A stretch of DNA of 64,000 bases, from positions 1 to 64,000 of the forward strand of contig CAMCOS010000004.1 of assembly GCA_945876565.1 (NCBI GenBank). The letters run 5' to 3'. The notes below the pieces were generated by a model. It saw only the letters and a program-made list of their open reading frames with translations, was not told where the DNA came from and searched no databases. Source of the DNA: Lautropia mirabilis (GTDB lineage: Bacteria > Pseudomonadota > Gammaproteobacteria > Burkholderiales > Burkholderiaceae_B). The position numbers and the translations under genes were made by a program. Shown one piece after another: positions 1 through 64,000 of this stretch (position 1 is its first letter; every line of letters begins with the position of its first letter).

Positions 1-2
1 AG

Positions 3-140
3 CCTCTGCCTGCTAAGCGCTATGAGATGGCCGAGTTCAAGACGGCCCGGGTCAACGTGGACTATCACATCGAGTACGCCGGGCACTTATACAGCGTGCC
101 CAACGCGCTGGTGCGCCAGCAGGTAGATCTGCGCATCACC
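3..140 (+). pseudogene. IS21-family transposase (IstA) internal fragment
   Basis: The frame starting at base 3 is open from the window edge and reads like the C-terminal part of an IS21 IstA transposase, including the stretches VNVDYHIEYAGHLYSVP and QQVDLRIT. Similarity to IstA stops near base 140, where the sequence passes directly into the 3' part of an oppositely oriented ParB-like gene. The rest of the transposase and its IstB partner are absent here, so this is a remnant. The 5' part may lie outside the window. Confidence 0.7.
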
Positions 141-526
141 CAAACCGCGTTAAAGCCGGTGAGCAGCAGGTCGTATCCGGCTTCGGACAGCTCTGCCAGT
201 TCGAGCGCCAGCAGCTCGTCATCCCAACCAGCGTCGAGCGCCAGGCGGTTGTCGGCGATCACATAGGCCCGCTTCTGCGACGGCGTGAGGTGCCCCAGTT
301 CAATGACCGGGACGTTCGACAGTTCCAGCTTGCGCGCAGCCGCCAAGCGTCCGTGGTCGGCGATGATCCCGCTCTCGCCATCGACCAGGATGGGCTGTGT
401 CAAGCCAAACTCCACGATGCTGGCTGCGATCTTGGCAATCTGCGCCGGGGAATGCGTGCGCGGATTGCGCGCGTATGGCAGTAGCGCATCGATCGGGCGG
501 TATTCGATCTGCAGGTTTGGCGGCAT
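141..526 (-). pseudogene. ParB-like N-terminal domain protein, truncated
   Basis: The protein has the ParB/Srx fold signature: IDALLPYARNPRTHS near residues 12-26, then FGLTQPILVD and IIADHGRLAAARKL. The usual motif is (A)GHGR, and here a D replaces that G. The N-terminus is complete from the ATG at 526. About 126 residues of native sequence remain, ending around the LTGFN stretch, after which the frame runs into antisense IS21 sequence. In phages and prophages this domain is commonly the N-terminal half of a protein with a C-terminal DNA methyltransferase domain, so the methylase half was probably lost. That last point is inference. Confidence 0.65.
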
Positions 527-573
527 GGAATTGAAAAACCCGCCAAGCGTTGCCGCCGGGCGGGTGAGAAATA

Positions 574-652
574 TTCAGGGGGTGGTAACTGTCAGGGGCG
601 GTGGTAACCACAGGCCGGTAACCTCGCCGGGTGGTAACCTCATTTCAGGGGC
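574..652. repeat. Three GGTGGTAAC direct repeats in a gene-free stretch
   Basis: GGTGGTAAC occurs at 581, 600 and 630, and TCAGGGG-like words precede or follow each copy (around 575, 592 and 645). Clusters of short repeats are typical of IS21-family ends, and an IS21 fragment lies nearby, so this may be a remnant IS end; that is inference. The surrounding gene-free stretch 527-913 shows nothing else I recognise. Confidence 0.35.
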
Positions 653-913
653 AGACGCTATCGAAATCTCGCGCTGTTGCCCCCCGCATTACGCTTTGGC
701 CAAGAAGGACCCGTTGATTTCCTCAGGTGCGAGGTGTTTTCGAGCTCCTCATGCATCGCTGCACTTCTGTCCTGACCATAGCTGAAACTGTACGCCGAAA
801 TGGGCCTTCATGCTGCATCCGGATCTAGGCGCATTCTTCGCTCTGACCCGAATTAACCGCAGGCATTACCCGCAATCACGTCAAAACACGCCAAAACACC
901 TATTTGCGTTGGC

Positions 914-1234
914 CTACTCGTCACGCAGCCACACCGGGATATCCCTGTGACTGTTGAGCACCCGCCAGACGTCGATGTGATCGTCTTGCTCGACGTAAAA
1001 AACCAAGTAGGGGTAGCGCTTGAGCGACCACACGCGCAGCCCCGGCAAATTCAGTTCGTGGGCATAGCGTGGTGAGCCCGTTTGTGGATGCCTGCCCATG
1101 TAGTCGTAGGTCTTTTGCAGCGACTCAATGAAGCCCAAGGCCACTTGATCACCCGCCTCCTGGAGGTAGTAATCGACCGCGTCCTCAGCATCCTTGCCCG
1201 CGAGTTCGCGGGGGATAACCGGTTTGGATTTCAA
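914..1234 (-). CDS. ParE/RelE-superfamily toxin
   Basis: A 106-residue protein with the small basic toxin fold pattern: an N-terminal two-helix region (EDAVDYYLQEAGDQVALGFIESL), then the conserved RYPYLVFYVEQDD strand pair and a closing VWRVLNSHRDIP segment. These are hallmarks of ParE-like toxins, which poison DNA gyrase in the characterised members. The start codon overlaps the stop of the upstream antitoxin gene by four bases, so the two are translationally coupled. It sits among prophage and IS debris and looks intact. The exact target cannot be told from sequence. Confidence 0.8.
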   Translation of the reverse strand: MKSKPVIPRELAGKDAEDAVDYYLQEAGDQVALGFIESLQKTYDYMGRHPQTGSPRYAHELNLPGLRVWSLKRYPYLVFYVEQDDHIDVWRVLNSHRDIPVWLRDE

Positions 1235-1470
1235 ACCGAACCGCTTTTCTGAACCCGGCTACGCAGTGCGTCGAAGTAGTTGGCATCTGCCACTTTGTCC
1301 GGCCGCGATGCGGCACCGGCCAGCAGCAGGGCACGCAAATTTTGTCGATCCTGGTCTTTGCGAATCAACTCGCGTACATACTCGCTGCTCGTACCGTAGC
1401 CGCGTTCGACGACTTGCCCGTCAACAAAGGATTTGAGCGTTTCTGGCAGGGAAATGTTCATGGTCGTCAT
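1231..1470 (-). CDS. ParD-type antitoxin
   Basis: A 79-residue protein starting MTTMNISLPETLKSFVD, the ribbon-helix-helix N-terminus typical of ParD antitoxins, followed by the GYGTSSEYVRELIRKDQDR helix and a C-terminal tail that would wrap the toxin. It precedes the ParE-like gene and overlaps it by 4 bp (1231-1234), the usual antitoxin-first order. ParD proteins neutralise the toxin and repress their own promoter. A directly repeated TTGGCAA word just upstream (near 1489 and 1499) could be an operator, but that is only a guess. A second ATG lies at 1461. Confidence 0.8.
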   Translation of the reverse strand: MTTMNISLPETLKSFVDGQVVERGYGTSSEYVRELIRKDQDRQNLRALLLAGAASRPDKVADANYFDALRSRVQKSGSV

Positions 1471-1520
1471 GAGGGAATCTTAGCTGTCTTGGCAAAATTT
1501 GGCAAGCCCCTCCTCAAGAA

Positions 1521-1780
1521 CTACTCAGGTTGAGTTGATAGGCCACCAGCTCCATGACCCGGTGCCAGCGCCGTAAAGCGGTGTTGCGGTCGCAGGCAAA
1601 GCGGCTGCCGATTTGTTGCCACTCTTAGCGATTGGCGCGCATCCACACCAGGTGCCGCTGCTCGAACTCCAACCACTGCACCCATCGCATGGTCTCGAGC
1701 ATCCGCTCCACCGCTTTAGGGCTGGGCGGCATGGGCCGGTACAGGCGCACCGGGTCTGGGTAGCGTTCGGGCACCTGCAT
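1521..1780 (-). pseudogene. DUF6362-like phage protein, broken by an in-frame stop
   Basis: Read on the minus strand from the ATG at 1780, the frame gives YPDPVRLYRPMPPSPKAVERM, then LEFEQRHLVWMRANR, a TAA stop (1625-1627), and continues EWQQIGSRFACDRNTALRRWHRV before a TAG at 1521. This matches the small helix-turn-helix phage proteins of the DUF6362 type found near terminase genes. The stop falls where those proteins usually have a residue before W. With the ParB-like fragment it suggests the packaging end of a decayed prophage. Confidence 0.55.
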
Positions 1781-1952
1781 GGTCAGCGTTCGAGTAAAAA
1801 ACGCTTCTCATGCTAGGGATGGAGGGCAGTTCGCGTAACGTGTTGTAGCGGGAGTAAGCGGTCTTATGCTTTTCTTGATATGGCGCGCTGAGTGAAACCG
1901 ACCAAATCGTCCACATCCTGCGCATCGATATCAAGATTGCTATACGCGTTAC

Positions 1953-2135
1953 GGTACCCTGGAATGGGTGACTTGGTTCAACAACAAACGCCTGTTAAGC
2001 TCAATCGGCTATTGTCCACCTGCTGAAGCTGAACAGAACTACTACAGGCAAAAGCGGTTTGAGGTTCTGGAAAGCGAAGCACTTAGACCAACCCGCATCC
2101 TCCAAACCCGGAGCGATTCAGACCTGGCAAACCCG
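1953..2135 (+). pseudogene. IS3-family transposase (OrfB) C-terminal fragment
   Basis: The frame carries LEWVTWFNNKRLLSSIGY followed by PPAEAEQNYYRQ, the strongly conserved C-terminal signature of IS3-family OrfB integrase-type transposases. Everything upstream of about 1953 (the DDE catalytic domain) is missing, so this cannot be active. The open frame continues as far as 2237 but by then has run into the tRNA-Phe-associated repeat, so the true end of the IS remnant is unclear. Confidence 0.65.
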
Positions 2136-2171
2136 AAAAATCAACACATCTATGAGCTACTGTCACACATA

Positions 2172-2371
2172 GCGTTTTACGTGTGCAGACTTAAGCTATT
2201 CTTTATAACTTTTTTGAGAACAGAGAGCAAAATTTAACGACCAACTGGCCGAATGGCCAAATTGCACGCACTTGTCGACACACGCGGAATTGGCGGAAGC
2301 CCCGCATAGATTGTGGGTCCGTAAAAACAAAACACCCAACCGAGAACGGTTGGGCGCGAAACCTTGGTGGC
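2172..2371. repeat. Direct repeat A, left boundary of the tRNA-Phe islands
   Basis: About 200 bp that align without gaps to 19932-20131, with roughly 21 mismatches by eye (about 89% identity). The right end includes a copy of the tRNA-Phe terminator hairpin (near 2333-2356) and the last bases of the tRNA (TGGTGGC on this strand, 2365-2371), after which the copies diverge. It marks the distal junction of the accessory DNA. The gene-free stretch to 2464 contains nothing else that I recognise. Confidence 0.85.
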
Positions 2372-2464
2372 AGAGCGGAATGTGAAGAAACCCTGCTGGC
2401 TACCGCGCGCCAAGGCTGGTTAGAGCGTGTTGTAGCGGCCTCGCCAGTTCGACAAAATCTCGCG

Positions 2465-3178
2465 CTACCAGCCCTCCGTAGAAAACTGCATCGACTCCGT
2501 ATCCCGTCGCAGCGTCACCTCGTGCGGCGACACCGCCAGGTACCAGGTCTGCCGCTCGGCGTGCGGTTTGGGCTTGGCGAAGCCCGCTGGCGTCAGCAAC
2601 GCCAGACACCACGACGGCTTGGGATCTCGCACAGACCGATACAAAATGCCGCCAACGTTGGCCTCGCGGGCGACGCACGCAAACTGCTGTGTCGACGCGT
2701 AGTCGGTAGGGTGTTGCCAGATAGCGGCATCGGCATCGAAGGGCGGCCACTGTAAATCGACCACCGGAGTGGCGACCTCTACCCGGAAAGCCGTGTGGGC
2801 CACTGGCTCGATACGGTCCAAGTCGACGGCATCCTTGAGAAACTTCCAGCGCCAGTAACCCAGCTCTGCACCAGCCGTCCTGACGGATTCCGCGCCATAG
2901 AACACACCCGGATCCGTCACCGCCCGAAAACGCGAACCGCTTCGCTTGGGGTCGTAGCGAAACGGGGTGGCCAGTAAGTAGTCGAGGCCAGCGGTGTCAT
3001 CCGGCTGGGCGGGCTTGCTCGATTCCAGCAAGGACTCCAGCAGATCCTGCTCATCGCGGTTGTCGACCAGCTTCATGGTGGCGGCAATGTGCTGCGACTC
3101 CACCATGCGCCAGGCCTGGCCACGCCAGGCAAAGGCCTCAGACGAGACCGCGGGAGGCGTCCAGGTAGTGAACGACAC
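2465..3178 (-). CDS. RES-domain toxin (RES/Xre system)
   Basis: A 237-residue protein with the RES-domain pattern: WRMVESQHIAATMKLVD near the N-terminus, FRAVTDPGVFYGAESVRTAGAELGY in the centre, and GILYRSVRDP toward the C-terminus. These hold the Arg, Glu and Ser positions after which the family is named. Characterised RES toxins degrade or modify NAD+. It starts at a GTG (3178) inside the 3' end of the antitoxin gene, overlapping it by about 41 bp, which implies translational coupling. It lies inside the first island next to a recombinase. Length fits the longer RES proteins and nothing looks broken. Confidence 0.8.
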   Translation of the reverse strand: MSFTTWTPPAVSSEAFAWRGQAWRMVESQHIAATMKLVDNRDEQDLLESLLESSKPAQPDDTAGLDYLLATPFRYDPKRSGSRFRAVTDPGVFYGAESVRTAGAELGYWRWKFLKDAVDLDRIEPVAHTAFRVEVATPVVDLQWPPFDADAAIWQHPTDYASTQQFACVAREANVGGILYRSVRDPKPSWCLALLTPAGFAKPKPHAERQTWYLAVSPHEVTLRRDTESMQFSTEGW

Positions 3179-3518
3179 GGACCAGCCCTTCTGTTTGACG
3201 AATCAGATCCACCGGACGGCCGTTGAGCCCCCGGTTCTCGCTGTTGAGCCACTGACGTGCGGTCTGCTCATTGCCCACGATGGAGTCGAGGGAGCGGAAC
3301 ACACGTACGAACAACAAGGCGAACTCCCATTCCTTGCGGCGCTCATCGAGCTTGTACTCGCCACTGTAGAGGCGGGTGACGGTCGGTGGGCTCACACCCA
3401 GGATCTTAGCGAGCAAGGCACGCGAGATGTCCAGCCGCTCGGCCGCACGGGCCACGGCCTTGGTCAGCACCGAGGATGGATCTGGCTTGGCAGCCTGGTT
3501 GCGGGCAGATGCACTCAT
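3138..3518 (-). CDS. Xre/MbcA/ParS-type antitoxin of the RES toxin
   Basis: About 126 residues. A helix-turn-helix (SRALLAKILGVSPPTVTRLYSG) in the first half is followed by the antitoxin toxin-binding region with RVFRSLDSIVGNEQTARQWLNSENRGLNG and a C-terminal VVHYLD. This is the MbcA/ParS/Xre layout found beside RES toxins. I chose the ATG at 3518, which has AAGG about six bases upstream, over the TTG at 3524. The gene precedes the toxin and overlaps it, as expected. It should both neutralise the toxin and autorepress. Confidence 0.8.
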   Translation of the reverse strand: MSASARNQAAKPDPSSVLTKAVARAAERLDISRALLAKILGVSPPTVTRLYSGEYKLDERRKEWEFALLFVRVFRSLDSIVGNEQTARQWLNSENRGLNGRPVDLIRQTEGLVRVVHYLDASRGLV

Positions 3519-3648
3519 GATCAACCTTTTTTTCTATGGAAATAATAATACACCCATATTCCTTCAGAAATCCATAGGCGTGGATCGCTTCAGGGTCCAC
3601 CCAGCCCTTGATGTGCCCAGATTGACTGCCGAGTGAGATCATCACGGC

Positions 3649-4650
3649 ATGGATCGAACCTCTGCGGCCTCAGTCGGACCCGCCGTGAAGCCACTGCGCT
3701 GCACGGTGTATGCGCACACGTCCTGCCATGAGGCGGTCGACCAGGCCTACACCTCAATCGACGCCCAGCTGGACACCGGCTTGGCCTTCATCGCCAGCCA
3801 GGCCGGCATGGGTTGGCATGCCACCGACACGACCTACAGCGATGCAGAAGTTTCCGGTGCTGTGCTCGAACGCCCCGGCCTTCGACGCCTCATGGCGGCC
3901 ATTGCTGCCGGAAAGATCGATGTGGTGGTCGTGTACAAGCTGGATCGGATTTCCCGTAGCGTGGCGGACTTTACGCAGATGATGGCTTTCTTTGACCAGC
4001 ACGAGGTGTCGCTGGTCTCGGTCAGCCAGCATTTGAGCAGTGGCGACTCGCTGGGGCGGCTGGCAATCAACACGTTGATGAGCTTTGCTGAGTTCGAACG
4101 TGATATTGCCAGCGAGCGCACACGCGACAAATTTATCTCCACCCGGCGCAGGGGCCTCTGGAGCGGCAGCGTCCCGCCATTGGGGTATGTGCTGCAAGGT
4201 CAGCGACTGGTGATTAAGGAAGACGAGGCCAAACTGGCGCGAACCATTTTTGAGAGGTTCGTCGCCTTGCAGTCGGTCACCTTGCTGGCACAGGAACTCA
4301 CCGAGCAAGGTGCAACGACCAAGTCATGGATGACCCGCAACGGCAAGATCCGGGGCGGCAAGCCGATCGACAAGGTCTACATCTACAAACTGTTGAACAA
4401 CCGGATGCTGATCGGCGAATTGCAGTATGACGATGCGTGGCACCCGGCCGTACACGAGCCGATCATCCATCGCGATTTGTGGGAGCAGGCGCAGGCATTG
4501 CTTAACGCACGGCGCCGTCCTGGCAAAGTCACGCCCCTTGCTGTCGTCGACAATGAACTTCTGTTGCGCGGTCTGGTGTTTGGCGAGGACGGCAGAGCTT
4601 ACTCACCGTGGACGTCCAGTGTGCGCGGTAATCGGGTTTACAGATATTAC
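3649..4650 (+). CDS. Serine recombinase, 5' exon (split by group II intron)
   Basis: Encodes 334 residues of a large serine recombinase. The resolvase domain spans about residues 17-165, with Ser25 as the likely nucleophile and the motifs VVVYKLDRISRS, GRLAINTLMSFAEFERD and ERTRDKF. A recombinase domain follows (PPLGYVL through WEQAQALLNARR), then the start of the zinc-ribbon-like part ending at RYY. The usual Arg two residues before the catalytic Ser (YxRxS) is His23 here. The frame is cut at about 4650 by a sense-strand group II intron and resumes at about 6938 in the same phase, predicting a ~474-residue spliced product. Without splicing the ORF adds only seven intron-encoded residues. The ATG at 3649 or a GTG at 3685 could be the start. 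Confidence 0.8.
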
Positions 4651-5319
4651 GTGCCGTACGCCCAGCCAGCGTAGCCCGCCAGTATGGGGGTGAAGCTGCT
4701 TGAGCATGTTTGGAATGCAGTACCCGGCGACGGCAACGTTTTAGTACCGGGGTATGCCCTTTCTCTGCTGTGAGAGAAAGTGAGCCGAAGCGGCGGTGAC
4801 TTGTTGACACTGACAAGGTGACGTAGTCCGTGGGAAACGGGGCTTGCGGCGAAGCGGTTACGTCAAGATGAGTCTCTAGGCTGAGCATGGGACGGTTGAG
4901 GAACACGAACCTGTTTTAACGCATCTGAGGGTTGAAATGTCACCCCTGCCCACACCGCTTTATGGGTAGGACGCAAACTGATGTCGGACACAGGTATGGT
5001 CCGGCATCACGATGACTGTTTGAATATGTAAGTCGGACAGTCTGGTGCCACGGGGAGCGCACAGCTAGACCGGGGTGTTTGCAACGACTTGCGGCAAGCA
5101 AGGATAAAGACTGCGACAGGCAACCTCGCCTATGTGTTGAGTCCAGCATGTGAACTGGGGAAGGCTTGCACAGATGTTAAGGGAGTGTGCCCCCGATGAT
5201 GTGCAGGCTGGCGGAGCCTCCGTAGTAGTCCGAGGTCGGGAAAGCCGGCCACATGGCGAAGGGGGGCAGTTGAAGTGGTTTGTTTGGTTAATTAACTGAC
5301 TTTAGTGAGGTGAAGACCT

Positions 5320-6873
5320 TTGATAATCAGTGAAATGCAAAGCAAACTGGCAACATGGTCAACGGAGAACAAAGAGCGCAAGTTCGATCGACTCCTGCGA
5401 CTGATTGCCGACAGGGCTTGGCTGAGTGAGGCGGCGCGCATAACGCTGGCCTCCAGCGGAGCTCGCACGCCTGGCGTGGACGGGGTCGACAAACTTATGC
5501 TGGAAGCGAACCTTGCGTATGAGTTGGCGACGATACGCGAAGAACTGTTGGCGGGAACGTTTAACCCGCTGCCTGCGCGACGCGTTTATATACCGAAAGC
5601 AAACGGCAAGCTCAGGCCACTGGGTATACCGAGCCTACGGGATCGGATCGTACAACGGGCGATGCTGATGGCCATGGAGCCAATATGGGAGAGTGACTTC
5701 CATCCGGCCTCTTATGGCTTTAGACCAGCCCGTAGCGTACATCACGCGATTCGGACAGTAAAGCTTCAGTTACAAGACAGCGGTGAACAAAGTGCCGCTG
5801 GACGCTGGGTTATTGAGGGCGACCTCGCCAGCTACTTCGACACGGTTCATCACCGCCTTCTTATGAAGGGAGTCCGAAAACGAATTGCCGACCAGCGTTT
5901 CCTTGCGCTGCTCTGGAAGTTCATCAGGGCGGGTTGCGTTGATCGCGGTCTATTTCGTGCCGCAAGCGAAGGAGTTCCTCAAGGCGGTGTCATTTCGCCG
6001 CTGCTGTCTAACATCATGCTGCATGAATTCGATGTTTGGATGGAAGGCAATTTCCTGAGCAAAAAGGTGCGCAAGGACCGGTGGGCGTGGAACTTTGGCA
6101 TTCTCAAGCAGCGACCGATTGCTGCGCGAGAAAACCGACAATGGAAACCTGCTGTGTCCTACTGTCGGTATGCGGATGACTTTGTGATTGTGGTCAAGGG
6201 TACTCGCGAACACGCTGAGGCATTGCGTAAAGCATGTCGTGAGTTCCTTGAAGGCGAACTTAAGCTCACGCTAAATATGGAGAAGACCCATATTACGCAT
6301 GTGAATGACGGCTTTGTCTTTCTTGGTCACCGCATCATCCGCAAGCGTGGTCCACGCGGCCGAATGCGACCTGTGACATCGATTCCGTGGGATAAGTATC
6401 GGGGCTTTGCCGAGCGACTCGTCAAACAACTGTCGGGGAATTACGGCATGAATAAGATGGATTTAATGGAGAGCCTGAATCGGCAACTTGCTGGCTGGGC
6501 TGCCTTTTACCAATACACTGACTACACGGCCACCATGTTTAGTAAGCTCGATCGAGCTGTCTTCTGGAAGTTCGGCTACTGGCTCGCACGCAAATACCGC
6601 TGCGGCTTTACTTCTTTAATGCGGAGCGGTGTTCGTGCGCCAGAACCTGGGCGTGCTAAAACTTGGGTTCTAGAAGGTCAGAATAGTCGAGGTTGGTATG
6701 GGGCAGTGGCGCTTCGGCGTCTGGTTACCAGTCGAAAGGGGCAATTCAGGTGGCGTTCTCCGTCGGAAAATCCGTACATTCTTCGCGACGAAATTAGAAG
6801 CACAATTGAGTCGCGTTACGCTGATGTCGCCTTTGCCATGGGCAACGCTTCAATGGAGAGCCGGATGCGCTGA
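5320..6873 (+). CDS. ltrA: Group II intron reverse transcriptase/maturase
   Basis: A 517-residue intron-encoded protein. Visible signatures are TPGVDGVD near the N-terminus, RRVYIPKANGKLRPLGIPSL (RT block 1-2), the YGFRPARS block, EGVPQGGVISPLLSN (block 4) and the catalytic YADD at residues 284-287, then a maturase (X) region with FLGHRI and LAGWAAFYQY. No C-terminal HNH endonuclease motif is visible, so it probably belongs to an En-minus lineage that targets the insertion site by other means. A TTG at 5320 has a strong GAGGTGAAG just upstream; an in-frame ATG is at 5335. The stop codon lies inside domain V of the intron RNA. It would help splice and mobilise the host intron. Confidence 0.9.
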   Translation: MIISEMQSKLATWSTENKERKFDRLLRLIADRAWLSEAARITLASSGARTPGVDGVDKLMLEANLAYELATIREELLAGTFNPLPARRVYIPKANGKLRPLGIPSLRDRIVQRAMLMAMEPIWESDFHPASYGFRPARSVHHAIRTVKLQLQDSGEQSAAGRWVIEGDLASYFDTVHHRLLMKGVRKRIADQRFLALLWKFIRAGCVDRGLFRAASEGVPQGGVISPLLSNIMLHEFDVWMEGNFLSKKVRKDRWAWNFGILKQRPIAARENRQWKPAVSYCRYADDFVIVVKGTREHAEALRKACREFLEGELKLTLNMEKTHITHVNDGFVFLGHRIIRKRGPRGRMRPVTSIPWDKYRGFAERLVKQLSGNYGMNKMDLMESLNRQLAGWAAFYQYTDYTATMFSKLDRAVFWKFGYWLARKYRCGFTSLMRSGVRAPEPGRAKTWVLEGQNSRGWYGAVALRRLVTSRKGQFRWRSPSENPYILRDEIRSTIESRYADVAFAMGNASMESRMR

Positions 6874-6891
6874 GAGGTGCAAGTCCGGTTC
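6858..6891 (+). other. Group II intron domain V
   Basis: A 34-nt hairpin beginning GAGCCG and closing CGGTTC matches the length and conserved ends of domain V, the catalytic core of group II introns. The catalytic triad AGC is present (6859-6861). The stem halves pair well with a GAGA tetraloop-type apex. Its intactness supports a splicing-competent intron. Confidence 0.85.
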
Positions 6892-6937
6892 GGAGAGGAG
6901 AGGCAGGGAAATAGTTCGACTACGCCCTGTCTCTTAC

Positions 6938-7360
6938 TCTACGCAAAAGGACATTGCCCAGGGTGGCGGCGTATCAGGGTTGCCACGCCTGCAGGTCTAT
7001 GCCTTGGAGCAGCAGGTCATGGATCATGTTCTGGATCATCTGAAAAATCCAGATCGTGTGATGGCCCTATTGCCAGATTGGGTGACGCAGCATCCAGAAT
7101 ACAGCGAAGCACAGTTTTCGGAAGCCCTGAATCAAATCGCGCAGGTCTGGCCAGAGTTGTTCCCTGCGTTCCAGAAACAGATCGTGCGTCGGGTGCTGGA
7201 AAGGGTGACGGTGCATTCAGACGGAATCACGGTTCGCCTGCATGTCGAGGGTTTTGTTGAACTGATCCGCGAATTCGTGACAGGCAATACCCTGCCAAGC
7301 ACGGTGCGCGACATCTTCGTTCGGGCGGCGACAAACAAGCCCCGCAAGCCGAGGCGGTGA
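6938..7360 (+). CDS. Serine recombinase, 3' exon
   Basis: Continues the recombinase after the intron in phase 0 with STQKDIAQGGGVSGLPRLQV, where relatives carry a very similar DI-E-GA-ASGLPRL stretch, then a helical C-terminal tail (LEQQVMDHVLDHL, FPAFQKQIVRRVLERVTVHSDG, VRLHVEGFVELIREF). It has no ribosome binding site or start of its own and would be made only from spliced mRNA. It ends about 150 bp before repeat B, so the recombinase lies at the edge of the first island, the usual place for an integrase. The 140 residues are consistent with the family C-terminus. Confidence 0.75.
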   Translation, partial: STQKDIAQGGGVSGLPRLQVYALEQQVMDHVLDHLKNPDRVMALLPDWVTQHPEYSEAQFSEALNQIAQVWPELFPAFQKQIVRRVLERVTVHSDGITVRLHVEGFVELIREFVTGNTLPSTVRDIFVRAATNKPRKPRR

Positions 7361-7514
7361 CGCACGGATTCTCAACAATGTTGATGTAGAGTTTTGATTC
7401 TCTGTTGCTCGTCCAGGTCGGCTGGCGAACTCAAAAAATCGACACGCGTTTAAACCCTTGTCGCACATAGCAATGTGCGTGCGGTGTGACGAAAAAGTTG
7501 GCGTCTCTTTACTA

Positions 7515-7669
7515 GAGAACAGAGGGCAGAAAAGGAGCGAACCGACCGTCTTGGAGGCCCACTTGGCCAGACCCTGGCACACGCAGAATGCGCCTGTTCC
7601 CCGCGTGTGCTGGGGGAAGCCCAAATAAAAACGCCCAACCGAGAACCGTTGGGCGCGAAACATTGGTGG
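7515..7669. repeat. Partial repeat B between the two islands
   Basis: Bases 7627-7669 match repeats A and C with about two mismatches over 43 positions. They include the terminator hairpin and TGGTGG (7664-7669). Upstream, the similarity is weaker but recognisable (GAGAACAGAGGGCA at 7515-7528). It stands between the recombinase-bearing first island and the hipBA-bearing second island, as expected for a tandem att junction. The rest of the gene-free stretch 7361-7951 shows nothing I can name. Confidence 0.7.
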
Positions 7670-7951
7670 TGGGACCCTCGCCCGCCACCGACACTAGCAT
7701 GAATGTACGCAAAAAAGGCTGCGCATACTCTTGCGAGCCAATGCGAAAGGTTTGACCGGGCCGCATCCTACCTCAAAACCCGCTTGGTTCGATCACTTTT
7801 CGACGGTCGAGACTGGATAGCAATCTTCACCCTTGTCCAACCAGGGCCACAGCATCCATTTATAGCCAAGGCCTCCCAGACCACCCGCAGGACTTGCTAC
7901 CTTCCCGAAACAGAGCGTTCATGGGCTCCCATTCACCACAAGGAGTTCACC

Positions 7952-8173
7952 ATGACCACCACCACCCACTTTGACCAACTGCAACTCGCCGAGCGTTGGG
8001 GCCTATCACCCAAGACGCTGGAGCGCTGGCGCGTCATCGGCGCCGGACCAAAGTACATCCGGCTGCCTGGCAGGGTCATCTACCGATTGTGCGACATTGA
8101 AGCTTTCGAAAACGAGTGCCTCGTCTCATCGACTGCCGAGTTCCGAAAGCACACGAAGTTGTCTGCAATCTGA
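7952..8173 (+). CDS. AlpA/MerR-like helix-turn-helix (HTH_17) protein
   Basis: A 73-residue DNA-binding protein. LAERWGLSPKTLERWRVIGAGPKYIRLPGRVIY is the HTH_17/AlpA pattern seen in excisionase-like and small mobile-element regulators. AAGGAG sits seven bases before the ATG, which decides this start over the longer open frame beginning at 7703. A related but truncated gene lies at 10829, next to higBA. It is convergent with hipA. It may regulate excision or transcription on the island; the target is unknown. Confidence 0.75.
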   Translation: MTTTTHFDQLQLAERWGLSPKTLERWRVIGAGPKYIRLPGRVIYRLCDIEAFENECLVSSTAEFRKHTKLSAI

Positions 8174-8219
8174 TGCTATTTCAATTCCCAAACCGGTAAT
8201 CGAACCCATGTCCGTAGCC

Positions 8220-9527
8220 TCAGGCTATCTGTTTAGCCATCTCTTTGAGGACGGTGTGCAAAATGGCCCTGAGGCAACGGGATTCACCAGCCATCGTGGC
8301 AGACAGCTCGGGGCGGACGCTGGCGATCTGGGCGTTCTCAGCTTCGACCTCGGCATACAGCGCTTCCGCTTCCTGCACAGCGCGGCTGCGCAGGTTTTCA
8401 AGCAGTCGCTGGGCAGTGCCTTTGGCCAGATTCAACGACGCACCCGCCTCCAAGAGCAGACCATGGTTGATGTCCGAGAAGTGCCGCACACCCAGAATCG
8501 GCCATGCCAGTTGGGTTTGTGTGGGCCATCCTTTTTTGTCGAAGGCGACGCAGTCATATGTGGCGACGCTGAGCAGGTCGTAAAACGGTGCCAACTGAAC
8601 CCCCTCATGCGAGACCAGAAAGCTCAGGTTTTTCAGATGGGCATCGCTGTTGCCGACGAGCACATTGAACACCAACCAGCCAAAGAGACGAGCGCGTGCG
8701 ACCGCCGGGCTGCGACAGGCGTTGGCCAGCGCCGCCAGACTCTCCATACTGCCCTGGCTGTATTTGAAGCTTCGATCCAGCCCGAGTAACTGGCAGGCAT
8801 CAATCACGTGGCGGCGTTGCCAGCCTTGATCGTCTGAAATCCGGTCAAAGCGATCAATCAGGTACACCGGTGATGGCACATAGCGGCGGTGCACTTCAGG
8901 CACATCCAGCCCGAGTCGTTTGGCCAGCCGCATCACGAACCATTCGTTGATCACGGAATGCGGGTAGTCCTCGTCCGGGTGATCCGGCTTCAGAATATGG
9001 GTAGAGGGTGTGGCGCCAGCGGGTTCAAACAGCGCGTCATCGTGAAGAACGACCGCCAGCTTGTGCTGGGCGCCCGCCAGCGACATGCGCTTGATGGCCG
9101 CATGCGTCAGCGGTGCCTTGGGCAGTTGCCGAATTCTCGCCTCCAGTGCAGCGTCGGGCAACGGGCGCAATGGCTCTGTCATGTGCGGCGCAGCCTCGGG
9201 CGGCAGCAAGGTCACTGACCCTGCGGATTCCGCGCCGTACCAGGCCAACAAGCCAAAAGCATCTGCCGCATCCAGTTTGGCGTCTCCAGCCAGCAGCACA
9301 CGTTGGCCTTCTTCTGGCAGCAGGTTGTCGAAATACCATTGAACGGGGCGCTTGCTAGCGCCGTCCAGCAAGGTCTCTGCGTTCAGTGGCAGATGCGGGC
9401 TGAGCGCGAAGCCCCTTGGGTTTGCAACCCAGCCCGCTGCATATTGAAATCCCCACAGGCTAGCCACCTCTTGCAAGGTGCCGACCTCCATCTGGTTGAT
9501 CGATGCTCGCAAGGAGCGGCCACTCAT
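8220..9527 (-). CDS. hipA: HipA-family serine/threonine kinase toxin
   Basis: A 435-residue HipA-like kinase. Seen: SLAGAQHKLAV at residues 149-159 (P-loop-like segment), THILKP with likely ATP-binding Lys180, LIDRFDR, the catalytic loop NVLVGNSDAHLKN at 288-300 (Asp295), and APFYDLL at 313-319 with metal-binding Asp317. In E. coli HipA phosphorylates glutamyl-tRNA synthetase and causes persistence; other HipA-type kinases hit other targets. The start overlaps the hipB stop by four bases, so the pair is one transcript. All key residues are present, so it looks active. Confidence 0.9.
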   Translation of the reverse strand: MSGRSLRASINQMEVGTLQEVASLWGFQYAAGWVANPRGFALSPHLPLNAETLLDGASKRPVQWYFDNLLPEEGQRVLLAGDAKLDAADAFGLLAWYGAESAGSVTLLPPEAAPHMTEPLRPLPDAALEARIRQLPKAPLTHAAIKRMSLAGAQHKLAVVLHDDALFEPAGATPSTHILKPDHPDEDYPHSVINEWFVMRLAKRLGLDVPEVHRRYVPSPVYLIDRFDRISDDQGWQRRHVIDACQLLGLDRSFKYSQGSMESLAALANACRSPAVARARLFGWLVFNVLVGNSDAHLKNLSFLVSHEGVQLAPFYDLLSVATYDCVAFDKKGWPTQTQLAWPILGVRHFSDINHGLLLEAGASLNLAKGTAQRLLENLRSRAVQEAEALYAEVEAENAQIASVRPELSATMAGESRCLRAILHTVLKEMAKQIA

Positions 9528-9790
9528 GGCTTATCCTTGGTGGTCGCAGGTTCGTTCAAGTGGGTGGCAACGCTCTCGGGCACATCCAATATGACCAGAA
9601 TGCCCAGCCCTTCGAGCACTTGAAAGAGCTTACCCCACTGCACGGACTCACTGCCGCGTTCGATCTTGCCCAGAAAATTCTCGCTGACGCCGATGCTGCC
9701 TGCTGCATCGTCCTGGCGGATCTTCTGTGCCTTGCGGCTGGCGCGTACTACCTTGCCGATGGCTGCTGCATTGTCGATGGGTATTTTCAC
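9524..9790 (-). CDS. hipB: HipB-type antitoxin and repressor
   Basis: An 88-residue XRE-family protein: IGKVVRASRKAQKIRQDDAAGSIGVSENFLGKIERG is the helix-turn-helix, followed by a beta strand (LGILVILDVP) and a short basic tail. It starts at a GTG (9790) with GAGGA six bases upstream. That ribosome site lies inside operator-like site O1, so repressor binding there would also cover the start region at the DNA level. It overlaps hipA by four bases. HipB proteins bind HipA and repress the operon. Confidence 0.88.
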   Translation of the reverse strand: MKIPIDNAAAIGKVVRASRKAQKIRQDDAAGSIGVSENFLGKIERGSESVQWGKLFQVLEGLGILVILDVPESVATHLNEPATTKDKP

Positions 9791-9794
9791 GATA

Positions 9795-9816
9795 AGTCCT
9801 CACGTTTGTGAGGATT
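9795..9816. promoter_or_regulatory. hipBA operator-like site O1
   Basis: A 22-bp site, AGTCC-N12-GGATT, whose core TCCTCAC-GTTT-GTGAGGA (9797-9814) is a perfect inverted repeat. It overlaps the hipB ribosome binding site. E. coli HipB operators are TATCC-N8-GGATA, so the outer half-sites are alike but the spacer is longer. Confidence 0.65.
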
Positions 9817-9844
9817 CTGCACTAGGCACGCGCGCTTGGCAACC

Positions 9845-9866
9845 AATCCATGCGATCGTAAGGATT
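9845..9866. promoter_or_regulatory. hipBA operator-like site O2
   Basis: AATCC-N12-GGATT, starting exactly 50 bp from O1. The inner bases include GCGATCG, which is itself nearly palindromic. Probably a second repressor site in the hipBA promoter region. Confidence 0.55.
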
Positions 9867-9894
9867 TTCCGTTTGCGCCCTCTTGCTTGCTCAA

Positions 9895-9916
9895 AATCCG
9901 TATGAATGTGAGGATT
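9895..9916. promoter_or_regulatory. hipBA operator-like site O3
   Basis: AATCC-N12-GGATT again, 50 bp beyond O2, with a GTGAGGA half-site identical to that in O1. The following gene-free stretch (9917-10201) up to higA shows no feature I recognise. Confidence 0.55.
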
Positions 9917-10201
9917 TTGAATGAAAATCGCTTAATGACTCGTTAAAAGTCAACAAGCGCATCAGTCACTCCGGGCTTTCCTGCTGTTACGAATCAACAG
10001 GTTAGAAACGGCCGTTAGGAGCGATGAGGACAAATGAGGAAGGATGCGTACAGGTTGGGGCTAATGCGAAACGAAGTTGGAGTGTAGCATCCTGCATAAC
10101 AGCCCTCCCGGAGTCTTGCGCCAATCGCAGGAAAACCTCCGGCTTAATGTCAAATTTGAGGGGAAGGTCTGTCTTCGCTCATACCCCCGCCTGAATGTAA
10201 A

Positions 10202-10489
10202 TCAGCAGACCTGCAACCGCAGATTCTTGCCACACGCTTGTACGTAGCGGCGCAGGGTGGCGACCGATGGTGAATGTTTCCCCGTTGCCAGAGATTTCTC
10301 CAGCCGCGCCACCGATGGCGCTTGCGTGCCCATCCGTGCAGCGAGATCCGCCTGCGTCAAGCCGGCTTCCAGCCTGGCCTTGAGCAAGGCGTCGAGCAGC
10401 TCACCTTCTTCCCGTTCGATGCGTTCAACCTCGGCTTTCACGCCAGAGCGGCTCATCAGTGCTTTGACCACTTCGTCATGCGTTTTCAT
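10202..10489 (-). CDS. higA: HigA-type XRE antitoxin
   Basis: A 95-residue protein with an acidic N-terminal helix region and an XRE helix-turn-helix (AGLTQADLAARMGTQAPSVARLE), ending with the LRRYVQACGKNLRLQV tail typical of HigA antitoxins paired with Gp49-like toxins. It follows its toxin gene and overlaps it by 14 bp, the reversed order characteristic of higBA. Expected to neutralise the toxin and repress the operon. Confidence 0.8.
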   Translation of the reverse strand: MKTHDEVVKALMSRSGVKAEVERIEREEGELLDALLKARLEAGLTQADLAARMGTQAPSVARLEKSLATGKHSPSVATLRRYVQACGKNLRLQVC

Positions 10490-10808
10490 GCTTCACCTCT
10501 TTCAAGCGAATCATCGCCGTATCCAACTCGCGCGGGGGCGTGCGATTGGTCTTCTTCAAAAAACTGTGCAACATCACGATCCGTCGGCCCACCTGCGTGC
10601 AGTAAAACACCCGAGCAATGCCTTCAGCACCTTTGAGCCGAAGTTCGAACAAGCCGCTCTTCATGGCCTTGGTGTGAGGCTCGCCCAGATTGGGCCCCAG
10701 CGCCACCATGCGCCGAGTCAGCACCACATAGCGCGCAGCCAGCGTGTCAGGCAAGTCCAAGATCTCATCTTGTACGGCTTCGCTGTAGTAGCGAATCTCG
10801 TATTCCAT
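10476..10808 (-). CDS. higB: HigB/RelE-type toxin (phage Gp49-like)
   Basis: About 110 residues from the ATG at 10808 (MEYEIRYYSEAVQDEILDLP). Downstream are GLFELRLKGAEGIARVFYCTQVGRRIVMLHSFLKKTNRTP and ELDTAMIRLKE, the core of Gp49/HigB-like ribosome-dependent mRNA interferases. The longer open frame from 10826 lacks a better start. Toxin-first order and the overlap with higA fit higBA. It is divergent from a truncated HTH gene at 10829, so both probably share a promoter region. Confidence 0.8.
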   Translation of the reverse strand: MEYEIRYYSEAVQDEILDLPDTLAARYVVLTRRMVALGPNLGEPHTKAMKSGLFELRLKGAEGIARVFYCTQVGRRIVMLHSFLKKTNRTPPRELDTAMIRLKEVKHENA

Positions 10809-10828
10809 ACGCCCGCATAGTAACAAAT

Positions 10829-11020
10829 ATGTTAATTGCCATCAATGAGAACGAACTTGCCACGCGCTGGGGCGTCAGCCCCAAGACATTGCAGCGTTGG
10901 CGATCAGAAGGCCGAGGTTCGCGTTACCTCAAGCTTTCAAAGCGCGTGACGTACCCGCTAGACGAGATCTTCCAAAAAAATCGATCGATGGAGGGCCCTG
11001 ATGCGCTATATCATCGCGGA
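10829..11020 (+). pseudogene. Truncated AlpA-like helix-turn-helix gene
   Basis: The first ~50 codons encode NELATRWGVSPKTLQRWRSEG and KRVTYPLDEI, clearly related to the protein at 7952-8173. Similarity ends near 10985 and the frame then runs into unrelated DNA, entering the decayed NTPase region around 11.05 kb. The missing C-terminus suggests a deletion or recombination joint. The N-terminal HTH might still be expressed as a fusion, but I treat it as broken. Confidence 0.5.
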
Positions 11021-11089
11021 AATTATCGGCGCCAAGCAACCAATTGCAGCCCGTTACATACCCCAAACACCGCCAGCACTCGCCTCGCC

Positions 11090-12185
11090 GGCCAGGTAAC
11101 AGAGGAATTTAGGATCAACCGTATCCACTGCCATCTGTCGCTCGACTGCGGATCGAGTATCTCGGCACCGCGCGGCCCGGCCACATATCGCTCGATCCTG
11201 GCGATCACGGCTTCGGGCGCGACCGGAGCGATATTCGTGAAGATCTGGAGGCCGTCTTCGCCCAACGCCGCGAGATCGCCAAAAATACCGTCGGCACCGA
11301 GCCAGCGCTCGACCGCGGCTCGTGCCTCGGCGCTGTCGTGCAGATAGCCGAGGCGGCGCGAGAGGGACTTCAGCATCCGCGCCGTGAGCGAAGTGCAGAA
11401 GCGATCGAAATCGGCCGGGGGCATGCGTTCGAGGGCGAACCCGGCGAGCGGGTTCGCGATCGCGTGCGGCAGGATCGCGCGCCACGCGGAAATTGCCGTC
11501 ACTGAACTCCGATATCGTTCGCCGGTCCACCTGCGTTACATTGGGGAAGGTCTTTTCCAGCCATAGCTCTACCATTTCGGGCGATGCTGATTGCAGGCGA
11601 AAGACCTCGGTACGCTCGGGCTCATCGTCGCGAACATCATATTCGACCGTGAGGAGGCTGACCTGGCTCCCCGCTTGCGAACAGATGCGGGCAAGTTCGC
11701 TGTGCGTCGCCGGATTGCAGTTATCGACGATCAGGATCGCGCGTTGCCGTGCGATCACCAGCTTGCGCGCCATGCCCCCGAGTGGTCGGGTCAGTCTCGA
11801 TTGAATAGTCGGTATAAACGGCAAGCCCCGGGTCGAGCGGCGCCTCGCCGACACCATCCTCGAACAGTGCCTGCACGAGACGAGTCTTTCCGAGACCGGA
11901 CAAGCCGATCAACCGGATACATTGGCGAGCTTTGGTAAGAGAGACACGAAGCCGGGCGATACCCTCGCCGATGGTGAGTTGCTCGTGGTCGCTCGTTCGC
12001 TCATCGGTTAGGCAAGCCTTGTCGTTGAAGAGATAGGGCGTTTCCTCGCTCACGCCGACGCCGCACCAATCTCCAATGCTGCTCCAGCCGGACATACCGA
12101 TGCCGAGCCGCGTGCGTACCCAAGCGGCGATTCCGGGATAGTGATTGACCCATGTTGCCAGCCGGTCGCGATCGTTCTGCCGTCG
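11090..12185 (-). pseudogene. Decayed STAND/AAA-type NTPase gene
   Basis: Three minus-strand pieces in different frames belong to one ancestral gene. Piece one (about 12180-11797) has RLATWVNHYPGIAAWVRTRL and the Walker A motif GLSGLGKTRLVQALFED. Piece two (about 11790-11500) has MARKLVIARQRAILIVDNCNP with a Walker B-like ILIVDN. Piece three (about 11500-11090) has WRAILPHAIANPLAGFALERM, RLGYLHDSAEARAAVERWL and IFTNIAPVAPEAV. At least one frameshift lies near 11790 and an internal deletion near 11500. STAND NTPases of this shape are often anti-phage sensors, but I cannot assign a family. It should be non-functional. Confidence 0.55.
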
Positions 12186-12199
12186 AGAGTCCAACAGTA

Positions 12200-12345
12200 G
12201 TAAGCAACGTGATGAGCAGACCGATTCCACCCGCAGCCAGAGTCAATATGCTTTTATCGTGTTCAAGTGCGGTGTTAAACCAGGCAGTCACTGCTGCAGA
12301 GTAGTACTCAACAGTCTTGAGATCTTCAATTTCTTGTGGGGTCAT
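12200..12345 (-). pseudogene. Truncated small membrane protein
   Basis: From the ATG at 12345 the frame reads MTPQEIEDLKTVEYYSAAV, then WFNTALEHDKSILTLAAGGIG and LLITLLTTVGLST, a soluble helix followed by one clear hydrophobic helix. Near 12200 it runs into sequence that belongs, in another frame, to the decayed NTPase gene. It looks like the N-terminus of a two- or four-helix membrane protein cut by the same deletion. I do not recognise a family. Confidence 0.4.
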
Positions 12346-12378
12346 GTGTCTGGAAACCAACAGGTTGGACTCCCCGGA

Positions 12379-13233
12379 TCATCTTGAGATGGTGGATTGA
12401 GGAGGGTAGTCTTTCAGACTCATGTGCTCAAGGCGCCACTCTTTGAAGTTCTCCGACTGAGCAACTGTGATTGCGTTGTCAGACATGGGATCGCAGTACG
12501 TCAGGCATATGCCCTGCCACTCGCCGGTCTGTGACTCAAATGCCTCAGCGAACAATCGTTCGAGTTCTTCAGCGGCATTGCTTGCAACCGCTGCCGCTGC
12601 CGGCTCATCACGCAAGCTGTTGTACAAGACCACAATGCCGAGCTGGTACGTATCAGCCGGTGCAACTCGCTCCACGTCTTCACCCTCATCAAGGTCAAAG
12701 AGCAGTCCACGTATGTGATCGCCCCCTGCCTCGAGGATGCCTTCAATGCGATCAAGAAAAGTCTCTTTGCCCGGCATCTGTGGCGATCTCAGACGCGCTT
12801 CAAATACCTCTGGAAATGCAGCGCGCCGGTAACGTGCTGCCAGCCACTTTTGGAGAATGTTGTGTCCCTGCTTGTCTAGCACGATATCCCGGCGGGGCGC
12901 ACATGTGGACAAACTGGCCTTGGACACAGGGATTTTTTCTGTTGCGGAAAGTTCGAGAACAACTAGGCCATCGGCCGACTGATACTCGATTTGCAGACGT
13001 CGAGCGGTCTTGGCGAATGAATCGCGGCCAAGCTTGCGCACCCGCTTTCCCATGATCACTTCAGCGTTCGGCTCTTTGCTTTCGCTGGCAGCTAAATCGC
13101 AATCGTGAGAAATCACTACGGCATATACAGGTTCTGACGAACCATCAGCAGATCCCAGGCCGCAGATCGCGACTGCTTCGTCGCTCAGAATGTCGCCTTG
13201 GCGCCAAGACAGATTTCTCGCAGTGTCCACCAT
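12379..13233 (-). CDS. Unknown protein with VVISHDCDL motif
   Basis: A 284-residue soluble protein of unknown function. The early GDIL and VYAVVISHDCDLAAS motifs are its most distinctive part; later segments include FPEVFEARLR, GLLFDLDEGEDVERV and a C-terminal WQGICLTYCDPMSDNAITVAQSE. The ATG at 13233 has GAGGTG eight bases upstream and is preferred over the TTG at 13248. It lies 11 bases after the stop of an XRE-type gene and two genes after a TIGR04255-like gene, all on the minus strand, so it is the last gene of a likely operon. No catalytic family could be recognised. Intact, with no sign of decay. Confidence 0.7.
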   Translation of the reverse strand: MVDTARNLSWRQGDILSDEAVAICGLGSADGSSEPVYAVVISHDCDLAASESKEPNAEVIMGKRVRKLGRDSFAKTARRLQIEYQSADGLVVLELSATEKIPVSKASLSTCAPRRDIVLDKQGHNILQKWLAARYRRAAFPEVFEARLRSPQMPGKETFLDRIEGILEAGGDHIRGLLFDLDEGEDVERVAPADTYQLGIVVLYNSLRDEPAAAAVASNAAEELERLFAEAFESQTGEWQGICLTYCDPMSDNAITVAQSENFKEWRLEHMSLKDYPPQSTISR

Positions 13234-13244
13234 TCGTGAACACC

Positions 13245-13916
13245 TCAAGCATCTTCAGCTAGGTGGGGAACAGCAAACTCTGAGTCGACGTGTGCACTTT
13301 TCTTGCGCCCAGCCAACCGCGAAGCGAGCCGTTCGCGTTGTTGAGATTCCCTAATCAATGTGTCCGTCAATTTCCGAGCCAAATCGACGACGTCTGCACC
13401 TTTCGTCACAGAGTCTAAAAGTGACGGCGCAAGACCAATCTTTCGCCTCAACAACTGGGGCGCAATTTCAAGACCTGATTCGGCCAACACGTCTGCAGCT
13501 CTAGCAAGGGTTGAAAGTTTCTCTGCATTGGCTGGTGAAAGAGCCCCACCCTTGGCCCACTCGTGGACTGCCTGCCGTGTCACTCCGAAAACCCGTGCCA
13601 GCTCTGTGACGGAGATTTTTAATACCTCACGGATGTGCGCCAAATCACGAACAGAAGAACTGCTGTTGTTCGCCGCTTGGTTTACTGCTTCATGAATCTC
13701 GATCTGGTTTATGGTCCAGTTCGATGTGGCTGCACTGGCATGAAGATACATCGGAGACAGCAGGCCAAAAGTCCCGGCCACGCAATACTTTATTATCCGG
13801 CCAGCCAAGTCGCATCCGAGGTCGGATGGCTTTTCTTCAAACGAATCGGAGGCAGAGAATGTCGTTGCCTTTCCGGTATGTCGAACCGGACCATCTGCTT
13901 GATAAGCTGCGTACAT
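13245..13916 (-). CDS. XRE-type helix-turn-helix protein of unknown role
   Basis: A 223-residue protein. Residues about 92-140 form an XRE-like helix-turn-helix (LAHIREVLKISVTELARVFGVTRQAVHEWAKG), followed by a helical region (NAEKLSTLARAADVLAESG), an ADVVDLARKLTDTLI helix and a basic tail. The N-terminal 90 residues show no known domain. GGGAGG lies eight bases before the ATG at 13916, supporting this long start. It begins 18 bases after the stop of the TIGR04255-like gene and is followed closely by the VVISHDCDL protein. It could be the regulator or antitoxin-like member of this set. Confidence 0.7.
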   Translation of the reverse strand: MYAAYQADGPVRHTGKATTFSASDSFEEKPSDLGCDLAGRIIKYCVAGTFGLLSPMYLHASAATSNWTINQIEIHEAVNQAANNSSSSVRDLAHIREVLKISVTELARVFGVTRQAVHEWAKGGALSPANAEKLSTLARAADVLAESGLEIAPQLLRRKIGLAPSLLDSVTKGADVVDLARKLTDTLIRESQQRERLASRLAGRKKSAHVDSEFAVPHLAEDA

Positions 13917-13934
13917 AGTAGATACCTCCCATCC

Positions 13935-14738
13935 TCAGATCTTCCACGCTTTAAGCGCGTCAGGCATAACAACTGCATTGAAAGCAACGTCGATTCCCGC
14001 TCGCAGGAGCGTCAGCTGGGATTTGATCTCATCCAAACTAAGCGTGTTCCGACCATCAATGGATGCATCGGTATCCACGATTGCATGAACACCATTGATT
14101 TTTTGGAATCGATCTGCAACCTTGACTCCAATTGGCTGAAGATCCATGGGGAACCCCAAAGGTCCCGCTTGAATGATCGTTCTGGCAAGCACGGCACACC
14201 CGGCAGTTTGAAAGTGCGTCTCAGAAAAAGAGTGTGACACCTGAACGTCATCAGGCAACTTGTTGCTCAATCCAAGGACGCCTGAAGCCAAATATTCAGG
14301 TAGGCCATCTTCGCCATTGGGCGGAACGATTGCATCAAGATATCGAAGTCCAACGCGTTCGGTATGTGCCAGGGTCATGCATTCATGCACTATGCCCAGC
14401 CCCTTCATGAATTCATCAATAAACGACTCGAAGGTGTCGTACTCAGTCGTTTGAAATGAAAGGGCGTTTTGTTCGACGATAAAGCCCCTGGTGCTATCTG
14501 AGCTGGAAAACATGAGCCGCTCGACTTTCTCGACGGTTGGCTGCTGTTGTTGCGGCTCATCACCAATTTGAGACATCAACGAAATCGCCATGGCTACCCC
14601 CTTCTTAAAGTCGGGGTAGCCAGCTTTACGCATGCGATCCTGAATCTCGTCTGCATAAGCAGCAAGGCGCAGGACAGGGTTGTGCCGAACCTGGGCAATG
14701 GTGAAGTACACCGGCGCGTTCTTCATTTTTTCACCCAT
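13935..14738 (-). CDS. TIGR04255-like sporadically distributed protein
   Basis: A 267-residue protein beginning MGEKMKNAPVYFTIAQVRHNP, which with YADEIQDRMRKAGYPDF matches the N-terminus of the TIGR04255 family, a patchily distributed bacterial and archaeal group of unknown function. Later features are TRGFIVEQNALSFQTTEYDTFESF, ERVGLRYLDAIVPP and a C-terminal DTDASIDGRN plus helix. The ATG at 14738 has GGAG six bases upstream and is preferred over the GTG at 14750. First gene of a tight three-gene set; repeats just upstream may be its operator. Confidence 0.7.
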   Translation of the reverse strand: MGEKMKNAPVYFTIAQVRHNPVLRLAAYADEIQDRMRKAGYPDFKKGVAMAISLMSQIGDEPQQQQPTVEKVERLMFSSSDSTRGFIVEQNALSFQTTEYDTFESFIDEFMKGLGIVHECMTLAHTERVGLRYLDAIVPPNGEDGLPEYLASGVLGLSNKLPDDVQVSHSFSETHFQTAGCAVLARTIIQAGPLGFPMDLQPIGVKVADRFQKINGVHAIVDTDASIDGRNTLSLDEIKSQLTLLRAGIDVAFNAVVMPDALKAWKI

Positions 14739-14749
14739 GACACTCTCCA

Positions 14750-14821
14750 CTTGACAATCCGATTGACAGTTTACACCATAATTGACAGTCGTGGAAGTAG
14801 CCGAGTAGCCGGGTAGCCGGA
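14750..14821. promoter_or_regulatory. Repeat cluster upstream of the TIGR04255-like gene
   Basis: On the + strand ATTGACAGT occurs at 14762 and 14781 (19 bp apart) and CTTGACAAT at 14750; these are followed by three tandem 8-bp units TAGCCGAG, TAGCCGGG and TAGCCGGA at 14798-14821. They lie in the only sizeable gap of the minus-strand cluster, directly before the TIGR04255-like start, and are plausible regulator sites, perhaps for the XRE-type protein of the same operon. Confidence 0.45.
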
Positions 14822-14851
14822 GCAGAACTACTGCACGCAGACCGACAGATC

Positions 14852-15268
14852 TCAGGGCACTCGCACCGGTCGCGCGACCCGTGGCCTTCGAGCCTGACTA
14901 TCCGTCTGCAGGTTAGCCGTCCGGGAGAGGATCCGGAGGATTGCCTGGTCATGGTGGCACGCGCGGAATGCGTCGGCCACATAGGTATCGATGAACGTGG
15001 CCGTTGCCTGGCCATCCGCCGGAGCCGACACAGCACCATCCGGGATTTCTCTGGGCCAGCCCCGGGCAGCCCGAAAGCCACTCACCAAGTGTGAAAAGTA
15101 CGGCCACGTGTGGTCCAGATGGGCGTCATCGATGGTGACCCGCACTCCGGTCAGTTCACACTCAACCCGCCCATTCATCAGGCTTTGCCATCCATGACTC
15201 CCCACGAATTGATATCGAATCTCACATTTCCAACATAAGAACTTCTTCCAAGTCAGATCCATGCGCAC
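14852..15268 (-). CDS. DUF3223/DCL-like protein
   Basis: Up to 138 residues. The segment VECELTGVRVTIDDAHLDHTWPYFSHLVSGF followed by FIDTYVADAFRACHHDQAILRILSRTANL resembles the C-terminal half of DUF3223 (DCL-type) proteins, where a VDH-x-F-x-LV pattern precedes F-x-H-A-LRLVS-N. The open frame overlaps the macro-domain gene by 47 bp; the true start may be an internal ATG at 15178, or the two may have been one gene before a frameshift. Function unknown in bacteria. Assignment is from memory of the motif pattern and is moderate. Confidence 0.5.
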   Translation of the reverse strand: MRMDLTWKKFLCWKCEIRYQFVGSHGWQSLMNGRVECELTGVRVTIDDAHLDHTWPYFSHLVSGFRAARGWPREIPDGAVSAPADGQATATFIDTYVADAFRACHHDQAILRILSRTANLQTDSQARRPRVARPVRVP

Positions 15269-15908
15269 GCATCGCGGAGTTCAATGCCGCAACTGTGAAC
15301 TCAGGCACCGACGGCGTACGAAAATCGAAGGCCAAACGTCTGGCTTTGATCGTTTCCCGATTAACACGCAGGAACTCCCCAATGCTTGCAGCCAGCGCAT
15401 CTATGTCCTGCCGGTCGCGGACCAGTTCGCGCGGCACAGCGCTGACGGGTGCCTGCGGATGAAGCGAGCCAACTGAGGATCGATCGTTGACCTCACTCAC
15501 AAATGACTTCACCAGCTCGCGATCGATACCGAGTCGTCGTGCGTGAATATCCAGTGGTGAGAGCCCGTCCTCGGCATAAGTCAAAATGTGAAACTGATCC
15601 AGATTGTCGCGAACCTCTGATTCCTTAACTCTTGAAACTCTCAGGGGTACGAGCGCCTGCGGGGTGCTTTCTTCGGCGGATGCGACATACTGTTCAAGCG
15701 ACCGACGGAACAGGTGCAAGAGTTCATCGCTCACCACCACAAAACGAATTTCCAGCAGATTTTGAAGCGCCCCTGCCATTTGGCATGCAACACGCACCAG
15801 GATTGGAATGGCTTCCTCCGCTGGGTAGCCGTAGACGCCCATCGAAATCGCAGGAACAGCCAATCGGGTTAAGCCATTCTCGTCAGCTAGCGCGATGGTG
15901 TTGCGCAT
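15222..15908 (-). CDS. Macro-domain protein lacking its N-terminal part
   Basis: A 228-residue frame from the ATG at 15908. Residues 6-30 (ALADENGLTRLAVPAISMGVYGYPAEEA) are the second half of a macro domain, including the ISxGVYGYP loop that contacts ADP-ribose. The first half, with the NAAN and glycine-rich loop, is absent: upstream codons stay open to about 16035 but show no macro motif. A C-terminal region of about 150 residues (LDQFHILTYAEDGLSPLDIHARRLGIDRELV) has no recognised domain. Either an N-terminally deleted remnant or an unusual start. Macro domains bind or remove ADP-ribose. Confidence 0.55.
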   Translation of the reverse strand: MRNTIALADENGLTRLAVPAISMGVYGYPAEEAIPILVRVACQMAGALQNLLEIRFVVVSDELLHLFRRSLEQYVASAEESTPQALVPLRVSRVKESEVRDNLDQFHILTYAEDGLSPLDIHARRLGIDRELVKSFVSEVNDRSSVGSLHPQAPVSAVPRELVRDRQDIDALAASIGEFLRVNRETIKARRLAFDFRTPSVPEFTVAALNSAMRAHGSDLEEVLMLEM

Positions 15909-15987
15909 GGCTTTCTCGAGATTTCCGGGAGGATCGACTGTCTGGGCGTTACTTGTTGCGTTTCTCAGTTGGAGAATTCTTTTGCTT

Positions 15988-17196
15988 ATGACATGGGCAG
16001 ACGTGTTGTTAGATCTGCCAGTTGATGGCGTTCTACATCAATTTTTTGAACAAGAAGGGTTGTCCGTTCCAACGGACTTTGAATGGCTTGATACAACAGC
16101 GGCCAGCCGCGCGTTGATTGAATTGGTTTTGAGCAGTTGCGATGTTGATTTGCGAAGCAGAATCTCAACTCGTCTGACGGCACTTGCTCGGCTTGATCAC
16201 GTGAAGGGACGACAGGCAATGTTCGAAATGGCTGAGACAATGCCTGAAGTTCGAGCCCAACTTGCTGCGTGCCGAAGCGAACTACACCGGGCCTTGTGGC
16301 TATCAATGGAGCAGCCAGTACTTTACGAACGTGCGGAAGCACTGTGCCAGTTCGATACGTTGGCAAACCTAGCCCAACAGTACGATCTCGGTGTTCAGGT
16401 CGTGCCAGACCTGTCGCCATGCGCGATGGCTGCGTTAGAAGAAGAAGTGTCGGGATTTTATCGGCGCAAGCAAAACGCGGGTCAAGCTTGTGTTTCGTTT
16501 ATCCACGAAAGGGAAAATAGTGTTTATTTTGTTGGGCTACGCATCAAAGATTTGAGTTCGCTTAGCCTGGAGTTTGATGGGAACAACCTGATTCGACGCG
16601 AAAGTAGTCGTTGTATCGCAATGTCTTTGGAATACTCATCGCGCACCGGGGTGGCACGTGTACTGGCTCGAGGAGATGTTGAATACCAGCAATGTCTGGT
16701 CAAGGCATTTGTTAGGCATCTGTTAAAGATTTCGCCAGAGATGCCCTGGCTACCGCCACCGACCTTGGACCTGTCAAAACTTCGGCTTGGGTTCATTGCT
16801 CCAAAGGCTGTGACTGATGGATTTACGCTGATGAGGGTCCGATCGTTCACATTCATAAGCCCCGACCACCAGTTACGTGTTGATTGCTGTGCTTTGGAAG
16901 CTGACGGACAGAGTTGTGTCACCAATCTGCTCGCTAAGAAAATGCCGGATGTGATTGAACAAGAGTGGTTGATCAGTGCCGCGCAAATTGATCTGTACTG
17001 CCCGCCGCTTATTGATGGCTACGACCATCGAGTACTTACTGTTGAGCTTACTCGTAAGGGGCGTCTTAACCTGCCTCGATTCAACAGCGTCTTGCAGGTG
17101 CAGCTTGAGGGCTATTTGCTAGAGGCCGGCGTTATGCTGCCACATCAGACGCTATGTGTTGTCGAGCAATCAGGGTTTGGTGATGTCAGCGCATGA
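15988..17196 (+). CDS. Unknown protein, first gene of a two-gene unit
   Basis: 402 residues from the ATG at 15988 (GGAG about eleven bases upstream); an earlier in-frame ATG at 15895 would overlap the divergent macro-domain gene. The protein is soluble, largely helical in the first 160 residues (LTALARLDHVKGRQAMFEMAE), then mixed. It has FIHERENSVYFVGLRIKDL and a C-terminal VLTVELTRKGRLNLPRF segment. I recognise no family or catalytic motif. It overlaps the next gene by 14 bp, so the two are surely co-transcribed and their products may act together. Confidence 0.65.
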   Translation: MTWADVLLDLPVDGVLHQFFEQEGLSVPTDFEWLDTTAASRALIELVLSSCDVDLRSRISTRLTALARLDHVKGRQAMFEMAETMPEVRAQLAACRSELHRALWLSMEQPVLYERAEALCQFDTLANLAQQYDLGVQVVPDLSPCAMAALEEEVSGFYRRKQNAGQACVSFIHERENSVYFVGLRIKDLSSLSLEFDGNNLIRRESSRCIAMSLEYSSRTGVARVLARGDVEYQQCLVKAFVRHLLKISPEMPWLPPPTLDLSKLRLGFIAPKAVTDGFTLMRVRSFTFISPDHQLRVDCCALEADGQSCVTNLLAKKMPDVIEQEWLISAAQIDLYCPPLIDGYDHRVLTVELTRKGRLNLPRFNSVLQVQLEGYLLEAGVMLPHQTLCVVEQSGFGDVSA

Positions 17197-18130
17197 GTCC
17201 TTGTCGTTAGTCTGTCGGCTCTTTGCTATCGGTGCTCTGGTGCATCAGTCTGCGCTGCCACCGCAGGAGCGTGGCGTGATTCAGTCTCTGAAATTTGCGC
17301 TCAAGCCGGTGCCAATCAGTCGCAACAGGGCTCTGTGCCCCTTTTGTCACCTAAGTCTTGGATTTGTCTGCTCCGGTGACGTCAAGCGTCAGCACTGTCG
17401 TTGTCCAGACTGCGGGTTAATTCCGATAAAGGCCGATGACCTGCTTGGTGTCTCACTTGATGAAACATGGCTAAAACGTAAGCTTCGGCTAGCCATGAAC
17501 ATCGCAAGTCATGATGGCGTGGACGAAATCGCCGACGGCATTTGGCGAATTGGAAACGCCAGGCGTGATCCAGTAGTGTTGGCCCGTAGCCTTGACCATG
17601 TGTGGCGGGATCCATCTGTTCTCGACCGGGTGCGTGTTTCTCGAGGTAAGACAACGGTAATTACACCGACCAAACGGAAAGTGGCTGCAGCGCCATTGGG
17701 CGACGAGGTTATCTGGTTACCCTTACAAGAGCGTTTCGCTATCTATGGGTCTGGGCTCTCCTTTATTGAGCCAGGTGAAAAGCAAAGTCGTGCCATCGGC
17801 CCTGCGATCCCAGTGCACGGACCATTTTCAGAGGATTTTCGTTGGGTGACCTTGCAAGAATGGCCACATGGTCCGATTCGGCTTACAAAAGGGCAGGCGG
17901 CTATTTTCAGGGCCTTGTGGTCATTTCAGGGCGTGAAAGTTGATGCGCAACGGCTAATGGCACGCGCTGGACTATCGAGTGCGAAGCCGATTGACCTATT
18001 CAAAGCAAAAGCCAAGAGTCGAAGCAATGATGATTACCAAATAGGACCATTGACCGTTTACAGGCGGCTAGTGTTTTCAGATCGGCGTGAGGGGCTTTAC
18101 TGGCTTGTACTGGACGATATACAGCATTGA
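17183..18130 (+). CDS. Unknown zinc-ribbon protein, second gene of the unit
   Basis: 315 residues from the ATG at 17183. Cys52-x2-Cys55 (CPFC) and Cys74-x2-Cys77 (CPDC) form a probable zinc ribbon. A C-terminal region (RLTKGQAAIFRALWSFQGVKVDAQRLMARAG) resembles a winged-helix segment, which would suit DNA or RNA binding. The start overlaps the preceding gene by 14 bp. No known family recognised. The pair lies divergent from the macro/DUF3223/TIGR04255 cluster, sharing the intergenic start region with it. Confidence 0.65.
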   Translation: MSAHESLSLVCRLFAIGALVHQSALPPQERGVIQSLKFALKPVPISRNRALCPFCHLSLGFVCSGDVKRQHCRCPDCGLIPIKADDLLGVSLDETWLKRKLRLAMNIASHDGVDEIADGIWRIGNARRDPVVLARSLDHVWRDPSVLDRVRVSRGKTTVITPTKRKVAAAPLGDEVIWLPLQERFAIYGSGLSFIEPGEKQSRAIGPAIPVHGPFSEDFRWVTLQEWPHGPIRLTKGQAAIFRALWSFQGVKVDAQRLMARAGLSSAKPIDLFKAKAKSRSNDDYQIGPLTVYRRLVFSDRREGLYWLVLDDIQH

Positions 18131-18420
18131 AGGGTCGTCACCGAATAGGTCGTCCGCGATATTGTGTGCCGCCCCCGTGAGGCTGCCGTTTGTGTCTGCC
18201 GCCGTAGTGTGCAATATTCTGAAAGCTCCCTCAGTTACCAACTATTTCTTTACCAGTCTAGTCGGTAGCTTGATCAATTTCATCTGACCTAATCAGGATT
18301 GGCAGATTTTAGATTGACAGCTCTTAATAGCTAGGTATAACTTAACCTTAGTGATGTTAATCGTTGTTGCAAAACCATATCCCATGGCCCGAGCACTGGC
18401 TACAGTCAAAGGCGTTCAAT
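18131..18420. other. AT-rich gene-free stretch
   Basis: About 290 bases between the zinc-ribbon gene and the next small gene. Noticeably more AT-rich than the core genome, with no open frame, hairpin terminator or repeat that I would defend. Confidence 0.5.
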
Positions 18421-18822
18421 ATGAGATCTCTCAAAATCGTTGAGACCACATTTTTCTCGAACTTTTCTGTTCTATTGTTAATTGCAGTGCTTAGTTTGCT
18501 TCCTCTATCGGCGGTAGCTAAGCTCATCAGCTATGACGATGTTGATTGGGAGACGTGTGGACCTAACGGTATATCCAATAGGGCTCGATTGATCTGGGAT
18601 GAGAGAGACTTTTGGGTGTCTCAATATGTTGGAATAAAGATGATTATTGAAGACAACAGAAATTACGTTGGAGGCGATATCAGTTCTTACTGCTCATCCA
18701 CTACCAATAATGAACAAAGTAGACGGGAATGTATTCTGGTTTGGCAAAATCACTTTAAGAATTTTTCACGTTGCGCTCAATATGCGCGGCAAATGTGTCA
18801 ATTGCATGGTGCTTGTCGTTGA
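18421..18822 (+). CDS. Small secreted cysteine-containing protein
   Basis: 133 residues from the ATG at 18421. The N-terminus is a signal peptide: basic MRSLK, hydrophobic FSVLLLIAVLSLLPLSAVA and a likely cleavage after AVA (about residue 32). The mature part is about 100 residues with six cysteines, including WETCGPNG, SSYCSS, RRECILVW and a C-terminal RCAQYARQMCQLHGACR, suggesting disulfide bonds in the periplasm or outside. No family recognised. The base composition is AT-richer than its neighbours, consistent with transfer. Confidence 0.55.
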   Translation: MRSLKIVETTFFSNFSVLLLIAVLSLLPLSAVAKLISYDDVDWETCGPNGISNRARLIWDERDFWVSQYVGIKMIIEDNRNYVGGDISSYCSSTTNNEQSRRECILVWQNHFKNFSRCAQYARQMCQLHGACR

Positions 18823-18979
18823 GCCTGGTGTTGGTGTACTCCCATTACTTTGCTTCAAATGCTGTCTTCGACGATGTTCTTCACGCCACGAAATGGGTGA
18901 TGAAGCATGTCCAGCTCTAACGGTAATCCTGAGGCATCCGTTTGGTTGAGAGCTTTGGCGTGACTGACCTGAGATTTCT

Positions 18980-19420
18980 ATGAATATTGCACAGTTTCTA
19001 AAGTTAAGAGGTTCAGCTCCATCTAGACTCGAGGAGGCGGCTTATGAAGTTATTGCCTCGGAGTTGGCGTCCAATTACGTAAAGCCAGGGTTATGGACAA
19101 AGGCGTTGGCAGATGCAGTTTGGGATGAGGCTCGAGCCAAGACTTTGTATGTCAAGATGCGTCATGAGCAATTATTGTCTGAGGTAAATCCTAGCGCAAC
19201 TGGCGGTTCGGCTGTTGAGCTTCAAGACCCCTATGAGGAGGCTCGGGAATTCGGGCTTACCCAAGATGATATCGACTACCTCGGTAAGCCGATAAAAGCT
19301 ATTCGATACTTGAGCAAGTACGATAAATCGGAGAATGATGTATCACGCGCAATCACGAAGAGAAAGTTAACATCGGTACTCAAAAATGGGGTTCTCTGGG
19401 TCTCAGACAAACCGTTTTGA
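18980..19420 (+). CDS. Hypothetical protein
   Basis: 146 residues, soluble and charged, with helical segments (SRLEEAAYEVIASELAS, LADAVWDEARAKTLYVKM) and a basic tail. FGLTQDDIDYLGKPIKAIRYL is a well-formed amphipathic stretch. No known family recognised and no strong ribosome site. Its length and coding-like composition argue that it is real. Confidence 0.5.
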   Translation: MNIAQFLKLRGSAPSRLEEAAYEVIASELASNYVKPGLWTKALADAVWDEARAKTLYVKMRHEQLLSEVNPSATGGSAVELQDPYEEAREFGLTQDDIDYLGKPIKAIRYLSKYDKSENDVSRAITKRKLTSVLKNGVLWVSDKPF

Positions 19421-19439
19421 TAAAGCATAGTCAAGCGTT

Positions 19440-19784
19440 ATGTCTAGAATTGTCTCATTTGCTCTCTACATGTGCGTGCGATGCAGGCAGATCCATTTAA
19501 GGCCTGTTCACGGCTCAATCTCAACATATCAACCAACTGACCTTTGCGCAGACAAGCAGTCCGGCAAGACATGCGTGGCGTGCCATTTCAAACAGTCCAT
19601 AGAGTGTTATTTGCTAGTAGGTACTTATCGATCGGGCTCGGTAAAAATAGAATGGCTGTATCCAGTCATCGATGAGTCACAGGGTGCTAAGCAATCATCG
19701 CTTTTGTTCAACCTGTTGAATATTTTTGCCTCGGCAAAGAGGGTGCCATCACCAATTGCAAGTTATCCATTTTTTGAGGATTGA
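19440..19784 (+). CDS. Small possible zinc-binding protein
   Basis: 114 residues with two CxxC pairs (CVRC near residue 12 and CVAC near residue 45), spaced like a small zinc ribbon. It starts 19 bases after the previous stop, so the two may be co-transcribed. No family is recognised. Could be a spurious frame, but the paired cysteines and spacing favour a gene. Confidence 0.4.
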   Translation: MSRIVSFALYMCVRCRQIHLRPVHGSISTYQPTDLCADKQSGKTCVACHFKQSIECYLLVGTYRSGSVKIEWLYPVIDESQGAKQSSLLFNLLNIFASAKRVPSPIASYPFFED

Positions 19785-19931
19785 TCGTGGCATCTCCTGG
19801 GTTCGTTGGTCCATCAACGATCGGCTGGGAATGTCTCACTGCAGATCTTTGCGCTTGAGCTATCTGGATGGTATGCAAGAGCGAGGTCAGACTGATATCG
19901 TCGACACACGTGTAACTAACTGATAATGAAG

Positions 19932-20124
19932 GCGTTTTACGTGTGTCGACTTAAACTATTCTTTAGAACTTTTTTGAGAACAGAGAGCAAAATCTAACGA
20001 CAAACTGGCCGAATTGCCAAATTGCACGCACTTGTCAACACAAGCAGAATCTCCGGGAGCCCCGCGCCAATTGCGGGTCCGCAAAAACAAAACGCCCAAC
20101 CGAGAACGGTTGGGCGCGAAACCT

Positions 20125-20131
<7 letters not shown>
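19932..20131. repeat. Direct repeat C, tRNA-proximal island boundary
   Basis: The tRNA-adjacent copy of the ~200-bp repeat, aligned gap-free to 2172-2371 with about 21 differences. It carries the tRNA-Phe terminator and the last seven bases of the tRNA gene. Bases 19785-19931, upstream of it, show no gene. Confidence 0.85.
20082..20116 (-). terminator. Rho-independent terminator of tRNA-Phe
   Basis: A perfect 10-bp stem (CGCCCAACCG with CGGTTGGGCG, loop AGAA at 20103-20106) followed on the minus strand by TTTTGTTTTTGC. It lies just after the tRNA-Phe 3' end and is duplicated in repeats A and B. Confidence 0.85.
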
Positions 20132-20200
<69 letters not shown>

Positions 20201-20436
20201 AAGGAACGCGAAATGATACACCAAATTGTGTCTTTTGGCTTTTCTCGGTGTGGCTGATAGATTGGGGGCGAGTGGCTTGGCGATGCATTTGCGCGTCTAA
20301 GCCGCGATTGTCCGTTTGATTCATATCAATGGCTCGGTCAATACTGCCCGGATCACGTGTGTCTAATGTGGCGCCTAGCCCAATCGGGTCCTATAATCCG
20401 ATTGATCCCGATCAATTATTAGTGGCACTGCTTGAC

Positions 20437-21711
20437 ATGTCTGCCGGTGTTTACACGCTTGGTTTGAACCACGTCTGCGCCCCTGTGGCGTTGCGTGAGC
20501 GCGTGTCTTTGTCCGATGATCTCGTCAAGCCTGCGCTAGAGTCTTTGAAGGCAGCATTTGGTGGGTCGGTGCGAGAGGTGGCCGTGCTGTCTACTTGTAA
20601 TCGCACGGAACTATACTGCGCGGCCGATCGGCATGTAGCGCAAAGTCTGCCAAAGTGGCTAGCCGACTTCCGTCAGCTAGATCACTCATCATTGGCACCC
20701 CATCTTTACCTGCATGATCAGGACCGGGCTGTGCGACACGCGTTCCGAGTCGCGAGTGGCCTTGATTCCATGGTGTTGGGTGAGCCCCAGATCCTGGGTC
20801 AAATGAAAGGTGCGGTGCGCACGGCTGAAGAAGCCGGTGCCTTGGGTACGCTGTTGCATCAACTCTTTCAGCGCACGTTCTCGGTGGCCAAAGAGGTTCG
20901 CACTACCACGGCTATCGGTGAGCAGTCGGTGTCCTTGGCCGCTGCGGCGGTGCGTCTGGCCGAGCGTGTGTTCGGCAATCTGTCTCAGACCAAGGTGCTG
21001 TTTATTGGTGCAGGCGAGATGATTGAGCTTTGCGCTACACACTTTGCCGCCAAGCAGCCGCAACTGATGACAGTGGCCAATCGCACCCTTGAGCGGGCTG
21101 ATGTGTTGGCAAGGCGATTTGATGCGTCATCCATGCGTTTGGCTGACTTGTCAGACCGACTCGCTGAGTTCGATGTGGTGGTGTCCTGTACGGCCAGTAC
21201 CTTGCCTATATTAGGCCTTGGCTTAGTAGAACGCGCGACACGCAAGCGTCGTCGCCTCCCCATGGTCATGGTTGACCTAGCGGTACCACGCGACATCGAA
21301 CCCGAAGTGGGTCGTCTTGACGATATTTATCTGTACTCAGTTGACGACCTTGGTGCCGTAGTGCAGTCCGGTGCTCAAGCGCGTCAGGCGGCGGTGGTTC
21401 AGGCAGAAGCGATAATCGATTCCCGTGTCCGCAGTTTTATGCATTGGTTACAGTTGCGCTCAACCGTGCCAATCATCCAAGGCTTGCAGGCCGGCGCACA
21501 AGCATTACAGGCCCATGAGCTTGAGCGTGCCAGGCGCGCTTTGGCCAAGGGTGAGTCTGCCGAGGCGGTGATGGAGCAACTCGCGCACTCACTGACCCAG
21601 AAATATCTCCACGGCACACTGGCTGCCATTCACCAAAGTGAGGAGGCCGAGCGTCAGCAGCTGCTTGGCTGGTTGCCTCGTCTTTTTCCGTCACGCGACA
21701 CCCGCCGTTAG
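20437..21711 (+). CDS. hemA: Glutamyl-tRNA reductase
   Basis: Reduces glutamyl-tRNA(Glu) with NADPH to glutamate-1-semialdehyde, the first step of the C5 route to tetrapyrroles. 424 residues from the ATG at 20437 (the open frame extends upstream to 20329 but lacks family similarity there). Catalytic Cys54 sits in [24 protein letters not shown] is the glutamyl-binding signature, and [13 protein letters not shown] starts the NADPH-binding domain. The C-terminal helical dimerisation region ends in [10 protein letters not shown]. Length is normal. It starts the hemA-prfA-prmC-grxD-ubiX run. Confidence 0.95.
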
Positions 21712-21817
21712 CGAGGCTCACTGTTTTTTGCAGTGTCTGGCCAGATAGGCCTGATGCAGCGAATATGTCTTCGTGCGGTTTTTTCCGGTCATCGTTTGTC
21801 TTAGGTTCGTTATCCCC

Positions 21818-22900
21818 ATGAAACCATCCATGCGTTCCCGCCTTGAACAGCTTGTCAACCGTCTTCAGGAGGTTGATGCGCTGTTGTCTGAACCCGAGAC
21901 TGGCCAGGACATGAAGCGTTTCAGGGCTTTGTCGCGCGAGCGGGCAGAAGTTGAGCCCGTGGCCAACGCATTCACGCAGTTTGTTCAGGCCGAGGACGGC
22001 TATCAGCAGGCCAAAGAGCTCATGGGCGATCCAGACATGAAGGAAATGGCAATTGAGGAAATGCAGCAATGTAAGGAGCGCATTCAAGCGCTCGAAGATG
22101 AGCTACAGATCCTGCTACTGCCCAAAGACCCAGATGACTCTCGTAGCGTGTTTTTAGAAATTCGGGCAGGCACCGGTGGCGATGAGAGCGCTTTGTTCTG
22201 TGGTGATCTTTTGCGCATGTACACCCGCTATGCCGAGCAAAAGGGTTGGAAAGTGGAGCTGATGTCCGAGAGCCCTGCTGAGCTTGGTGGCTATAAGGAG
22301 GTGATCGTTCGTATCGAGGGTGAGGGTGTGTATGGGCAACTTAAGTTCGAGTCTGGGGCACACCGAGTGCAGCGGGTGCCTGAAACTGAATCCCAAGGGC
22401 GCATTCACACGTCCGCTTGTACCGTGGCGGTCATGCCAGAAGCTGACGCTCAGACCGAAATCAACATCAATCCCTCAGACCTGCGTATTGATACCTTCAG
22501 AGCCAGCGGTGCCGGTGGACAGCACATCAACAAAACAGACTCGGCAGTGCGTATCACGCACTTGCCGTCTGGCCTGGTCGTGGAGTGTCAGGATGATCGT
22601 TCGCAGCACCGTAATCGCGATAAGGCCATGCAAGTGCTCGCCGCACGCTTAAAGGACCAGCAGTTGCGTGAACAACAAAGCAAGGAGGCTGCTGAGCGTA
22701 AAACGTTGGTGGGCTCGGGTGACCGATCAGAGCGCATCCGCACCTACAATTTTCCGCAAGGGCGCATGACCGATCACCGTATTAATCTCACGCTCTATAA
22801 ATTGCTGGCGATCATGGAGGGTGATTTGGACGAACTCACGGGCGCACTGATTGCAGAGCACCAGGCTAACCAGCTGGCTGCGCTAGCCGATGTCGTCTGA
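21818..22900 (+). CDS. prfA: Peptide chain release factor 1
   Basis: Recognises UAA and UAG stop codons and triggers peptidyl-tRNA hydrolysis. 360 residues from the ATG at 21818, the same length as E. coli RF1. The GGQ motif is at residues 233-235 ([17 protein letters not shown]), and the stop-codon-reading PxT motif appears as P188-E-T190 in [15 protein letters not shown]. PrmC, encoded next with an 11-bp overlap, methylates the GGQ glutamine. The hemA-prfA-prmC order is conserved in many proteobacteria. Confidence 0.96.
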
Positions 22901-23744
22901 ACTGCCTAACGGTAAAACAGTCAAAGACTGCTTAGTGTTGGGGGTGAGCGATGCCGGCTTGCCACGTCTTGAAGTACAGATGCTGCTCGCCTATGTGCTC
23001 GGCCAGTCCCGCGTGTGGTTAATTGCGCATGACGATCATGAACTGGTCCAAGCAGAGTTTGAGCGCTTTCAAACGATTTGCCAGCGGCGTCTTGCGGGTG
23101 AACCCATGGCCTATCTGGTTGGCCAACGGGAGTTCATGGGCTTGACCTTTGAGGTCAATGCGTCAGTGCTCATTCCCCGGCCCGAAACGGAGTTACTGGT
23201 GGAGACAGCATTAGCTCGTGTCTCTGGTGTTGCCGCACCCCGAGTGCTCGATCTTGGCACCGGCAGCGGTGCGATCGCGCTATCCATGGCGCACGCGCGG
23301 CCAGATGCCAAGGTCTGGGCAACTGACATCAGCGCGCAAGCGCTTGAGCTCGCGCAGCGTAATGCGGTCAGCCAAGGTGCTGAAGTCCAGTTTATGCAGG
23401 GATCTTGGTTCGATGCCTTGCACGGGGTATACCTCCGGTTTGACCTGATCGTGTCAAATCCACCCTATATTGCCGCGGGTGACCCCCATTTGAGTCAGGG
23501 TGACTTGCGGTTTGAACCTAGGGGGGCGTTGACCGATGAGTCTGACGGCCTAATGGCATATCGAATGATTCTGTCCCGGGCGAGCGAGTTTCTGGCTTTG
23601 GGTGGATCTCTTTGTTTGGAGCATGGGTTTGACCAAGGTGCGGCGGTTGCTGATTTATTGCGTCAGGCTGGTTTTTTGGACGTAAAAACCATAGAAGATC
23701 TCGCTGGCCACCCACGGGTGACCACGGGTTCCTATAATAGATGA
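22890..23744 (+). CDS. prmC: Release factor glutamine methyltransferase
   Basis: Uses S-adenosylmethionine to methylate the glutamine of the GGQ motif of RF1 and RF2. 284 residues. SAM-binding DLGTGSG at 121-127 and the catalytic NPPY at 190-193 are both present; [24 protein letters not shown] precedes the Rossmann fold. It overlaps prfA by 11 bp, so the enzyme is co-produced with its substrate. Intact and of normal length. Confidence 0.95.
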
Positions 23745-23810
23745 CAATTGCAAGAGTGTGACCTTGCGATAAACCCCGTTTCATTTAACCGAGTTCAAGG
23801 AAATCGAGCC

Positions 23811-24137
23811 ATGTCAGATGCTCAAACCTTTATCAAGGAAACCGTAGAGAACAACCCGGTTGTGTTGTTCATGAAAGGCACCGCCCAGTTTCCGCAGTGC
23901 GGCTTTTCTGGTCGTGCGATCCAGATCCTTCGCGACAGCGGCGTGACAAAACTGGTGACCGTTAACGTACTGGAGGATGACGAGGTTCGCCAAGGCATCA
24001 AGAACTTCTCACAGTGGCCCACCATTCCGCAGCTTTATGTCAAAGGTGAGTTCATCGGTGGCTCTGACATCATGGGTGAAATGGACCAAAGCGGCGAACT
24101 CAAAAAGCTGCTTGAGGATTCAGGCGCTACGTCGTGA
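23811..24137 (+). CDS. grxD: Monothiol glutaredoxin, Grx4 type
   Basis: 108 residues from the ATG at 23811. The monothiol CGFS motif (Cys30 in PQCGFSGRA), WPTIPQLYV with the cis-proline, and [11 protein letters not shown] are the glutathione and iron-sulfur cluster binding features of GrxD. Such proteins carry [2Fe-2S] clusters with glutathione and BolA partners. The gene follows prmC by about 66 bp and overlaps ubiX. Confidence 0.94.
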
Positions 24138-24721
24138 GCGCAAAGCGCAGGCTGGTGGTTGGCGTCACCGGCGCCACGGGCTCGGCGTATGCCATTCGCC
24201 TGTTGGAAATGGTGCGTGCCGTTGAAGATGTTGAGACCCACCTCGTGGTCTCTGCGTCAGGCGTGCTCAACGTGAGTCATGAGTTGGGACTGAGCCGCCA
24301 GCAAATTCATGGGCTCGCCGACCGTGTCTACAACATCCGTGATGTGGGTGCAACTTTGGCCAGTGGTGCGTTTTCAACCACGGGCATGATTGTGGTGCCG
24401 TGCTCCATGCGAACACTGGCAGCAGTCGCTATGGGCCTGTCCGACAATTTGATTACCCGGGCTGCGGACGTGACGCTTAAGGAACGTCGCCGGTTGGTGA
24501 TGGTGGTGCGTGAAACGCCATTTAACTTGGCTCATCTGCGCAACATGACAGCGGTCACCGAAATGGGCGGCATCGTTTTTCCGCCGTTGCCCGCTTTCTA
24601 CCATTTACCCAAATCGATTGATGAGCTCGTGGACCATTCGGTTGCACGCATGCTTGAGTTGGTCGGTATTGAAGTCCCTGGCCCTCGTTGGGAAGGCATG
24701 AAATCCGAGACAAACACCTAG
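24134..24721 (+). CDS. ubiX: Flavin prenyltransferase UbiX
   Basis: Attaches a dimethylallyl group to FMN to make the cofactor of UbiD decarboxylases used in ubiquinone synthesis. 195 residues from a GTG overlapping the grxD stop by four bases. [17 protein letters not shown] near the N-terminus binds [45 protein letters not shown] is the strongly conserved core. Coupled to grxD by the overlap. Normal length. Confidence 0.94.
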
Positions 24722-24763
24722 TCTATGAGCTAGGTAGTTCGTATCTCTCTATCCGCTATCTGT

Positions 24764-25672
24764 TTATTCGTCGAACTGAACAATGCTCGGTGGGGCAACC
24801 GGCAGCGACTCGGTATCAAAGGCGAGATCACCGTCGGGATTGGCCTCGCCGTTTGGCCGCAGATTGGCAAAGTTAAATAAATCGCGGTCCATCAGGTGCG
24901 ACGGCACAACCGTGGCTAGTGCCTTAAAGGTATTCCAGACCCTTTGCGGGTGCTGACGTTCCCACGTTTTAAGCATCTCGCCGACTTCACGACGCTTGAG
25001 GTTCTCTTGCGAGCCGCAAAGGTTGCAGGGGATGATCGGGAATTGTTTGACTTCGGCGTACTTGATGAGGTCGGCCTCGGTGACATAGGCCAGTGGACGA
25101 ATCACGGTGTGGCGGCCATCGTCTGAGACGAGCTTGGGTGGCATCGCTTTTAAGCGCGCTGCATAAAACAGGTTGAGAAAGAATGTCGCAAGAATGTCAT
25201 CCCGATGATGGCCGAGCGCGATTTTGGTGGCACCTAGTTCGCTCGCGACTCGATAGAGCACACCGCGGCGCAGCCTTGAGCAAAGCGAACAAGTTGTTTT
25301 GCCTTCGGGGATCAAGCGTTTGACGATCGAATAGGTGTCTTGCTCTTCAATGTGAAATGCCACGCCAAGCGCTGACAGGTAGTTTGGCAGCACCTCCTCA
25401 GGAAACCCCGGCTGTTTCTGATCAAGGTTGACCGCAATCACATCAAAAGAAACGGGGGCACGCTGTTTGAGTGTTAGCAACAGATCAAGCAGGCCATATG
25501 AGTCCTTGCCGCCAGAAACACACACCATCACTTTGTCGCCATCTTCGATCATGCCGTAGTCGGCGATGGCCTTGCCGGTCTCGCGTAACAAGCGCTTTTG
25601 CAGCTTGTTGGCGTTGACCTGCGACTTGCTCGCTGGTGGGCGATGAATTTCGATGGTTTGAACCGTTGTCAT
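24764..25672 (-). CDS. ttcA: tRNA 2-thiocytidine biosynthesis protein TtcA
   Basis: Thiolates C32 of certain tRNAs with ATP activation. 302 residues. PP-loop SGGKDS at 53-58, CSLC (Cys128, Cys131) and CNLC (Cys216, Cys219), which hold a 4Fe-4S cluster in this family, and [14 protein letters not shown] are visible. It lies just upstream of folB on the same strand (28 bp gap) and converges on ubiX. Intact. Confidence 0.94.
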
Positions 25673-25699
25673 GTCAAGTTCAGAGGTGGTTTTTGCGCG

Positions 25700-26065
25700 T
25701 TAGCCGCTGCGCTGTTTGCTGACTTCGATGGCCACGCCAGCCGAATCTGTAAAAGCCGCGGGTTTGGTGATGCGAACTCTGACCTCGCGTGTTTCGGCAA
25801 AGGTGTTGAGCAAGCGATTGGCAACATTGTCCGTCAGCGTCTCGAGCAAATTGACATGGCCAGCGGTGCATTCTTTGACGATCGACTGATGCAAGGTGCG
25901 GTAATCCAGAACACTGCCGATGTCGGCATCGTCAACCGGCTGATTCACATCGACCTCGATTTCGGCGTCAACGTGGATCGGCTGGGTGGCGATGCGCTCG
26001 TGTTCGAGAATGCCAATGCTGGCATCGAGCGCAATACGCGAGAAAATGATTCGTCTGGTAGGCAT
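25700..26065 (-). CDS. folB: Dihydroneopterin aldolase
   Basis: Cleaves 7,8-dihydroneopterin to 6-hydroxymethyl-dihydropterin plus glycolaldehyde in folate synthesis. 121 residues: IGILEHERIATQPIHVDAEIEVD at the N-terminus, VLDYRTLHQSI and NLLETLTDNVANRLL (the active-site helix with its Glu) and the closing VRVRITKP motif. It precedes ttcA on the same strand and is probably co-transcribed with it. Confidence 0.9.
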   Translation of the reverse strand: MPTRRIIFSRIALDASIGILEHERIATQPIHVDAEIEVDVNQPVDDADIGSVLDYRTLHQSIVKECTAGHVNLLETLTDNVANRLLNTFAETREVRVRITKPAAFTDSAGVAIEVSKQRSG

Positions 26066-26175
26066 GGTGTTTCATTAGGATTAACCAAGGCTCGATTGTA
26101 GGACACGTGGCTGCGGGCTTTGGGCCAAATTATGTCTGCCCTCGTACAATGTCCCAACCTAAGTGGGGTGAAGTC

Positions 26176-27072
26176 ATGCAAAAAGTCTGGGATGCCATTG
26201 TCGTGGGCGCAGGGCCAGCTGGCGCAAGCTGCGCGGTCTGGTTACGCCATTTGGGACTGGATCCCCTGTTAATTGAAGCCACAGATCACATCGGGGGGTT
26301 GGCTGCGCGCAACCCATTTCCTGACATTTGGACGGTGACGAGCCCTGATCAGACTGGTGTGCAAGTGGCTGAACAAATCGCGCGCCAGGTGCAGGCAGCT
26401 GCTGTGCCGACCTGGTTTGACACGCGCGCGCTGTCGGTGGCTGGGCATGCTGGCGAGTTTCAGTTGCAAATCAAGCGTGGCGAGCAGGCGTCAGAAACGG
26501 TCGCCGCTAAAACACTGGTGTTGGCCACTGGCGTGCGCCCTCGAGAGCTACCTGGCCATGAGGATACGTATTACCCGGGTGTGATTATCGGACCTGGAGA
26601 GGCGGTGATGACCACGGACTTTACTGGCTCACGTGTTGCCCTGCTTGGCGGTGGCGACAATGCATTTGAGAACCACCAGTTTGTCAAACAACGTGGTGCG
26701 ACTGATGCGCAGATTTATGCGCGCACGGTGCGCGCCCAAAAGCAATTCGTCGATCGAGTGTCAGGCCAAGAGCTGATCGTTGGCGACCCGGTGGTGGATC
26801 CAGTTGCTCGAACCGTGAATGGTCAACCCTATGACTGGATTCTGGTCTTGTATGGCTGGCAACCGAACATTGGGTTTATACAAGACCTTTCACTGAGGTT
26901 AGATTCGCGGGGCTTCGTGCAAACTGACATGCAAAGCGCGCAAACCAGTGTCGATGGTATTTATGCAATTGGTGAACTCGCCCAGCGCATGCACCCCTGC
27001 GTGCCCACGGCCATGGCTGATGGTGTGGTCGCTGCCAAAGCCATTGAGGCTAGGCTCACCGGTAAAACCTGA
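26176..27072 (+). CDS. FAD-dependent NAD(P)H oxidoreductase, TrxR-like fold
   Basis: 298 residues from the ATG at 26176 (GGGGTG upstream); a longer frame starts at 26107. AIVVGAGPAGASCAVWL is the N-terminal FAD dinucleotide fold, VALLGGGDNAFENHQFV the NAD(P) fold, and GIYAIGELAQRMHPCVPTAMADG the C-terminal FAD signature. It resembles thioredoxin reductase and ferredoxin-NADP reductase type proteins but lacks the redox CxxC between the two folds, so it is not a thioredoxin reductase. Substrate unknown. Divergent from folB, so the two share a promoter region. Confidence 0.8.
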   Translation: MQKVWDAIVVGAGPAGASCAVWLRHLGLDPLLIEATDHIGGLAARNPFPDIWTVTSPDQTGVQVAEQIARQVQAAAVPTWFDTRALSVAGHAGEFQLQIKRGEQASETVAAKTLVLATGVRPRELPGHEDTYYPGVIIGPGEAVMTTDFTGSRVALLGGGDNAFENHQFVKQRGATDAQIYARTVRAQKQFVDRVSGQELIVGDPVVDPVARTVNGQPYDWILVLYGWQPNIGFIQDLSLRLDSRGFVQTDMQSAQTSVDGIYAIGELAQRMHPCVPTAMADGVVAAKAIEARLTGKT

Positions 27073-27126
27073 CAGAGGAGCATTGAGCGTTTAATGTCAG
27101 GGTCCAAAGCATCAGTGCTCTAAGCT

Positions 27127-28227
27127 TTAATGCCCGGCAGACTTCAGGTAAGCGATCACCTCGTCCACATTGCCTTCAAACACCACGGCACTTTGCTTTT
27201 GTTGGCGCTGGTATCGATACATCGGATCGTAATAGTCGGTCAGTAACGGTTCGATCCAGGCTCGGTGCGCCTCGAATTCACCGTGGGCAAACTGCCGGGC
27301 AAGTGCCTTTTCCAAATGCTGTTGTAATTGTGCGTAGCGCTCGAGCCCTAAGCGCTTGTGCAGGTTATTCAGGCTTTTGTGCAGGTGGGCCTCATAGCGT
27401 TGCAAACCCAGCGCAGTGCCATATTCGTCGATGTAATCCTGTGCCAACGATTCGATGTAGTCACGTTGGATGCGTTGTAATCGCTCCTCTAGCGGTGCTG
27501 TGACCCAAACCAGTGGACTTTGTTGTGTTCTTTCTCTGAGGGCCAAGGGCACGGCACAGCGCCCGATCAGATGGGATTCGTCTTCAACGGCGATGCGCAT
27601 CTGTTCGTGGTCATGCAGCCTGAGCAGTTCAATGCTCAAGCAGTTCTCGAAATCGATTTGGCTTGGCTGTCGTTGTGCTCGCCCCCCAAAACTTGAGCCA
27701 CGATGACGCGCGAGCCCTTCTAGATCGATTTTCGTCTCGAGTGCTTCGATCACGTCTGTCTTGCCACAGCCCGTCAAGCCACCCACGACAACGAAATGAC
27801 TGTTTCGAACAGTGGCTTGCAGGTTTTGCAGCAGAAACTGGCGCATCGCTTTGTAGCCACCGGCGATGCGCGGGCGGTCAAACCCTGCTTCTTTGAGCCA
27901 TTGCTGGGAAATCTGCGAGCGCATGCCGCCGCGAAAGCAATAGAGCACCGCATCAGGATTACGATGCATGAATTCGGCCCATTGGGCAATGCGTGTTTCA
28001 CGCAGATCACCGCTCACGAGTTCATGGCCCAATGCCACCGCGGCATCCTGACCATGTTGTTTGTAGGCAATGCCCACCGCCTCGCGTTCAGCGTCATTCA
28101 TGAGCGGTAAATTGATCGCACCCGGAAATGAGCCTTGGGCAAACTCCACGGGCGCGCGTACGTCCAGTAGCGGTGTGTTTGAGAGCAGCAGTTGTGCGTA
28201 GTTGCTGACCAGTTTGGGTGTGGTCAC
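27127..28227 (-). CDS. mnmH: tRNA 2-selenouridine synthase
   Basis: Replaces the sulfur of 2-thiouridine at tRNA position 34 with selenium, using selenophosphate. 366 residues. N-terminal rhodanese domain with active Cys97 in CFRGGMRS; P-loop GLTGCGKT at about 150-157; GLARHRGSSFGG and DFENCLSIEL in between. It follows the M61 peptidase gene by two bases. Also called selU/ybbB. It suggests selenium use by the host, though no selenophosphate synthase gene is in this window. Confidence 0.93.
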   Translation of the reverse strand: MTTPKLVSNYAQLLLSNTPLLDVRAPVEFAQGSFPGAINLPLMNDAEREAVGIAYKQHGQDAAVALGHELVSGDLRETRIAQWAEFMHRNPDAVLYCFRGGMRSQISQQWLKEAGFDRPRIAGGYKAMRQFLLQNLQATVRNSHFVVVGGLTGCGKTDVIEALETKIDLEGLARHRGSSFGGRAQRQPSQIDFENCLSIELLRLHDHEQMRIAVEDESHLIGRCAVPLALRERTQQSPLVWVTAPLEERLQRIQRDYIESLAQDYIDEYGTALGLQRYEAHLHKSLNNLHKRLGLERYAQLQQHLEKALARQFAHGEFEAHRAWIEPLLTDYYDPMYRYQRQQKQSAVVFEGNVDEVIAYLKSAGH

Positions 28228-28229
28228 GT

Positions 28230-30005
28230 TTATCTTGCCTTTGTTTGGTGTGCGCTGATTTCGCAGGTCGATGCAGGCGGCGCAGCCAGGGTGAGCTTGC
28301 GTGTTTGCAGCACGTCACCTCGAAACGCGTGCATCGTGATTGCCTCGCCTGGCCGGTAGGCGCCAAGTAACTGGTTCAGTGCTTTGGCGGTATTACCAAT
28401 GCGAAGACCGTTGCATGCAACACACAAGTCTGCGGCTGACAGACCCGCTTGATGGGCCGCACCGCCTTCGATGACTTGCCGTACTGCCAGAAACTCACCT
28501 TGTGTTTTAAAGGTCGCACCCATCGAGGGTGTTGGATCTTTGCTGACCCATGTCAGATCAAACCCTTGCGTTGCGAGCAATTTTTGTAGGGGCACGTCCG
28601 CTGTTTGTTCGACCCATTGCGCGAGCTCTGCTCGCACGTCAACGCCTGTGGCTTGTTTGACGATTGCCGCAAACCCCGTTTCGCTTAATCCTTTGGGCTG
28701 GTCTTGGTAAAAATGTTCGCCAAATTCCTGCCACAGTGCACGCATGACATCGTCTAGGCTGTGCTGGTGATGGCTGCGCTCGCGGATAAGCAGATCGAGC
28801 CCAAGCGCCACGAGCGAGCCCTTGGCGTAGTAACTGCTGATCGAATTGGGAGCGTTTTCGTCTTGCTTGTAATACTTGGTCCACGCATCAAACGAACTGT
28901 TGGCCAGTGACTGTTTGTGTCTGCCGGGTCCGGCGTGAACGCCGGTCACTGTTTTGGCGAGTTGCTTGAGGTAGGTGGGCAGGTCAATGACGCCACTGCG
29001 TACAAGCATGAGGTCGTCGTAGTACGAGGTGAAGCCTTCAAAGAGCCACAGTAGCCTGGTGTGGTTGGGCTTGGTCAGGTCGTACGGCACAAAAGCAGCT
29101 GGTTTGATGCGTTTGACGTTCCAGGTATGAAAGTACTCGTGGCTCACAAGCCCCAGAAAGGTGACGTAGCCTTCGGGCGCTTTGCTTTGATGGCGCGTTG
29201 GCAGATCGTGGCGCGAGGCCACCAGCGCGGTGCTTGCGCGATGTTCTAGTCCCCCGTAACCATCAGCGGTCACCATGGTCATAAATACATATTCAGGCGC
29301 ACTGTCCAGAAATGGCGCGCGCGCCTCTTTTGGGTCAAACAGACGGATCTGAGCTTCGCACACGCGTTTGACATCCCGCGCGATGCGGCTCAGATCGAGA
29401 TTCGGCACATGGCCCGTGAATACCAAGCTGTGTCGAGCCCCACATGCCTCAAAGTGCGCGACTTGCGGCGTACCCAGTTCAAATGGATGGTCGATCAGTG
29501 CGTCGTAGTCCGGTGCCACAAAGCAACCGAGCGAGTCAGCCGGTGCGCTTGACTTGGTGCGTGGCATGCTGGTGAAAGCCCGCCACGCGCGCTTGCCAGC
29601 CGGACGTTTGATATCAACCACGCAGGGCGAGGATTCCAGTCCGCTAGGTTTCAAGAATATCGATGTGCCGTTAAAAAATGCATGCGAGTCATCGACGTGC
29701 GCACCGCGCACGGACAGATCGTAGGCGTACACCACGATCTCAACGGTCAGGCTGCCTTGGCAGTGCTCAAATGCCCAACGATGGTCATCGAGTTTGCGGG
29801 GTTGATGCCATCGTGCGCCATGACGCCCACGGATCGTCTCTACATGACGGGAGAAATCTCGGATCAGGTAGCTGCCGGGAATCCAGGCGGGCATGGACAC
29901 GATCTGGGTTGGGCTCGTTACCTGGCTAATTTGCAAGGTAATCCTCAAGCGATGACCAGCCAAGTCGTGCGGTTCAACGGTGTAACGTAGAGTTTGTTGT
30001 TTCAT
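28230..30005 (-). CDS. M61-family metallopeptidase with PDZ domain
   Basis: 591 residues. The N-terminal beta domain holds SMPAWIPGSYLIRDFSRHV; GGLEHRASTAL at about 251 and the zinc-binding HEYFH at 289-293 (then TWNVKRIKP) mark the M61 glycyl aminopeptidase-like catalytic domain, with LFEGFTSYYDDLML providing the third ligand Glu. A PDZ domain fills the last ~110 residues. No signal peptide is seen, so probably cytoplasmic. It precedes mnmH by two bases and diverges from the enoyl-CoA hydratase gene. Confidence 0.9.
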   Translation of the reverse strand: MKQQTLRYTVEPHDLAGHRLRITLQISQVTSPTQIVSMPAWIPGSYLIRDFSRHVETIRGRHGARWHQPRKLDDHRWAFEHCQGSLTVEIVVYAYDLSVRGAHVDDSHAFFNGTSIFLKPSGLESSPCVVDIKRPAGKRAWRAFTSMPRTKSSAPADSLGCFVAPDYDALIDHPFELGTPQVAHFEACGARHSLVFTGHVPNLDLSRIARDVKRVCEAQIRLFDPKEARAPFLDSAPEYVFMTMVTADGYGGLEHRASTALVASRHDLPTRHQSKAPEGYVTFLGLVSHEYFHTWNVKRIKPAAFVPYDLTKPNHTRLLWLFEGFTSYYDDLMLVRSGVIDLPTYLKQLAKTVTGVHAGPGRHKQSLANSSFDAWTKYYKQDENAPNSISSYYAKGSLVALGLDLLIRERSHHQHSLDDVMRALWQEFGEHFYQDQPKGLSETGFAAIVKQATGVDVRAELAQWVEQTADVPLQKLLATQGFDLTWVSKDPTPSMGATFKTQGEFLAVRQVIEGGAAHQAGLSAADLCVACNGLRIGNTAKALNQLLGAYRPGEAITMHAFRGDVLQTRKLTLAAPPASTCEISAHQTKAR

Positions 30006-30042
30006 GCTGCTATGTTAATAAGAATTCTGTGGAGAGCAAAAA

Positions 30043-30834
30043 ATGAGTAATGCACAAATAAATGAAAGTCTGATTTTGCAGGAAGTTCATGGCCGGGTGG
30101 CGATTCTCACCTTGAATCGTCCCAAGGCGTTGAATGCATTGAATGACGCGCTGATGGACGAGCTTGGTGCTGCGCTTGCGACATTCGATGCCGATGACGA
30201 TATCGGTGCCATTATCATCACGGGCAGCGAGAAGGCGTTTGCCGCGGGCGCTGACATCGGCGCGATGGCCTCATGGTCTTACATGGACGTTTACAAGACT
30301 GAGTACATTACGCGTAACTGGGATCCGATTGCTCGGGTGCGCAAACCCATCATCGCAGCGGTGTCTGGCTATGCGCTTGGGGGCGGTTGTGAACTCGCCA
30401 TGATGTGTGACTTCATCATCGCGGCTGAGTCGGCAAAGTTCGGTCAGCCTGAAATCAAGCTAGGCATCATCCCAGGCGCCGGTGGCACCCAGCGCTTGCC
30501 TCGTGCTGTCGGCAAATCCAAGGCCATGGACATGGTCTTGACTGGTCGCATGATGAACGCAGAAGAGGCCGAGCGCGCTGGGCTGGTGTCTAGAGTGGTT
30601 GCGACTGAGAAATTGCTGGATGAGGCTAAAACCGCCGCCACCGTGATTGCTTCCATGTCTTTGCCATCGGTGATCATGGCCAAAGAGTCGGTCAATCGGG
30701 CCTGGGAGAGTTCTTTGCGTGAAGGGGTGTTGTTTGAACGCCGCGCATTTCATTCATTGTTTGGAACAGAGGACCAGAAAGAGGGCATGACGGCATTTGT
30801 AGAGAAGCGCCCGCCGTCGTTTAAGCACCGTTAG
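30043..30834 (+). CDS. Enoyl-CoA hydratase
   Basis: Hydrates trans-2-enoyl-CoA in beta-oxidation or related pathways. 263 residues. Catalytic glutamates are Glu117 ([13 protein letters not shown]) and Glu137 ([20 protein letters not shown]), the 20-residue spacing of classic crotonases; [11 protein letters not shown] is part of the oxyanion hole. Strong similarity to PaaF/Ech-type hydratases; the precise substrate is not readable. The 3-hydroxyacyl-CoA dehydrogenase at 45.9 kb could use its product. Confidence 0.92.
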
Positions 30835-30874
30835 AGTAGGGCAAGCACGGCAAAAATTCGGTGCGCAGGACGTT

Positions 30875-30904
30875 TTGCACATATTAGGGAAAACACGCTA
30901 TACT
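30875..30904 (+). promoter_or_regulatory. Possible sigma-70 promoter of the atp operon
   Basis: TTGCAC at 30875-30880, an 18-bp spacer and TATACT at 30899-30904. It lies about 195 bp upstream of atpI in a 260-bp gap that has no other feature. Placed by eye only. Confidence 0.4.
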
Positions 30905-31098
30905 CCGCAGGCTTTACGAAAGTGGTATTGGCGGGTTTGCATACAGTTGTGTCAACAAATCAGTCGGCAGTTGTGTGTCTTTTACGTTGTTTGGGTGTCT
31001 TCGAGCCGAGTAGTTTCCTGGCAAATGCGGGATGTCAGTTCTCTGAAGGGTTACTCAAGCACAATGCGACGAGTTTTTGGCGATGAGTGTGTTCGGCG

Positions 31099-31545
31099 AT
31101 GAGTTCCTCGACAGCGTCTGATACTTGTCGGGTGGTGCTGAGCGCTGAGGACAAGCAGCGACTGGCAGATCGGTCAAGGCGGGATCTGTTTCGGGTCTTG
31201 CTCGCACAGGTAGTGGCTTCGCTATCAGTTTCGCTGATATTTGGCGTTTTGGTAGGTGCAGGGTCTGCTGTCAGTGCATTGTTGGGTGCAACCTGCTATT
31301 TGGCCCCCAATGCAGTGTTTGTGTTGCGGTTAGTGCTTGCGACGTTTAAGCCTCAAGGGGCGGGAGCGGCAACTTTTCTAATCGGTAACGCGCTGAAAGT
31401 GCTGGTCGCGATTGCGCTGCTGTGGTTGTTGGCCGATTTAGAGGCGGGTCGCCTGGATTGGATCGCAGCGGTGGCTGGGTTGATTGCCGCGCTGAAAGGT
31501 TATTGGCTTGGGCTGCTGTTTTCGGGAGGCAGGCTGGGCAAGTGA
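31099..31545 (+). CDS. atpI: ATP synthase protein I
   Basis: About 148 residues from the ATG at 31099; a second ATG at 31087 is possible. Four hydrophobic helices after a charged N-terminus (LSAEDKQRLADRSRRDLFRVLLAQ), with GATCYLAPNAVFVLRL between helices two and three. AtpI aids assembly of the c-ring and is not part of the final enzyme. It heads the atp operon, 82 bp before atpB. Confidence 0.85.
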   Translation: MSSSTASDTCRVVLSAEDKQRLADRSRRDLFRVLLAQVVASLSVSLIFGVLVGAGSAVSALLGATCYLAPNAVFVLRLVLATFKPQGAGAATFLIGNALKVLVAIALLWLLADLEAGRLDWIAAVAGLIAALKGYWLGLLFSGGRLGK

Positions 31546-31627
31546 AGTTTGGGTCGGGGTATAGTTTATTGCCTCGTGTTGGATTAAGAGCCCGGGTTGC
31601 GGGCAATCAGACAACGTAAGGGTTCGC

Positions 31628-32509
31628 ATGGCTGCCGCTGGTGACGTCTCCCCCCAGTCTTATTACATTCAGCACCATTTGGTGAACAATAACAATATTG
31701 GTGGTAAGCAACAGTTTATCGCTGACTTCAGTGTCATCAATTACGACTCGATGTTTTGGTCGCTGATGATGGGGTTGATTGCGGTGTTTTTTATGTGGCT
31801 TGCAGCTCGTCGGGCCACCCCTGGTGTTCCAGGAAAGTTGCAGTCAGCCGTTGAGTTGTTGGTTGATATGGTTGAGCAGCAGGCTCGTGGCATTGTGCCG
31901 AACGAAGAAAGCCGAAAGTTTGTGTCGCCGTTGGCATTGACGGTTTTTGTGTGGATCGTCTTAATGAACGCACTGGATTTGGTTCCAGTCGATCTCTTTC
32001 CGTGGATCTGGAAAACGACAGGATTGGGCGCTGTCCCGGGGGATCCGCTCTACTACCACAAGATTTTGCCGACAGCCGATTTGAATGTCCCGCTCGGTAT
32101 GGCACTAGGCGTGCTGTTATTGATGTTTTATTATGGCGTCAAAATCAAACATCCTGCTGGGTTTGTGAAGGAGTTGTTTACAGCACCTTTCCACGCGCAT
32201 GGAATTGCGGCAGTTGCCCTTGCCCCGGCAAACTTCATCCTGAATATCGTTGAGTACGCGGCGAAGTCGGTTTCGCTGGGCATGCGACTGTTTGGCAATA
32301 TGTTTGCCGGCGAGTTGGTGTTTATGTTGGTGGCACTTTTGGGTGGGGCTTGGACTGGTTTTAATGCCGCCAGTCTTGCACTGGGATTTGGCCACATCAT
32401 CGCGGGATCGATCTGGGCTATTTTCCACATCATGATCGTGCTGTTGCAAGGGTTTATCTTCATGATGCTGACGTTGGTGTACATCGGCCAGGCACATGAG
32501 GGGCATTAA
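31628..32509 (+). CDS. atpB: ATP synthase subunit a
   Basis: Membrane subunit carrying the proton half-channels of Fo. 293 residues with multiple helices. The essential arginine is Arg220 in [15 protein letters not shown], and the C-terminal helix ends [14 protein letters not shown]. Part of the nine-gene atp operon. Length is slightly above the E. coli protein, as usual in betaproteobacteria. Confidence 0.96.
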
Positions 32510-32568
32510 CAGTCAGCCGTCTTCGGCGGATTCGCTTTATAGAGTATTTCTTTTAACTTTCGATTTGA

Positions 32569-32829
<261 letters not shown>

Positions 32830-32969
32830 TCGATGACTTTGGGCGCACTGCGCCGTGCAGTGCGCGTATCGCTTGGGCATATCCAGTGCCCAAGTACTAG
32901 TCAAATTAGTCAAATCGGGCACTTGGCAGACTCAAATGCCAGGTGTTCAGGTATGATGGGGAAACGACC

Positions 32970-33440
32970 GTGAATCTGAATGCGACACTCTTTTTTCAGA
33001 TGATCGTTTTTTTCGTGCTGGCGTGGGTCACCATGAGGTTTGTGTGGCCACCCCTGACGAAGGCGATCGAAGAGCGCAGGCAAAAAATTGCCGAGGGGCT
33101 GGCTGCTGCTGAGAAGGGCAAGTCGGACCTTGCGCAAACGCAAGCGAAAATCTCGGCGATGGAAGCAGCCGCCAAAGCTGATTTGCATTTGCGTACCGTT
33201 GAAGCCGAAAAGCATGGCAGCCAAATTATTGATCAGGCTCGTCAGGAGGCTGAGGCTGAACGTGCTCGAATTGTCGAGCAGGCTCGGCAGGAAGCTTTGC
33301 AGGAAGCTCAGCGAGTTCGGGACGCACTGCGTGACGACGTGGCTTTGCTTGCTGTTCAGGGAGCGTCCCAGATCCTGAAGCGTGAAGTCGATCAAAAAGC
33401 GCATGCCGAATTGCTCGCGCAGTTGAAAGCACAACTGTAA
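32970..33440 (+). CDS. atpF: ATP synthase subunit b
   Basis: Stator stalk of the enzyme. 156 residues from a GTG at 32970 preceded by GGGGAAA; the frame is open from 32943. One N-terminal membrane helix (LFFQMIVFFVLAWVTM) followed by a long charged coiled coil (ERRQKIAEGLAAAEKGKSDL onward). The GTG start gives the normal family length of 156. Followed 12 bp later by atpH. Confidence 0.95.
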   Translation: MNLNATLFFQMIVFFVLAWVTMRFVWPPLTKAIEERRQKIAEGLAAAEKGKSDLAQTQAKISAMEAAAKADLHLRTVEAEKHGSQIIDQARQEAEAERARIVEQARQEALQEAQRVRDALRDDVALLAVQGASQILKREVDQKAHAELLAQLKAQL

Positions 33441-33452
33441 GGGGCGGGGCTC

Positions 33453-33995
33453 ATGGCTGAAAATTCCACGATCGCACGCCCTTATGCCGAGGCGCTATTC
33501 TCCGCGACCAAGGGCGCTGCTGAAAATCTGGAGAGCACTACCAACTCCCTGCGGTCGCTTGCCAAACTCATGGGGATGGAAGACGTGCGTCAAGCGGTGT
33601 CTGACCCACGGCTCGATGATACGCAACGTTGTGACTTGGTTAAGGGATTGCTCATAGGCGTCAAGCTTGATGCGCACTTGGACAACTTCATTGAGTTGGT
33701 TGTTAGCAATGATCGTTTGTTATTGATGTCAGAAATTGCAGAACAGTTTCAGGCACTCAAGGATGAGGCAGAAGGTGTCGCGCAGGCTGAGATTGTCAGT
33801 GCCTTTCCGATGTCTGATGCACAGGTGGCTGAGCTCGTGCAACTGCTGGAGCCCAAATTCAATTTAAAGCTTAAGCCCCACGTGACCGTAGACGCAGCCT
33901 TGATTGGTGGCGTGCGTGTCGTGGTGGGTGATTACGTGCTCGACACGTCCGTGCAGGCGCAGCTAAACCGTATGCGTGACGCACTGGTGGCTTAA
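33453..33995 (+). CDS. atpH: ATP synthase subunit delta
   Basis: Joins F1 to the b-subunit stalk. 180 residues: STIARPYAEALFSATKG at the N-terminus and the conserved C-terminal GGVRVVVGDYVLDTSVQAQL. Length normal. Lies between atpF and atpA. Confidence 0.95.
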   Translation: MAENSTIARPYAEALFSATKGAAENLESTTNSLRSLAKLMGMEDVRQAVSDPRLDDTQRCDLVKGLLIGVKLDAHLDNFIELVVSNDRLLLMSEIAEQFQALKDEAEGVAQAEIVSAFPMSDAQVAELVQLLEPKFNLKLKPHVTVDAALIGGVRVVVGDYVLDTSVQAQLNRMRDALVA

Positions 33996-34025
33996 AGCCA
34001 ACGAACAGTTTTCAGGAGTCTGAAC

Positions 34026-35567
34026 ATGCAACTCAATCCGTCAGAGATTAGTGAACTACTAAAGAGCCGAATCGAAGGTCTTGGGACCTCTTCGGATATT
34101 CGCACGCAAGGTACTGTGGTCTCCGTGACCGACGGTATCTGCCGCATTCACGGTTTGTCAGACGTGATGCAGGGTGAAATGCTGGAGTTTCCGAACAATA
34201 CATTTGGTCTGGCCTTGAACCTTGAGCGTGATTCGGTCGGTTCAGTGGTGTTGGGTGACTACACCAACATCTCTGAAGGCGATTCGGTGCGCACCACTGG
34301 GCGTATTCTCGAGGTTCCCGTTGGCCCAGAGTTGCTGGGTCGCGTGGTGAACGCACTGGGTGTGCCGATCGACGGCCGTGGCCCGATCAACGCCAAGGAA
34401 ACGGATATCATTGAAAAGGTGGCGCCGGGCGTGATTGCCCGTCAATCCGTTTCGCAACCACTGCAGACGGGCCTAAAGGCCATTGACTCGATGGTGCCAA
34501 TTGGCCGCGGCCAGCGTGAGTTGATCATCGGTGACCGCCAGACCGGTAAGACGGCAGTTGCAGTTGACACTATCATCAACCAGAAGGGCAAAGACGTTAA
34601 GTGTATTTACGTCGCCATTGGTCAAAAGGCTTCAACCATCAACAACGTCGTGCGCAAGCTCGAAGAGCATGGCGCACTCGAGTACACCATCGTGGTGGCC
34701 GCCGCTGCCTCTGAAAGCGCCGCGATGCAATATCTGTCGGCCTACGCCGGTTGCACCATGGGTGAGTATTTCCGTGATCGTGGCCAAGACGCGCTGATCA
34801 TTTATGATGATTTGACCAAGCAAGCTTGGGCATATCGTCAAGTGTCTCTGTTGCTGCGCCGTCCGCCGGGTCGTGAGGCCTACCCAGGTGATGTGTTTTA
34901 TCTCCACTCACGTTTGCTAGAGCGTGCCGCTCGCGTGAACGTTGAGTACGTCGAGAACTTCACCAAGGGCGAAGTCAAAGGCAAGACGGGTTCTTTGACC
35001 GCATTGCCGATCATTGAGACGCAAGCCGGTGACGTTTCCGCATTCGTGCCGACCAACGTAATTTCGATCACGGACGGTCAGATCTTCCTTGAGACCGACC
35101 TCTTTAACGCGGGTGTGCGCCCTGCTATTAATGCCGGTATCTCGGTGTCGCGCGTTGGTGGTGCAGCGCAAACCAAGATCATCAAGAAATTGTCTGGTGG
35201 CATTCGTACCGACTTGGCACAGTACCGCGAACTTGCGGCGTTCGCCCAGTTTGCATCGGACCTCGACGAAGCCACACGCCGCCAGCTTGAGCGTGGAAAA
35301 CGCGTGGTTGAGTTGCTCAAGCAGCCCCAGTACCAGCCACTTCAGGTTTGGGAGCTTGGGGTGGTGCTCTTTAGCGTGAACAACGGCTATCTGGATGACG
35401 TCCCGGTTGCTCAGGTTCTTGCGTTTGAGAAGAGCTTGAAGGACTATTTGAAGGCAAAGCACGCAGGATTCATTCAGCGTGTTGAAAGCACGAAAGAGCT
35501 CTCGAAAGATGACGAAGCCGAGTTGGTCGCCGCATTGCAGGAGTTTAAGAAGCACGGCTCTTACTAA
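34026..35567 (+). CDS. atpA: ATP synthase subunit alpha
   Basis: Non-catalytic nucleotide-binding subunit of F1. 513 residues, as in E. coli. Walker A GDRQTGKT at 169-176; the alpha/beta signature [13 protein letters not shown] in the C-terminal half. AGGAG lies nine bases before the start. Intact. Confidence 0.97.
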
Positions 35568-35606
35568 CCGCTAGACGGCTTGAGATAACGGAACCCGGGA
35601 ACTGCA

Positions 35607-36524
35607 ATGGCAGGAATCAAGGAAATTCGAACCAAGATCAAGAGCGTGCAAAACACGCGCAAGATCACCAAAGCCATGGAGATGGTGGCGGCCTCCAAGA
35701 TGCGCAAGGCGCAGGAGCGCATGCGTGCAGGTCGTCCTTACGCTGTAAAAGTTCGGAACATGGCCGCCCATTTGATGCAGGCGAACCCCGAATATGAACA
35801 CCCCTATCTGATTGAGCGTGAGACGATAAAGGGTGTGGGCATCGTGGTTGTGACGACTGACAAGGGATTGTGCGGCGGCTTGAACACCAACATCATGCGT
35901 GTCGTGCTTAACCGCCTGACGGAGTTCAATTCGAAGGGCATTAAGACACAGTTCACGGCCTTCGGTAACAAAGGCCTGGGCGTTTTGTCGCGAGTGGGTG
36001 CCAACGTCATCACTCAAGAAGTTGGTCTGGGCGATGCGCCTGAGCTTGACCGTCTGATTGGCGCCTTGAAAGTGCAGTTTGATGACTTTGTCGATGGCAA
36101 AATCGATGCGGTTTATCTGGCGACCAACCGCTTTGTGAACACCATGCGTCAAGAGCCAGTCTTTTTCCGGTTGTTGCCTTTGCCAGGCAAGCTTCCTGAT
36201 CCAAACGCGGTGTTTGAAACCCGGCCTGAAGGTATCGAGCTTGCCGGTGAGAACCAGACGAAGTACGGTTGGGACTACATCTATGAGCCAGACGCGAAAT
36301 TGGTGATCGACGAGCTGCTGCAGCGCTACGTCGAAGGTGTGGTTTACCAGGCCGTTGCAGAAAGCATGGCTTCTGAACAGTCCGCGCGGATGGTGGCCAT
36401 GAAGGCGGCATCTGACAATGCCAAGAAGGTGATCGGCGATCTGCAGTTGGTCTACAACAAGACCCGGCAGGCTGCCATTACCAAGGAAATTTCTGAAATT
36501 GTGGGGGGTGCCGCTGCGGTGTGA
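35607..36524 (+). CDS. atpG: ATP synthase subunit gamma
   Basis: Central rotor shaft of F1. 305 residues. N-terminal [19 protein letters not shown] and [15 protein letters not shown], then [13 protein letters not shown], and a C-terminal helix with [19 protein letters not shown]. The N- and C-terminal helices form the coiled coil inside the alpha3beta3 ring. Confidence 0.97.
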
Positions 36525-36575
36525 TCCTCACACTGAAGCTAGCCCATCCGAACAACGCTACAAGAGATCGAGTAA

Positions 36576-37985
<1,410 letters not shown>

Positions 37986-37994
37986 GGAAGCGAC

Positions 37995-38426
37995 ATGAGC
38001 TTGATCAAAGTTGATGTGGTCAGTGCCGAGCGCTCTCTGTTCGAAGGCGAAGCCAAGTTCGTGGCTTTGCCCGGTGAGGCAGGTGAGTTGGGTGTACTGC
38101 CTGGTCACACGCCGCTCATCACGCGAATCCGGCCCGGCACCCTTAAGATCGTGATGCCAGACAACTCGGAAGAGCTGATTTTTGTGGCTGGGGGTTTGCT
38201 GGAGATCCAGCCTAATCACGTCACCGTGTTGTCTGACACAGCCATTCGCGCCGCTGACTTAGATGAAGCCAAAGCCGAAGAAGCGCGGCGTCGGGCCGAA
38301 GAGTCTTTGCGTAACACAAAGGGCAAGGTTGACATCGCCGTGGTTCAGGCCGAGCTTGAAATGTTGGCCGCACAGGCTTTGGCGGCACGCAGGTTGCGTG
38401 GCACCAGTGGTCGTGGGATGAACTAA
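37995..38426 (+). CDS. atpC: ATP synthase subunit epsilon
   Basis: Rotor-associated, inhibitory subunit of F1. 143 residues: an N-terminal beta sandwich ([36 protein letters not shown]) and two C-terminal helices ([17 protein letters not shown] and a final helix). Last gene of the operon, followed by a strong terminator. Confidence 0.96.
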
Positions 38427-38493
38427 GCCAGTGTTTTAGGCTCGGTGGGCAGTTATCCGAGTTTGCCGCAATGCGTTAATTCCGAATAGAAAT

Positions 38494-38532
38494 AAAGCCT
38501 CGTAGTCGGTAGTCTACGGGGCTTTCATTTTT
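38494..38532 (+). terminator. Terminator of the atp operon
   Basis: Stem AAAGCCTCGTAG with CTACGGGGCTTT (one G-U pair), eight-base loop, followed by CATTTTT. It lies 68 bp after the atpC stop and directly before the ribosome site of the next gene. Confidence 0.85.
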
Positions 38533-38544
38533 AAGGAGATGCGC

Positions 38545-39321
38545 ATGAGGCAGCACATTGATTTGGCTTGGTTACGGCGTGACGCCCATCACGATTGGTT
38601 TGAGTCGACTCTTAATGCCATTGAGCCAGCACTGAACCGTGTGCGGCTGCACGAGCTGCCCTGGTTGACCCAAGGCCATGCCCACGCGGGTGATGTCAGT
38701 GATGTGATAGTTCACGAAAGCCCACGCGTGCTGGCAAATTCAGTCGTGGAGTTGCGCCGGTTTGACGCCTTGTTAATCACCGTTTCAATCGATACCCTAG
38801 CTTGGACTCGGCGTTGCCTGGCAGCCCTGCCTAAAACCCCGGTGGTACCCATCATTGGCGTGCTTGATCAATTGCAGTCTGGCGCCATGATCGATTTGCT
38901 TGAGCTTGGCATGGCGGATTTTGTGCAGCCGGCAGTTTGTGCGCAGGAATTTCGCGCGCGACTCATTAGCGCGGTGTGTCGAACCCCGAGATATATTCCA
39001 TTGCGCGAACCAGCCAGCGCTGGGCTGCCAAGGCCAGTGTTTATTGATCCGCGCAACCCCAGGCGTTGCGATCCTCGACAGGACCATGAACCAGAAGAGG
39101 AGAAGGCAGGCGAGAAATTTGCCGTTACACAACTTGTTTGGCCAAACATCCCGTTTCAAGAAAACAAGCAACGCATCATTGACCTGTTTGAGCGTCAGTA
39201 TTTGCGTGCCACGTTGCGCCGCGCCAATGGCAACATTACTGAGGCTGCGCGCATTGCCCACAAGGACCGACGGTCGTTTTGGGAGCTAATGAGAAGGCAT
39301 AAAGTCGCCGCACATACCTAG
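38545..39321 (+). CDS. Fis-type HTH protein with degenerate receiver-like domain
   Basis: 258 residues from the ATG at 38545 (AAGGAG six bases upstream; another ATG at 38539 lies too close to it). The C-terminal ~45 residues (ERQYLRATLRRANGNITEAARIAHKDRRSFWELMRRHKV) are the Fis-like helix-turn-helix of sigma-54 activators. The N-terminal part has receiver-like order (DALLITVSID, VVPIIGVL, LLELGMADFVQP) but lacks the usual Asp and the Lys before Pro, so it is unlikely to be phosphorylated. No AAA+ domain. Probably a DNA-binding regulator; target unknown. Confidence 0.65.
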   Translation: MRQHIDLAWLRRDAHHDWFESTLNAIEPALNRVRLHELPWLTQGHAHAGDVSDVIVHESPRVLANSVVELRRFDALLITVSIDTLAWTRRCLAALPKTPVVPIIGVLDQLQSGAMIDLLELGMADFVQPAVCAQEFRARLISAVCRTPRYIPLREPASAGLPRPVFIDPRNPRRCDPRQDHEPEEEKAGEKFAVTQLVWPNIPFQENKQRIIDLFERQYLRATLRRANGNITEAARIAHKDRRSFWELMRRHKVAAHT

Positions 39322-39367
39322 CCCTAGGTACAATCCGAAGCAGGATAAATTTCTATAGGACCAGCCC

Positions 39368-40441
39368 GTGAGTTTTGCTGCGCTAAAAAATGATACTTTT
39401 TTAAAAGCATTACAGCGAAAGCCTGTGCCGTACACGCCCATTTGGCTCATGCGCCAGGCTGGGCGGTATTTGGATGAGTATCGTGCCACGCGTGCTCGGG
39501 CTGGATCGTTCATGGGGCTTGCCCAAAACCCCGAGTTTGCCACGGAAGTGACCCTACAGCCGCTAGAGCGATTCCCGCTCGATGCTGCCATCCTGTTCTC
39601 TGACATCTTGACGGTGCCAGATGCCATGGGTCTGGGATTACAGTTTTTAGCTGGTGAGGGCCCGCAGTTTGACCGCCCATTAAAAGACGAGGCAGCGGTG
39701 AAGGCTCTGGCCGTGCCTGATATGGCAAAACTCCAATACGTGTTTGATGCCGTGACCATGATCAGGCATGAGCTTTCTGGGCGGGTGCCCCTCATTGGCT
39801 TTGCGGGCAGCCCCTTTACCATTGGCTGCTATATGATTGAGGGTCAGGGCACGCGTGAATATCGTTTGATTAAAACGATGATGTACGCTCGTCCAGACTT
39901 GTTGCATCACGTGCTCGATGTCAATGCGCGCGCCACCACGGCCTACCTGAATGCCCAGATCGCAGCGGGCGCTCAGGCGGTGATGTTGTTTGATAGCTGG
40001 GGCGGTGTCTTGCCCGATGGCAAGTATCAGGAGTTTTCTTTGGCGTACATGCGCCAGGTAGTCGATGGCCTCACACGCGAGGTGGATGGCGTGCAGATTC
40101 CTGTGATTGTGTTCACCAAGGGTGGTGGTCTGTGGCTTGAGCAGATTGCGGGTATTGGCTGCGATGCCATGGGACTGGACTGGACAGTGAATCTCGGCCA
40201 GGCACGTGAACGGGTGGGTGACCGGGTAGCACTGCAGGGCAACATGGATCCGATGTCGCTTTTTGCCGACGAGCCAGCCATCAGGGCCGAGGCGCGTCGC
40301 CTGTTGGACTCGTTTGGGCGGGTCGGGGCCGGTGGCCATGTGTTTAACCTTGGTCACGGCATCTCGCAGTTCACCCCCCCGGAAAGTGTCGCTGCGTTGG
40401 TGGACGAAGTGCATAGTTACAGCCGACAGTTTCATGCCTGA
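39368..40441 (+). CDS. hemE: Uroporphyrinogen decarboxylase
   Basis: Removes four carboxyl groups from uroporphyrinogen III to give coproporphyrinogen III in heme synthesis. 357 residues from a GTG at 39368. [16 protein letters not shown] is the family signature; [15 protein letters not shown] and [16 protein letters not shown] are the other conserved blocks, and [13 protein letters not shown] closes the active site. Normal length. Confidence 0.96.
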
Positions 40442-40662
40442 GTGGGCGCATGCCATGCCCAATTTCGGGGCATGTCGCCTTGGGTTATGCACAGAAAAAT
40501 ATAGTAGCGGGGAAAACCCTGATTTCAGGGTGGGCATGCTCCATAATTTGATTTAAGTATATGATTTTATTGATAATTAAACGATGGCTTTGTTGTTGGG
40601 GTGCCATTCACCGCGTCTTGACAGCGGTCAAAAATTGATATCCCAAAAGGTTTTCCCCAAAG

Positions 40663-40671
40663 TTATCCACA
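40663..40671 (+). other. Single DnaA-box-like sequence in the hemE-priA gap
   Basis: TTATCCACA, a perfect consensus DnaA box, lies in the 315-bp gap 40442-40756 between hemE and priA. The gap is otherwise without genes. One box is not an origin; it may reflect DnaA-dependent control of priA or chance. Confidence 0.4.
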
Positions 40672-40756
40672 GGCCCCTGGCTGGCTTGTGTTCCCCCTGT
40701 CAAATAGTTACTACCCTCAGGGTTTTACGCCCCTCATCGAGAATTCACTTTAAGTT

Positions 40757-42865
40757 ATGTCCGATGTCGAACCTTCCTTGACGCCTATGTCGAGTAGCAC
40801 ACGCTATTGCCGTGTGGCACTTGATGTGCCCTTGGCCGGACCATTTGATTACGCCACTGTGCAGCAGCTACAGCCAGGTCAGCGGGTAATCGTTCCCTTT
40901 GGGCGACGCCGTTTGATCGGCGTGGTGGTCCAGGTCGATATCGAACCAACTTTGGCGCCCGAGCAAATTCGTCCGATTGAACGCGCGCTCACTGACCTTG
41001 ATGCCGTGCCTCAAAAGTGGTTGGCGCTAGCTGAGTTCGCCGCGAATTATTACCAGCGGCCCGTCGGTGAGGTCATGCTGCCGGCAATGCCTGTGCCCTT
41101 GCGTCGAGTGGGTAGTTATGAGGGCGAGCGTGCGGGTCAGCATGGCCCGATTGAGCGGCTGAAGCGGCGTCAAGCCAAGCGTCAAAGTCAGGCCGATGAC
41201 TTGGTTCAAGCCCAAGCCCAGACCCTAACCTTGAACCCACAGCAGCAGGCGGCAGCCCAGCAGATCATGGATGCGCGGGGGTTTGAGGCGTTTCTATTGT
41301 TTGGCGTGACCGGTAGCGGCAAAACACAGGTGTACCTCACCGCTGCACAATCGGTGCTGGCTAGGGGGGGGCGGGTTTTGTTGTTGGTGCCGGAGATTAA
41401 TCTCACCCCCCAGTTTGCACAGGCCTTGTTGCACAAACTTGGCGCCGTGGTGGGCAGCGGGGAGATGGCCATATTGCACAGTCGCTTAGCCGATGGTGAG
41501 CGCCTAGATGCCTGGTTGCGCGCCTATGACGGCAGTGCCCGCATTGTCTTGGGTACGCGGCTGGCGATTTTTGCGCCTATGCCCAGCATTGATTTGATTG
41601 TGGTCGATGAGGAGCATGACCCATCCTACAAGCAGCAAGAGGGCCTGCGTTACTCGGCGCGCGACTTGGCAGTCTGGCGCGCCCGTCAAGAGAATGCGCC
41701 GGTCGTGCTGGGGTCGGCCACGCCGTCACTGGAGTCCTGGCACAAGTCCCAGCGCGCTGACTATCAGTTGTTGCGCCTCGATAAACGTGCCACGGACGCT
41801 GCCTTGCCCACTGTTCGTCTGATCGACACGCGCAGGCTGGAACTGAACAAGGGTATCGCACCCGAGATGATCGATGCGATTGGTGTGGCACTATCGGAGC
41901 AGCGCCAAGCACTGGTTTATTTGAACCGTCGGGGCTATGCGCCGGTGTTGCATTGCGACAGTTGTGGGTGGGTCAGCCAGTGCGACCACTGCAGTGCGTT
42001 CAGTGTCGTGCATCGGGCCACTGGGCATCGGATGCGGCTGCATTGTCATCATTGCGGCGCACAGCGCGCGGCGCCGCTTGCCTGCCCTACTTGCGGCGAC
42101 CCCGATTTGCAGCCCATGGGCCGCGGCACGCAGCGACTCGAAGAGCATCTCCGTGAGTTGTTTCCTCAGGCACGGCTCGCGCGCATCGACGCGGACAGCA
42201 CGCGACGCAAAGGCAGCGCTGAGGACTTGTTTGAGCAGGTGCATGCCGGTGAAGTCGACATTCTGGTGGGCACACAAATGGTGTCCAAGGGACATGACTT
42301 TAGTAACTTGGCACTTGTTGGCGTGATTAACGCCGATGCCATGTTGTTCTCGCAAGATTTCAGGGCGCCAGAACGATTGTTTGCGCAGCTTATGCAAGTC
42401 GCCGGGCGGGCTGGTCGTGACGGCAAATCCGGTCTGGTCATGATTCAGACCGGATACCCGGAGCAAGCGCTTTATCAGGCGTTAAAGCGGCATGATTTTG
42501 AAGGATTTGCGCAAAGCTTGTTGGCTGAGCGGGAGGCGGCGCAATTGCCCCCATTTAGTCACCAGGCGTTGTTGACCGCCGAGGCCACCGATCTGCCAGA
42601 TGCCGTGGGGTTTTTGGAGGCTGCGCGGGCGAGTGCGCTCGATTGGCTGCAAGCCAATGATCTCACCGAGATGGTTACTCTGTACGATGCAGTGCCATTG
42701 CGCGTGGTGCGGGTTGCCCGCATTTGTCGGGCGCAACTGTTGTTGGAAGCAAGTTCGCGTGCTGCTTTGCATCGATTGCTGCGTGGCTGGTTGCCAGGCT
42801 TGGGTAACCGCCATGGGGCAAGCGGATTGCGCTGGCAACTCGAGGTTGATCCCCTGGAAATATAG
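40757..42865 (+). CDS. priA: Primosomal protein N', replication restart helicase
   Basis: A 3'-to-5' helicase that rebuilds replisomes at stalled forks. 702 residues. N-terminal DNA-binding domain (VALDVPLAGPFDYATV), Walker A GVTGSGKT at 183-190, DEEH box in VVDEEHDPSYKQQ, and a zinc-binding insert with four CxxC pairs (CDSC, CDHC, CHHC, CPTC). The helicase motifs SKGHDF and QVAGRAGR are present. It is followed at once by a Rep-type helicase gene, a pairing that makes functional sense in restart. Confidence 0.96.
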   Translation: MSDVEPSLTPMSSSTRYCRVALDVPLAGPFDYATVQQLQPGQRVIVPFGRRRLIGVVVQVDIEPTLAPEQIRPIERALTDLDAVPQKWLALAEFAANYYQRPVGEVMLPAMPVPLRRVGSYEGERAGQHGPIERLKRRQAKRQSQADDLVQAQAQTLTLNPQQQAAAQQIMDARGFEAFLLFGVTGSGKTQVYLTAAQSVLARGGRVLLLVPEINLTPQFAQALLHKLGAVVGSGEMAILHSRLADGERLDAWLRAYDGSARIVLGTRLAIFAPMPSIDLIVVDEEHDPSYKQQEGLRYSARDLAVWRARQENAPVVLGSATPSLESWHKSQRADYQLLRLDKRATDAALPTVRLIDTRRLELNKGIAPEMIDAIGVALSEQRQALVYLNRRGYAPVLHCDSCGWVSQCDHCSAFSVVHRATGHRMRLHCHHCGAQRAAPLACPTCGDPDLQPMGRGTQRLEEHLRELFPQARLARIDADSTRRKGSAEDLFEQVHAGEVDILVGTQMVSKGHDFSNLALVGVINADAMLFSQDFRAPERLFAQLMQVAGRAGRDGKSGLVMIQTGYPEQALYQALKRHDFEGFAQSLLAEREAAQLPPFSHQALLTAEATDLPDAVGFLEAARASALDWLQANDLTEMVTLYDAVPLRVVRVARICRAQLLLEASSRAALHRLLRGWLPGLGNRHGASGLRWQLEVDPLEI

Positions 42866-42877
42866 GTGAATGCGACC

Positions 42878-44905
42878 ATGGCGGACTTAACGCGAATGAA
42901 CCCGGCGCAGCAGCAAGCGGTGCGCTATCTGGATGGCCCAAGCTTGGTGTTAGCCGGTGCCGGGTCGGGTAAAACCCGTGTGATTACCAGCAAGATCACG
43001 TACCTGGTGAGCCAGTGTGGCTATGCCCCCAAGAGTGTGTTTGCGGTGACATTCACCAACAAGGCAGCCACCGAGATGCGCGAGCGCTTGCTCAGAATGC
43101 TCGGAGCCGAGCGGGTTGGCGAGTTGACCATTAGCACCTTTCACTCGCTTGGCGTGCGCCTGTTGCGCGAAGAAGCCAAATCGGCTGGCTTAAAGACAGG
43201 GTTTTCTGTCATGGATGCTCAGGATTGCTTTGGGTTGATCCAGTCGCTGGTTGCCACCACGGACAAAGCACGGTTAAAGGCCATTCAGCAACAAATCTCG
43301 CTCTGGAAAAACGCATTGATTGATCCCAATGGCGCTGCACATGAGGCCGATAGCGCCAAGACGATGGATGCAGCACGGGTCTACCAAAGTTATCAGGCGA
43401 CACTGCGCGCTTACCAGGCAGTGGACTTCGATGACCTGATTCTGTTGCCTTGCCAGTTGCTGGCAGACCATGTCGATATCCGTGAGAAATGGCAAAACCG
43501 GGTGCGCTACTTGCTCATCGATGAGTACCAGGACACCAACGCCTGCCAGTATGAGCTAGTTCGGCATCTGACCGGTGTGCGGGCCATGTTCACCGCTGTG
43601 GGCGATGATGACCAGGCAATCTATGGCTGGCGAGGCGCCACCATGCAAAACCTGGCAAGGCTACAGGTTGACTACCCGGCATTAAAGCTCGTGAAGCTTG
43701 AGCAGAACTACCGCTCAACCCAAAACATACTGGCTGCTGCCAACCACCTGATCACACGCAACCCCAAGCTGTTTCAAAAGCAGCTTTGGTCTGAATTGGG
43801 CACGGGCGAGGCGATTTCTGTCTCGCGCATGGATGGCGAAATCGAGCAGGCGCAGTCAGTGGCCATTCGGATCTCAGCAGCCCGCACAGAAAAGCGCGCC
43901 ACCTGGAGTGACTTTGCGGTGCTATATCGCAGTAACCAGCAAGCTAGGGCAATCGAGCAGGCCTTGCGCGATCTACGCATACCCTATACGGTTTCAGGCG
44001 GACAGAGCTTTTTTGATAAGGCTGAAGTGCGTGACATTCTTGCCTACTTGCGCGTACTGGCCAATGACAATGATGACCCAGCCTTTATCCGGGCAGCCAC
44101 CACACCGCGCCGGGGCATTGGCCAGGCCACCCTGCAAACCTTGGGTGAGTACGCAGCCAAGCGACACATCGGCATGTTTGCGGCAGCTTGCGAGCAAGGT
44201 GCACAGTCTCTGATCAATGCCAAGCAGTTACAGGCCTTACAGACCTTTGCCGGTTTTTTGCAGCGCCTTGTCATGCGGGCAAACCAACCCGCCAGTCGTG
44301 AGCCAGTGGCGCGCTTGCTCGATGAGTTGATGGCAGCCATCAACTACGAACATTATTTGTATGACGTGAGCATCGATGACCGTGCAGCGCGATTGCGCTG
44401 GCAGACGGTACTGGAGTTGCTCGATTGGCTCAAAGCTCGGGCGACCGAAGCAAACTGGAATTTGTCAGAACTGGTGCAGCATGTTGCGCTGGTGACGATG
44501 CTTGAGCGCCAGGGTGAGCAGTCACCAGACGCGGTCACTCTATCGACCTTGCATGCCGCAAAAGGACTGGAGTTTCCCCATGTCTTTCTGATTGGGATTG
44601 AGGAAGGGTTGCTACCGCATTTGGGGCGTGAATCAGATGAAGCGTCGTTGGCCGGCAGCCCTGAGCGCATCGAGGAGGAGCGCCGCCTCATGTACGTCGG
44701 CATCACCCGCGCGCAACGCAGCCTGCATTTAACCTGGTGTGCAAGGCGTCGCCGAGGCGGGCAAGATCAGGCGTGTGAGATTTCTCGGTTTGTGGCCGAA
44801 ATGGGACTGGAGCAACAAGCAGTTGTGGTAGACCCCGGCGCATCGCTCACGCCAAAGGGGCGCTTGGACATGCTCAAAGCCATGCTCACCAAGCCTGGCA
44901 CATAA
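42878..44905 (+). CDS. rep: UvrD/Rep-family DNA helicase
   Basis: 675 residues from the ATG at 42878 (AGGTG nine bases upstream); a GTG at 42866 is possible. Walker A LAGAGSGKTRVI at about 26-36, TFTNKAATEMRERL, STFHSLGVRLLR, LLIDEYQDTNACQYEL, GDDDQAIYGWRGA and VTLSTLHAAKGLEFPHVFL are superfamily 1 helicase motifs. Length and pattern fit Rep better than UvrD. It follows priA by 12 bp. Confidence 0.9.
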   Translation: MADLTRMNPAQQQAVRYLDGPSLVLAGAGSGKTRVITSKITYLVSQCGYAPKSVFAVTFTNKAATEMRERLLRMLGAERVGELTISTFHSLGVRLLREEAKSAGLKTGFSVMDAQDCFGLIQSLVATTDKARLKAIQQQISLWKNALIDPNGAAHEADSAKTMDAARVYQSYQATLRAYQAVDFDDLILLPCQLLADHVDIREKWQNRVRYLLIDEYQDTNACQYELVRHLTGVRAMFTAVGDDDQAIYGWRGATMQNLARLQVDYPALKLVKLEQNYRSTQNILAAANHLITRNPKLFQKQLWSELGTGEAISVSRMDGEIEQAQSVAIRISAARTEKRATWSDFAVLYRSNQQARAIEQALRDLRIPYTVSGGQSFFDKAEVRDILAYLRVLANDNDDPAFIRAATTPRRGIGQATLQTLGEYAAKRHIGMFAAACEQGAQSLINAKQLQALQTFAGFLQRLVMRANQPASREPVARLLDELMAAINYEHYLYDVSIDDRAARLRWQTVLELLDWLKARATEANWNLSELVQHVALVTMLERQGEQSPDAVTLSTLHAAKGLEFPHVFLIGIEEGLLPHLGRESDEASLAGSPERIEEERRLMYVGITRAQRSLHLTWCARRRRGGQDQACEISRFVAEMGLEQQAVVVDPGASLTPKGRLDMLKAMLTKPGT

Positions 44906-44957
44906 AAATCAGCAAGCGCTGCATGGTCCTGGCCAGTGACCTTTGTTTATCGCATGT

Positions 44958-45818
44958 CTATTTTGCTTGCACACTGTTGCGCTGCTGGCGGATTGCATTA
45001 ACCAGTTCAGAGGCCGTCAGTCCGACTGGGCCACCGAGTCGCGCCACCAAATCATCGGCTGCCGCGCCGTGTAACCAAACGGCTGCCGGCACTGCGATGT
45101 GAGGCTCAAACCCCTGCGCTAATAAGCTGGTGGTTAGGCCTGTGAGCACATCACCACTGCCGGCACTGGCCAGACCGATATTGCCGGTGGGATTGCTTTG
45201 ATGTTCTCCAGTGGGGCTGCAGACAATCGTGTGCTGGCCTTTGAGGACAATCCAGGCACCAAACTGTTTGGCAAGCGTTTGTGCTGATTCAACGCGATTG
45301 GCCTGAACCGATGCCGTGTCGGTATTTAATAAGCGTGCGGCCTCGGCCGGATGGGGCGTGAGTACAACATGGCCCTGGCCCCAGGTTGGACTGACGTCGC
45401 CACGCGCCAGTGCGTTTAGGCCATCAGCATCGACAACCAGCGGCTTGCCTGCCCGCTGCTTGAACACCGATCTTAAACAGTGCAGGCTGGCGTCGCTGTC
45501 GCCCAAGCCACAGCCCACACCCCATGCCGTGATCTGATTCGCAATGTCCATGAGTCTGGGCAGGGTTCGCCACATCAGTTCGGGTTGTTCGATGTCCAGG
45601 CTAAATGAAGTGGTCTCTTGCGCAAGGCCAGCATAGACTCGCCCGCTGCCGGATTTGAGTGCCGTGCGCGCGGCCAGCACGACGGCACCGACCATGCCAG
45701 CTGCGCCACCGACAATGGCTGTCGATCCGAAGCTGCCTTTGTTGCCATTGGCATCGCGTGGCTCAAAAATCTGGGCAAACTGGGTTCGATCAATCGTGCT
45801 AGGCAATGGTTTGGACAT
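44958..45818 (-). CDS. nnrD: ADP-dependent NAD(P)H-hydrate dehydratase
   Basis: Repairs hydrated NAD(P)H. 286 residues from the ATG at 45818. KGSFGSTAIVGGAAGMVGA near the N-terminus, VLTPHPAEAARLL, and the nucleotide-binding LASAGSGDVLTGL are family motifs. It is the dehydratase part only; the epimerase domain often fused to it (NnrE) is not in this window. Divergent from the 3-hydroxyacyl-CoA dehydrogenase gene. Confidence 0.88.
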   Translation of the reverse strand: MSKPLPSTIDRTQFAQIFEPRDANGNKGSFGSTAIVGGAAGMVGAVVLAARTALKSGSGRVYAGLAQETTSFSLDIEQPELMWRTLPRLMDIANQITAWGVGCGLGDSDASLHCLRSVFKQRAGKPLVVDADGLNALARGDVSPTWGQGHVVLTPHPAEAARLLNTDTASVQANRVESAQTLAKQFGAWIVLKGQHTIVCSPTGEHQSNPTGNIGLASAGSGDVLTGLTTSLLAQGFEPHIAVPAAVWLHGAAADDLVARLGGPVGLTASELVNAIRQQRNSVQAK

Positions 45819-45860
45819 GTTTGTCGGGCAAAATAGAGATACAACCGCAAAAAGAATCAA

Positions 45861-45890
45861 ACAAGAAGAGGACAAGAAGAGGACAAGAAG
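45861..45890. repeat. 11-bp tandem repeat before the dehydrogenase start
   Basis: ACAAGAAGAGG occurs at 45861 and 45872, then a partial copy (ACAAGAAG) runs right up to the ATG at 45891. Each unit carries AAGAGG or AAGAAG, so there are several ribosome-site-like words; loss or gain of a unit would alter spacing. Confidence 0.6.
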
Positions 45891-47417
45891 ATGTATTCAT
45901 TTCAGACGATTGGCGTGGTTGGCGTGGGCACCATGGGTAGAGGCATTGTACAGATCGCAGCGCAAGCAGGCCTTAAGGTGATTATGTTTGATCGGCAACT
46001 TGATGCTGTTCACACTGCACGCCATGCGCTCGGGGACACTTGGGACAAGCTGGTGGCTAAGGGAAAAATGACGCAAACAGCGGCGGATACGGCACTGGCG
46101 AACGTGCATGTGGCGCAGGGCTTGGCCGAGCTGGCTGATTGCGACTTGGTGATCGAAGCGATTGTCGAGCGACTCGAGGCCAAGCAAGCCTTGTTTCGTG
46201 AACTAGAGGGTGTGGTCAGTCCACATTGTGCCTTGGTGTCCAATACGTCCTCGCTCTCGGTGACCGCCATTGCATCGGCCTGCAGTCACCCGCAACGGGT
46301 GGCGGGTTACCACTTCTTTAATCCAGTGCCTTTAATGAAGGTGGTTGAAGTCATCGATGGACTGCGCTCAGATCCGGCCGTGGGTGATGCACTCATGACG
46401 CTTAGCCAACGCATGGGTCATGCCGCCGTGCGCGCCAAGGACATGCCTGGATTTATTGTGAACCATGCTGGTCGTGGATTTGGTACCGAGGGGTTTCGGG
46501 TAGTGCAGGAGGGTGTAACTAATTATGAAACGGTCGATGACATCATGCGCGATCAGTGCGGGTTTCGTATGGGGCCGTTTGAGCTCATGGACCTCACTGG
46601 GCTTGATGTCTCTCATGCAGTGATGGAGTCGGTGTATCGGCAGTTTTTTGATGAGCCACGGTTTCGGCCGTCTCCTTTGGGTACGGCGCGCGTAGCAGGT
46701 GGTTTGTATGGACGCAAGACTGGTCAAGGTTTTTATCAATACCTTGATGGCAAGAGAAAGGAATCTCCTTTGCCAGAAACGCCTCGAGTAGCGAAGTCTG
46801 CATCGGTTTGGGTCAGTCCAGCGCATGAGCACGGCCATCAGTTGGCCATGACACTACTGACGTCTTTGGGCGCCACCCTGCAAACGGGCAGTCGTCCCAA
46901 CCCGGATGACTTGATCGTGGTCACCCCGTTTGGCCTAGATGTCTCGAGCGCCATTGCACAACAGCGGTTAGATGCGACTCGCACTGTGGCCATCGATACC
47001 TTTGGTTCGATGCGGCTGGCGCGTCGACGCACGCTCATGGTGTCACCGGCAACTTTGCCGCATTGGCGAGATCAGGCACTGGCCATCTTTGCGCGTGACC
47101 AGGTCGCAGTCAGCGTGATTCAGGACTCCCCTGGATTTGTGGCCCAGCGCGTATTGGCGATGATCGTCAATATTGCCTGCGACATTGCGCAGCAGCAAAT
47201 TGCCAGCCCCGCCGACATCGATCGCGCGGTGACCTTGGGGCTTAACTACCCGGCCGGTCCTTTGGCGTTAGGCGACAGCTTGGGGGCAGGCTGCTTACTG
47301 GAGATCCTGAACAACATGGGGGCGGTCACTGGTGACATGCGCTATCGACCGAGCCTTTGGTTAAGGCGTCGGGTGCAACTCGGGATGTCTCTGCTGGCGC
47401 CCTCGGCGACCGCCTAG
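45891..47417 (+). CDS. 3-hydroxyacyl-CoA dehydrogenase
   Basis: Oxidises 3-hydroxyacyl-CoA with NAD+. 508 residues. N-terminal Rossmann fold IGVVGVGTMGRGIVQIAAQAG, catalytic His in GYHFFNPVPLMKVVEVI, DMPGFIVNHAGRG, and a second copy of the C-terminal 3HCDH domain (RDQVAVSVIQDSPGFVAQRVL). This two-part layout resembles PaaH/HbdA-type enzymes. Substrate not readable. The tandem repeat before the start may modulate translation. Confidence 0.9.
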   Translation: MYSFQTIGVVGVGTMGRGIVQIAAQAGLKVIMFDRQLDAVHTARHALGDTWDKLVAKGKMTQTAADTALANVHVAQGLAELADCDLVIEAIVERLEAKQALFRELEGVVSPHCALVSNTSSLSVTAIASACSHPQRVAGYHFFNPVPLMKVVEVIDGLRSDPAVGDALMTLSQRMGHAAVRAKDMPGFIVNHAGRGFGTEGFRVVQEGVTNYETVDDIMRDQCGFRMGPFELMDLTGLDVSHAVMESVYRQFFDEPRFRPSPLGTARVAGGLYGRKTGQGFYQYLDGKRKESPLPETPRVAKSASVWVSPAHEHGHQLAMTLLTSLGATLQTGSRPNPDDLIVVTPFGLDVSSAIAQQRLDATRTVAIDTFGSMRLARRRTLMVSPATLPHWRDQALAIFARDQVAVSVIQDSPGFVAQRVLAMIVNIACDIAQQQIASPADIDRAVTLGLNYPAGPLALGDSLGAGCLLEILNNMGAVTGDMRYRPSLWLRRRVQLGMSLLAPSATA

Positions 47418-47465
47418 TTTTTTGTCTGTTTCCTTAGGTGCTCAGGCAAACCAAAGCAGACCGAC

Positions 47466-47500
47466 CAAACAAAAGCGCCGCAATGCGGCGCTTTTGTTTG
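47466..47500. terminator. Bidirectional rho-independent terminator
   Basis: A perfect 16-bp stem (CAAACAAAAGCGCCGC with its complement) and a three-base AAT loop. A/T-rich outer ends give a T tract on both strands, so it can serve both the dehydrogenase gene and the convergent cytochrome gene. Confidence 0.85.
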
Positions 47501-47513
47501 CTAGCTGTTGATC

Positions 47514-48434
47514 TTACTGGGCGGCTTGCACGATGTAGTGCACAGCGGCTGCGATATCTTTGTCACTTGCCCCAGCCAATCCACCGCGGGCAGGCATGAC
47601 GCCTTTGCCTTTGATTGTGTTTGCAATCAGGGTATCCATGCCCGTTGCGATCAACGGGGTCCAAGCAGCTTTGTCTGCAAATTTTGGTGCGCCTGCCACG
47701 CCAGCGTTATGGCATGCCATGCAAGCTTGGCTGTAAATTCGCTTGCCCACTGCCAGGTCGACATCGGCTGTCGGGCTTTCGGCAGCAGCCAACTGTTGGG
47801 CGGCATTCGTGCTTGCTCCTGGCAGAGAAGGCGCGCCGGCATCGGATTTAGCGTCTTTGGCTTCCTGGGTCATGGCAGCTGCGACCTGCAAGGTCGCTTG
47901 GGCGGGAGCCTCCATGTTGACTTCGGGGAAGTTGCCGCCGGCAGCATTGGCCATGTAGACAACTGCGTTGGCGATTTCGGCATCTGAGAGGTTGGGGTTG
48001 CCGCCACGAGCCGGCATGGCGCCTTTGCCCTTGATGGCATTATTAACCATGGCTTGTAGGCCAGTGGCGTTCGGGCCAGCCCAAGCCGCCTGATCTGCAA
48101 ACTTGGGCGCACCGGCAACACCCGCCATGTGGCAGGCAGCACAGGCGAGGTTATACACCTGCTCGCCAGATCTGATCTGCTCTGCTGCGGTAGCTTGCAC
48201 AATTTCAAGTTTCGCCACTGGCGCAATGCGCAGGGCAGTGGCTTCTGGGCCGAGTGTGTCCGAACCGGGGGCTTTGCGATCACCGGTGGTGACCCAGCTT
48301 GCCAACATAATGAGCACCACAACCGGGATGATGAACGACAGAACCACCGTCACAATCAGTTGCTTCGGGGTTTTTATGATCATTTGGTGGTCTTCCGCGT
48401 GCACAGTCTCTCTGTTTTCGGTTTGATTGCTCAT
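47514..48434 (-). CDS. Membrane-anchored diheme cytochrome c
   Basis: 306 residues from the ATG at 48434. One N-terminal membrane helix (about 24-46) anchors two tandem cytochrome c5-like domains. Heme motifs CAACH (98-102) and CMACH (238-242) each precede a KGKG-x-MPARGG segment that supplies the methionine ligand. The two domains are joined by an Ala-rich, alanine/proline linker. A periplasmic electron carrier, possibly to a terminal oxidase; the partner is not evident. Confidence 0.88.
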   Translation of the reverse strand: MSNQTENRETVHAEDHQMIIKTPKQLIVTVVLSFIIPVVVLIMLASWVTTGDRKAPGSDTLGPEATALRIAPVAKLEIVQATAAEQIRSGEQVYNLACAACHMAGVAGAPKFADQAAWAGPNATGLQAMVNNAIKGKGAMPARGGNPNLSDAEIANAVVYMANAAGGNFPEVNMEAPAQATLQVAAAMTQEAKDAKSDAGAPSLPGASTNAAQQLAAAESPTADVDLAVGKRIYSQACMACHNAGVAGAPKFADKAAWTPLIATGMDTLIANTIKGKGVMPARGGLAGASDKDIAAAVHYIVQAAQ

Positions 48435-48549
48435 AAGACGCCCTGTAGTTGCTATCACAAAATTTCGGGGATTATAGCGGCAATGACCGCGAATACACCA
48501 ATATCATTGCGATAAATCAAATGAGCGCACAGCGTATAATCACATTCTG

Positions 48550-48624
48550 GCGCCCGTAGTTCAATGGATAGAATAAGAGTTTCCGAAGCTCTCGATACAG
48601 GTTCGATTCCTGTCGGGCGCGCCA
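48550..48624 (+). tRNA. tRNA-Arg (CCG)
   Basis: A 75-nt cloverleaf: acceptor GCGCCCG with CGGGCGC, anticodon loop TTCCGAA with anticodon CCG, T-arm with GTTCGATTC, and encoded CCA. Not associated with any repeat or island sign on either side. Confidence 0.95.
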
Positions 48625-48667
48625 TATTGTGTCGTCATCCTAGGGTAAACCTAAAGGTGGCGATGGA

Positions 48668-50257
48668 TTAGACTGGTGCCTTGAGTGCCCGGTGAAAATC
48701 CGCAAGATACTGCTCAAATGACACGCTGTGGTCGGCTTCAAGCGCTGCTTGAGCTGCAATGGATTCATCGTGTAGCTTGCTCGCCACTTGGCTCTCTGCA
48801 GCGCTTAATCCCGCCTTTCTGAAATGTTCTGTGTGAGCTGCCGACAGATTCAGTGCAAATTCGTGAAAGGACTGGCCTTGCTCAAGTGCCGCGAGCACTC
48901 GGGCAGATGGGGTTAGGCTGACATCGTTAACCTTATTGACCTGGTCAGCCACGGCCTCGCGATAGGCACCGTCGTTGAGCTGATCGGCGAGCAGGTCTGC
49001 GCAACTCGCCACACGCTCAAGCACTTCATTGGCCCATTGTTCGAGCCCAACCGGTATGCCCCCACGCCAGAGGGTGAGGCCGGGCTTTCTGCCTTGAACC
49101 ACGACCGTGCTGAAATTGCGGTTGCTTTCCATGCAAATGCCATCGTCACCAAACTGCGGGCTGTGCTCGAGCGCACAAAACAGCAGGAACGCATCCATGA
49201 AGTGCACGGCTTGGGGTGAGATGCCAGTGGGCTCAAACGGGTCGATGTCCAGGCAACGTACTTCGACGTATTGCACCCCGCGTTGGGCAAGCGCCGTGAT
49301 CGGTCGCTCGCCTCGACCCGTGGTGCGCTTGGGCCGAATGGTTGAGTAAAACTCGTTTTCTATTTGCAAGAGGTTGCAGTTCAGCTGTACCCACTGACCA
49401 TCGCGCTGCGTGCCGATGGCCTCATAGGCGGGCCATGGCGTGGTGACTGCCGCGTAAAGCCGATCCAGAAACGTCGGTAAGTCGTTGTAGCAAAGCCTCA
49501 GCGTTGACTGCGCTTTGTTCTGGTAACCCAGATCGCTCATGCGCAAGCTCGTTGCCCAAGGCAGGTAAGCGGTGGTCGGGCCAAGTTGTTGCAGTCCATG
49601 GTCGGCGTTGGTGCGTAAAAAGTTGGTAGAGACAGCAGGCGAGGCACCAAATAGATACATCAGCAGCCAGCTGTGACGCATAAAGTTGCGGATCAGACTG
49701 ACGTAGCCGTCCGACTGCGGGTCAGGGCATGCGTTGGGGAACAAGCCTTGGTGGGTCCACAATGCGTCTGGCAAAGAAAAGTTGTAATGCAAGCCCGCAA
49801 TACATTGCATGAGCTTGCCATAGCGCACGGCAAGCCCACGCCGATAGACATGCTTGAGCATGCCGGTATTGGAGTTTCCGTACCAGGCGATTGGAATGTT
49901 GGGTTCAGCAGGCAGCAAAGCGGGCATGGAATGGTTCCACAGCAGCTCATCGCCAAGCCCAGCGGCGGCAAGCCGATGAACCCAGTCCAGCTCATTGCTC
50001 ACACCTTGTGCGCTGCGGTGCACCCCGGTAATCAATTCCAGCAGTGCCTCCGAGTAGTCTGTGGTGATGTGCGGATGGGTCAATGCGCTACCGAGCGCTT
50101 GGGGGTGCGCGCGGGTGGACAGCCAGCCTTGGTGGTCTACACGCAAGCCCTCTTTCTCAATGCCACGCAGGCAACCGGCCAATAAGTCCGCGTCTTGCTT
50201 AAGTAGCTCGATGCGTTGGTGTAACTGTGAGGTCAACCGCAATCCCCGGTTCGTCAT
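48668..50257 (-). CDS. gshA: Glutamate-cysteine ligase
   Basis: First step of glutathione synthesis. 529 residues from the ATG at 50257; the frame is open to 50302. GIEKEGLRVDHQGWLS near the N-terminus, THPHITTDYSEALLELITG, WYGNSNTGMLKHVYRRGLAVRYGKLMQCIAGLHYN and YVEVRCLDIDPFEPTGIS are the E. coli-type GshA signatures. Length matches that class. Glutathione would serve the monothiol glutaredoxin encoded upstream. Confidence 0.94.
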   Translation of the reverse strand: MTNRGLRLTSQLHQRIELLKQDADLLAGCLRGIEKEGLRVDHQGWLSTRAHPQALGSALTHPHITTDYSEALLELITGVHRSAQGVSNELDWVHRLAAAGLGDELLWNHSMPALLPAEPNIPIAWYGNSNTGMLKHVYRRGLAVRYGKLMQCIAGLHYNFSLPDALWTHQGLFPNACPDPQSDGYVSLIRNFMRHSWLLMYLFGASPAVSTNFLRTNADHGLQQLGPTTAYLPWATSLRMSDLGYQNKAQSTLRLCYNDLPTFLDRLYAAVTTPWPAYEAIGTQRDGQWVQLNCNLLQIENEFYSTIRPKRTTGRGERPITALAQRGVQYVEVRCLDIDPFEPTGISPQAVHFMDAFLLFCALEHSPQFGDDGICMESNRNFSTVVVQGRKPGLTLWRGGIPVGLEQWANEVLERVASCADLLADQLNDGAYREAVADQVNKVNDVSLTPSARVLAALEQGQSFHEFALNLSAAHTEHFRKAGLSAAESQVASKLHDESIAAQAALEADHSVSFEQYLADFHRALKAPV

Positions 50258-50343
50258 TAAAATCGCGGTAACCGCGAAAGAGTGTCCGATTGTACGGTAC
50301 ACGCTTTACCTTCTGAGATGGCTCGGATTATTGAGGAGTTCGC

Positions 50344-50871
50344 TTGTCTGACTGGTCTGTTTTAACGTCACTGGTATTAAAGCGCTTCGGTTTGCTGGTC
50401 TGCCTTTTGTTGCTGACCGCGTGCTACCCCACGTATAACTGGCGTGAGCTGCCTGTGGCCGACGGCTTGGCAACCTTGGCTTTTCCTGCCAAGGTTGACA
50501 CGGCAAAGCGCGACATCCAATTGGCCGGTATGCCAGTGACATTTGTGTTGACCAGCGCTGAAGTCAATGAGCTGGTCTTCTCCATCGGTTGGGCCCAGCT
50601 GCCAACGCAAAGTACGCCAGAGCAGCGCGAAGCGGTGCAGCGCACGCTCGTGGACTCCCTGGCTGCCAGCATGAGCAAGCCTGTACCGGCCAGTGCATAC
50701 GAGGCCGATGTGTTTCGGCTTGAAACCAGTCGTGATGGTCGCGCTTTGGCGATGGTGGCCAGAGTGTTGGTACATTACGACATTGTGATGCGTGTGGTGG
50801 CATCTGGGCCGCCAGATAAACTCACGCCAGATCTTGCGCAAGAGTTTATGCGGTCGCTGAAGCTGCGTTAA
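50344..50871 (+). CDS. Probable outer-membrane lipoprotein
   Basis: 175 residues. The N-terminal helix FGLLVCLLLLTACYP ends in a lipobox (LTAC), giving a lipidated Cys at about residue 27. The mature part (WRELPVADGLATLAFPAKVDTAKRDIQLAGMPV) is a small beta-rich domain common in betaproteobacteria but without a known role. A TTG at 50344 with GAGGAG six bases upstream is the best start. Its 3' end overlaps the convergent LuxR-type gene by 26 bp. Confidence 0.75.
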   Translation: MSDWSVLTSLVLKRFGLLVCLLLLTACYPTYNWRELPVADGLATLAFPAKVDTAKRDIQLAGMPVTFVLTSAEVNELVFSIGWAQLPTQSTPEQREAVQRTLVDSLAASMSKPVPASAYEADVFRLETSRDGRALAMVARVLVHYDIVMRVVASGPPDKLTPDLAQEFMRSLKLR

Positions 50872-51076
50872 ATGGCTCTAGCAAGCCCAGGTGAATGGCA
50901 CGCGCAACACACGCCTGACGACCATAGACGTTTAGCTTGCGGCTCGCATTGCACAGGTGGAAATTCACCGTGCGCTCGCTTAAGCCGAGTATGGTTGCGG
51001 TCTCCCAGCTGGTCTTACCGCGCGACACCCACGCCAGACATTGCAGCTCGCGCCCGGTTAAAGGTGTTTGGATCAT
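50846..51076 (-). CDS. Stand-alone LuxR-type HTH protein
   Basis: A 76-residue protein consisting only of a LuxR/GerE DNA-binding domain: LTGRELQCLAWVSRGKTSWETATILGLSERTVNFHLCNASRKLNV. There is no receiver or sensing domain, nor an upstream open frame supplying one. It may be a small regulator or the surviving end of a longer one. Its last codons overlap the lipoprotein gene. Confidence 0.7.
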   Translation of the reverse strand: MIQTPLTGRELQCLAWVSRGKTSWETATILGLSERTVNFHLCNASRKLNVYGRQACVARAIHLGLLEPFNAASATA

Positions 51077-51184
51077 ATCGTTAACCTCTGCCTACAAAAA
51101 GTAAATGAACAACGGGCAATAGTTTGACTGCACTTGTTCTATTTGTTAATTCGCAAAATCCCGTAACAATTCATTACATTTCTC

Positions 51185-52078
51185 ATGAGCGTCTTGATTT
51201 CTGCCTACCTCGCAATGTTGATCCGGTTGATGCCGATGGTCGTGTGTGTCGTCGTGGGCTTTATCTGGGGTCGACGCGATCAGCCTTATCCGACCTCGTT
51301 TGTCTCGGCGCTTGTGACCTACGTGGCGATACCGGCGCTGACCTTTCACACCTTGATGACCACGCCACTGGCAGCTAGTACCATGACGTGGGTATTGACA
51401 GTGTCTGTGCTGGCGCTACTGGTGGCAGGCGTTGTGGTGGCGGTGGTGCTGCGCTTGTTGGGTCTCTCAGGCCGAGATTTGGGGCAAACGGCGTGGATAC
51501 CGAATGCGGGTAATCTGGGCTTGCCCATGTCGGAACTGGTGTTTGGCCTTGAAGGCTTGACCATTGCGATTGCATTTTTTGCGGCATCATCATTTGTGAG
51601 TTTCACGCTTGGACTGAGATGGCTGACTGGCTCAGCGGGCAAGGTTTGGCGCCAGCCCGTGTTGTGGGCGACGTTGATTGCAATTGGCTTGCGTGCAAGC
51701 GATGTGCAAGCGCCAGACTGGTCCTTGGATAGCGCTAAGCTGCTGGGCAGCATGGCAGTGCCCTTGATGCTCGTCACATTGGGTCACACCTTGTCGCAGT
51801 TGCCGCGTTCAGGATTTCAGGCCGGTGCGGGTGTCGCAGTGGCGCGATATGTCAGTGGTGTCGTGGTGGCTTTGTTGTTGTTTGCACCGATTGGCATCGA
51901 TCCTTTCATCGCTGCGCCGATTGCCTTGCAGATGTTGATGCCTTGCGCGGTGAACAGTTATCTATTTGCGCGCTTGCATGGCAGCGCCGGTGATGCGGCT
52001 GCGGGCGGGGTTTTGCTGTCAACGCTTGTGTTTTTACTGCTCGCGCCGCTCATGTTGTGGGCCGTTGGGGTCGGCTAG
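51185..52078 (+). CDS. AEC-family transporter
   Basis: 297 residues with about ten hydrophobic helices. VTYVAIPALTFHTLM and the WIPNAGNLGLPMSELVFG segment in the middle are typical of the auxin efflux carrier (AEC) family, bacterial members of which export organic acids or other anions. Substrate cannot be read. Located before metX but separated from it by the riboswitch. Confidence 0.85.
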   Translation: MSVLISAYLAMLIRLMPMVVCVVVGFIWGRRDQPYPTSFVSALVTYVAIPALTFHTLMTTPLAASTMTWVLTVSVLALLVAGVVVAVVLRLLGLSGRDLGQTAWIPNAGNLGLPMSELVFGLEGLTIAIAFFAASSFVSFTLGLRWLTGSAGKVWRQPVLWATLIAIGLRASDVQAPDWSLDSAKLLGSMAVPLMLVTLGHTLSQLPRSGFQAGAGVAVARYVSGVVVALLLFAPIGIDPFIAAPIALQMLMPCAVNSYLFARLHGSAGDAAAGGVLLSTLVFLLLAPLMLWAVGVG

Positions 52079-52114
52079 AAAAAATGAGTGCTGATGTTAG
52101 AATTCAACGACGGT

Positions 52115-52173
52115 TTGGCGCCGATTTGCACGATCCGCTTGCGGGCGCCTTAAAAAAATCCAGCTAAAGAGGT
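52115..52173 (+). promoter_or_regulatory. SAM-II type riboswitch upstream of metX
   Basis: A P1 stem of GGCGCC (52117-52122) and GGCGCC (52144-52149), a GATTTG loop after the first arm, a CTTGC element, then TTAAA and GCTAAAG (52163-52169) and the ribosome site AAAGAGG just before the metX ATG (52179). Order, spacing and the GATTT / GCTAAA-AGG elements match the SAM-II consensus, known mainly from alpha- and betaproteobacterial metX leaders. Binding of SAM should close the pseudoknot over the ribosome site and lower metX expression. Confidence 0.75.
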
Positions 52174-52178
52174 CCGTC

Positions 52179-53399
52179 ATGATCAACGCGATCGAATCAC
52201 CGCAGACCCACATTGAGGCAGGCCAGCAGGCGCAGGCTCTGAGCGTTGCAGCCGGCTCGGTGGGTGTGGTTAAGACTCAGTATTTTGAATTTGAAGAGCC
52301 GCTGGCGCTTGCTTCGGGTCAAACCCTGGATCGCTATACATTGGCGGTTCAAACCTATGGCACGCTGAATCAGGACAAATCCAATGCGGTACTGATTTGC
52401 CATGCACTGAATGCCTCGCACCACGTGGCTGGCGTATCAGCCGATGACCCTAGCGAAGTTGGCTGGTGGGACAACATGGTGGGCCCTGGCAAGCCGGTCG
52501 ATACCGACAAGTTCTTTGTGATTGGTGTTAACAACATCGGATCATGTTTTGGGTCGACGGGCCCGGCATCGATTCGACCAGAAACAGGCAAGCCCTGGGG
52601 CGCAGCGTTTCCCGTGGTCACGGTTGAAGACTGGGTCATGGCGCAGGCTCGCCTGGCTGATCGGCTGGGCATTGTCAGGTTTGCGGCGGTCATGGGCGGC
52701 TCGCTTGGCGGCATGCAGGCCTTGAGCTGGTCGATCACTTGCCCAGATCGGGTGGCCAACTGTGTGGTGATTGCCAGCACGCCGAGGCTCTCGGCTCAGA
52801 ACATTGGCTTTAACGAGGTAGCCAGGCGTGCCATTATCACAGACCCGGAGTTCTATGGCGGTGACTATTACGCCCATGGCGCAGTACCGAAGCGGGGCTT
52901 GTCGGTTGCACGCATGATTGGGCATATCACCTACCTGTCTGATGATGACATGGCAGAGAAGTTTGGCCGCACTCAGCGCGCACCTAACTCGGATGGCGCA
53001 TGGCGCTACGGTTACGACGTTGAGTTTGAGGTGGAGTCATACCTGCGCTATCAGGGCGAGAAATTCTCCAAGTATTTTGATGCCAATACGTACTTGCTGA
53101 TTACCCGCGCGCTGGACTATTTTGATCCGGCACGTGCTGAACATGGCGACTTGACGCGTGCGCTGGCACAAACCAAGGCGAGCTTTTTGTTGGTATCGTT
53201 CTCCACGGACTGGCGTTTCCCGCCCACCCGATCCCGCGAAATTGTCAAAGCGTTGCTCAACAATGCTGCACCCGTGACGTATGCCGAGATCGATGCGCCC
53301 CACGGCCATGATGCGTTCTTGTTGGAAGATGCTAGATACCACGCTGTGGTTCGAGAGTATTTCAAGCGAATCGCCAAGGAGGTTTCCCATGGCCGCTGA
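52179..53399 (+). CDS. metX: Homoserine O-acyltransferase
   Basis: Activates homoserine for methionine synthesis by O-acylation. 406 residues, alpha/beta hydrolase fold. Nucleophile Ser175 in [14 protein letters not shown]; catalytic Asp in FSTDWRFPP; catalytic His in [28 protein letters not shown] precedes the acyl site. Whether it uses acetyl- or succinyl-CoA cannot be told from sequence by eye. Preceded by a SAM-II type riboswitch and overlapping metW by 11 bp. Confidence 0.94.
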
Positions 53400-54009
53400 C
53401 ACCATGGTGCGCCGCGATTTTGAGCGCATTGGTCGTTGGGTGGATCGAGGCAGCCGTGTGCTCGATCTCGGTTGTGGCGATGGTGCCTTGTTAGGCTACT
53501 TGCGCGATATCAAGCAAACGCAGGGCGTGGGCGTCGAGATCAGTGATGACCGCGTGATTGCCTGCGTTGAGCGTGGTGTGGATGTTATCCAGCAAAACCT
53601 GGACGATGGCCTGGCCATGTTTGGTGACCAGCAATTCGATACCGTGGTGTTGTCACAAACCTTGCAGGCTGTGCGTCAGACCGAGCATGTGCTCAGAGAG
53701 ATGGTGCGCGTGGGTCGAACAGGGGTAGTGTCGTTTCCAAACTTTGGTTACTGGCCCCATGGTTGGTCGATCCTCAATGGACGCATGCCAGTGACGGGTC
53801 AGATGCCGTACGCTTGGTACAACACCCCCAACATTCATCTGTGCACACTGAAGGATTTTGAAGATTTGTGCGCCAAGCTGGGTTTGCGCATTCTGGAGCG
53901 TGTGACTTTTAGCCCAGACAGCGAAGTCAAGTGGCTACCTAGCTGGCGCGCCACGTTGGCCTTGTATCGGTTTACCGACCAGAGCCGTGCAGCGGGTGGT
54001 TCACGTTGA
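53389..54009 (+). CDS. metW: MetW methyltransferase-like protein
   Basis: 206 residues from an ATG at 53389 preceded by AAGGAGG. SAM-binding [15 protein letters not shown], and the family block [39 protein letters not shown]. MetW is needed with MetX in several proteobacteria for the acyltransferase to work. The 11-bp overlap with metX supports co-translation. Confidence 0.93.
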
Positions 54010-55268
54010 ACTTCAGCAGCATCTATTTCGGTCACCGCGTTGCGCCACTGCTGTTGCTTGGCTTTGCCAGCGGACTGCCGCTGGCGTTGACCGGTGGTAC
54101 CTTACAGGCTTGGGCAACCGTTGAGAACGTGTCGCTGCAGGAGATCGGTTTTCTGACGCTGGTTGGCACGGCCTACACGCTGAAGTTCCTGTGGGCGCCG
54201 CTCGTTGACCGTTATGTGCCGCCACTGTTGGGGCGACGTCGAGGCTGGATGGCCATCACGCAAGTGCTGCTGGCATTCGGATTGATCGCCATGGGGTTGT
54301 TGTCACCAGCCGATTCGCTGGGGCCTTTGGCACTCTTGGCGGTGTTGGTGGCGTTTTTCTCGGCCACGCAAGACATTGCCTTTGATGCTTATCGAACCGA
54401 TGTGCTGCGACCGACTGAGCGTGGTGCTGGCGCGGCTTTGTCGGTGTTGGGCTATCGACTGGCGATGCTGGTGTCTGGTGGCTTGGCTTTGATTGTGGCA
54501 GACCAGTGGCTTGGTTGGGGTCAGACCTATGCGCTCATGGGTGGCTTGATGCTCGTGGCGGTGATTGCCACCTTATGGGCACCAGAGCCTGAGCACCCCG
54601 GACATGCACCCGTGTCCCTTGGCGAGGCTGTGGTCGAGCCCTTCAAGGAGTTTTTTTCCCGGCCCCAAGTATGGATGCTGCTATTGCTCATTGTGCTGTA
54701 CAAGCTTGGAGATGCCTTTGCTGGTGCTTTGTCAACGACCTTTTTGATTCGTGGAGCGGGCTACTCGCCCACTGAGGTCGGTACGGTCAACAAACTGCTT
54801 GGGCTCGCGGCCACCATCGTGGGTGCACTCACGGGCGGCGCGTTGCTGGCCAAGCTCGGCTTGTATCGGTCGCTGATGGCGTTCGGGATTTTGCAGGCAG
54901 TATCAAATTTTGGGTACTGGCTCATTGCCGTGGGTCCGCAAAGCATTTGGCTGATGGCTTTTGGGGTTGGGCTAGAGAACCTGTGCGGTGGCATGGGCAC
55001 GGCTGCCTTTGTGGCTTTGCTCATGGGGCTGTGTAACCATCAGTTTTCTGCCACGCAGTTTGCTTTATTGTCGGCGCTCTCTGCCGTGGGTAGAACCTAC
55101 TTGGCCGGCCCTTTGACCCCGCCATTGGTTGAATCGTTTGGATGGCCGACGTTTTTTGCCATGACCGTGCTCATCGCATTGCCTGGATTGTGGCTGTTGT
55201 GGCGCCGGCGTCAGGAGATTGATGCGCTCGATGAGCGAGCCCGGGCGCAAGCCGCGGGTGATGAGTGA
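54006..55268 (+). CDS. ampG: AmpG-type muropeptide permease
   Basis: 420 residues, 12 hydrophobic helices of the major facilitator superfamily. GFASGLPLALTGGTLQAW, WAPLVDRYVPPLLGRRRGWM and TQDIAFDAYRTDVL are AmpG signatures; AmpG imports anhydro-muropeptides for cell-wall recycling. It starts at a TTG (54006) overlapping the metW stop by four bases. In this lineage AmpG-like genes often follow metXW. Substrate by family only. Confidence 0.88.
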   Translation: MNFSSIYFGHRVAPLLLLGFASGLPLALTGGTLQAWATVENVSLQEIGFLTLVGTAYTLKFLWAPLVDRYVPPLLGRRRGWMAITQVLLAFGLIAMGLLSPADSLGPLALLAVLVAFFSATQDIAFDAYRTDVLRPTERGAGAALSVLGYRLAMLVSGGLALIVADQWLGWGQTYALMGGLMLVAVIATLWAPEPEHPGHAPVSLGEAVVEPFKEFFSRPQVWMLLLLIVLYKLGDAFAGALSTTFLIRGAGYSPTEVGTVNKLLGLAATIVGALTGGALLAKLGLYRSLMAFGILQAVSNFGYWLIAVGPQSIWLMAFGVGLENLCGGMGTAAFVALLMGLCNHQFSATQFALLSALSAVGRTYLAGPLTPPLVESFGWPTFFAMTVLIALPGLWLLWRRRQEIDALDERARAQAAGDE

Positions 55269-55303
55269 TCTGTGGCTGGTGATCCGCGACGAGTGACCAA
55301 TGA

Positions 55304-56170
55304 CTAGCGTCTCGTTTGTGGCACCACCAGGACATCGCACTTAAGGTTGTTCAGCAGTGTTTCAGCGACGCTGCTCATGGCCGTTCGCACCACGCCCGTT
55401 GCACCCTGGGTGCCCATGACAACCAGTTCAATGTCGTGTGAGTCCACATAAGAGGGCAACAGCTGTTCTGCGATGCCGTGCTCAATGACGTACGGGGGAG
55501 TCACACTGTTTTGCCCAAGCGTTGAACGTAGAAAATCAGTCGCCGTTTGTTTCAATGCTTTTGTCTCTTCTGCTACCGTGGGTTCATCGAGTTGATAAAT
55601 CCCCGCCACTTGATCAAATGCATGGTAGAGCGTCGGTGGCACTTCACCGCACAGGCGCATGGCCGCTAGCAACGCTTGGCGTGAGCCTTCAGAGAAGTCC
55701 GTGGCCACCACAGTCCGGGCGTAAGGCCCAAAGGGCCGTGCTCGTACCACGAGTAACGGCGTCGTGGTTCGGCGGGCCAGGCGTTCAACCGTGTTGCCCA
55801 CCAAAATGCGGCCCAGCGTTTCGTCACGCGCAGTGCCAGCCACAATCAGGCTGCATTGGTATTGATTGGCAATTGCTTCGATCACTTCGATTGGGTTGCC
55901 GGTTTCAACCCGCACATCCAGATCAACGTTTGCATGGGATAGGTCTGCGCGCAAGCGCTTTTGGGCTTGTGCGATGTGTTCTTCTTGAAGGCCGCGCCAG
56001 GCCGCTTGGGTCAGTTTGGTGAGCCATGGGGTGTCCATCACATTGAGCGCAATCAGGGAGACGCCTTGGCTTTTGGCGATGCTCACGGCCCGATCCATTG
56101 CGCGGTCACAGCGCGCGCTCAGGTCAGTGATCAGCAGGATGGGGCCGGTATCGTGGGCTGGTTTGGTCAT
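55304..56170 (-). CDS. Tandem-domain universal stress protein
   Basis: 288 residues from the ATG at 56170. Two UspA domains: the first has LLITDLSARCDRAMDRAVSIA and IVAGTARDETLGRILVGNTVERLAR, with the ATP-binding G-x2-G-x9-G-S/T pattern; the second has VVATDFSEGSRQALLAAM and VVMGTQGATGVVRTAMSSVAETLL. It lies after xthA on the same strand with a gap of about 50 bp. Role in stress by family only. Confidence 0.85.
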   Translation of the reverse strand: MTKPAHDTGPILLITDLSARCDRAMDRAVSIAKSQGVSLIALNVMDTPWLTKLTQAAWRGLQEEHIAQAQKRLRADLSHANVDLDVRVETGNPIEVIEAIANQYQCSLIVAGTARDETLGRILVGNTVERLARRTTTPLLVVRARPFGPYARTVVATDFSEGSRQALLAAMRLCGEVPPTLYHAFDQVAGIYQLDEPTVAEETKALKQTATDFLRSTLGQNSVTPPYVIEHGIAEQLLPSYVDSHDIELVVMGTQGATGVVRTAMSSVAETLLNNLKCDVLVVPQTRR

Positions 56171-56222
56171 GGTGCACCTTAGCTCGACGCAACGATCTTT
56201 TGCCAAGCATCGCGAACATTTT

Positions 56223-57041
56223 TTAAGAACTTCTGCTTAAGTTGACATCGTAGTCGATCGTCAATGGCGCATGGTCTGAATAGCGCTCATCTTTATAAAT
56301 CTCTGTGTGTCTGGCCGTCGCGGCGACGCCAGGCGTGGCAATCTGGTAGTCAATGCGCCAGCCAACATTCTTGGCCCAGGCTTGGCCACGATTGCTCCAC
56401 CAGGTGTAATGTTCCTCGTCTGGCTTGAGTTGTCGAAAGACATCAACAAACCCGATGTCATCGAAAACGTGCGTCAGCCACGCGCGCTCTTCAGGCAAGA
56501 AGCCGGAGTTTTTACGGTTGCCACGCCAGTTTTTTAGGTCGATTTCTTTGTGCGCGATGTTCCAGTCACCGCAAACAATAAACTCGTGTCGGGTGCTTTT
56601 GTGTTCGTCCATGAGACGCTTGAGCCATGGTGCAAATGCTTCCAGAAAACGCATTTTCACGGCCTGGCGCTCGTCACCGCTTGAGCCCGATGGCAGGTAG
56701 GCGCTGACAATGGTCAGGCCAGGCCAGCGCGCGCTAATTAGGCGCCCCTCGCGGTCAAACTCCTCAATGCCCATACCAATGCCGATATCGAGCTCGACCG
56801 CTTGCGCAACTTGCCGCGTGTAGATGCCCACCCCGCTGTAGCCTTTCTTTTCAGCGCAGTGAAAGTGGCCGTCGTAATTGCTTGGCTTTCGTAACGCTGC
56901 ATCGAGGTCGGTTTCGTGCGCTTTGACCTCTTGAAGGCAGACCACATCAGGCTGGTATGTCTCTAGCCATTGTGGCAAGCCTTTACGGAAGGCTGAACGC
57001 AGTCCATTGACGTTTAGGGATGTGACACGAAGCAACTCCAT
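56223..57041 (-). CDS. xthA: Exodeoxyribonuclease III
   Basis: AP endonuclease and 3'-to-5' exonuclease of base-excision repair. 272 residues from the ATG at 57041 (the frame opens at 57086). VTSLNVNGLRSAFRKGL, VVCLQEVKAHE with the metal-binding Glu, FIVCGDWNIAH, and the C-terminal RIDYQIATPG and YSDHAPLTIDYD with catalytic Asp and His. Divergent from pyrE. Confidence 0.93.
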   Translation of the reverse strand: MELLRVTSLNVNGLRSAFRKGLPQWLETYQPDVVCLQEVKAHETDLDAALRKPSNYDGHFHCAEKKGYSGVGIYTRQVAQAVELDIGIGMGIEEFDREGRLISARWPGLTIVSAYLPSGSSGDERQAVKMRFLEAFAPWLKRLMDEHKSTRHEFIVCGDWNIAHKEIDLKNWRGNRKNSGFLPEERAWLTHVFDDIGFVDVFRQLKPDEEHYTWWSNRGQAWAKNVGWRIDYQIATPGVAATARHTEIYKDERYSDHAPLTIDYDVNLSRSS

Positions 57042-57107
57042 CTCCAATGTAATAATTGCAGTTGTTAAAACCGAGGCGCCAACCAAAACAGGGTTAAGGA
57101 CTCACTC

Positions 57108-57788
57108 ATGACCAATTCACCATCTGCTTCAAACCGCGAATTATTTGTCGACTTTGCTTTGCAAGAGGGCGTATTGCGATTTGGCGAATTCATGACCAAG
57201 TCGCACCGTCTGAGCCCGTACTTCTTTAACGCCGGTCTTTTTAATCACGGCGCCAGCGTCGGGCGTCTTGGTCAATTTTACGCACAAGCGCTGATTGATG
57301 CGGGCATTGAGTTTGACATGCTCTTTGGCCCCGCTTACAAAGGCATCCCGCTGGCCACCACGGCTGCGATCGCGTTGTCTGGGCATTCAGCGCTTGCAGG
57401 GCGCAGCGTACCATTTGCATTTAATCGCAAAGAAGCCAAAGATCATGGCGAAGGTGGCATGCTGGTTGGTGCTCCGCTGTCAGGCAAGGTGGTCATTATT
57501 GATGATGTAGTGACCGCTGGCACCTCCGTCAATGAGTCGGTGGACATCATCCGTGCGGCGGGCGCTCAGCCCGTGGCGGTGCTGATCGCGCTTGACCGCA
57601 TGGAGCGCGCGGGTGCTGAGGGTAATTTGTCAGCCGATTCGGCCGTGCAAGAAGTCGCGCGCCGCCATGGCATGCCCGTGGTGACCATTGCCACCCTGGA
57701 GGATATTCTCTCGGTTATCCGGGGGCGCGCTGAGTTCGCGCAGCATGAGCCCGCGGTTGTGACTTACCGCGAGCGTTACGGCATCTAG
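57108..57788 (+). CDS. pyrE: Orotate phosphoribosyltransferase
   Basis: Makes orotidine 5'-monophosphate from orotate and PRPP in pyrimidine synthesis. 226 residues. [30 protein letters not shown] and the PRPP motif [14 protein letters not shown] are present. The stop overlaps the convergent gatB stop by four bases. Normal length for the betaproteobacterial form. Confidence 0.95.
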
Positions 57789-59239
57789 CTGTCGAGCTTT
57801 TGTTTGAGCAGTTCGTTGACCTGGGCCGGGTTGGCCTTGCCTTTGGCAAGCTTCATGATTTGGCCCACCAGCGAGTTAAAAGCTTTTTGCTTGCCTGCAC
57901 GATACTCGTCAACAATGGCGCCATGATTGGCGATGACTTCGTCAACCATCGCCGCGATCGCGCCTGTGTCACTGATCTGCTTTAAACCCTTGGACTCAAT
58001 AATTTGGTCGGGGTCTTTCTCCTCGGTGCTCCACATTTGTGCGAACACGTCACGGGCGATTTTGTTGGAAATCGTGCCGTCGATGATGCGCACAAGCAGC
58101 TTAGCCAACTGCTCTGGACTGAGCGGGCACTCAGACAATCCGATATCATCGCGGTTTAACGCAGCCGAGACTTCACCCATGAGCCAGTTGGCTGCGAGCT
58201 TTCCTTGGCCAGCCGGCAAAGCCTTGGCCAGCGTCTCGAAATACTTGGCAGCCGCAGGGTCTTGGCAAATCTGCGCGGCATCCATGGACGAGAGCCCCAT
58301 GTCTTTGACAAAGCGTTCGCGCATTTGCTCAGGCAGCTCGGGCATGCTGGCGCGAATTTCATCAATCCATGTTGAGGTGATTACCAGCGGCGGCAGATCG
58401 GGGTCCGGGAAGTAGCGGTAATCATGCGCATCCTCTTTGCTACGCATGCTGCGTGTCTCGTCTCGGTCAGCATCGTACAGGCGTGTTTCCTGCACCACGG
58501 TGCCGCCATCTTCGATCACTTCAATTTGTCGCTGAACTTCAAAAAGGATCGCGCGCTCGAGAAACCGGAATGAGTTGACGTTCTTGGTTTCGGTGCGAGT
58601 GCCAAACTCTTTTTGACCGAAAGGTCTGACAGAAACGTTGGCATCAATGCGAAATGAGCCTTCCTGCATGTTGCCATCGCACACGCCAAGCCACGTTACT
58701 AGTGCATGCAGTGCTTTGGCGTAGGCAACCGCTTCAGCGGCCGATCGCATGTCGGGCTCAGACACAATCTCCAATAGCGGCGTGCCTGCTCGGTTTAAGT
58801 CAATGCCGGAGCAAGGCTTGCCATCGGGACCCACAAAATTCTCGTGTAGTGATTTGCCGGCATCCTCTTCAAGGTGTGCCCGCGTCAATGCAAATGTGCG
58901 TGGCTCATCGCCCACAAAACAGTTGATGGAGCCACCAGAGACGACCGGGACTTCATACTGACTGATCTGATAGTTTTTAGGCAAATCTGGATAGAAGTAG
59001 TTTTTGCGTGCAAAGATCGAGCGTGGCGCGATGTGCGCGCCAATGGCCAACCCAAAACGGATGGCGTGTGCGACCGCCTGACGGTTCAGTACCGGCAATG
59101 ATCCTGGCAATGCCATGTCAACTTCATTGGCTTGCGTGTTGGGTGAGGCGCCGTACCGCGTGGCACTGCGGGAAAAAATCTTACTATTGGTGCGCAGCTG
59201 TACGTGCGCCTCTAGTCCGATGACGACTTCCCACTTCAT
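57785..59239 (-). CDS. gatB: Asp-tRNA(Asn)/Glu-tRNA(Gln) amidotransferase subunit B
   Basis: Binds mischarged tRNA and forms the amidated product with GatA and GatC. 484 residues. [20 protein letters not shown] at the start, [14 protein letters not shown]-like block, [18 protein letters not shown] and the C-terminal YqeY-like tail ([25 protein letters not shown]) are all present. Overlaps gatA by four bases; gene order gatC-gatA-gatB. The presence of gatCAB implies indirect Gln or Asn charging in this host. Confidence 0.96.
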
Positions 59240-60765
59240 GCTGCACCTCCGGGACGACGAGTGTGCCAGTGTGTGACTTGCTGGTAAGCGTTGGCAATGG
59301 CCAGCATTCGACCTTCATCAAAGTAGTTGCCAATCATCTGTAAGCCAACTGGCAGTGGTTGGCCACGATGGCCAGGTGCAAAACCGCATGGAATCGACAT
59401 CCCGGGCAAGCCCGCGAGGTTGACGCTCAGCGTGTAGATGTCGCTGAGCCATTCGGCTGTGGCATCTTTGGCAACGCTGCCAATGGCAGGCGCCACGGTC
59501 GGGTTGACCGGTCCCATGATCACGTCGCATTGATCCGCAAACGCCGCTTGAAATCCTTGAGCAATCAGACGGCGCACGCGTTGCGCTTTGAGGTAGTAGG
59601 CGTCGTAGTACCCGTGCGACAGTACGTAGGTACCGATCATGATGCGCTTGCGTACTTCGTCACCGAACCCTTCGGCGCGTGCGCGCGCGGTCATGTCCTC
59701 GAGATCGGTGTAGTCGCTGGTCCGATGCCCGTAGCGCACGGCATCGTAACGCGCGAGGTTGCTTGATGCCTCTGCTGGCGCGATAACGTAGTAGGCGGGA
59801 ATTGAATAGGCGGTGTTGGGCAACGAAATATCAACGCGTATGGCGCCTAGCGCTTCAAACTCGCTGAGCGCAGCCTCGATGGCCGCACCCACATCGCTGT
59901 TTAAGCCTTCACCAAAATATTCCTTTGGCACGCCAATGCGCAATCCCGCCAGTGGTTTGCTGCCCGCAAAGCTTGCCGCGTGCTGTTGGTATTCGGCCAG
60001 AATGCGCCCTGGCGCGTTGGCCACGCCTTGGCAGGTTTCGATGCTGGTGGCGTCGTGTACGTCAAAGCCACTGACTGTATCGAGCAGCAAGGCCAAGTCC
60101 TCGGCGCTGGTGGCCAGGACACCGGCTTGATCCAGACTAGAGGCATACGCAATCATGCCAAAGCGAGATGCGACGCCATAGGTGGGTTTGATGCCGCAGA
60201 TGCCGCATAGCGCAGCTGGCTGCCGGACCGAGCCACCCGTGTCCGTGCCTGTGGCGCCAAGCACGAGTCCGGCTGCCACCGCCGCAGCTGAACCGCCAGA
60301 CGAGCCGCCGGGCACGACCTCATGATCCCAGGGGTTAAGTACCGGGCCGGTGGCGGCGTGCTCGTTACCCGAGCCCATGGCAAATTCGTCACAACTGAGT
60401 TTGCCCAGGCTAACCGTGCCAGCAGCACGCAAGGCTTTCACCACGGTGGCTTCAAAGGGGCTCAGATAGCCGGCCAGCATTTTGCTGCTGGCCGTGGTGC
60501 GCCAACCTTCGGTCACAAAGATATCCTTGTGCGCAATGGGTGTGCCAAGCAGCAGGCTGTTCTCGCCTTGGGTGAATTGTGCGTCGGCGTTACGGGCCTG
60601 CGCCAAACTTAGTTCGTCATTGATGTCCACGAATGCATTTAGACCAATTTGATCTTTGGCTTCTTGAAGTAACGCCGTGGTCGCTTCTTGGACAGAGAAC
60701 TTGCGCTCAGACAGCCCGGCCCTAAATGCGCGGATAGTCGGAAAATCTCTCAGGAATCTGCTCAT
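59236..60765 (-). CDS. gatA: Asp-tRNA(Asn)/Glu-tRNA(Gln) amidotransferase subunit A
   Basis: Glutaminase subunit that frees ammonia for transamidation. 509 residues from the ATG at 60765; a GTG at 60774 overlapping gatC's stop is also possible. The amidase-signature triad is Lys80 (IAHKDIF), cis-Ser155 (PGGSSGGS) and Ser179 (TDTGGSV), with the family's usual 24-residue spacing between the serines. Central gene of gatCAB. Confidence 0.96.
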
Positions 60766-60770
60766 GGGGT

Positions 60771-61079
60771 TCACTCGATCACGCGGGGCACAAGAAAGAC
60801 GCCTGACTCGCGGGCCGGGGCGTTTTGCATGAAACGGTCACGCATGGCCTCATCATTGGTTGGCAATGCCACGTCATCACGCAGGCGCAGCCCCACCTCA
60901 CCAATGGCCGATAGTGGGTGAGCAAGTGGTTCAACACCGTCGGTGTCGATCGACTGCAACTGTTCGATAAGACCCATCACCTGATTCAGTTCAGTCTGCA
61001 GCGCTGGCACTTCAGTTTGCTTGATGTGCAACCTGGCTAGTCGCGCAATGCGGGTCACGTCGCTTTCAGTCAATGCCAT
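60771..61079 (-). CDS. gatC: Asp-tRNA(Asn)/Glu-tRNA(Gln) amidotransferase subunit C
   Basis: Small subunit that holds GatA and GatB together. 102 residues from the ATG at 61079. [42 protein letters not shown] and the LRDDVA stretch are family features. Its stop is just before gatA's start, and it diverges from mreB across a gap of about 210 bp. Confidence 0.94.
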
Positions 61080-61262
61080 AATGGGAAATCCCTTAGCCTG
61101 TCGCTGCCTTGCAGGCAAGCGGTATCAGTACGTGAAACCCACAATTATAAGTTATCATTTAATGCTAGTCGGCAACCGATGCCGTTCCTGTTTTTACAGG
61201 TTGAGCGTCTGGCGTTTGCCGCAAGGTTTCCGGGTTCAGGTTTGCGCTTGTTGCCCGGCTGA

Positions 61263-62336
<1,074 letters not shown>

Positions 62337-62416
62337 GATCGAACGGTGAGGGATGCCTCACATCGCCCACCCTGCAAGTGCAGTTTGCCTACAAACTTGT
62401 TTAAAAGCGGCTAGCC

Positions 62417-63352
62417 ATGGCTCGCAAAGTTGATCTTGAGCTGTTTCGGCGTAGTGTGCCGGCTGAGGTCAAGCTCGTTCTGCTTGGCTTGATATGCATC
62501 GTTCTGCTGGTGGTGGATGCCAATTCGCGTTTGCTTGACCCAGTGCGCAAAGGCTTGGGTGTTGCGCTCTACCCGTTTCAGCGTGTGGTCATGTTGCCTC
62601 GTGACGCCGTCACGCTGGTGCAGGACTACAGCAACGCTGCTCGATTATTGCAGCAGGAAAGCGATGATTTGCGACGCCAGCGCATCGAGTTGTCACAAGT
62701 GGTGACCAACGCAGCACAGTTAGTCACTGAAAACGAACAGCTACGTCGTTTGCTTGGCGTGGTTGAACAGCGCCCGGCTTACCCGACGGTGGTGGTCGAA
62801 GTCCTTTATGAGCCCGTGACTCCATACAGGCGTCGTTTAGTCTTTAACAAAGGCAGCCAAGATGGTGTCGCGCCTGGCATGCCCGTCATCGACGAGGGTG
62901 GCGTGGTGGGCCAAGTGATCCGTGTGACGCCTTTTTCTGCTGAAGCAGCCATGCTCACGGATGAAGACCTCGCCATCCCCGTGCAACTCTTGCGCAATGG
63001 CCTGCGGCTGATTGCTTTTGGTTCGACTGTGCCCGGCAAAATTGAGGTGCGCTACTTTTCCTCAGACGCTGATATCCGTGTGGGCGATGTACTGGTGACC
63101 AGCGGCGTGGGTGGTGGCTTTCCATCGGGGCTCTCGGTGGCCACGGTTCAAAGTGTGGAGCGTGACGCGGCCTCTGGCTTTGCACGCGCATTGGCTGAGC
63201 CCACGGCCTACCCCGAGCGGTATCGTCATTTTTTGGTGCTGAAAGTGCCAGTGCAGGATCTGAGCAACACAAACACAAAGAGCACAGCCCCGCAAACCTC
63301 AGCCCCAGATACCCAAGTTCCTCAGGGGGAGCCAGCTGATGCGTCGCGCTAG
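62417..63352 (+). CDS. mreC: Rod-shape-determining protein MreC
   Basis: 311 residues: one membrane helix (VKLVLLGLICIVLLVVDAN), a coiled coil (about 70-110, ARLLQQESDDLRRQRIELSQVV), then the periplasmic beta domain (DGVAPGMPVIDEGGVVGQVI, ITGVGGGFPSGL-like segment). The C-terminal tail is Thr/Pro/Gln-rich and low complexity. Overlaps mreD by 14 bp. Confidence 0.95.
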   Translation: MARKVDLELFRRSVPAEVKLVLLGLICIVLLVVDANSRLLDPVRKGLGVALYPFQRVVMLPRDAVTLVQDYSNAARLLQQESDDLRRQRIELSQVVTNAAQLVTENEQLRRLLGVVEQRPAYPTVVVEVLYEPVTPYRRRLVFNKGSQDGVAPGMPVIDEGGVVGQVIRVTPFSAEAAMLTDEDLAIPVQLLRNGLRLIAFGSTVPGKIEVRYFSSDADIRVGDVLVTSGVGGGFPSGLSVATVQSVERDAASGFARALAEPTAYPERYRHFLVLKVPVQDLSNTNTKSTAPQTSAPDTQVPQGEPADASR

Positions 63353-63899
63353 AGACCCGGATTTAAGTAGCGGCCTCTTGCGCACGGTTGGCATGGGTGC
63401 TGATAGCCGTGATGTGCACACGGATGGCTGGGTTGTCTGGGGCTCGATCCTGCTGATATTTCTGCTCAGCCTTTTGCCTTGGCGCTTGACGACCTGGGCG
63501 CCAGATCTTTTGATGTTGGTTCTGGCCTTTTGGGTGGTGCATGAGGGCAGTAAGGTGGGGCTAGTCACCGGTTTTGTGTTCGGGCTTTTAATGGACGTTC
63601 ATGATGCCGGCCCGCTCGGTCAATATGCCTTGACCTATGTGCTGGTCTGTTACGGAGCAGTGGTGCTCAGGCGCCGCATGCTGCGCTTTAATCTGTGGCG
63701 TCAGGCGATCCACATGTTGCCGGTGTTTGTCTTGGCACGTACCTTTACCCTGGTGCTGACCGCTTGGTTGATGGGCATGTGGCCCGGCTGGTGGTGGCTT
63801 GCGGGTGTTTTGGTTGCATCGGCGCTGTGGGTGCCAGTAGCATGGATTCTTTTGTTGCCAGGCAATCGCCTGGCAGCCATGAACTCTCAGACAGATTGA
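63339..63899 (+). CDS. mreD: Rod-shape-determining protein MreD
   Basis: 186 residues. After a polar N-terminus, about five or six hydrophobic helices with LIFLLSLLPW, GFVFGLLMDVHDAGPLGQYALTYVL and the closing LLPGNRL. Partner of MreB and MreC in the elongasome. Starts inside the mreC 3' end. Confidence 0.92.
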   Translation: MRRARDPDLSSGLLRTVGMGADSRDVHTDGWVVWGSILLIFLLSLLPWRLTTWAPDLLMLVLAFWVVHEGSKVGLVTGFVFGLLMDVHDAGPLGQYALTYVLVCYGAVVLRRRMLRFNLWRQAIHMLPVFVLARTFTLVLTAWLMGMWPGWWWLAGVLVASALWVPVAWILLLPGNRLAAMNSQTD

Positions 63900-63913
63900 A
63901 GTGTTAAACGCCT

Positions 63914-64000
63914 ATGTTTGATTTTAAGAATGCCAATGAACGTGAACGCAGCCGCTTTGGCCTACGAGTCTGGGTGGCTGGCGTCGTTGTGTTGTTGGCG
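63914..64000 (+). CDS. mrdA: Penicillin-binding protein 2, partial
   Basis: The first 29 codons from the ATG at 63914: a polar stretch (NANERERSRFGLRV) then the start of a membrane helix. Position right after mreD and the sequence fit the N-terminus of PBP2. Cut by the window end. Confidence 0.8.
   Translation, partial: MFDFKNANERERSRFGLRVWVAGVVVLLA

What the first reader, a model, noticed from the sequence alone, without database searches (positions are those of the whole stretch)
12379..14821. Candidate undescribed three-gene system: TIGR04255-like, XRE-type HTH, VVISHDCDL protein
Three intact minus-strand genes with gaps of 18 and 11 bp, good ribosome sites, and a repeat-rich leader. They lie in an island full of toxin-antitoxin and broken defence genes. 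TIGR04255 is known for patchy spread but has no known function; the last protein matches nothing I know. Co-occurrence of a patchy protein, a regulator and an orphan is the pattern of a defence or addiction module.
Basis: inference. Interest (0 to 1): 0.75.

Follow-up and report, generated by a model that had tools for sequence, protein, structure and literature searches.

The report
Phage-carried three-gene toxin-like defence cassette
Three small genes of unknown function travel together, in the same order and behind the same DNA switch, in many bacteria, plasmids and phages, often in a spot where phages keep weapons against rival phages, so they are probably an undescribed toxin-like phage defence.

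Summary
In detail: three intact minus-strand genes, A (TIGR04255), B (HTH) and C (VISHDCDL), with gaps of 18 and 11 bp. They are a conserved module: found through C, A-B-C recurs in order in 79 of 80 genome loci and 47 of 50 viral loci; found through A, in 45 of 48 viral loci, the other three cut by contig ends. The "repeat-rich leader" is a conserved operator, TGT[CA]AA-N6-TGT[CA]AA: 99 of 108 distinct leaders, 0 of 7046 control windows, and 0 of 49 leaders of TIGR04255 cassettes with other middle proteins. That points to B as autoregulator. In one E. coli record the trio lies in a P2-like prophage between gpA and the portal gene, a published anti-phage hotspot; 28 of 50 viral loci hold that portal gene. 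C's N-domain has a MazF/CcdB-like predicted fold (Z 9.2) without sequence homology to MazF. TIGR04255 also heads other three-gene cassettes. I read it as a mobile, toxin-antitoxin-like anti-phage cassette; defence, toxicity and each protein's role are inferred. Identity with Rousset et al.'s unnamed three-gene P2 system could not be checked.

The parts
13935..14738 (-). gene A: TIGR04255 protein (267 aa), first component
   Evidence: NCBIfam 168.7 bits vs cut-off 30; AF2 model pLDDT 93.9, best VIA Z 8.9 to guanidino kinases, marginal
13245..13916 (-). gene B: HTH protein (223 aa), hydrophobic N-terminal stretch then Cro/C1-type HTH; proposed autoregulator
   Evidence: HTH_3 23.5 bits vs cut-off 23; conserved SRQAxYxW-type helix in the family; hydrophobic N-terminal stretch in 62 of 85 family members scored (no control made)
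12379..13233 (-). gene C: VISHDCDL protein (284 aa); residues ~5-138 MazF/CcdB-like predicted fold, second domain unassigned; proposed effector
   Evidence: no Pfam/NCBIfam/PADLOC match; AF2 pLDDT 88.1, pTM 0.72; Foldseek best MazF E 0.018 prob 0.99, none at E<=0.001; VIA Z 9.2
14751..14787 (-). operator: four TGT[CA]AA direct repeats (two TGTMAA-N6-TGTMAA units, 19-bp period)
   Evidence: 12-bp pair in 99/108 distinct relatives' leaders vs 0/7046 control windows; places 14751-14768 and 14770-14787

Best explanation
A-B-C is one mobile three-component module that works like an autoregulated toxin-antitoxin or abortive-infection cassette, carried by prophages, plasmids and genomic islands to exclude other phages. 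SHOWN by sequence: one co-directional operon, conserved order, near-constant co-occurrence, patchy spread over several phyla, a conserved direct-repeat operator tied to the class that has B, and frequent residence in a known prophage defence hotspot. INFERRED: B binds the TGTMAA repeats and represses the operon. C, with its MazF/CcdB-like barrel, is the growth-stopping effector, perhaps acting on RNA. B (HTH plus hydrophobic segment) and/or A hold C inactive. A, the component shared with other TIGR04255 cassettes, senses the trigger or supports the complex; an infection frees C.
For: Neighbourhood: 79/80 genome and 47/50 viral loci; reciprocal 45/48; 9 of 11 A-bearing plasmid records were viewed and each has A followed by two co-directional genes. 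Operator: 106/108 leaders with >=2 sites and 99/108 with the 12-bp pair vs 2 and 0 of 7046 control windows; 0/30 beta and 0/19 other TIGR04255 leaders. Hotspot: E. coli trio between gpA/DinI and portal gpQ; gpQ in 28/50 and gpA plus gpQ in 23/50 viral loci; that site is a proven anti-phage hotspot (PMC9122126 section 10; PMC9519451 passages). Fold: MazF/CcdB-type toxins fill the 50 VIA rows shown, apart from one type III toxin, Z 7.2-9.2; among the best viral models, 6 of the first 25 are named PemK-like or endoribonuclease, E 0.029-0.74. A TIGR04255 cassette (L221) has a true PemK toxin in third place (67.9 bits). In E. coli every genome with a megablast match has one covering at least 80% of the trio: 18/18 and 92/92.
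Against: No experiment. C has no profile homology to MazF (hhalign prob 0.1) and 0 of 87 family members match PemK_toxin (where 4 of 87 match TsaD weakly instead, best E 0.00023). A fold match is not toxicity, and the tool warns that best Z of 7-8 is typical for models without a clear Foldseek match, so Z 9.2 is only moderately above that. B's hydrophobic N-terminus would equally suit a membrane effector. A's fold match is near that background. G157 (L021) and L047 have B-C without a recognisable A. The P2 site also holds non-defence genes (PMC9122126: partition genes, a virulence toxin), and only 1 of 80 genome loci shows a P2 marker. The window's copy lies in a decaying island.
Confidence: 0.6

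Rival explanations
1. A plasmid/prophage addiction (stabilisation) TA module without anti-phage activity; the P2 site is just a tolerant cargo slot.
For: Plasmid carriage; in E. coli no partial copies at megablast level; leader operator suggesting autoregulation.
Against: Recurrent placement at the gpA-gpQ defence hotspot, both genes in 23/50 viral loci; the window copy adjoins a broken defence gene.
Confidence: 0.2
2. B is the effector: its N-terminal hydrophobic segment acts on the membrane, and C (barrel) plus A are its restraint or sensor.
For: Hydrophobic N-terminal stretch (17-residue mean >=1.3 in 62 of 85 B proteins, GTG motif in 55 of 85); hydrophobic N-terminus also in beta-class middle proteins.
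Against: B carries the HTH that goes with the operator; B of Meiothermus as annotated lacks the segment (its frame is open 25 codons further up); in other TIGR04255 cassettes 16 of 22 middle proteins stay below 1.3.
Confidence: 0.12
3. A phage regulatory module (lysogeny or late-gene control), not defence or TA.
For: HTH regulator with a private operator; many copies in viral contigs.
Against: Also on plasmids and in genomes of several phyla; operator pairs elsewhere in the own genome near background (4 other places; reversed-pattern control 2); in the two E. coli prophages viewed the trio runs opposite to the adjacent portal or lysis genes.
Confidence: 0.08

Closest known systems
Type II toxin-antitoxin systems, MazEF/PemIK
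   Same: Small operon on mobile DNA with its own leader operator; C's N-domain has a MazF/CcdB-like predicted fold; a TIGR04255 cassette with a true PemK exists (L221)
   Different: Three genes; C is 284 aa with a second domain, no PF02452 match and no profile homology; HTH and TIGR04255 partners
Toxin-antitoxin-chaperone systems incl. CmdTAC (PMC9519451, passages; PMC11618068, only the start of the abstract in a search listing)
   Same: Three-component TA-like phage defence found in E. coli
   Different: No SecB-like component seen among the listed matches; other effector fold
The three-gene P2-hotspot system of Rousset et al. 2022 that protects against P1 (PMC9122126 section 10); I recall that DefenseFinder calls it Rst_3HP
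   Same: Three genes, same gpA-gpQ site
   Different: Sequence identity unknown here (supplement not readable); that system was said to have no clear predicted domain, whereas B has an HTH
Other TIGR04255 cassettes found here (beta: SNTCDI third gene; AFxP..SV third gene; PemK third gene)
   Same: TIGR04255 first, packed three-gene run, patchy
   Different: Different middle and third proteins; no TGTMAA 12-bp operator pair in 49 leaders

Membership tests
TIGR04255 family (gene A) | score above NCBIfam cut-off of 30 bits over the model | tested here: met
   168.7 bits, model 1-252 of 252
MazF/PemK toxins (gene C) | match to PF02452 PemK_toxin | tested here: not met
   no Pfam family for the window protein up to E 0.1; PF02452 is not among the 4 families that any of the 87 members match at E<=0.01
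MazF/PemK toxins (gene C) | profile homology to MazF sequences | tested here: not met
   hhalign A6 (87 rows) vs 21 MazF-like proteins: prob 0.1, E 0.42
MazF/PemK toxins (gene C) | SH3-like MazF/CcdB barrel fold | tested here: met
   Foldseek prob 0.99, E 0.018; VIA Z 9.2, 99-106 residues, rmsd 3.2-3.9 A; a predicted model only, Z moderately above the usual background
MazF/PemK toxins (gene C) | catalytic residues and ribonuclease activity | not tested
   no residue-level superposition made; family invariants are W10 Q12 D44 C45 D46 R78 W130 L131 Y135 R137
Type II toxin-antitoxin system | operon autoregulated through a DNA-binding partner at its own leader | tested here: inconclusive
   operator pair in 99/108 leaders with B and in 0/49 leaders of cassettes with other middle proteins; binding itself not tested
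Type II toxin-antitoxin system | toxicity of one protein, neutralised by another | not testable with these tools
   needs expression experiments
Toxin-antitoxin-chaperone (TAC) | SecB-like chaperone component | tested here: inconclusive
   no SecB row among the 50 listed fold matches of A, which does not exclude it
Three-gene P2 system of Rousset 2022 (recalled as Rst_3HP) | location between P2 gpA and gpQ | tested here: met
   E. coli NZ_CP027586.1; 23 of 50 viral loci have both genes in the fetched flanks
Three-gene P2 system of Rousset 2022 (recalled as Rst_3HP) | sequence identity with the cloned three genes | not testable with these tools
   its sequences are in a supplement (look-ups capped at 0); the E. 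coli proteins match no PADLOC model except weak HTH hits, and whether PADLOC holds that system is unknown
Known systems in PADLOC-DB 2.0.0 | model match beyond a generic HTH | tested here: not met
   only weak hits of B (RmrA, mad1); none for A or C, window and E. coli

The most novel reading that the evidence does not exclude
TIGR04255 is the shared core of a large, unnamed family of three-gene immune or addiction cassettes, in which a constant first protein (sensor or scaffold) is paired with interchangeable middle proteins (HTH with hydrophobic segment, short hydrophobic tail protein, others) and interchangeable effectors (VISHDCDL and SNTCDI proteins, a true PemK, a HEPN-looking protein, an AFxP..SV family). 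It would be a modular platform comparable in logic to CBASS or the TA superfamilies.
Probability: 0.4. Interest if true: 0.85.

Novelty: new variant of a known kind. Interest (0 to 1): 0.72.

Why it matters
It gives TIGR04255, a named family without a function, a testable role as the constant part of a three-gene cassette, and turns an orphan protein into a candidate effector with a recognisable predicted fold. Close relatives of two classes occur in E. coli (18 and 92 of 5426 complete genomes; in a prophage in each of the two records viewed), so the idea can be tested in a standard laboratory strain. The conserved operator is an immediate handle on regulation.

Tried and rejected
Tried without result: Pfam, NCBIfam and PADLOC for C and for selected second and third genes of other TIGR04255 cassettes: the only clear hit was PemK in L221; the rest were HTH-type hits of B or weak ones (for example DUF5440 at E 0.026 for the L240 third gene). 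PDB sequence search with the A and C profiles: best E 0.37 and 0.12. Single-sequence search of genome contigs with C: 34 pattern stretches, none confirmed. Sigma-70 promoter scan of 12200-15000: none. Three-site operator pattern in viral contigs: 38 stretches, 3 beside an A gene, the rest read as chance. Literature: 'TIGR04255' in 0 papers, six WP accessions in 0; other term sets listed no paper that I recognised as this system (listings and passages only, apart from section 10 of PMC9122126).

Considered and rejected: that A is a guanidino kinase or TBP relative (VIA Z 8.9, no Foldseek match at E<=0.001). That alpha C and beta C' are proven homologues: only a local alignment around QGD and the CD motif, P 0.0077 with 5 beta sequences and 0.021 with 21. 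That C is a MazF member: sequence tests not met. That B runs a regulon: 6 operator-pair places in the own genome, 2 of them its own leader, reversed-pattern control 2. That the loose ORF rule proves cassettes: a control showed that 40 of 62 other ORFs of 200-450 aa pass it too; only the strict rule separates them.

Full report
WHAT IS THERE. The window holds three intact minus-strand genes: A 13935-14738, B 13245-13916, C 12379-13233, with gaps of 18 and 11 bp. C most likely starts at ATG 13233. A is a TIGR04255 protein (168.7 bits, cut-off 30). B has a Cro/C1-type HTH. C matches nothing in Pfam, NCBIfam or PADLOC up to E 0.1. PHROGs gives A and C unknown-function families (phrog_35157, E 1.3e-9; phrog_34320, E 8.3e-5). 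Just downstream lie fragments of a PD-Lambda-4_A gene, upstream a macro-domain fragment. Below, 'alpha' is my label for A-B-C with an HTH-type B and a VISHDCDL-type C, 'beta' for the related cassette with an SNTCDI third protein.

CONSERVED MODULE. tblastn with C found 8 plasmid records; with A, 11. I viewed 9 of the 11 and each has A followed by two co-directional genes; in the Mesorhizobium and Vibrio records the third gene was not tested against the C profile. Profile search found C in 4 of 101 relatives and 8 of 398 phylum genomes, own genome included in both. Of the 10 loci other than the window, A was found in 8 (one weakly, E 0.0015); L021 has no A and L022 ends inside B. A wider search confirmed 145 genome relatives, of which the best 80 were returned, and 50 viral loci. 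A-B-C in that order is present in 79/80 and 47/50. Exceptions: L047 (no A found), L126 and L155 (cut by the contig end), L156 (C fragment only). Many viral loci are near-identical; 86 C sequences remain after removing those over 82% alike and those too short. Starting from A instead, 45 of 48 viral loci carry B and C, and the other 3 end at the contig edge. Titles of the genome loci name Proteobacteria, Acidobacteria, Verrucomicrobia, Chloroflexi and others; many are metagenome bins, where wrong binning is possible. Plasmids add Deinococcota and Cyanobacteriota.

OPERATOR. Above A, only the last ~60 bp are conserved between the window and five relatives. They hold TGT[CA]AA direct repeats 12 bp apart, often as two pairs 19 bp apart. 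I counted this over the alpha loci with enough upstream DNA, 108 distinct leaders: 106 have at least two sites, 99 a 12-bp pair, 54 a 19-bp pair; of 7046 same-size windows in the same loci 2 have two sites and none a pair. The motif was found on a handful of these leaders, so those few are not independent tests. TIGR04255 cassettes with other middle proteins lack it: 0 of 30 distinct beta leaders and 0 of 19 others. Those loci show no match to the B profile (L217-L241 at E<=0.5; L294-L332 at E<=0.01), and 5 of their middle proteins that I ran through Pfam showed no HTH. Among 19 further alpha leaders (window, plasmids, distant relatives) 9 have the exact pair; of the other 10, L025, L027, L292 and L293 show a 12-bp repeat of a drifted 7-mer, where 48 of 1994 control windows show any identical 7-mer pair, and six show neither. 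The simplest reading is that B binds this repeat and controls its own operon. The own genome has 6 pair places, 2 of them here; reversed-pattern control 2.

LOCATION. Close alpha copies sit in 18 of 5426 complete E. coli genomes and close beta copies in 92; each of these has a place covering at least 80% of the query at 99% identity or more; a third query gave none. In NZ_CP027586.1 the alpha trio lies in a P2-like prophage between the replication endonuclease/DinI genes and the portal gene. Rousset et al. (PMC9122126, section 10 read in full) describe this interval as a hotspot of anti-phage systems, home of old and tin; Vassallo et al. (PMC9519451, passages) report four of their systems there. 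Of the 50 viral alpha loci 28 have the portal gene and 23 both flanking genes within the fetched DNA; of the 80 genome loci only 1 has a P2 marker, so many copies lie elsewhere. The beta trio in NZ_CP028578.2 sits in a lambdoid prophage between lysis genes and antiterminator Q; 15 of 32 viral beta loci have that Q gene.

FOLDS. C: AF2 pLDDT 88.1, pTM 0.72. Foldseek finds no match at E<=0.001; the best are MazF (E 0.018, prob 0.99). VIA's 50 rows are MazF/CcdB-type toxins plus one type III toxin, Z 7.2-9.2 over residues ~5-138; the tool notes that best Z of 7-8 is common without a clear Foldseek match. Among viral models none reaches E<=0.001, but 6 of the first 25 rows are named PemK-like or endoribonuclease. 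Sequence profiles do not support homology to MazF. So C is MazF-like in predicted fold and is not filed as a member. A: pLDDT 93.9, a two-repeat saddle with marginal similarity to guanidino kinases and TBP. B: a hydrophobic N-terminal stretch (17-residue mean of 1.3 or more in 62 of 85 scored of 87; GTG motif in 55; no control made), then the HTH.

A WIDER FAMILY OF CASSETTES. TIGR04255 occurs at 32 places in 30 of 398 phylum genomes. Eight places are alpha-type or cut by contig ends. I examined the other 24: by a loose ORF rule 22 start a run of two further co-directional ORFs, L228 does after its middle gene is added, and L223 stands alone. The loose rule has little force: in a control 40 of 62 other ORFs pass it, against 21 of 23 TIGR04255 genes that could be scored; with gaps of at most 30 bp it is 16 of 62 against 20 of 23. 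Third genes of the 24: SNTCDI type in 5; an AFxP..SV family in 11 (two subgroups linked by hhalign, prob 83, P 8.9e-6; grouping begun by eye, L227 by eye only); a HEPN-looking protein in 2 (by eye, no Pfam match over cut-off); an HLAWH type in 2 (by eye); a true PemK in 1 (67.9 bits); unassigned 2; none in 1. The beta class was tested separately: 32 of 32 viral SNTCDI loci have a TIGR04255 gene upstream; of 7 genome loci 5 do, 1 (L299) has an unmatched gene there and 1 ends at the contig edge. Alpha C and beta C' share QGD and CD motifs but homology is only weakly supported.

HOW IT MOST LIKELY WORKS. Shown: one operon, near-constant co-occurrence, mobility, a conserved operator linked to the class with B, a defence-hotspot address for many phage copies. 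Inferred: B represses the operon at the repeats; C is a MazF-fold effector that stops growth; B and/or A restrain it; A, shared among cassettes, senses infection or supports the complex. Confidence 0.6 for a TA-like anti-phage cassette. Main rivals: pure addiction module, B as membrane effector, phage regulatory module.

NOVELTY. No match of A or C in PADLOC-DB 2.0.0, and no paper in the held library mentions TIGR04255 or six of the protein accessions; preprint servers and supplements were not searched. One open risk: Rousset et al. report a three-gene P2-hotspot system with 'no clear predicted domain' that protects against P1. I recall that this is DefenseFinder's Rst_3HP, which a passage of PMC9090908 lists as mostly prophage-encoded. 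I could not compare sequences. B's HTH argues against identity but does not exclude it.

Noticed in passing
window 11023-12230, minus strand: Fragments of a PD-Lambda-4_A defence gene in separate ORFs (155 and 141.8 bits over different parts of the profile), directly downstream of gene C.
   Followed up: no
window 15222-15908, minus strand: C-terminal part of a macro domain joined to unrelated sequence (PF01661 28.3 bits, profile 83-117 of 118); looks like a broken ADP-ribose-processing gene.
   Followed up: no
window 8220-9790 and 10202-10826, minus strand: ORFs that look like HipA/HipB and HigB/HigA toxin-antitoxin pairs (recalled from the translations, not searched).
   Followed up: no
window 15895-18130, plus strand: Two overlapping ORFs of 433 and 324 aa with no Pfam match over cut-off and no NCBIfam or PADLOC match, on the opposite strand beside the trio.
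   Followed up: no
L221 2935-11763: TIGR04255 followed by a 95-aa gene and a true PemK toxin, between large genes resembling a multi-gene defence operon (by eye; PemK).
   Followed up: partly
L234 4049-5719 and L240 282-1943: TIGR04255 followed by a ~188-aa gene and a ~124-aa HEPN-looking protein (by eye); no Pfam match over cut-off.
   Followed up: partly
L313 4581-4922 and relatives: Beta-class middle proteins: hydrophobic N-terminus and a conserved C-terminal tail (PLGxEF...NLWDLY in several) that looks like a partner-binding tail (by eye).
   Followed up: no
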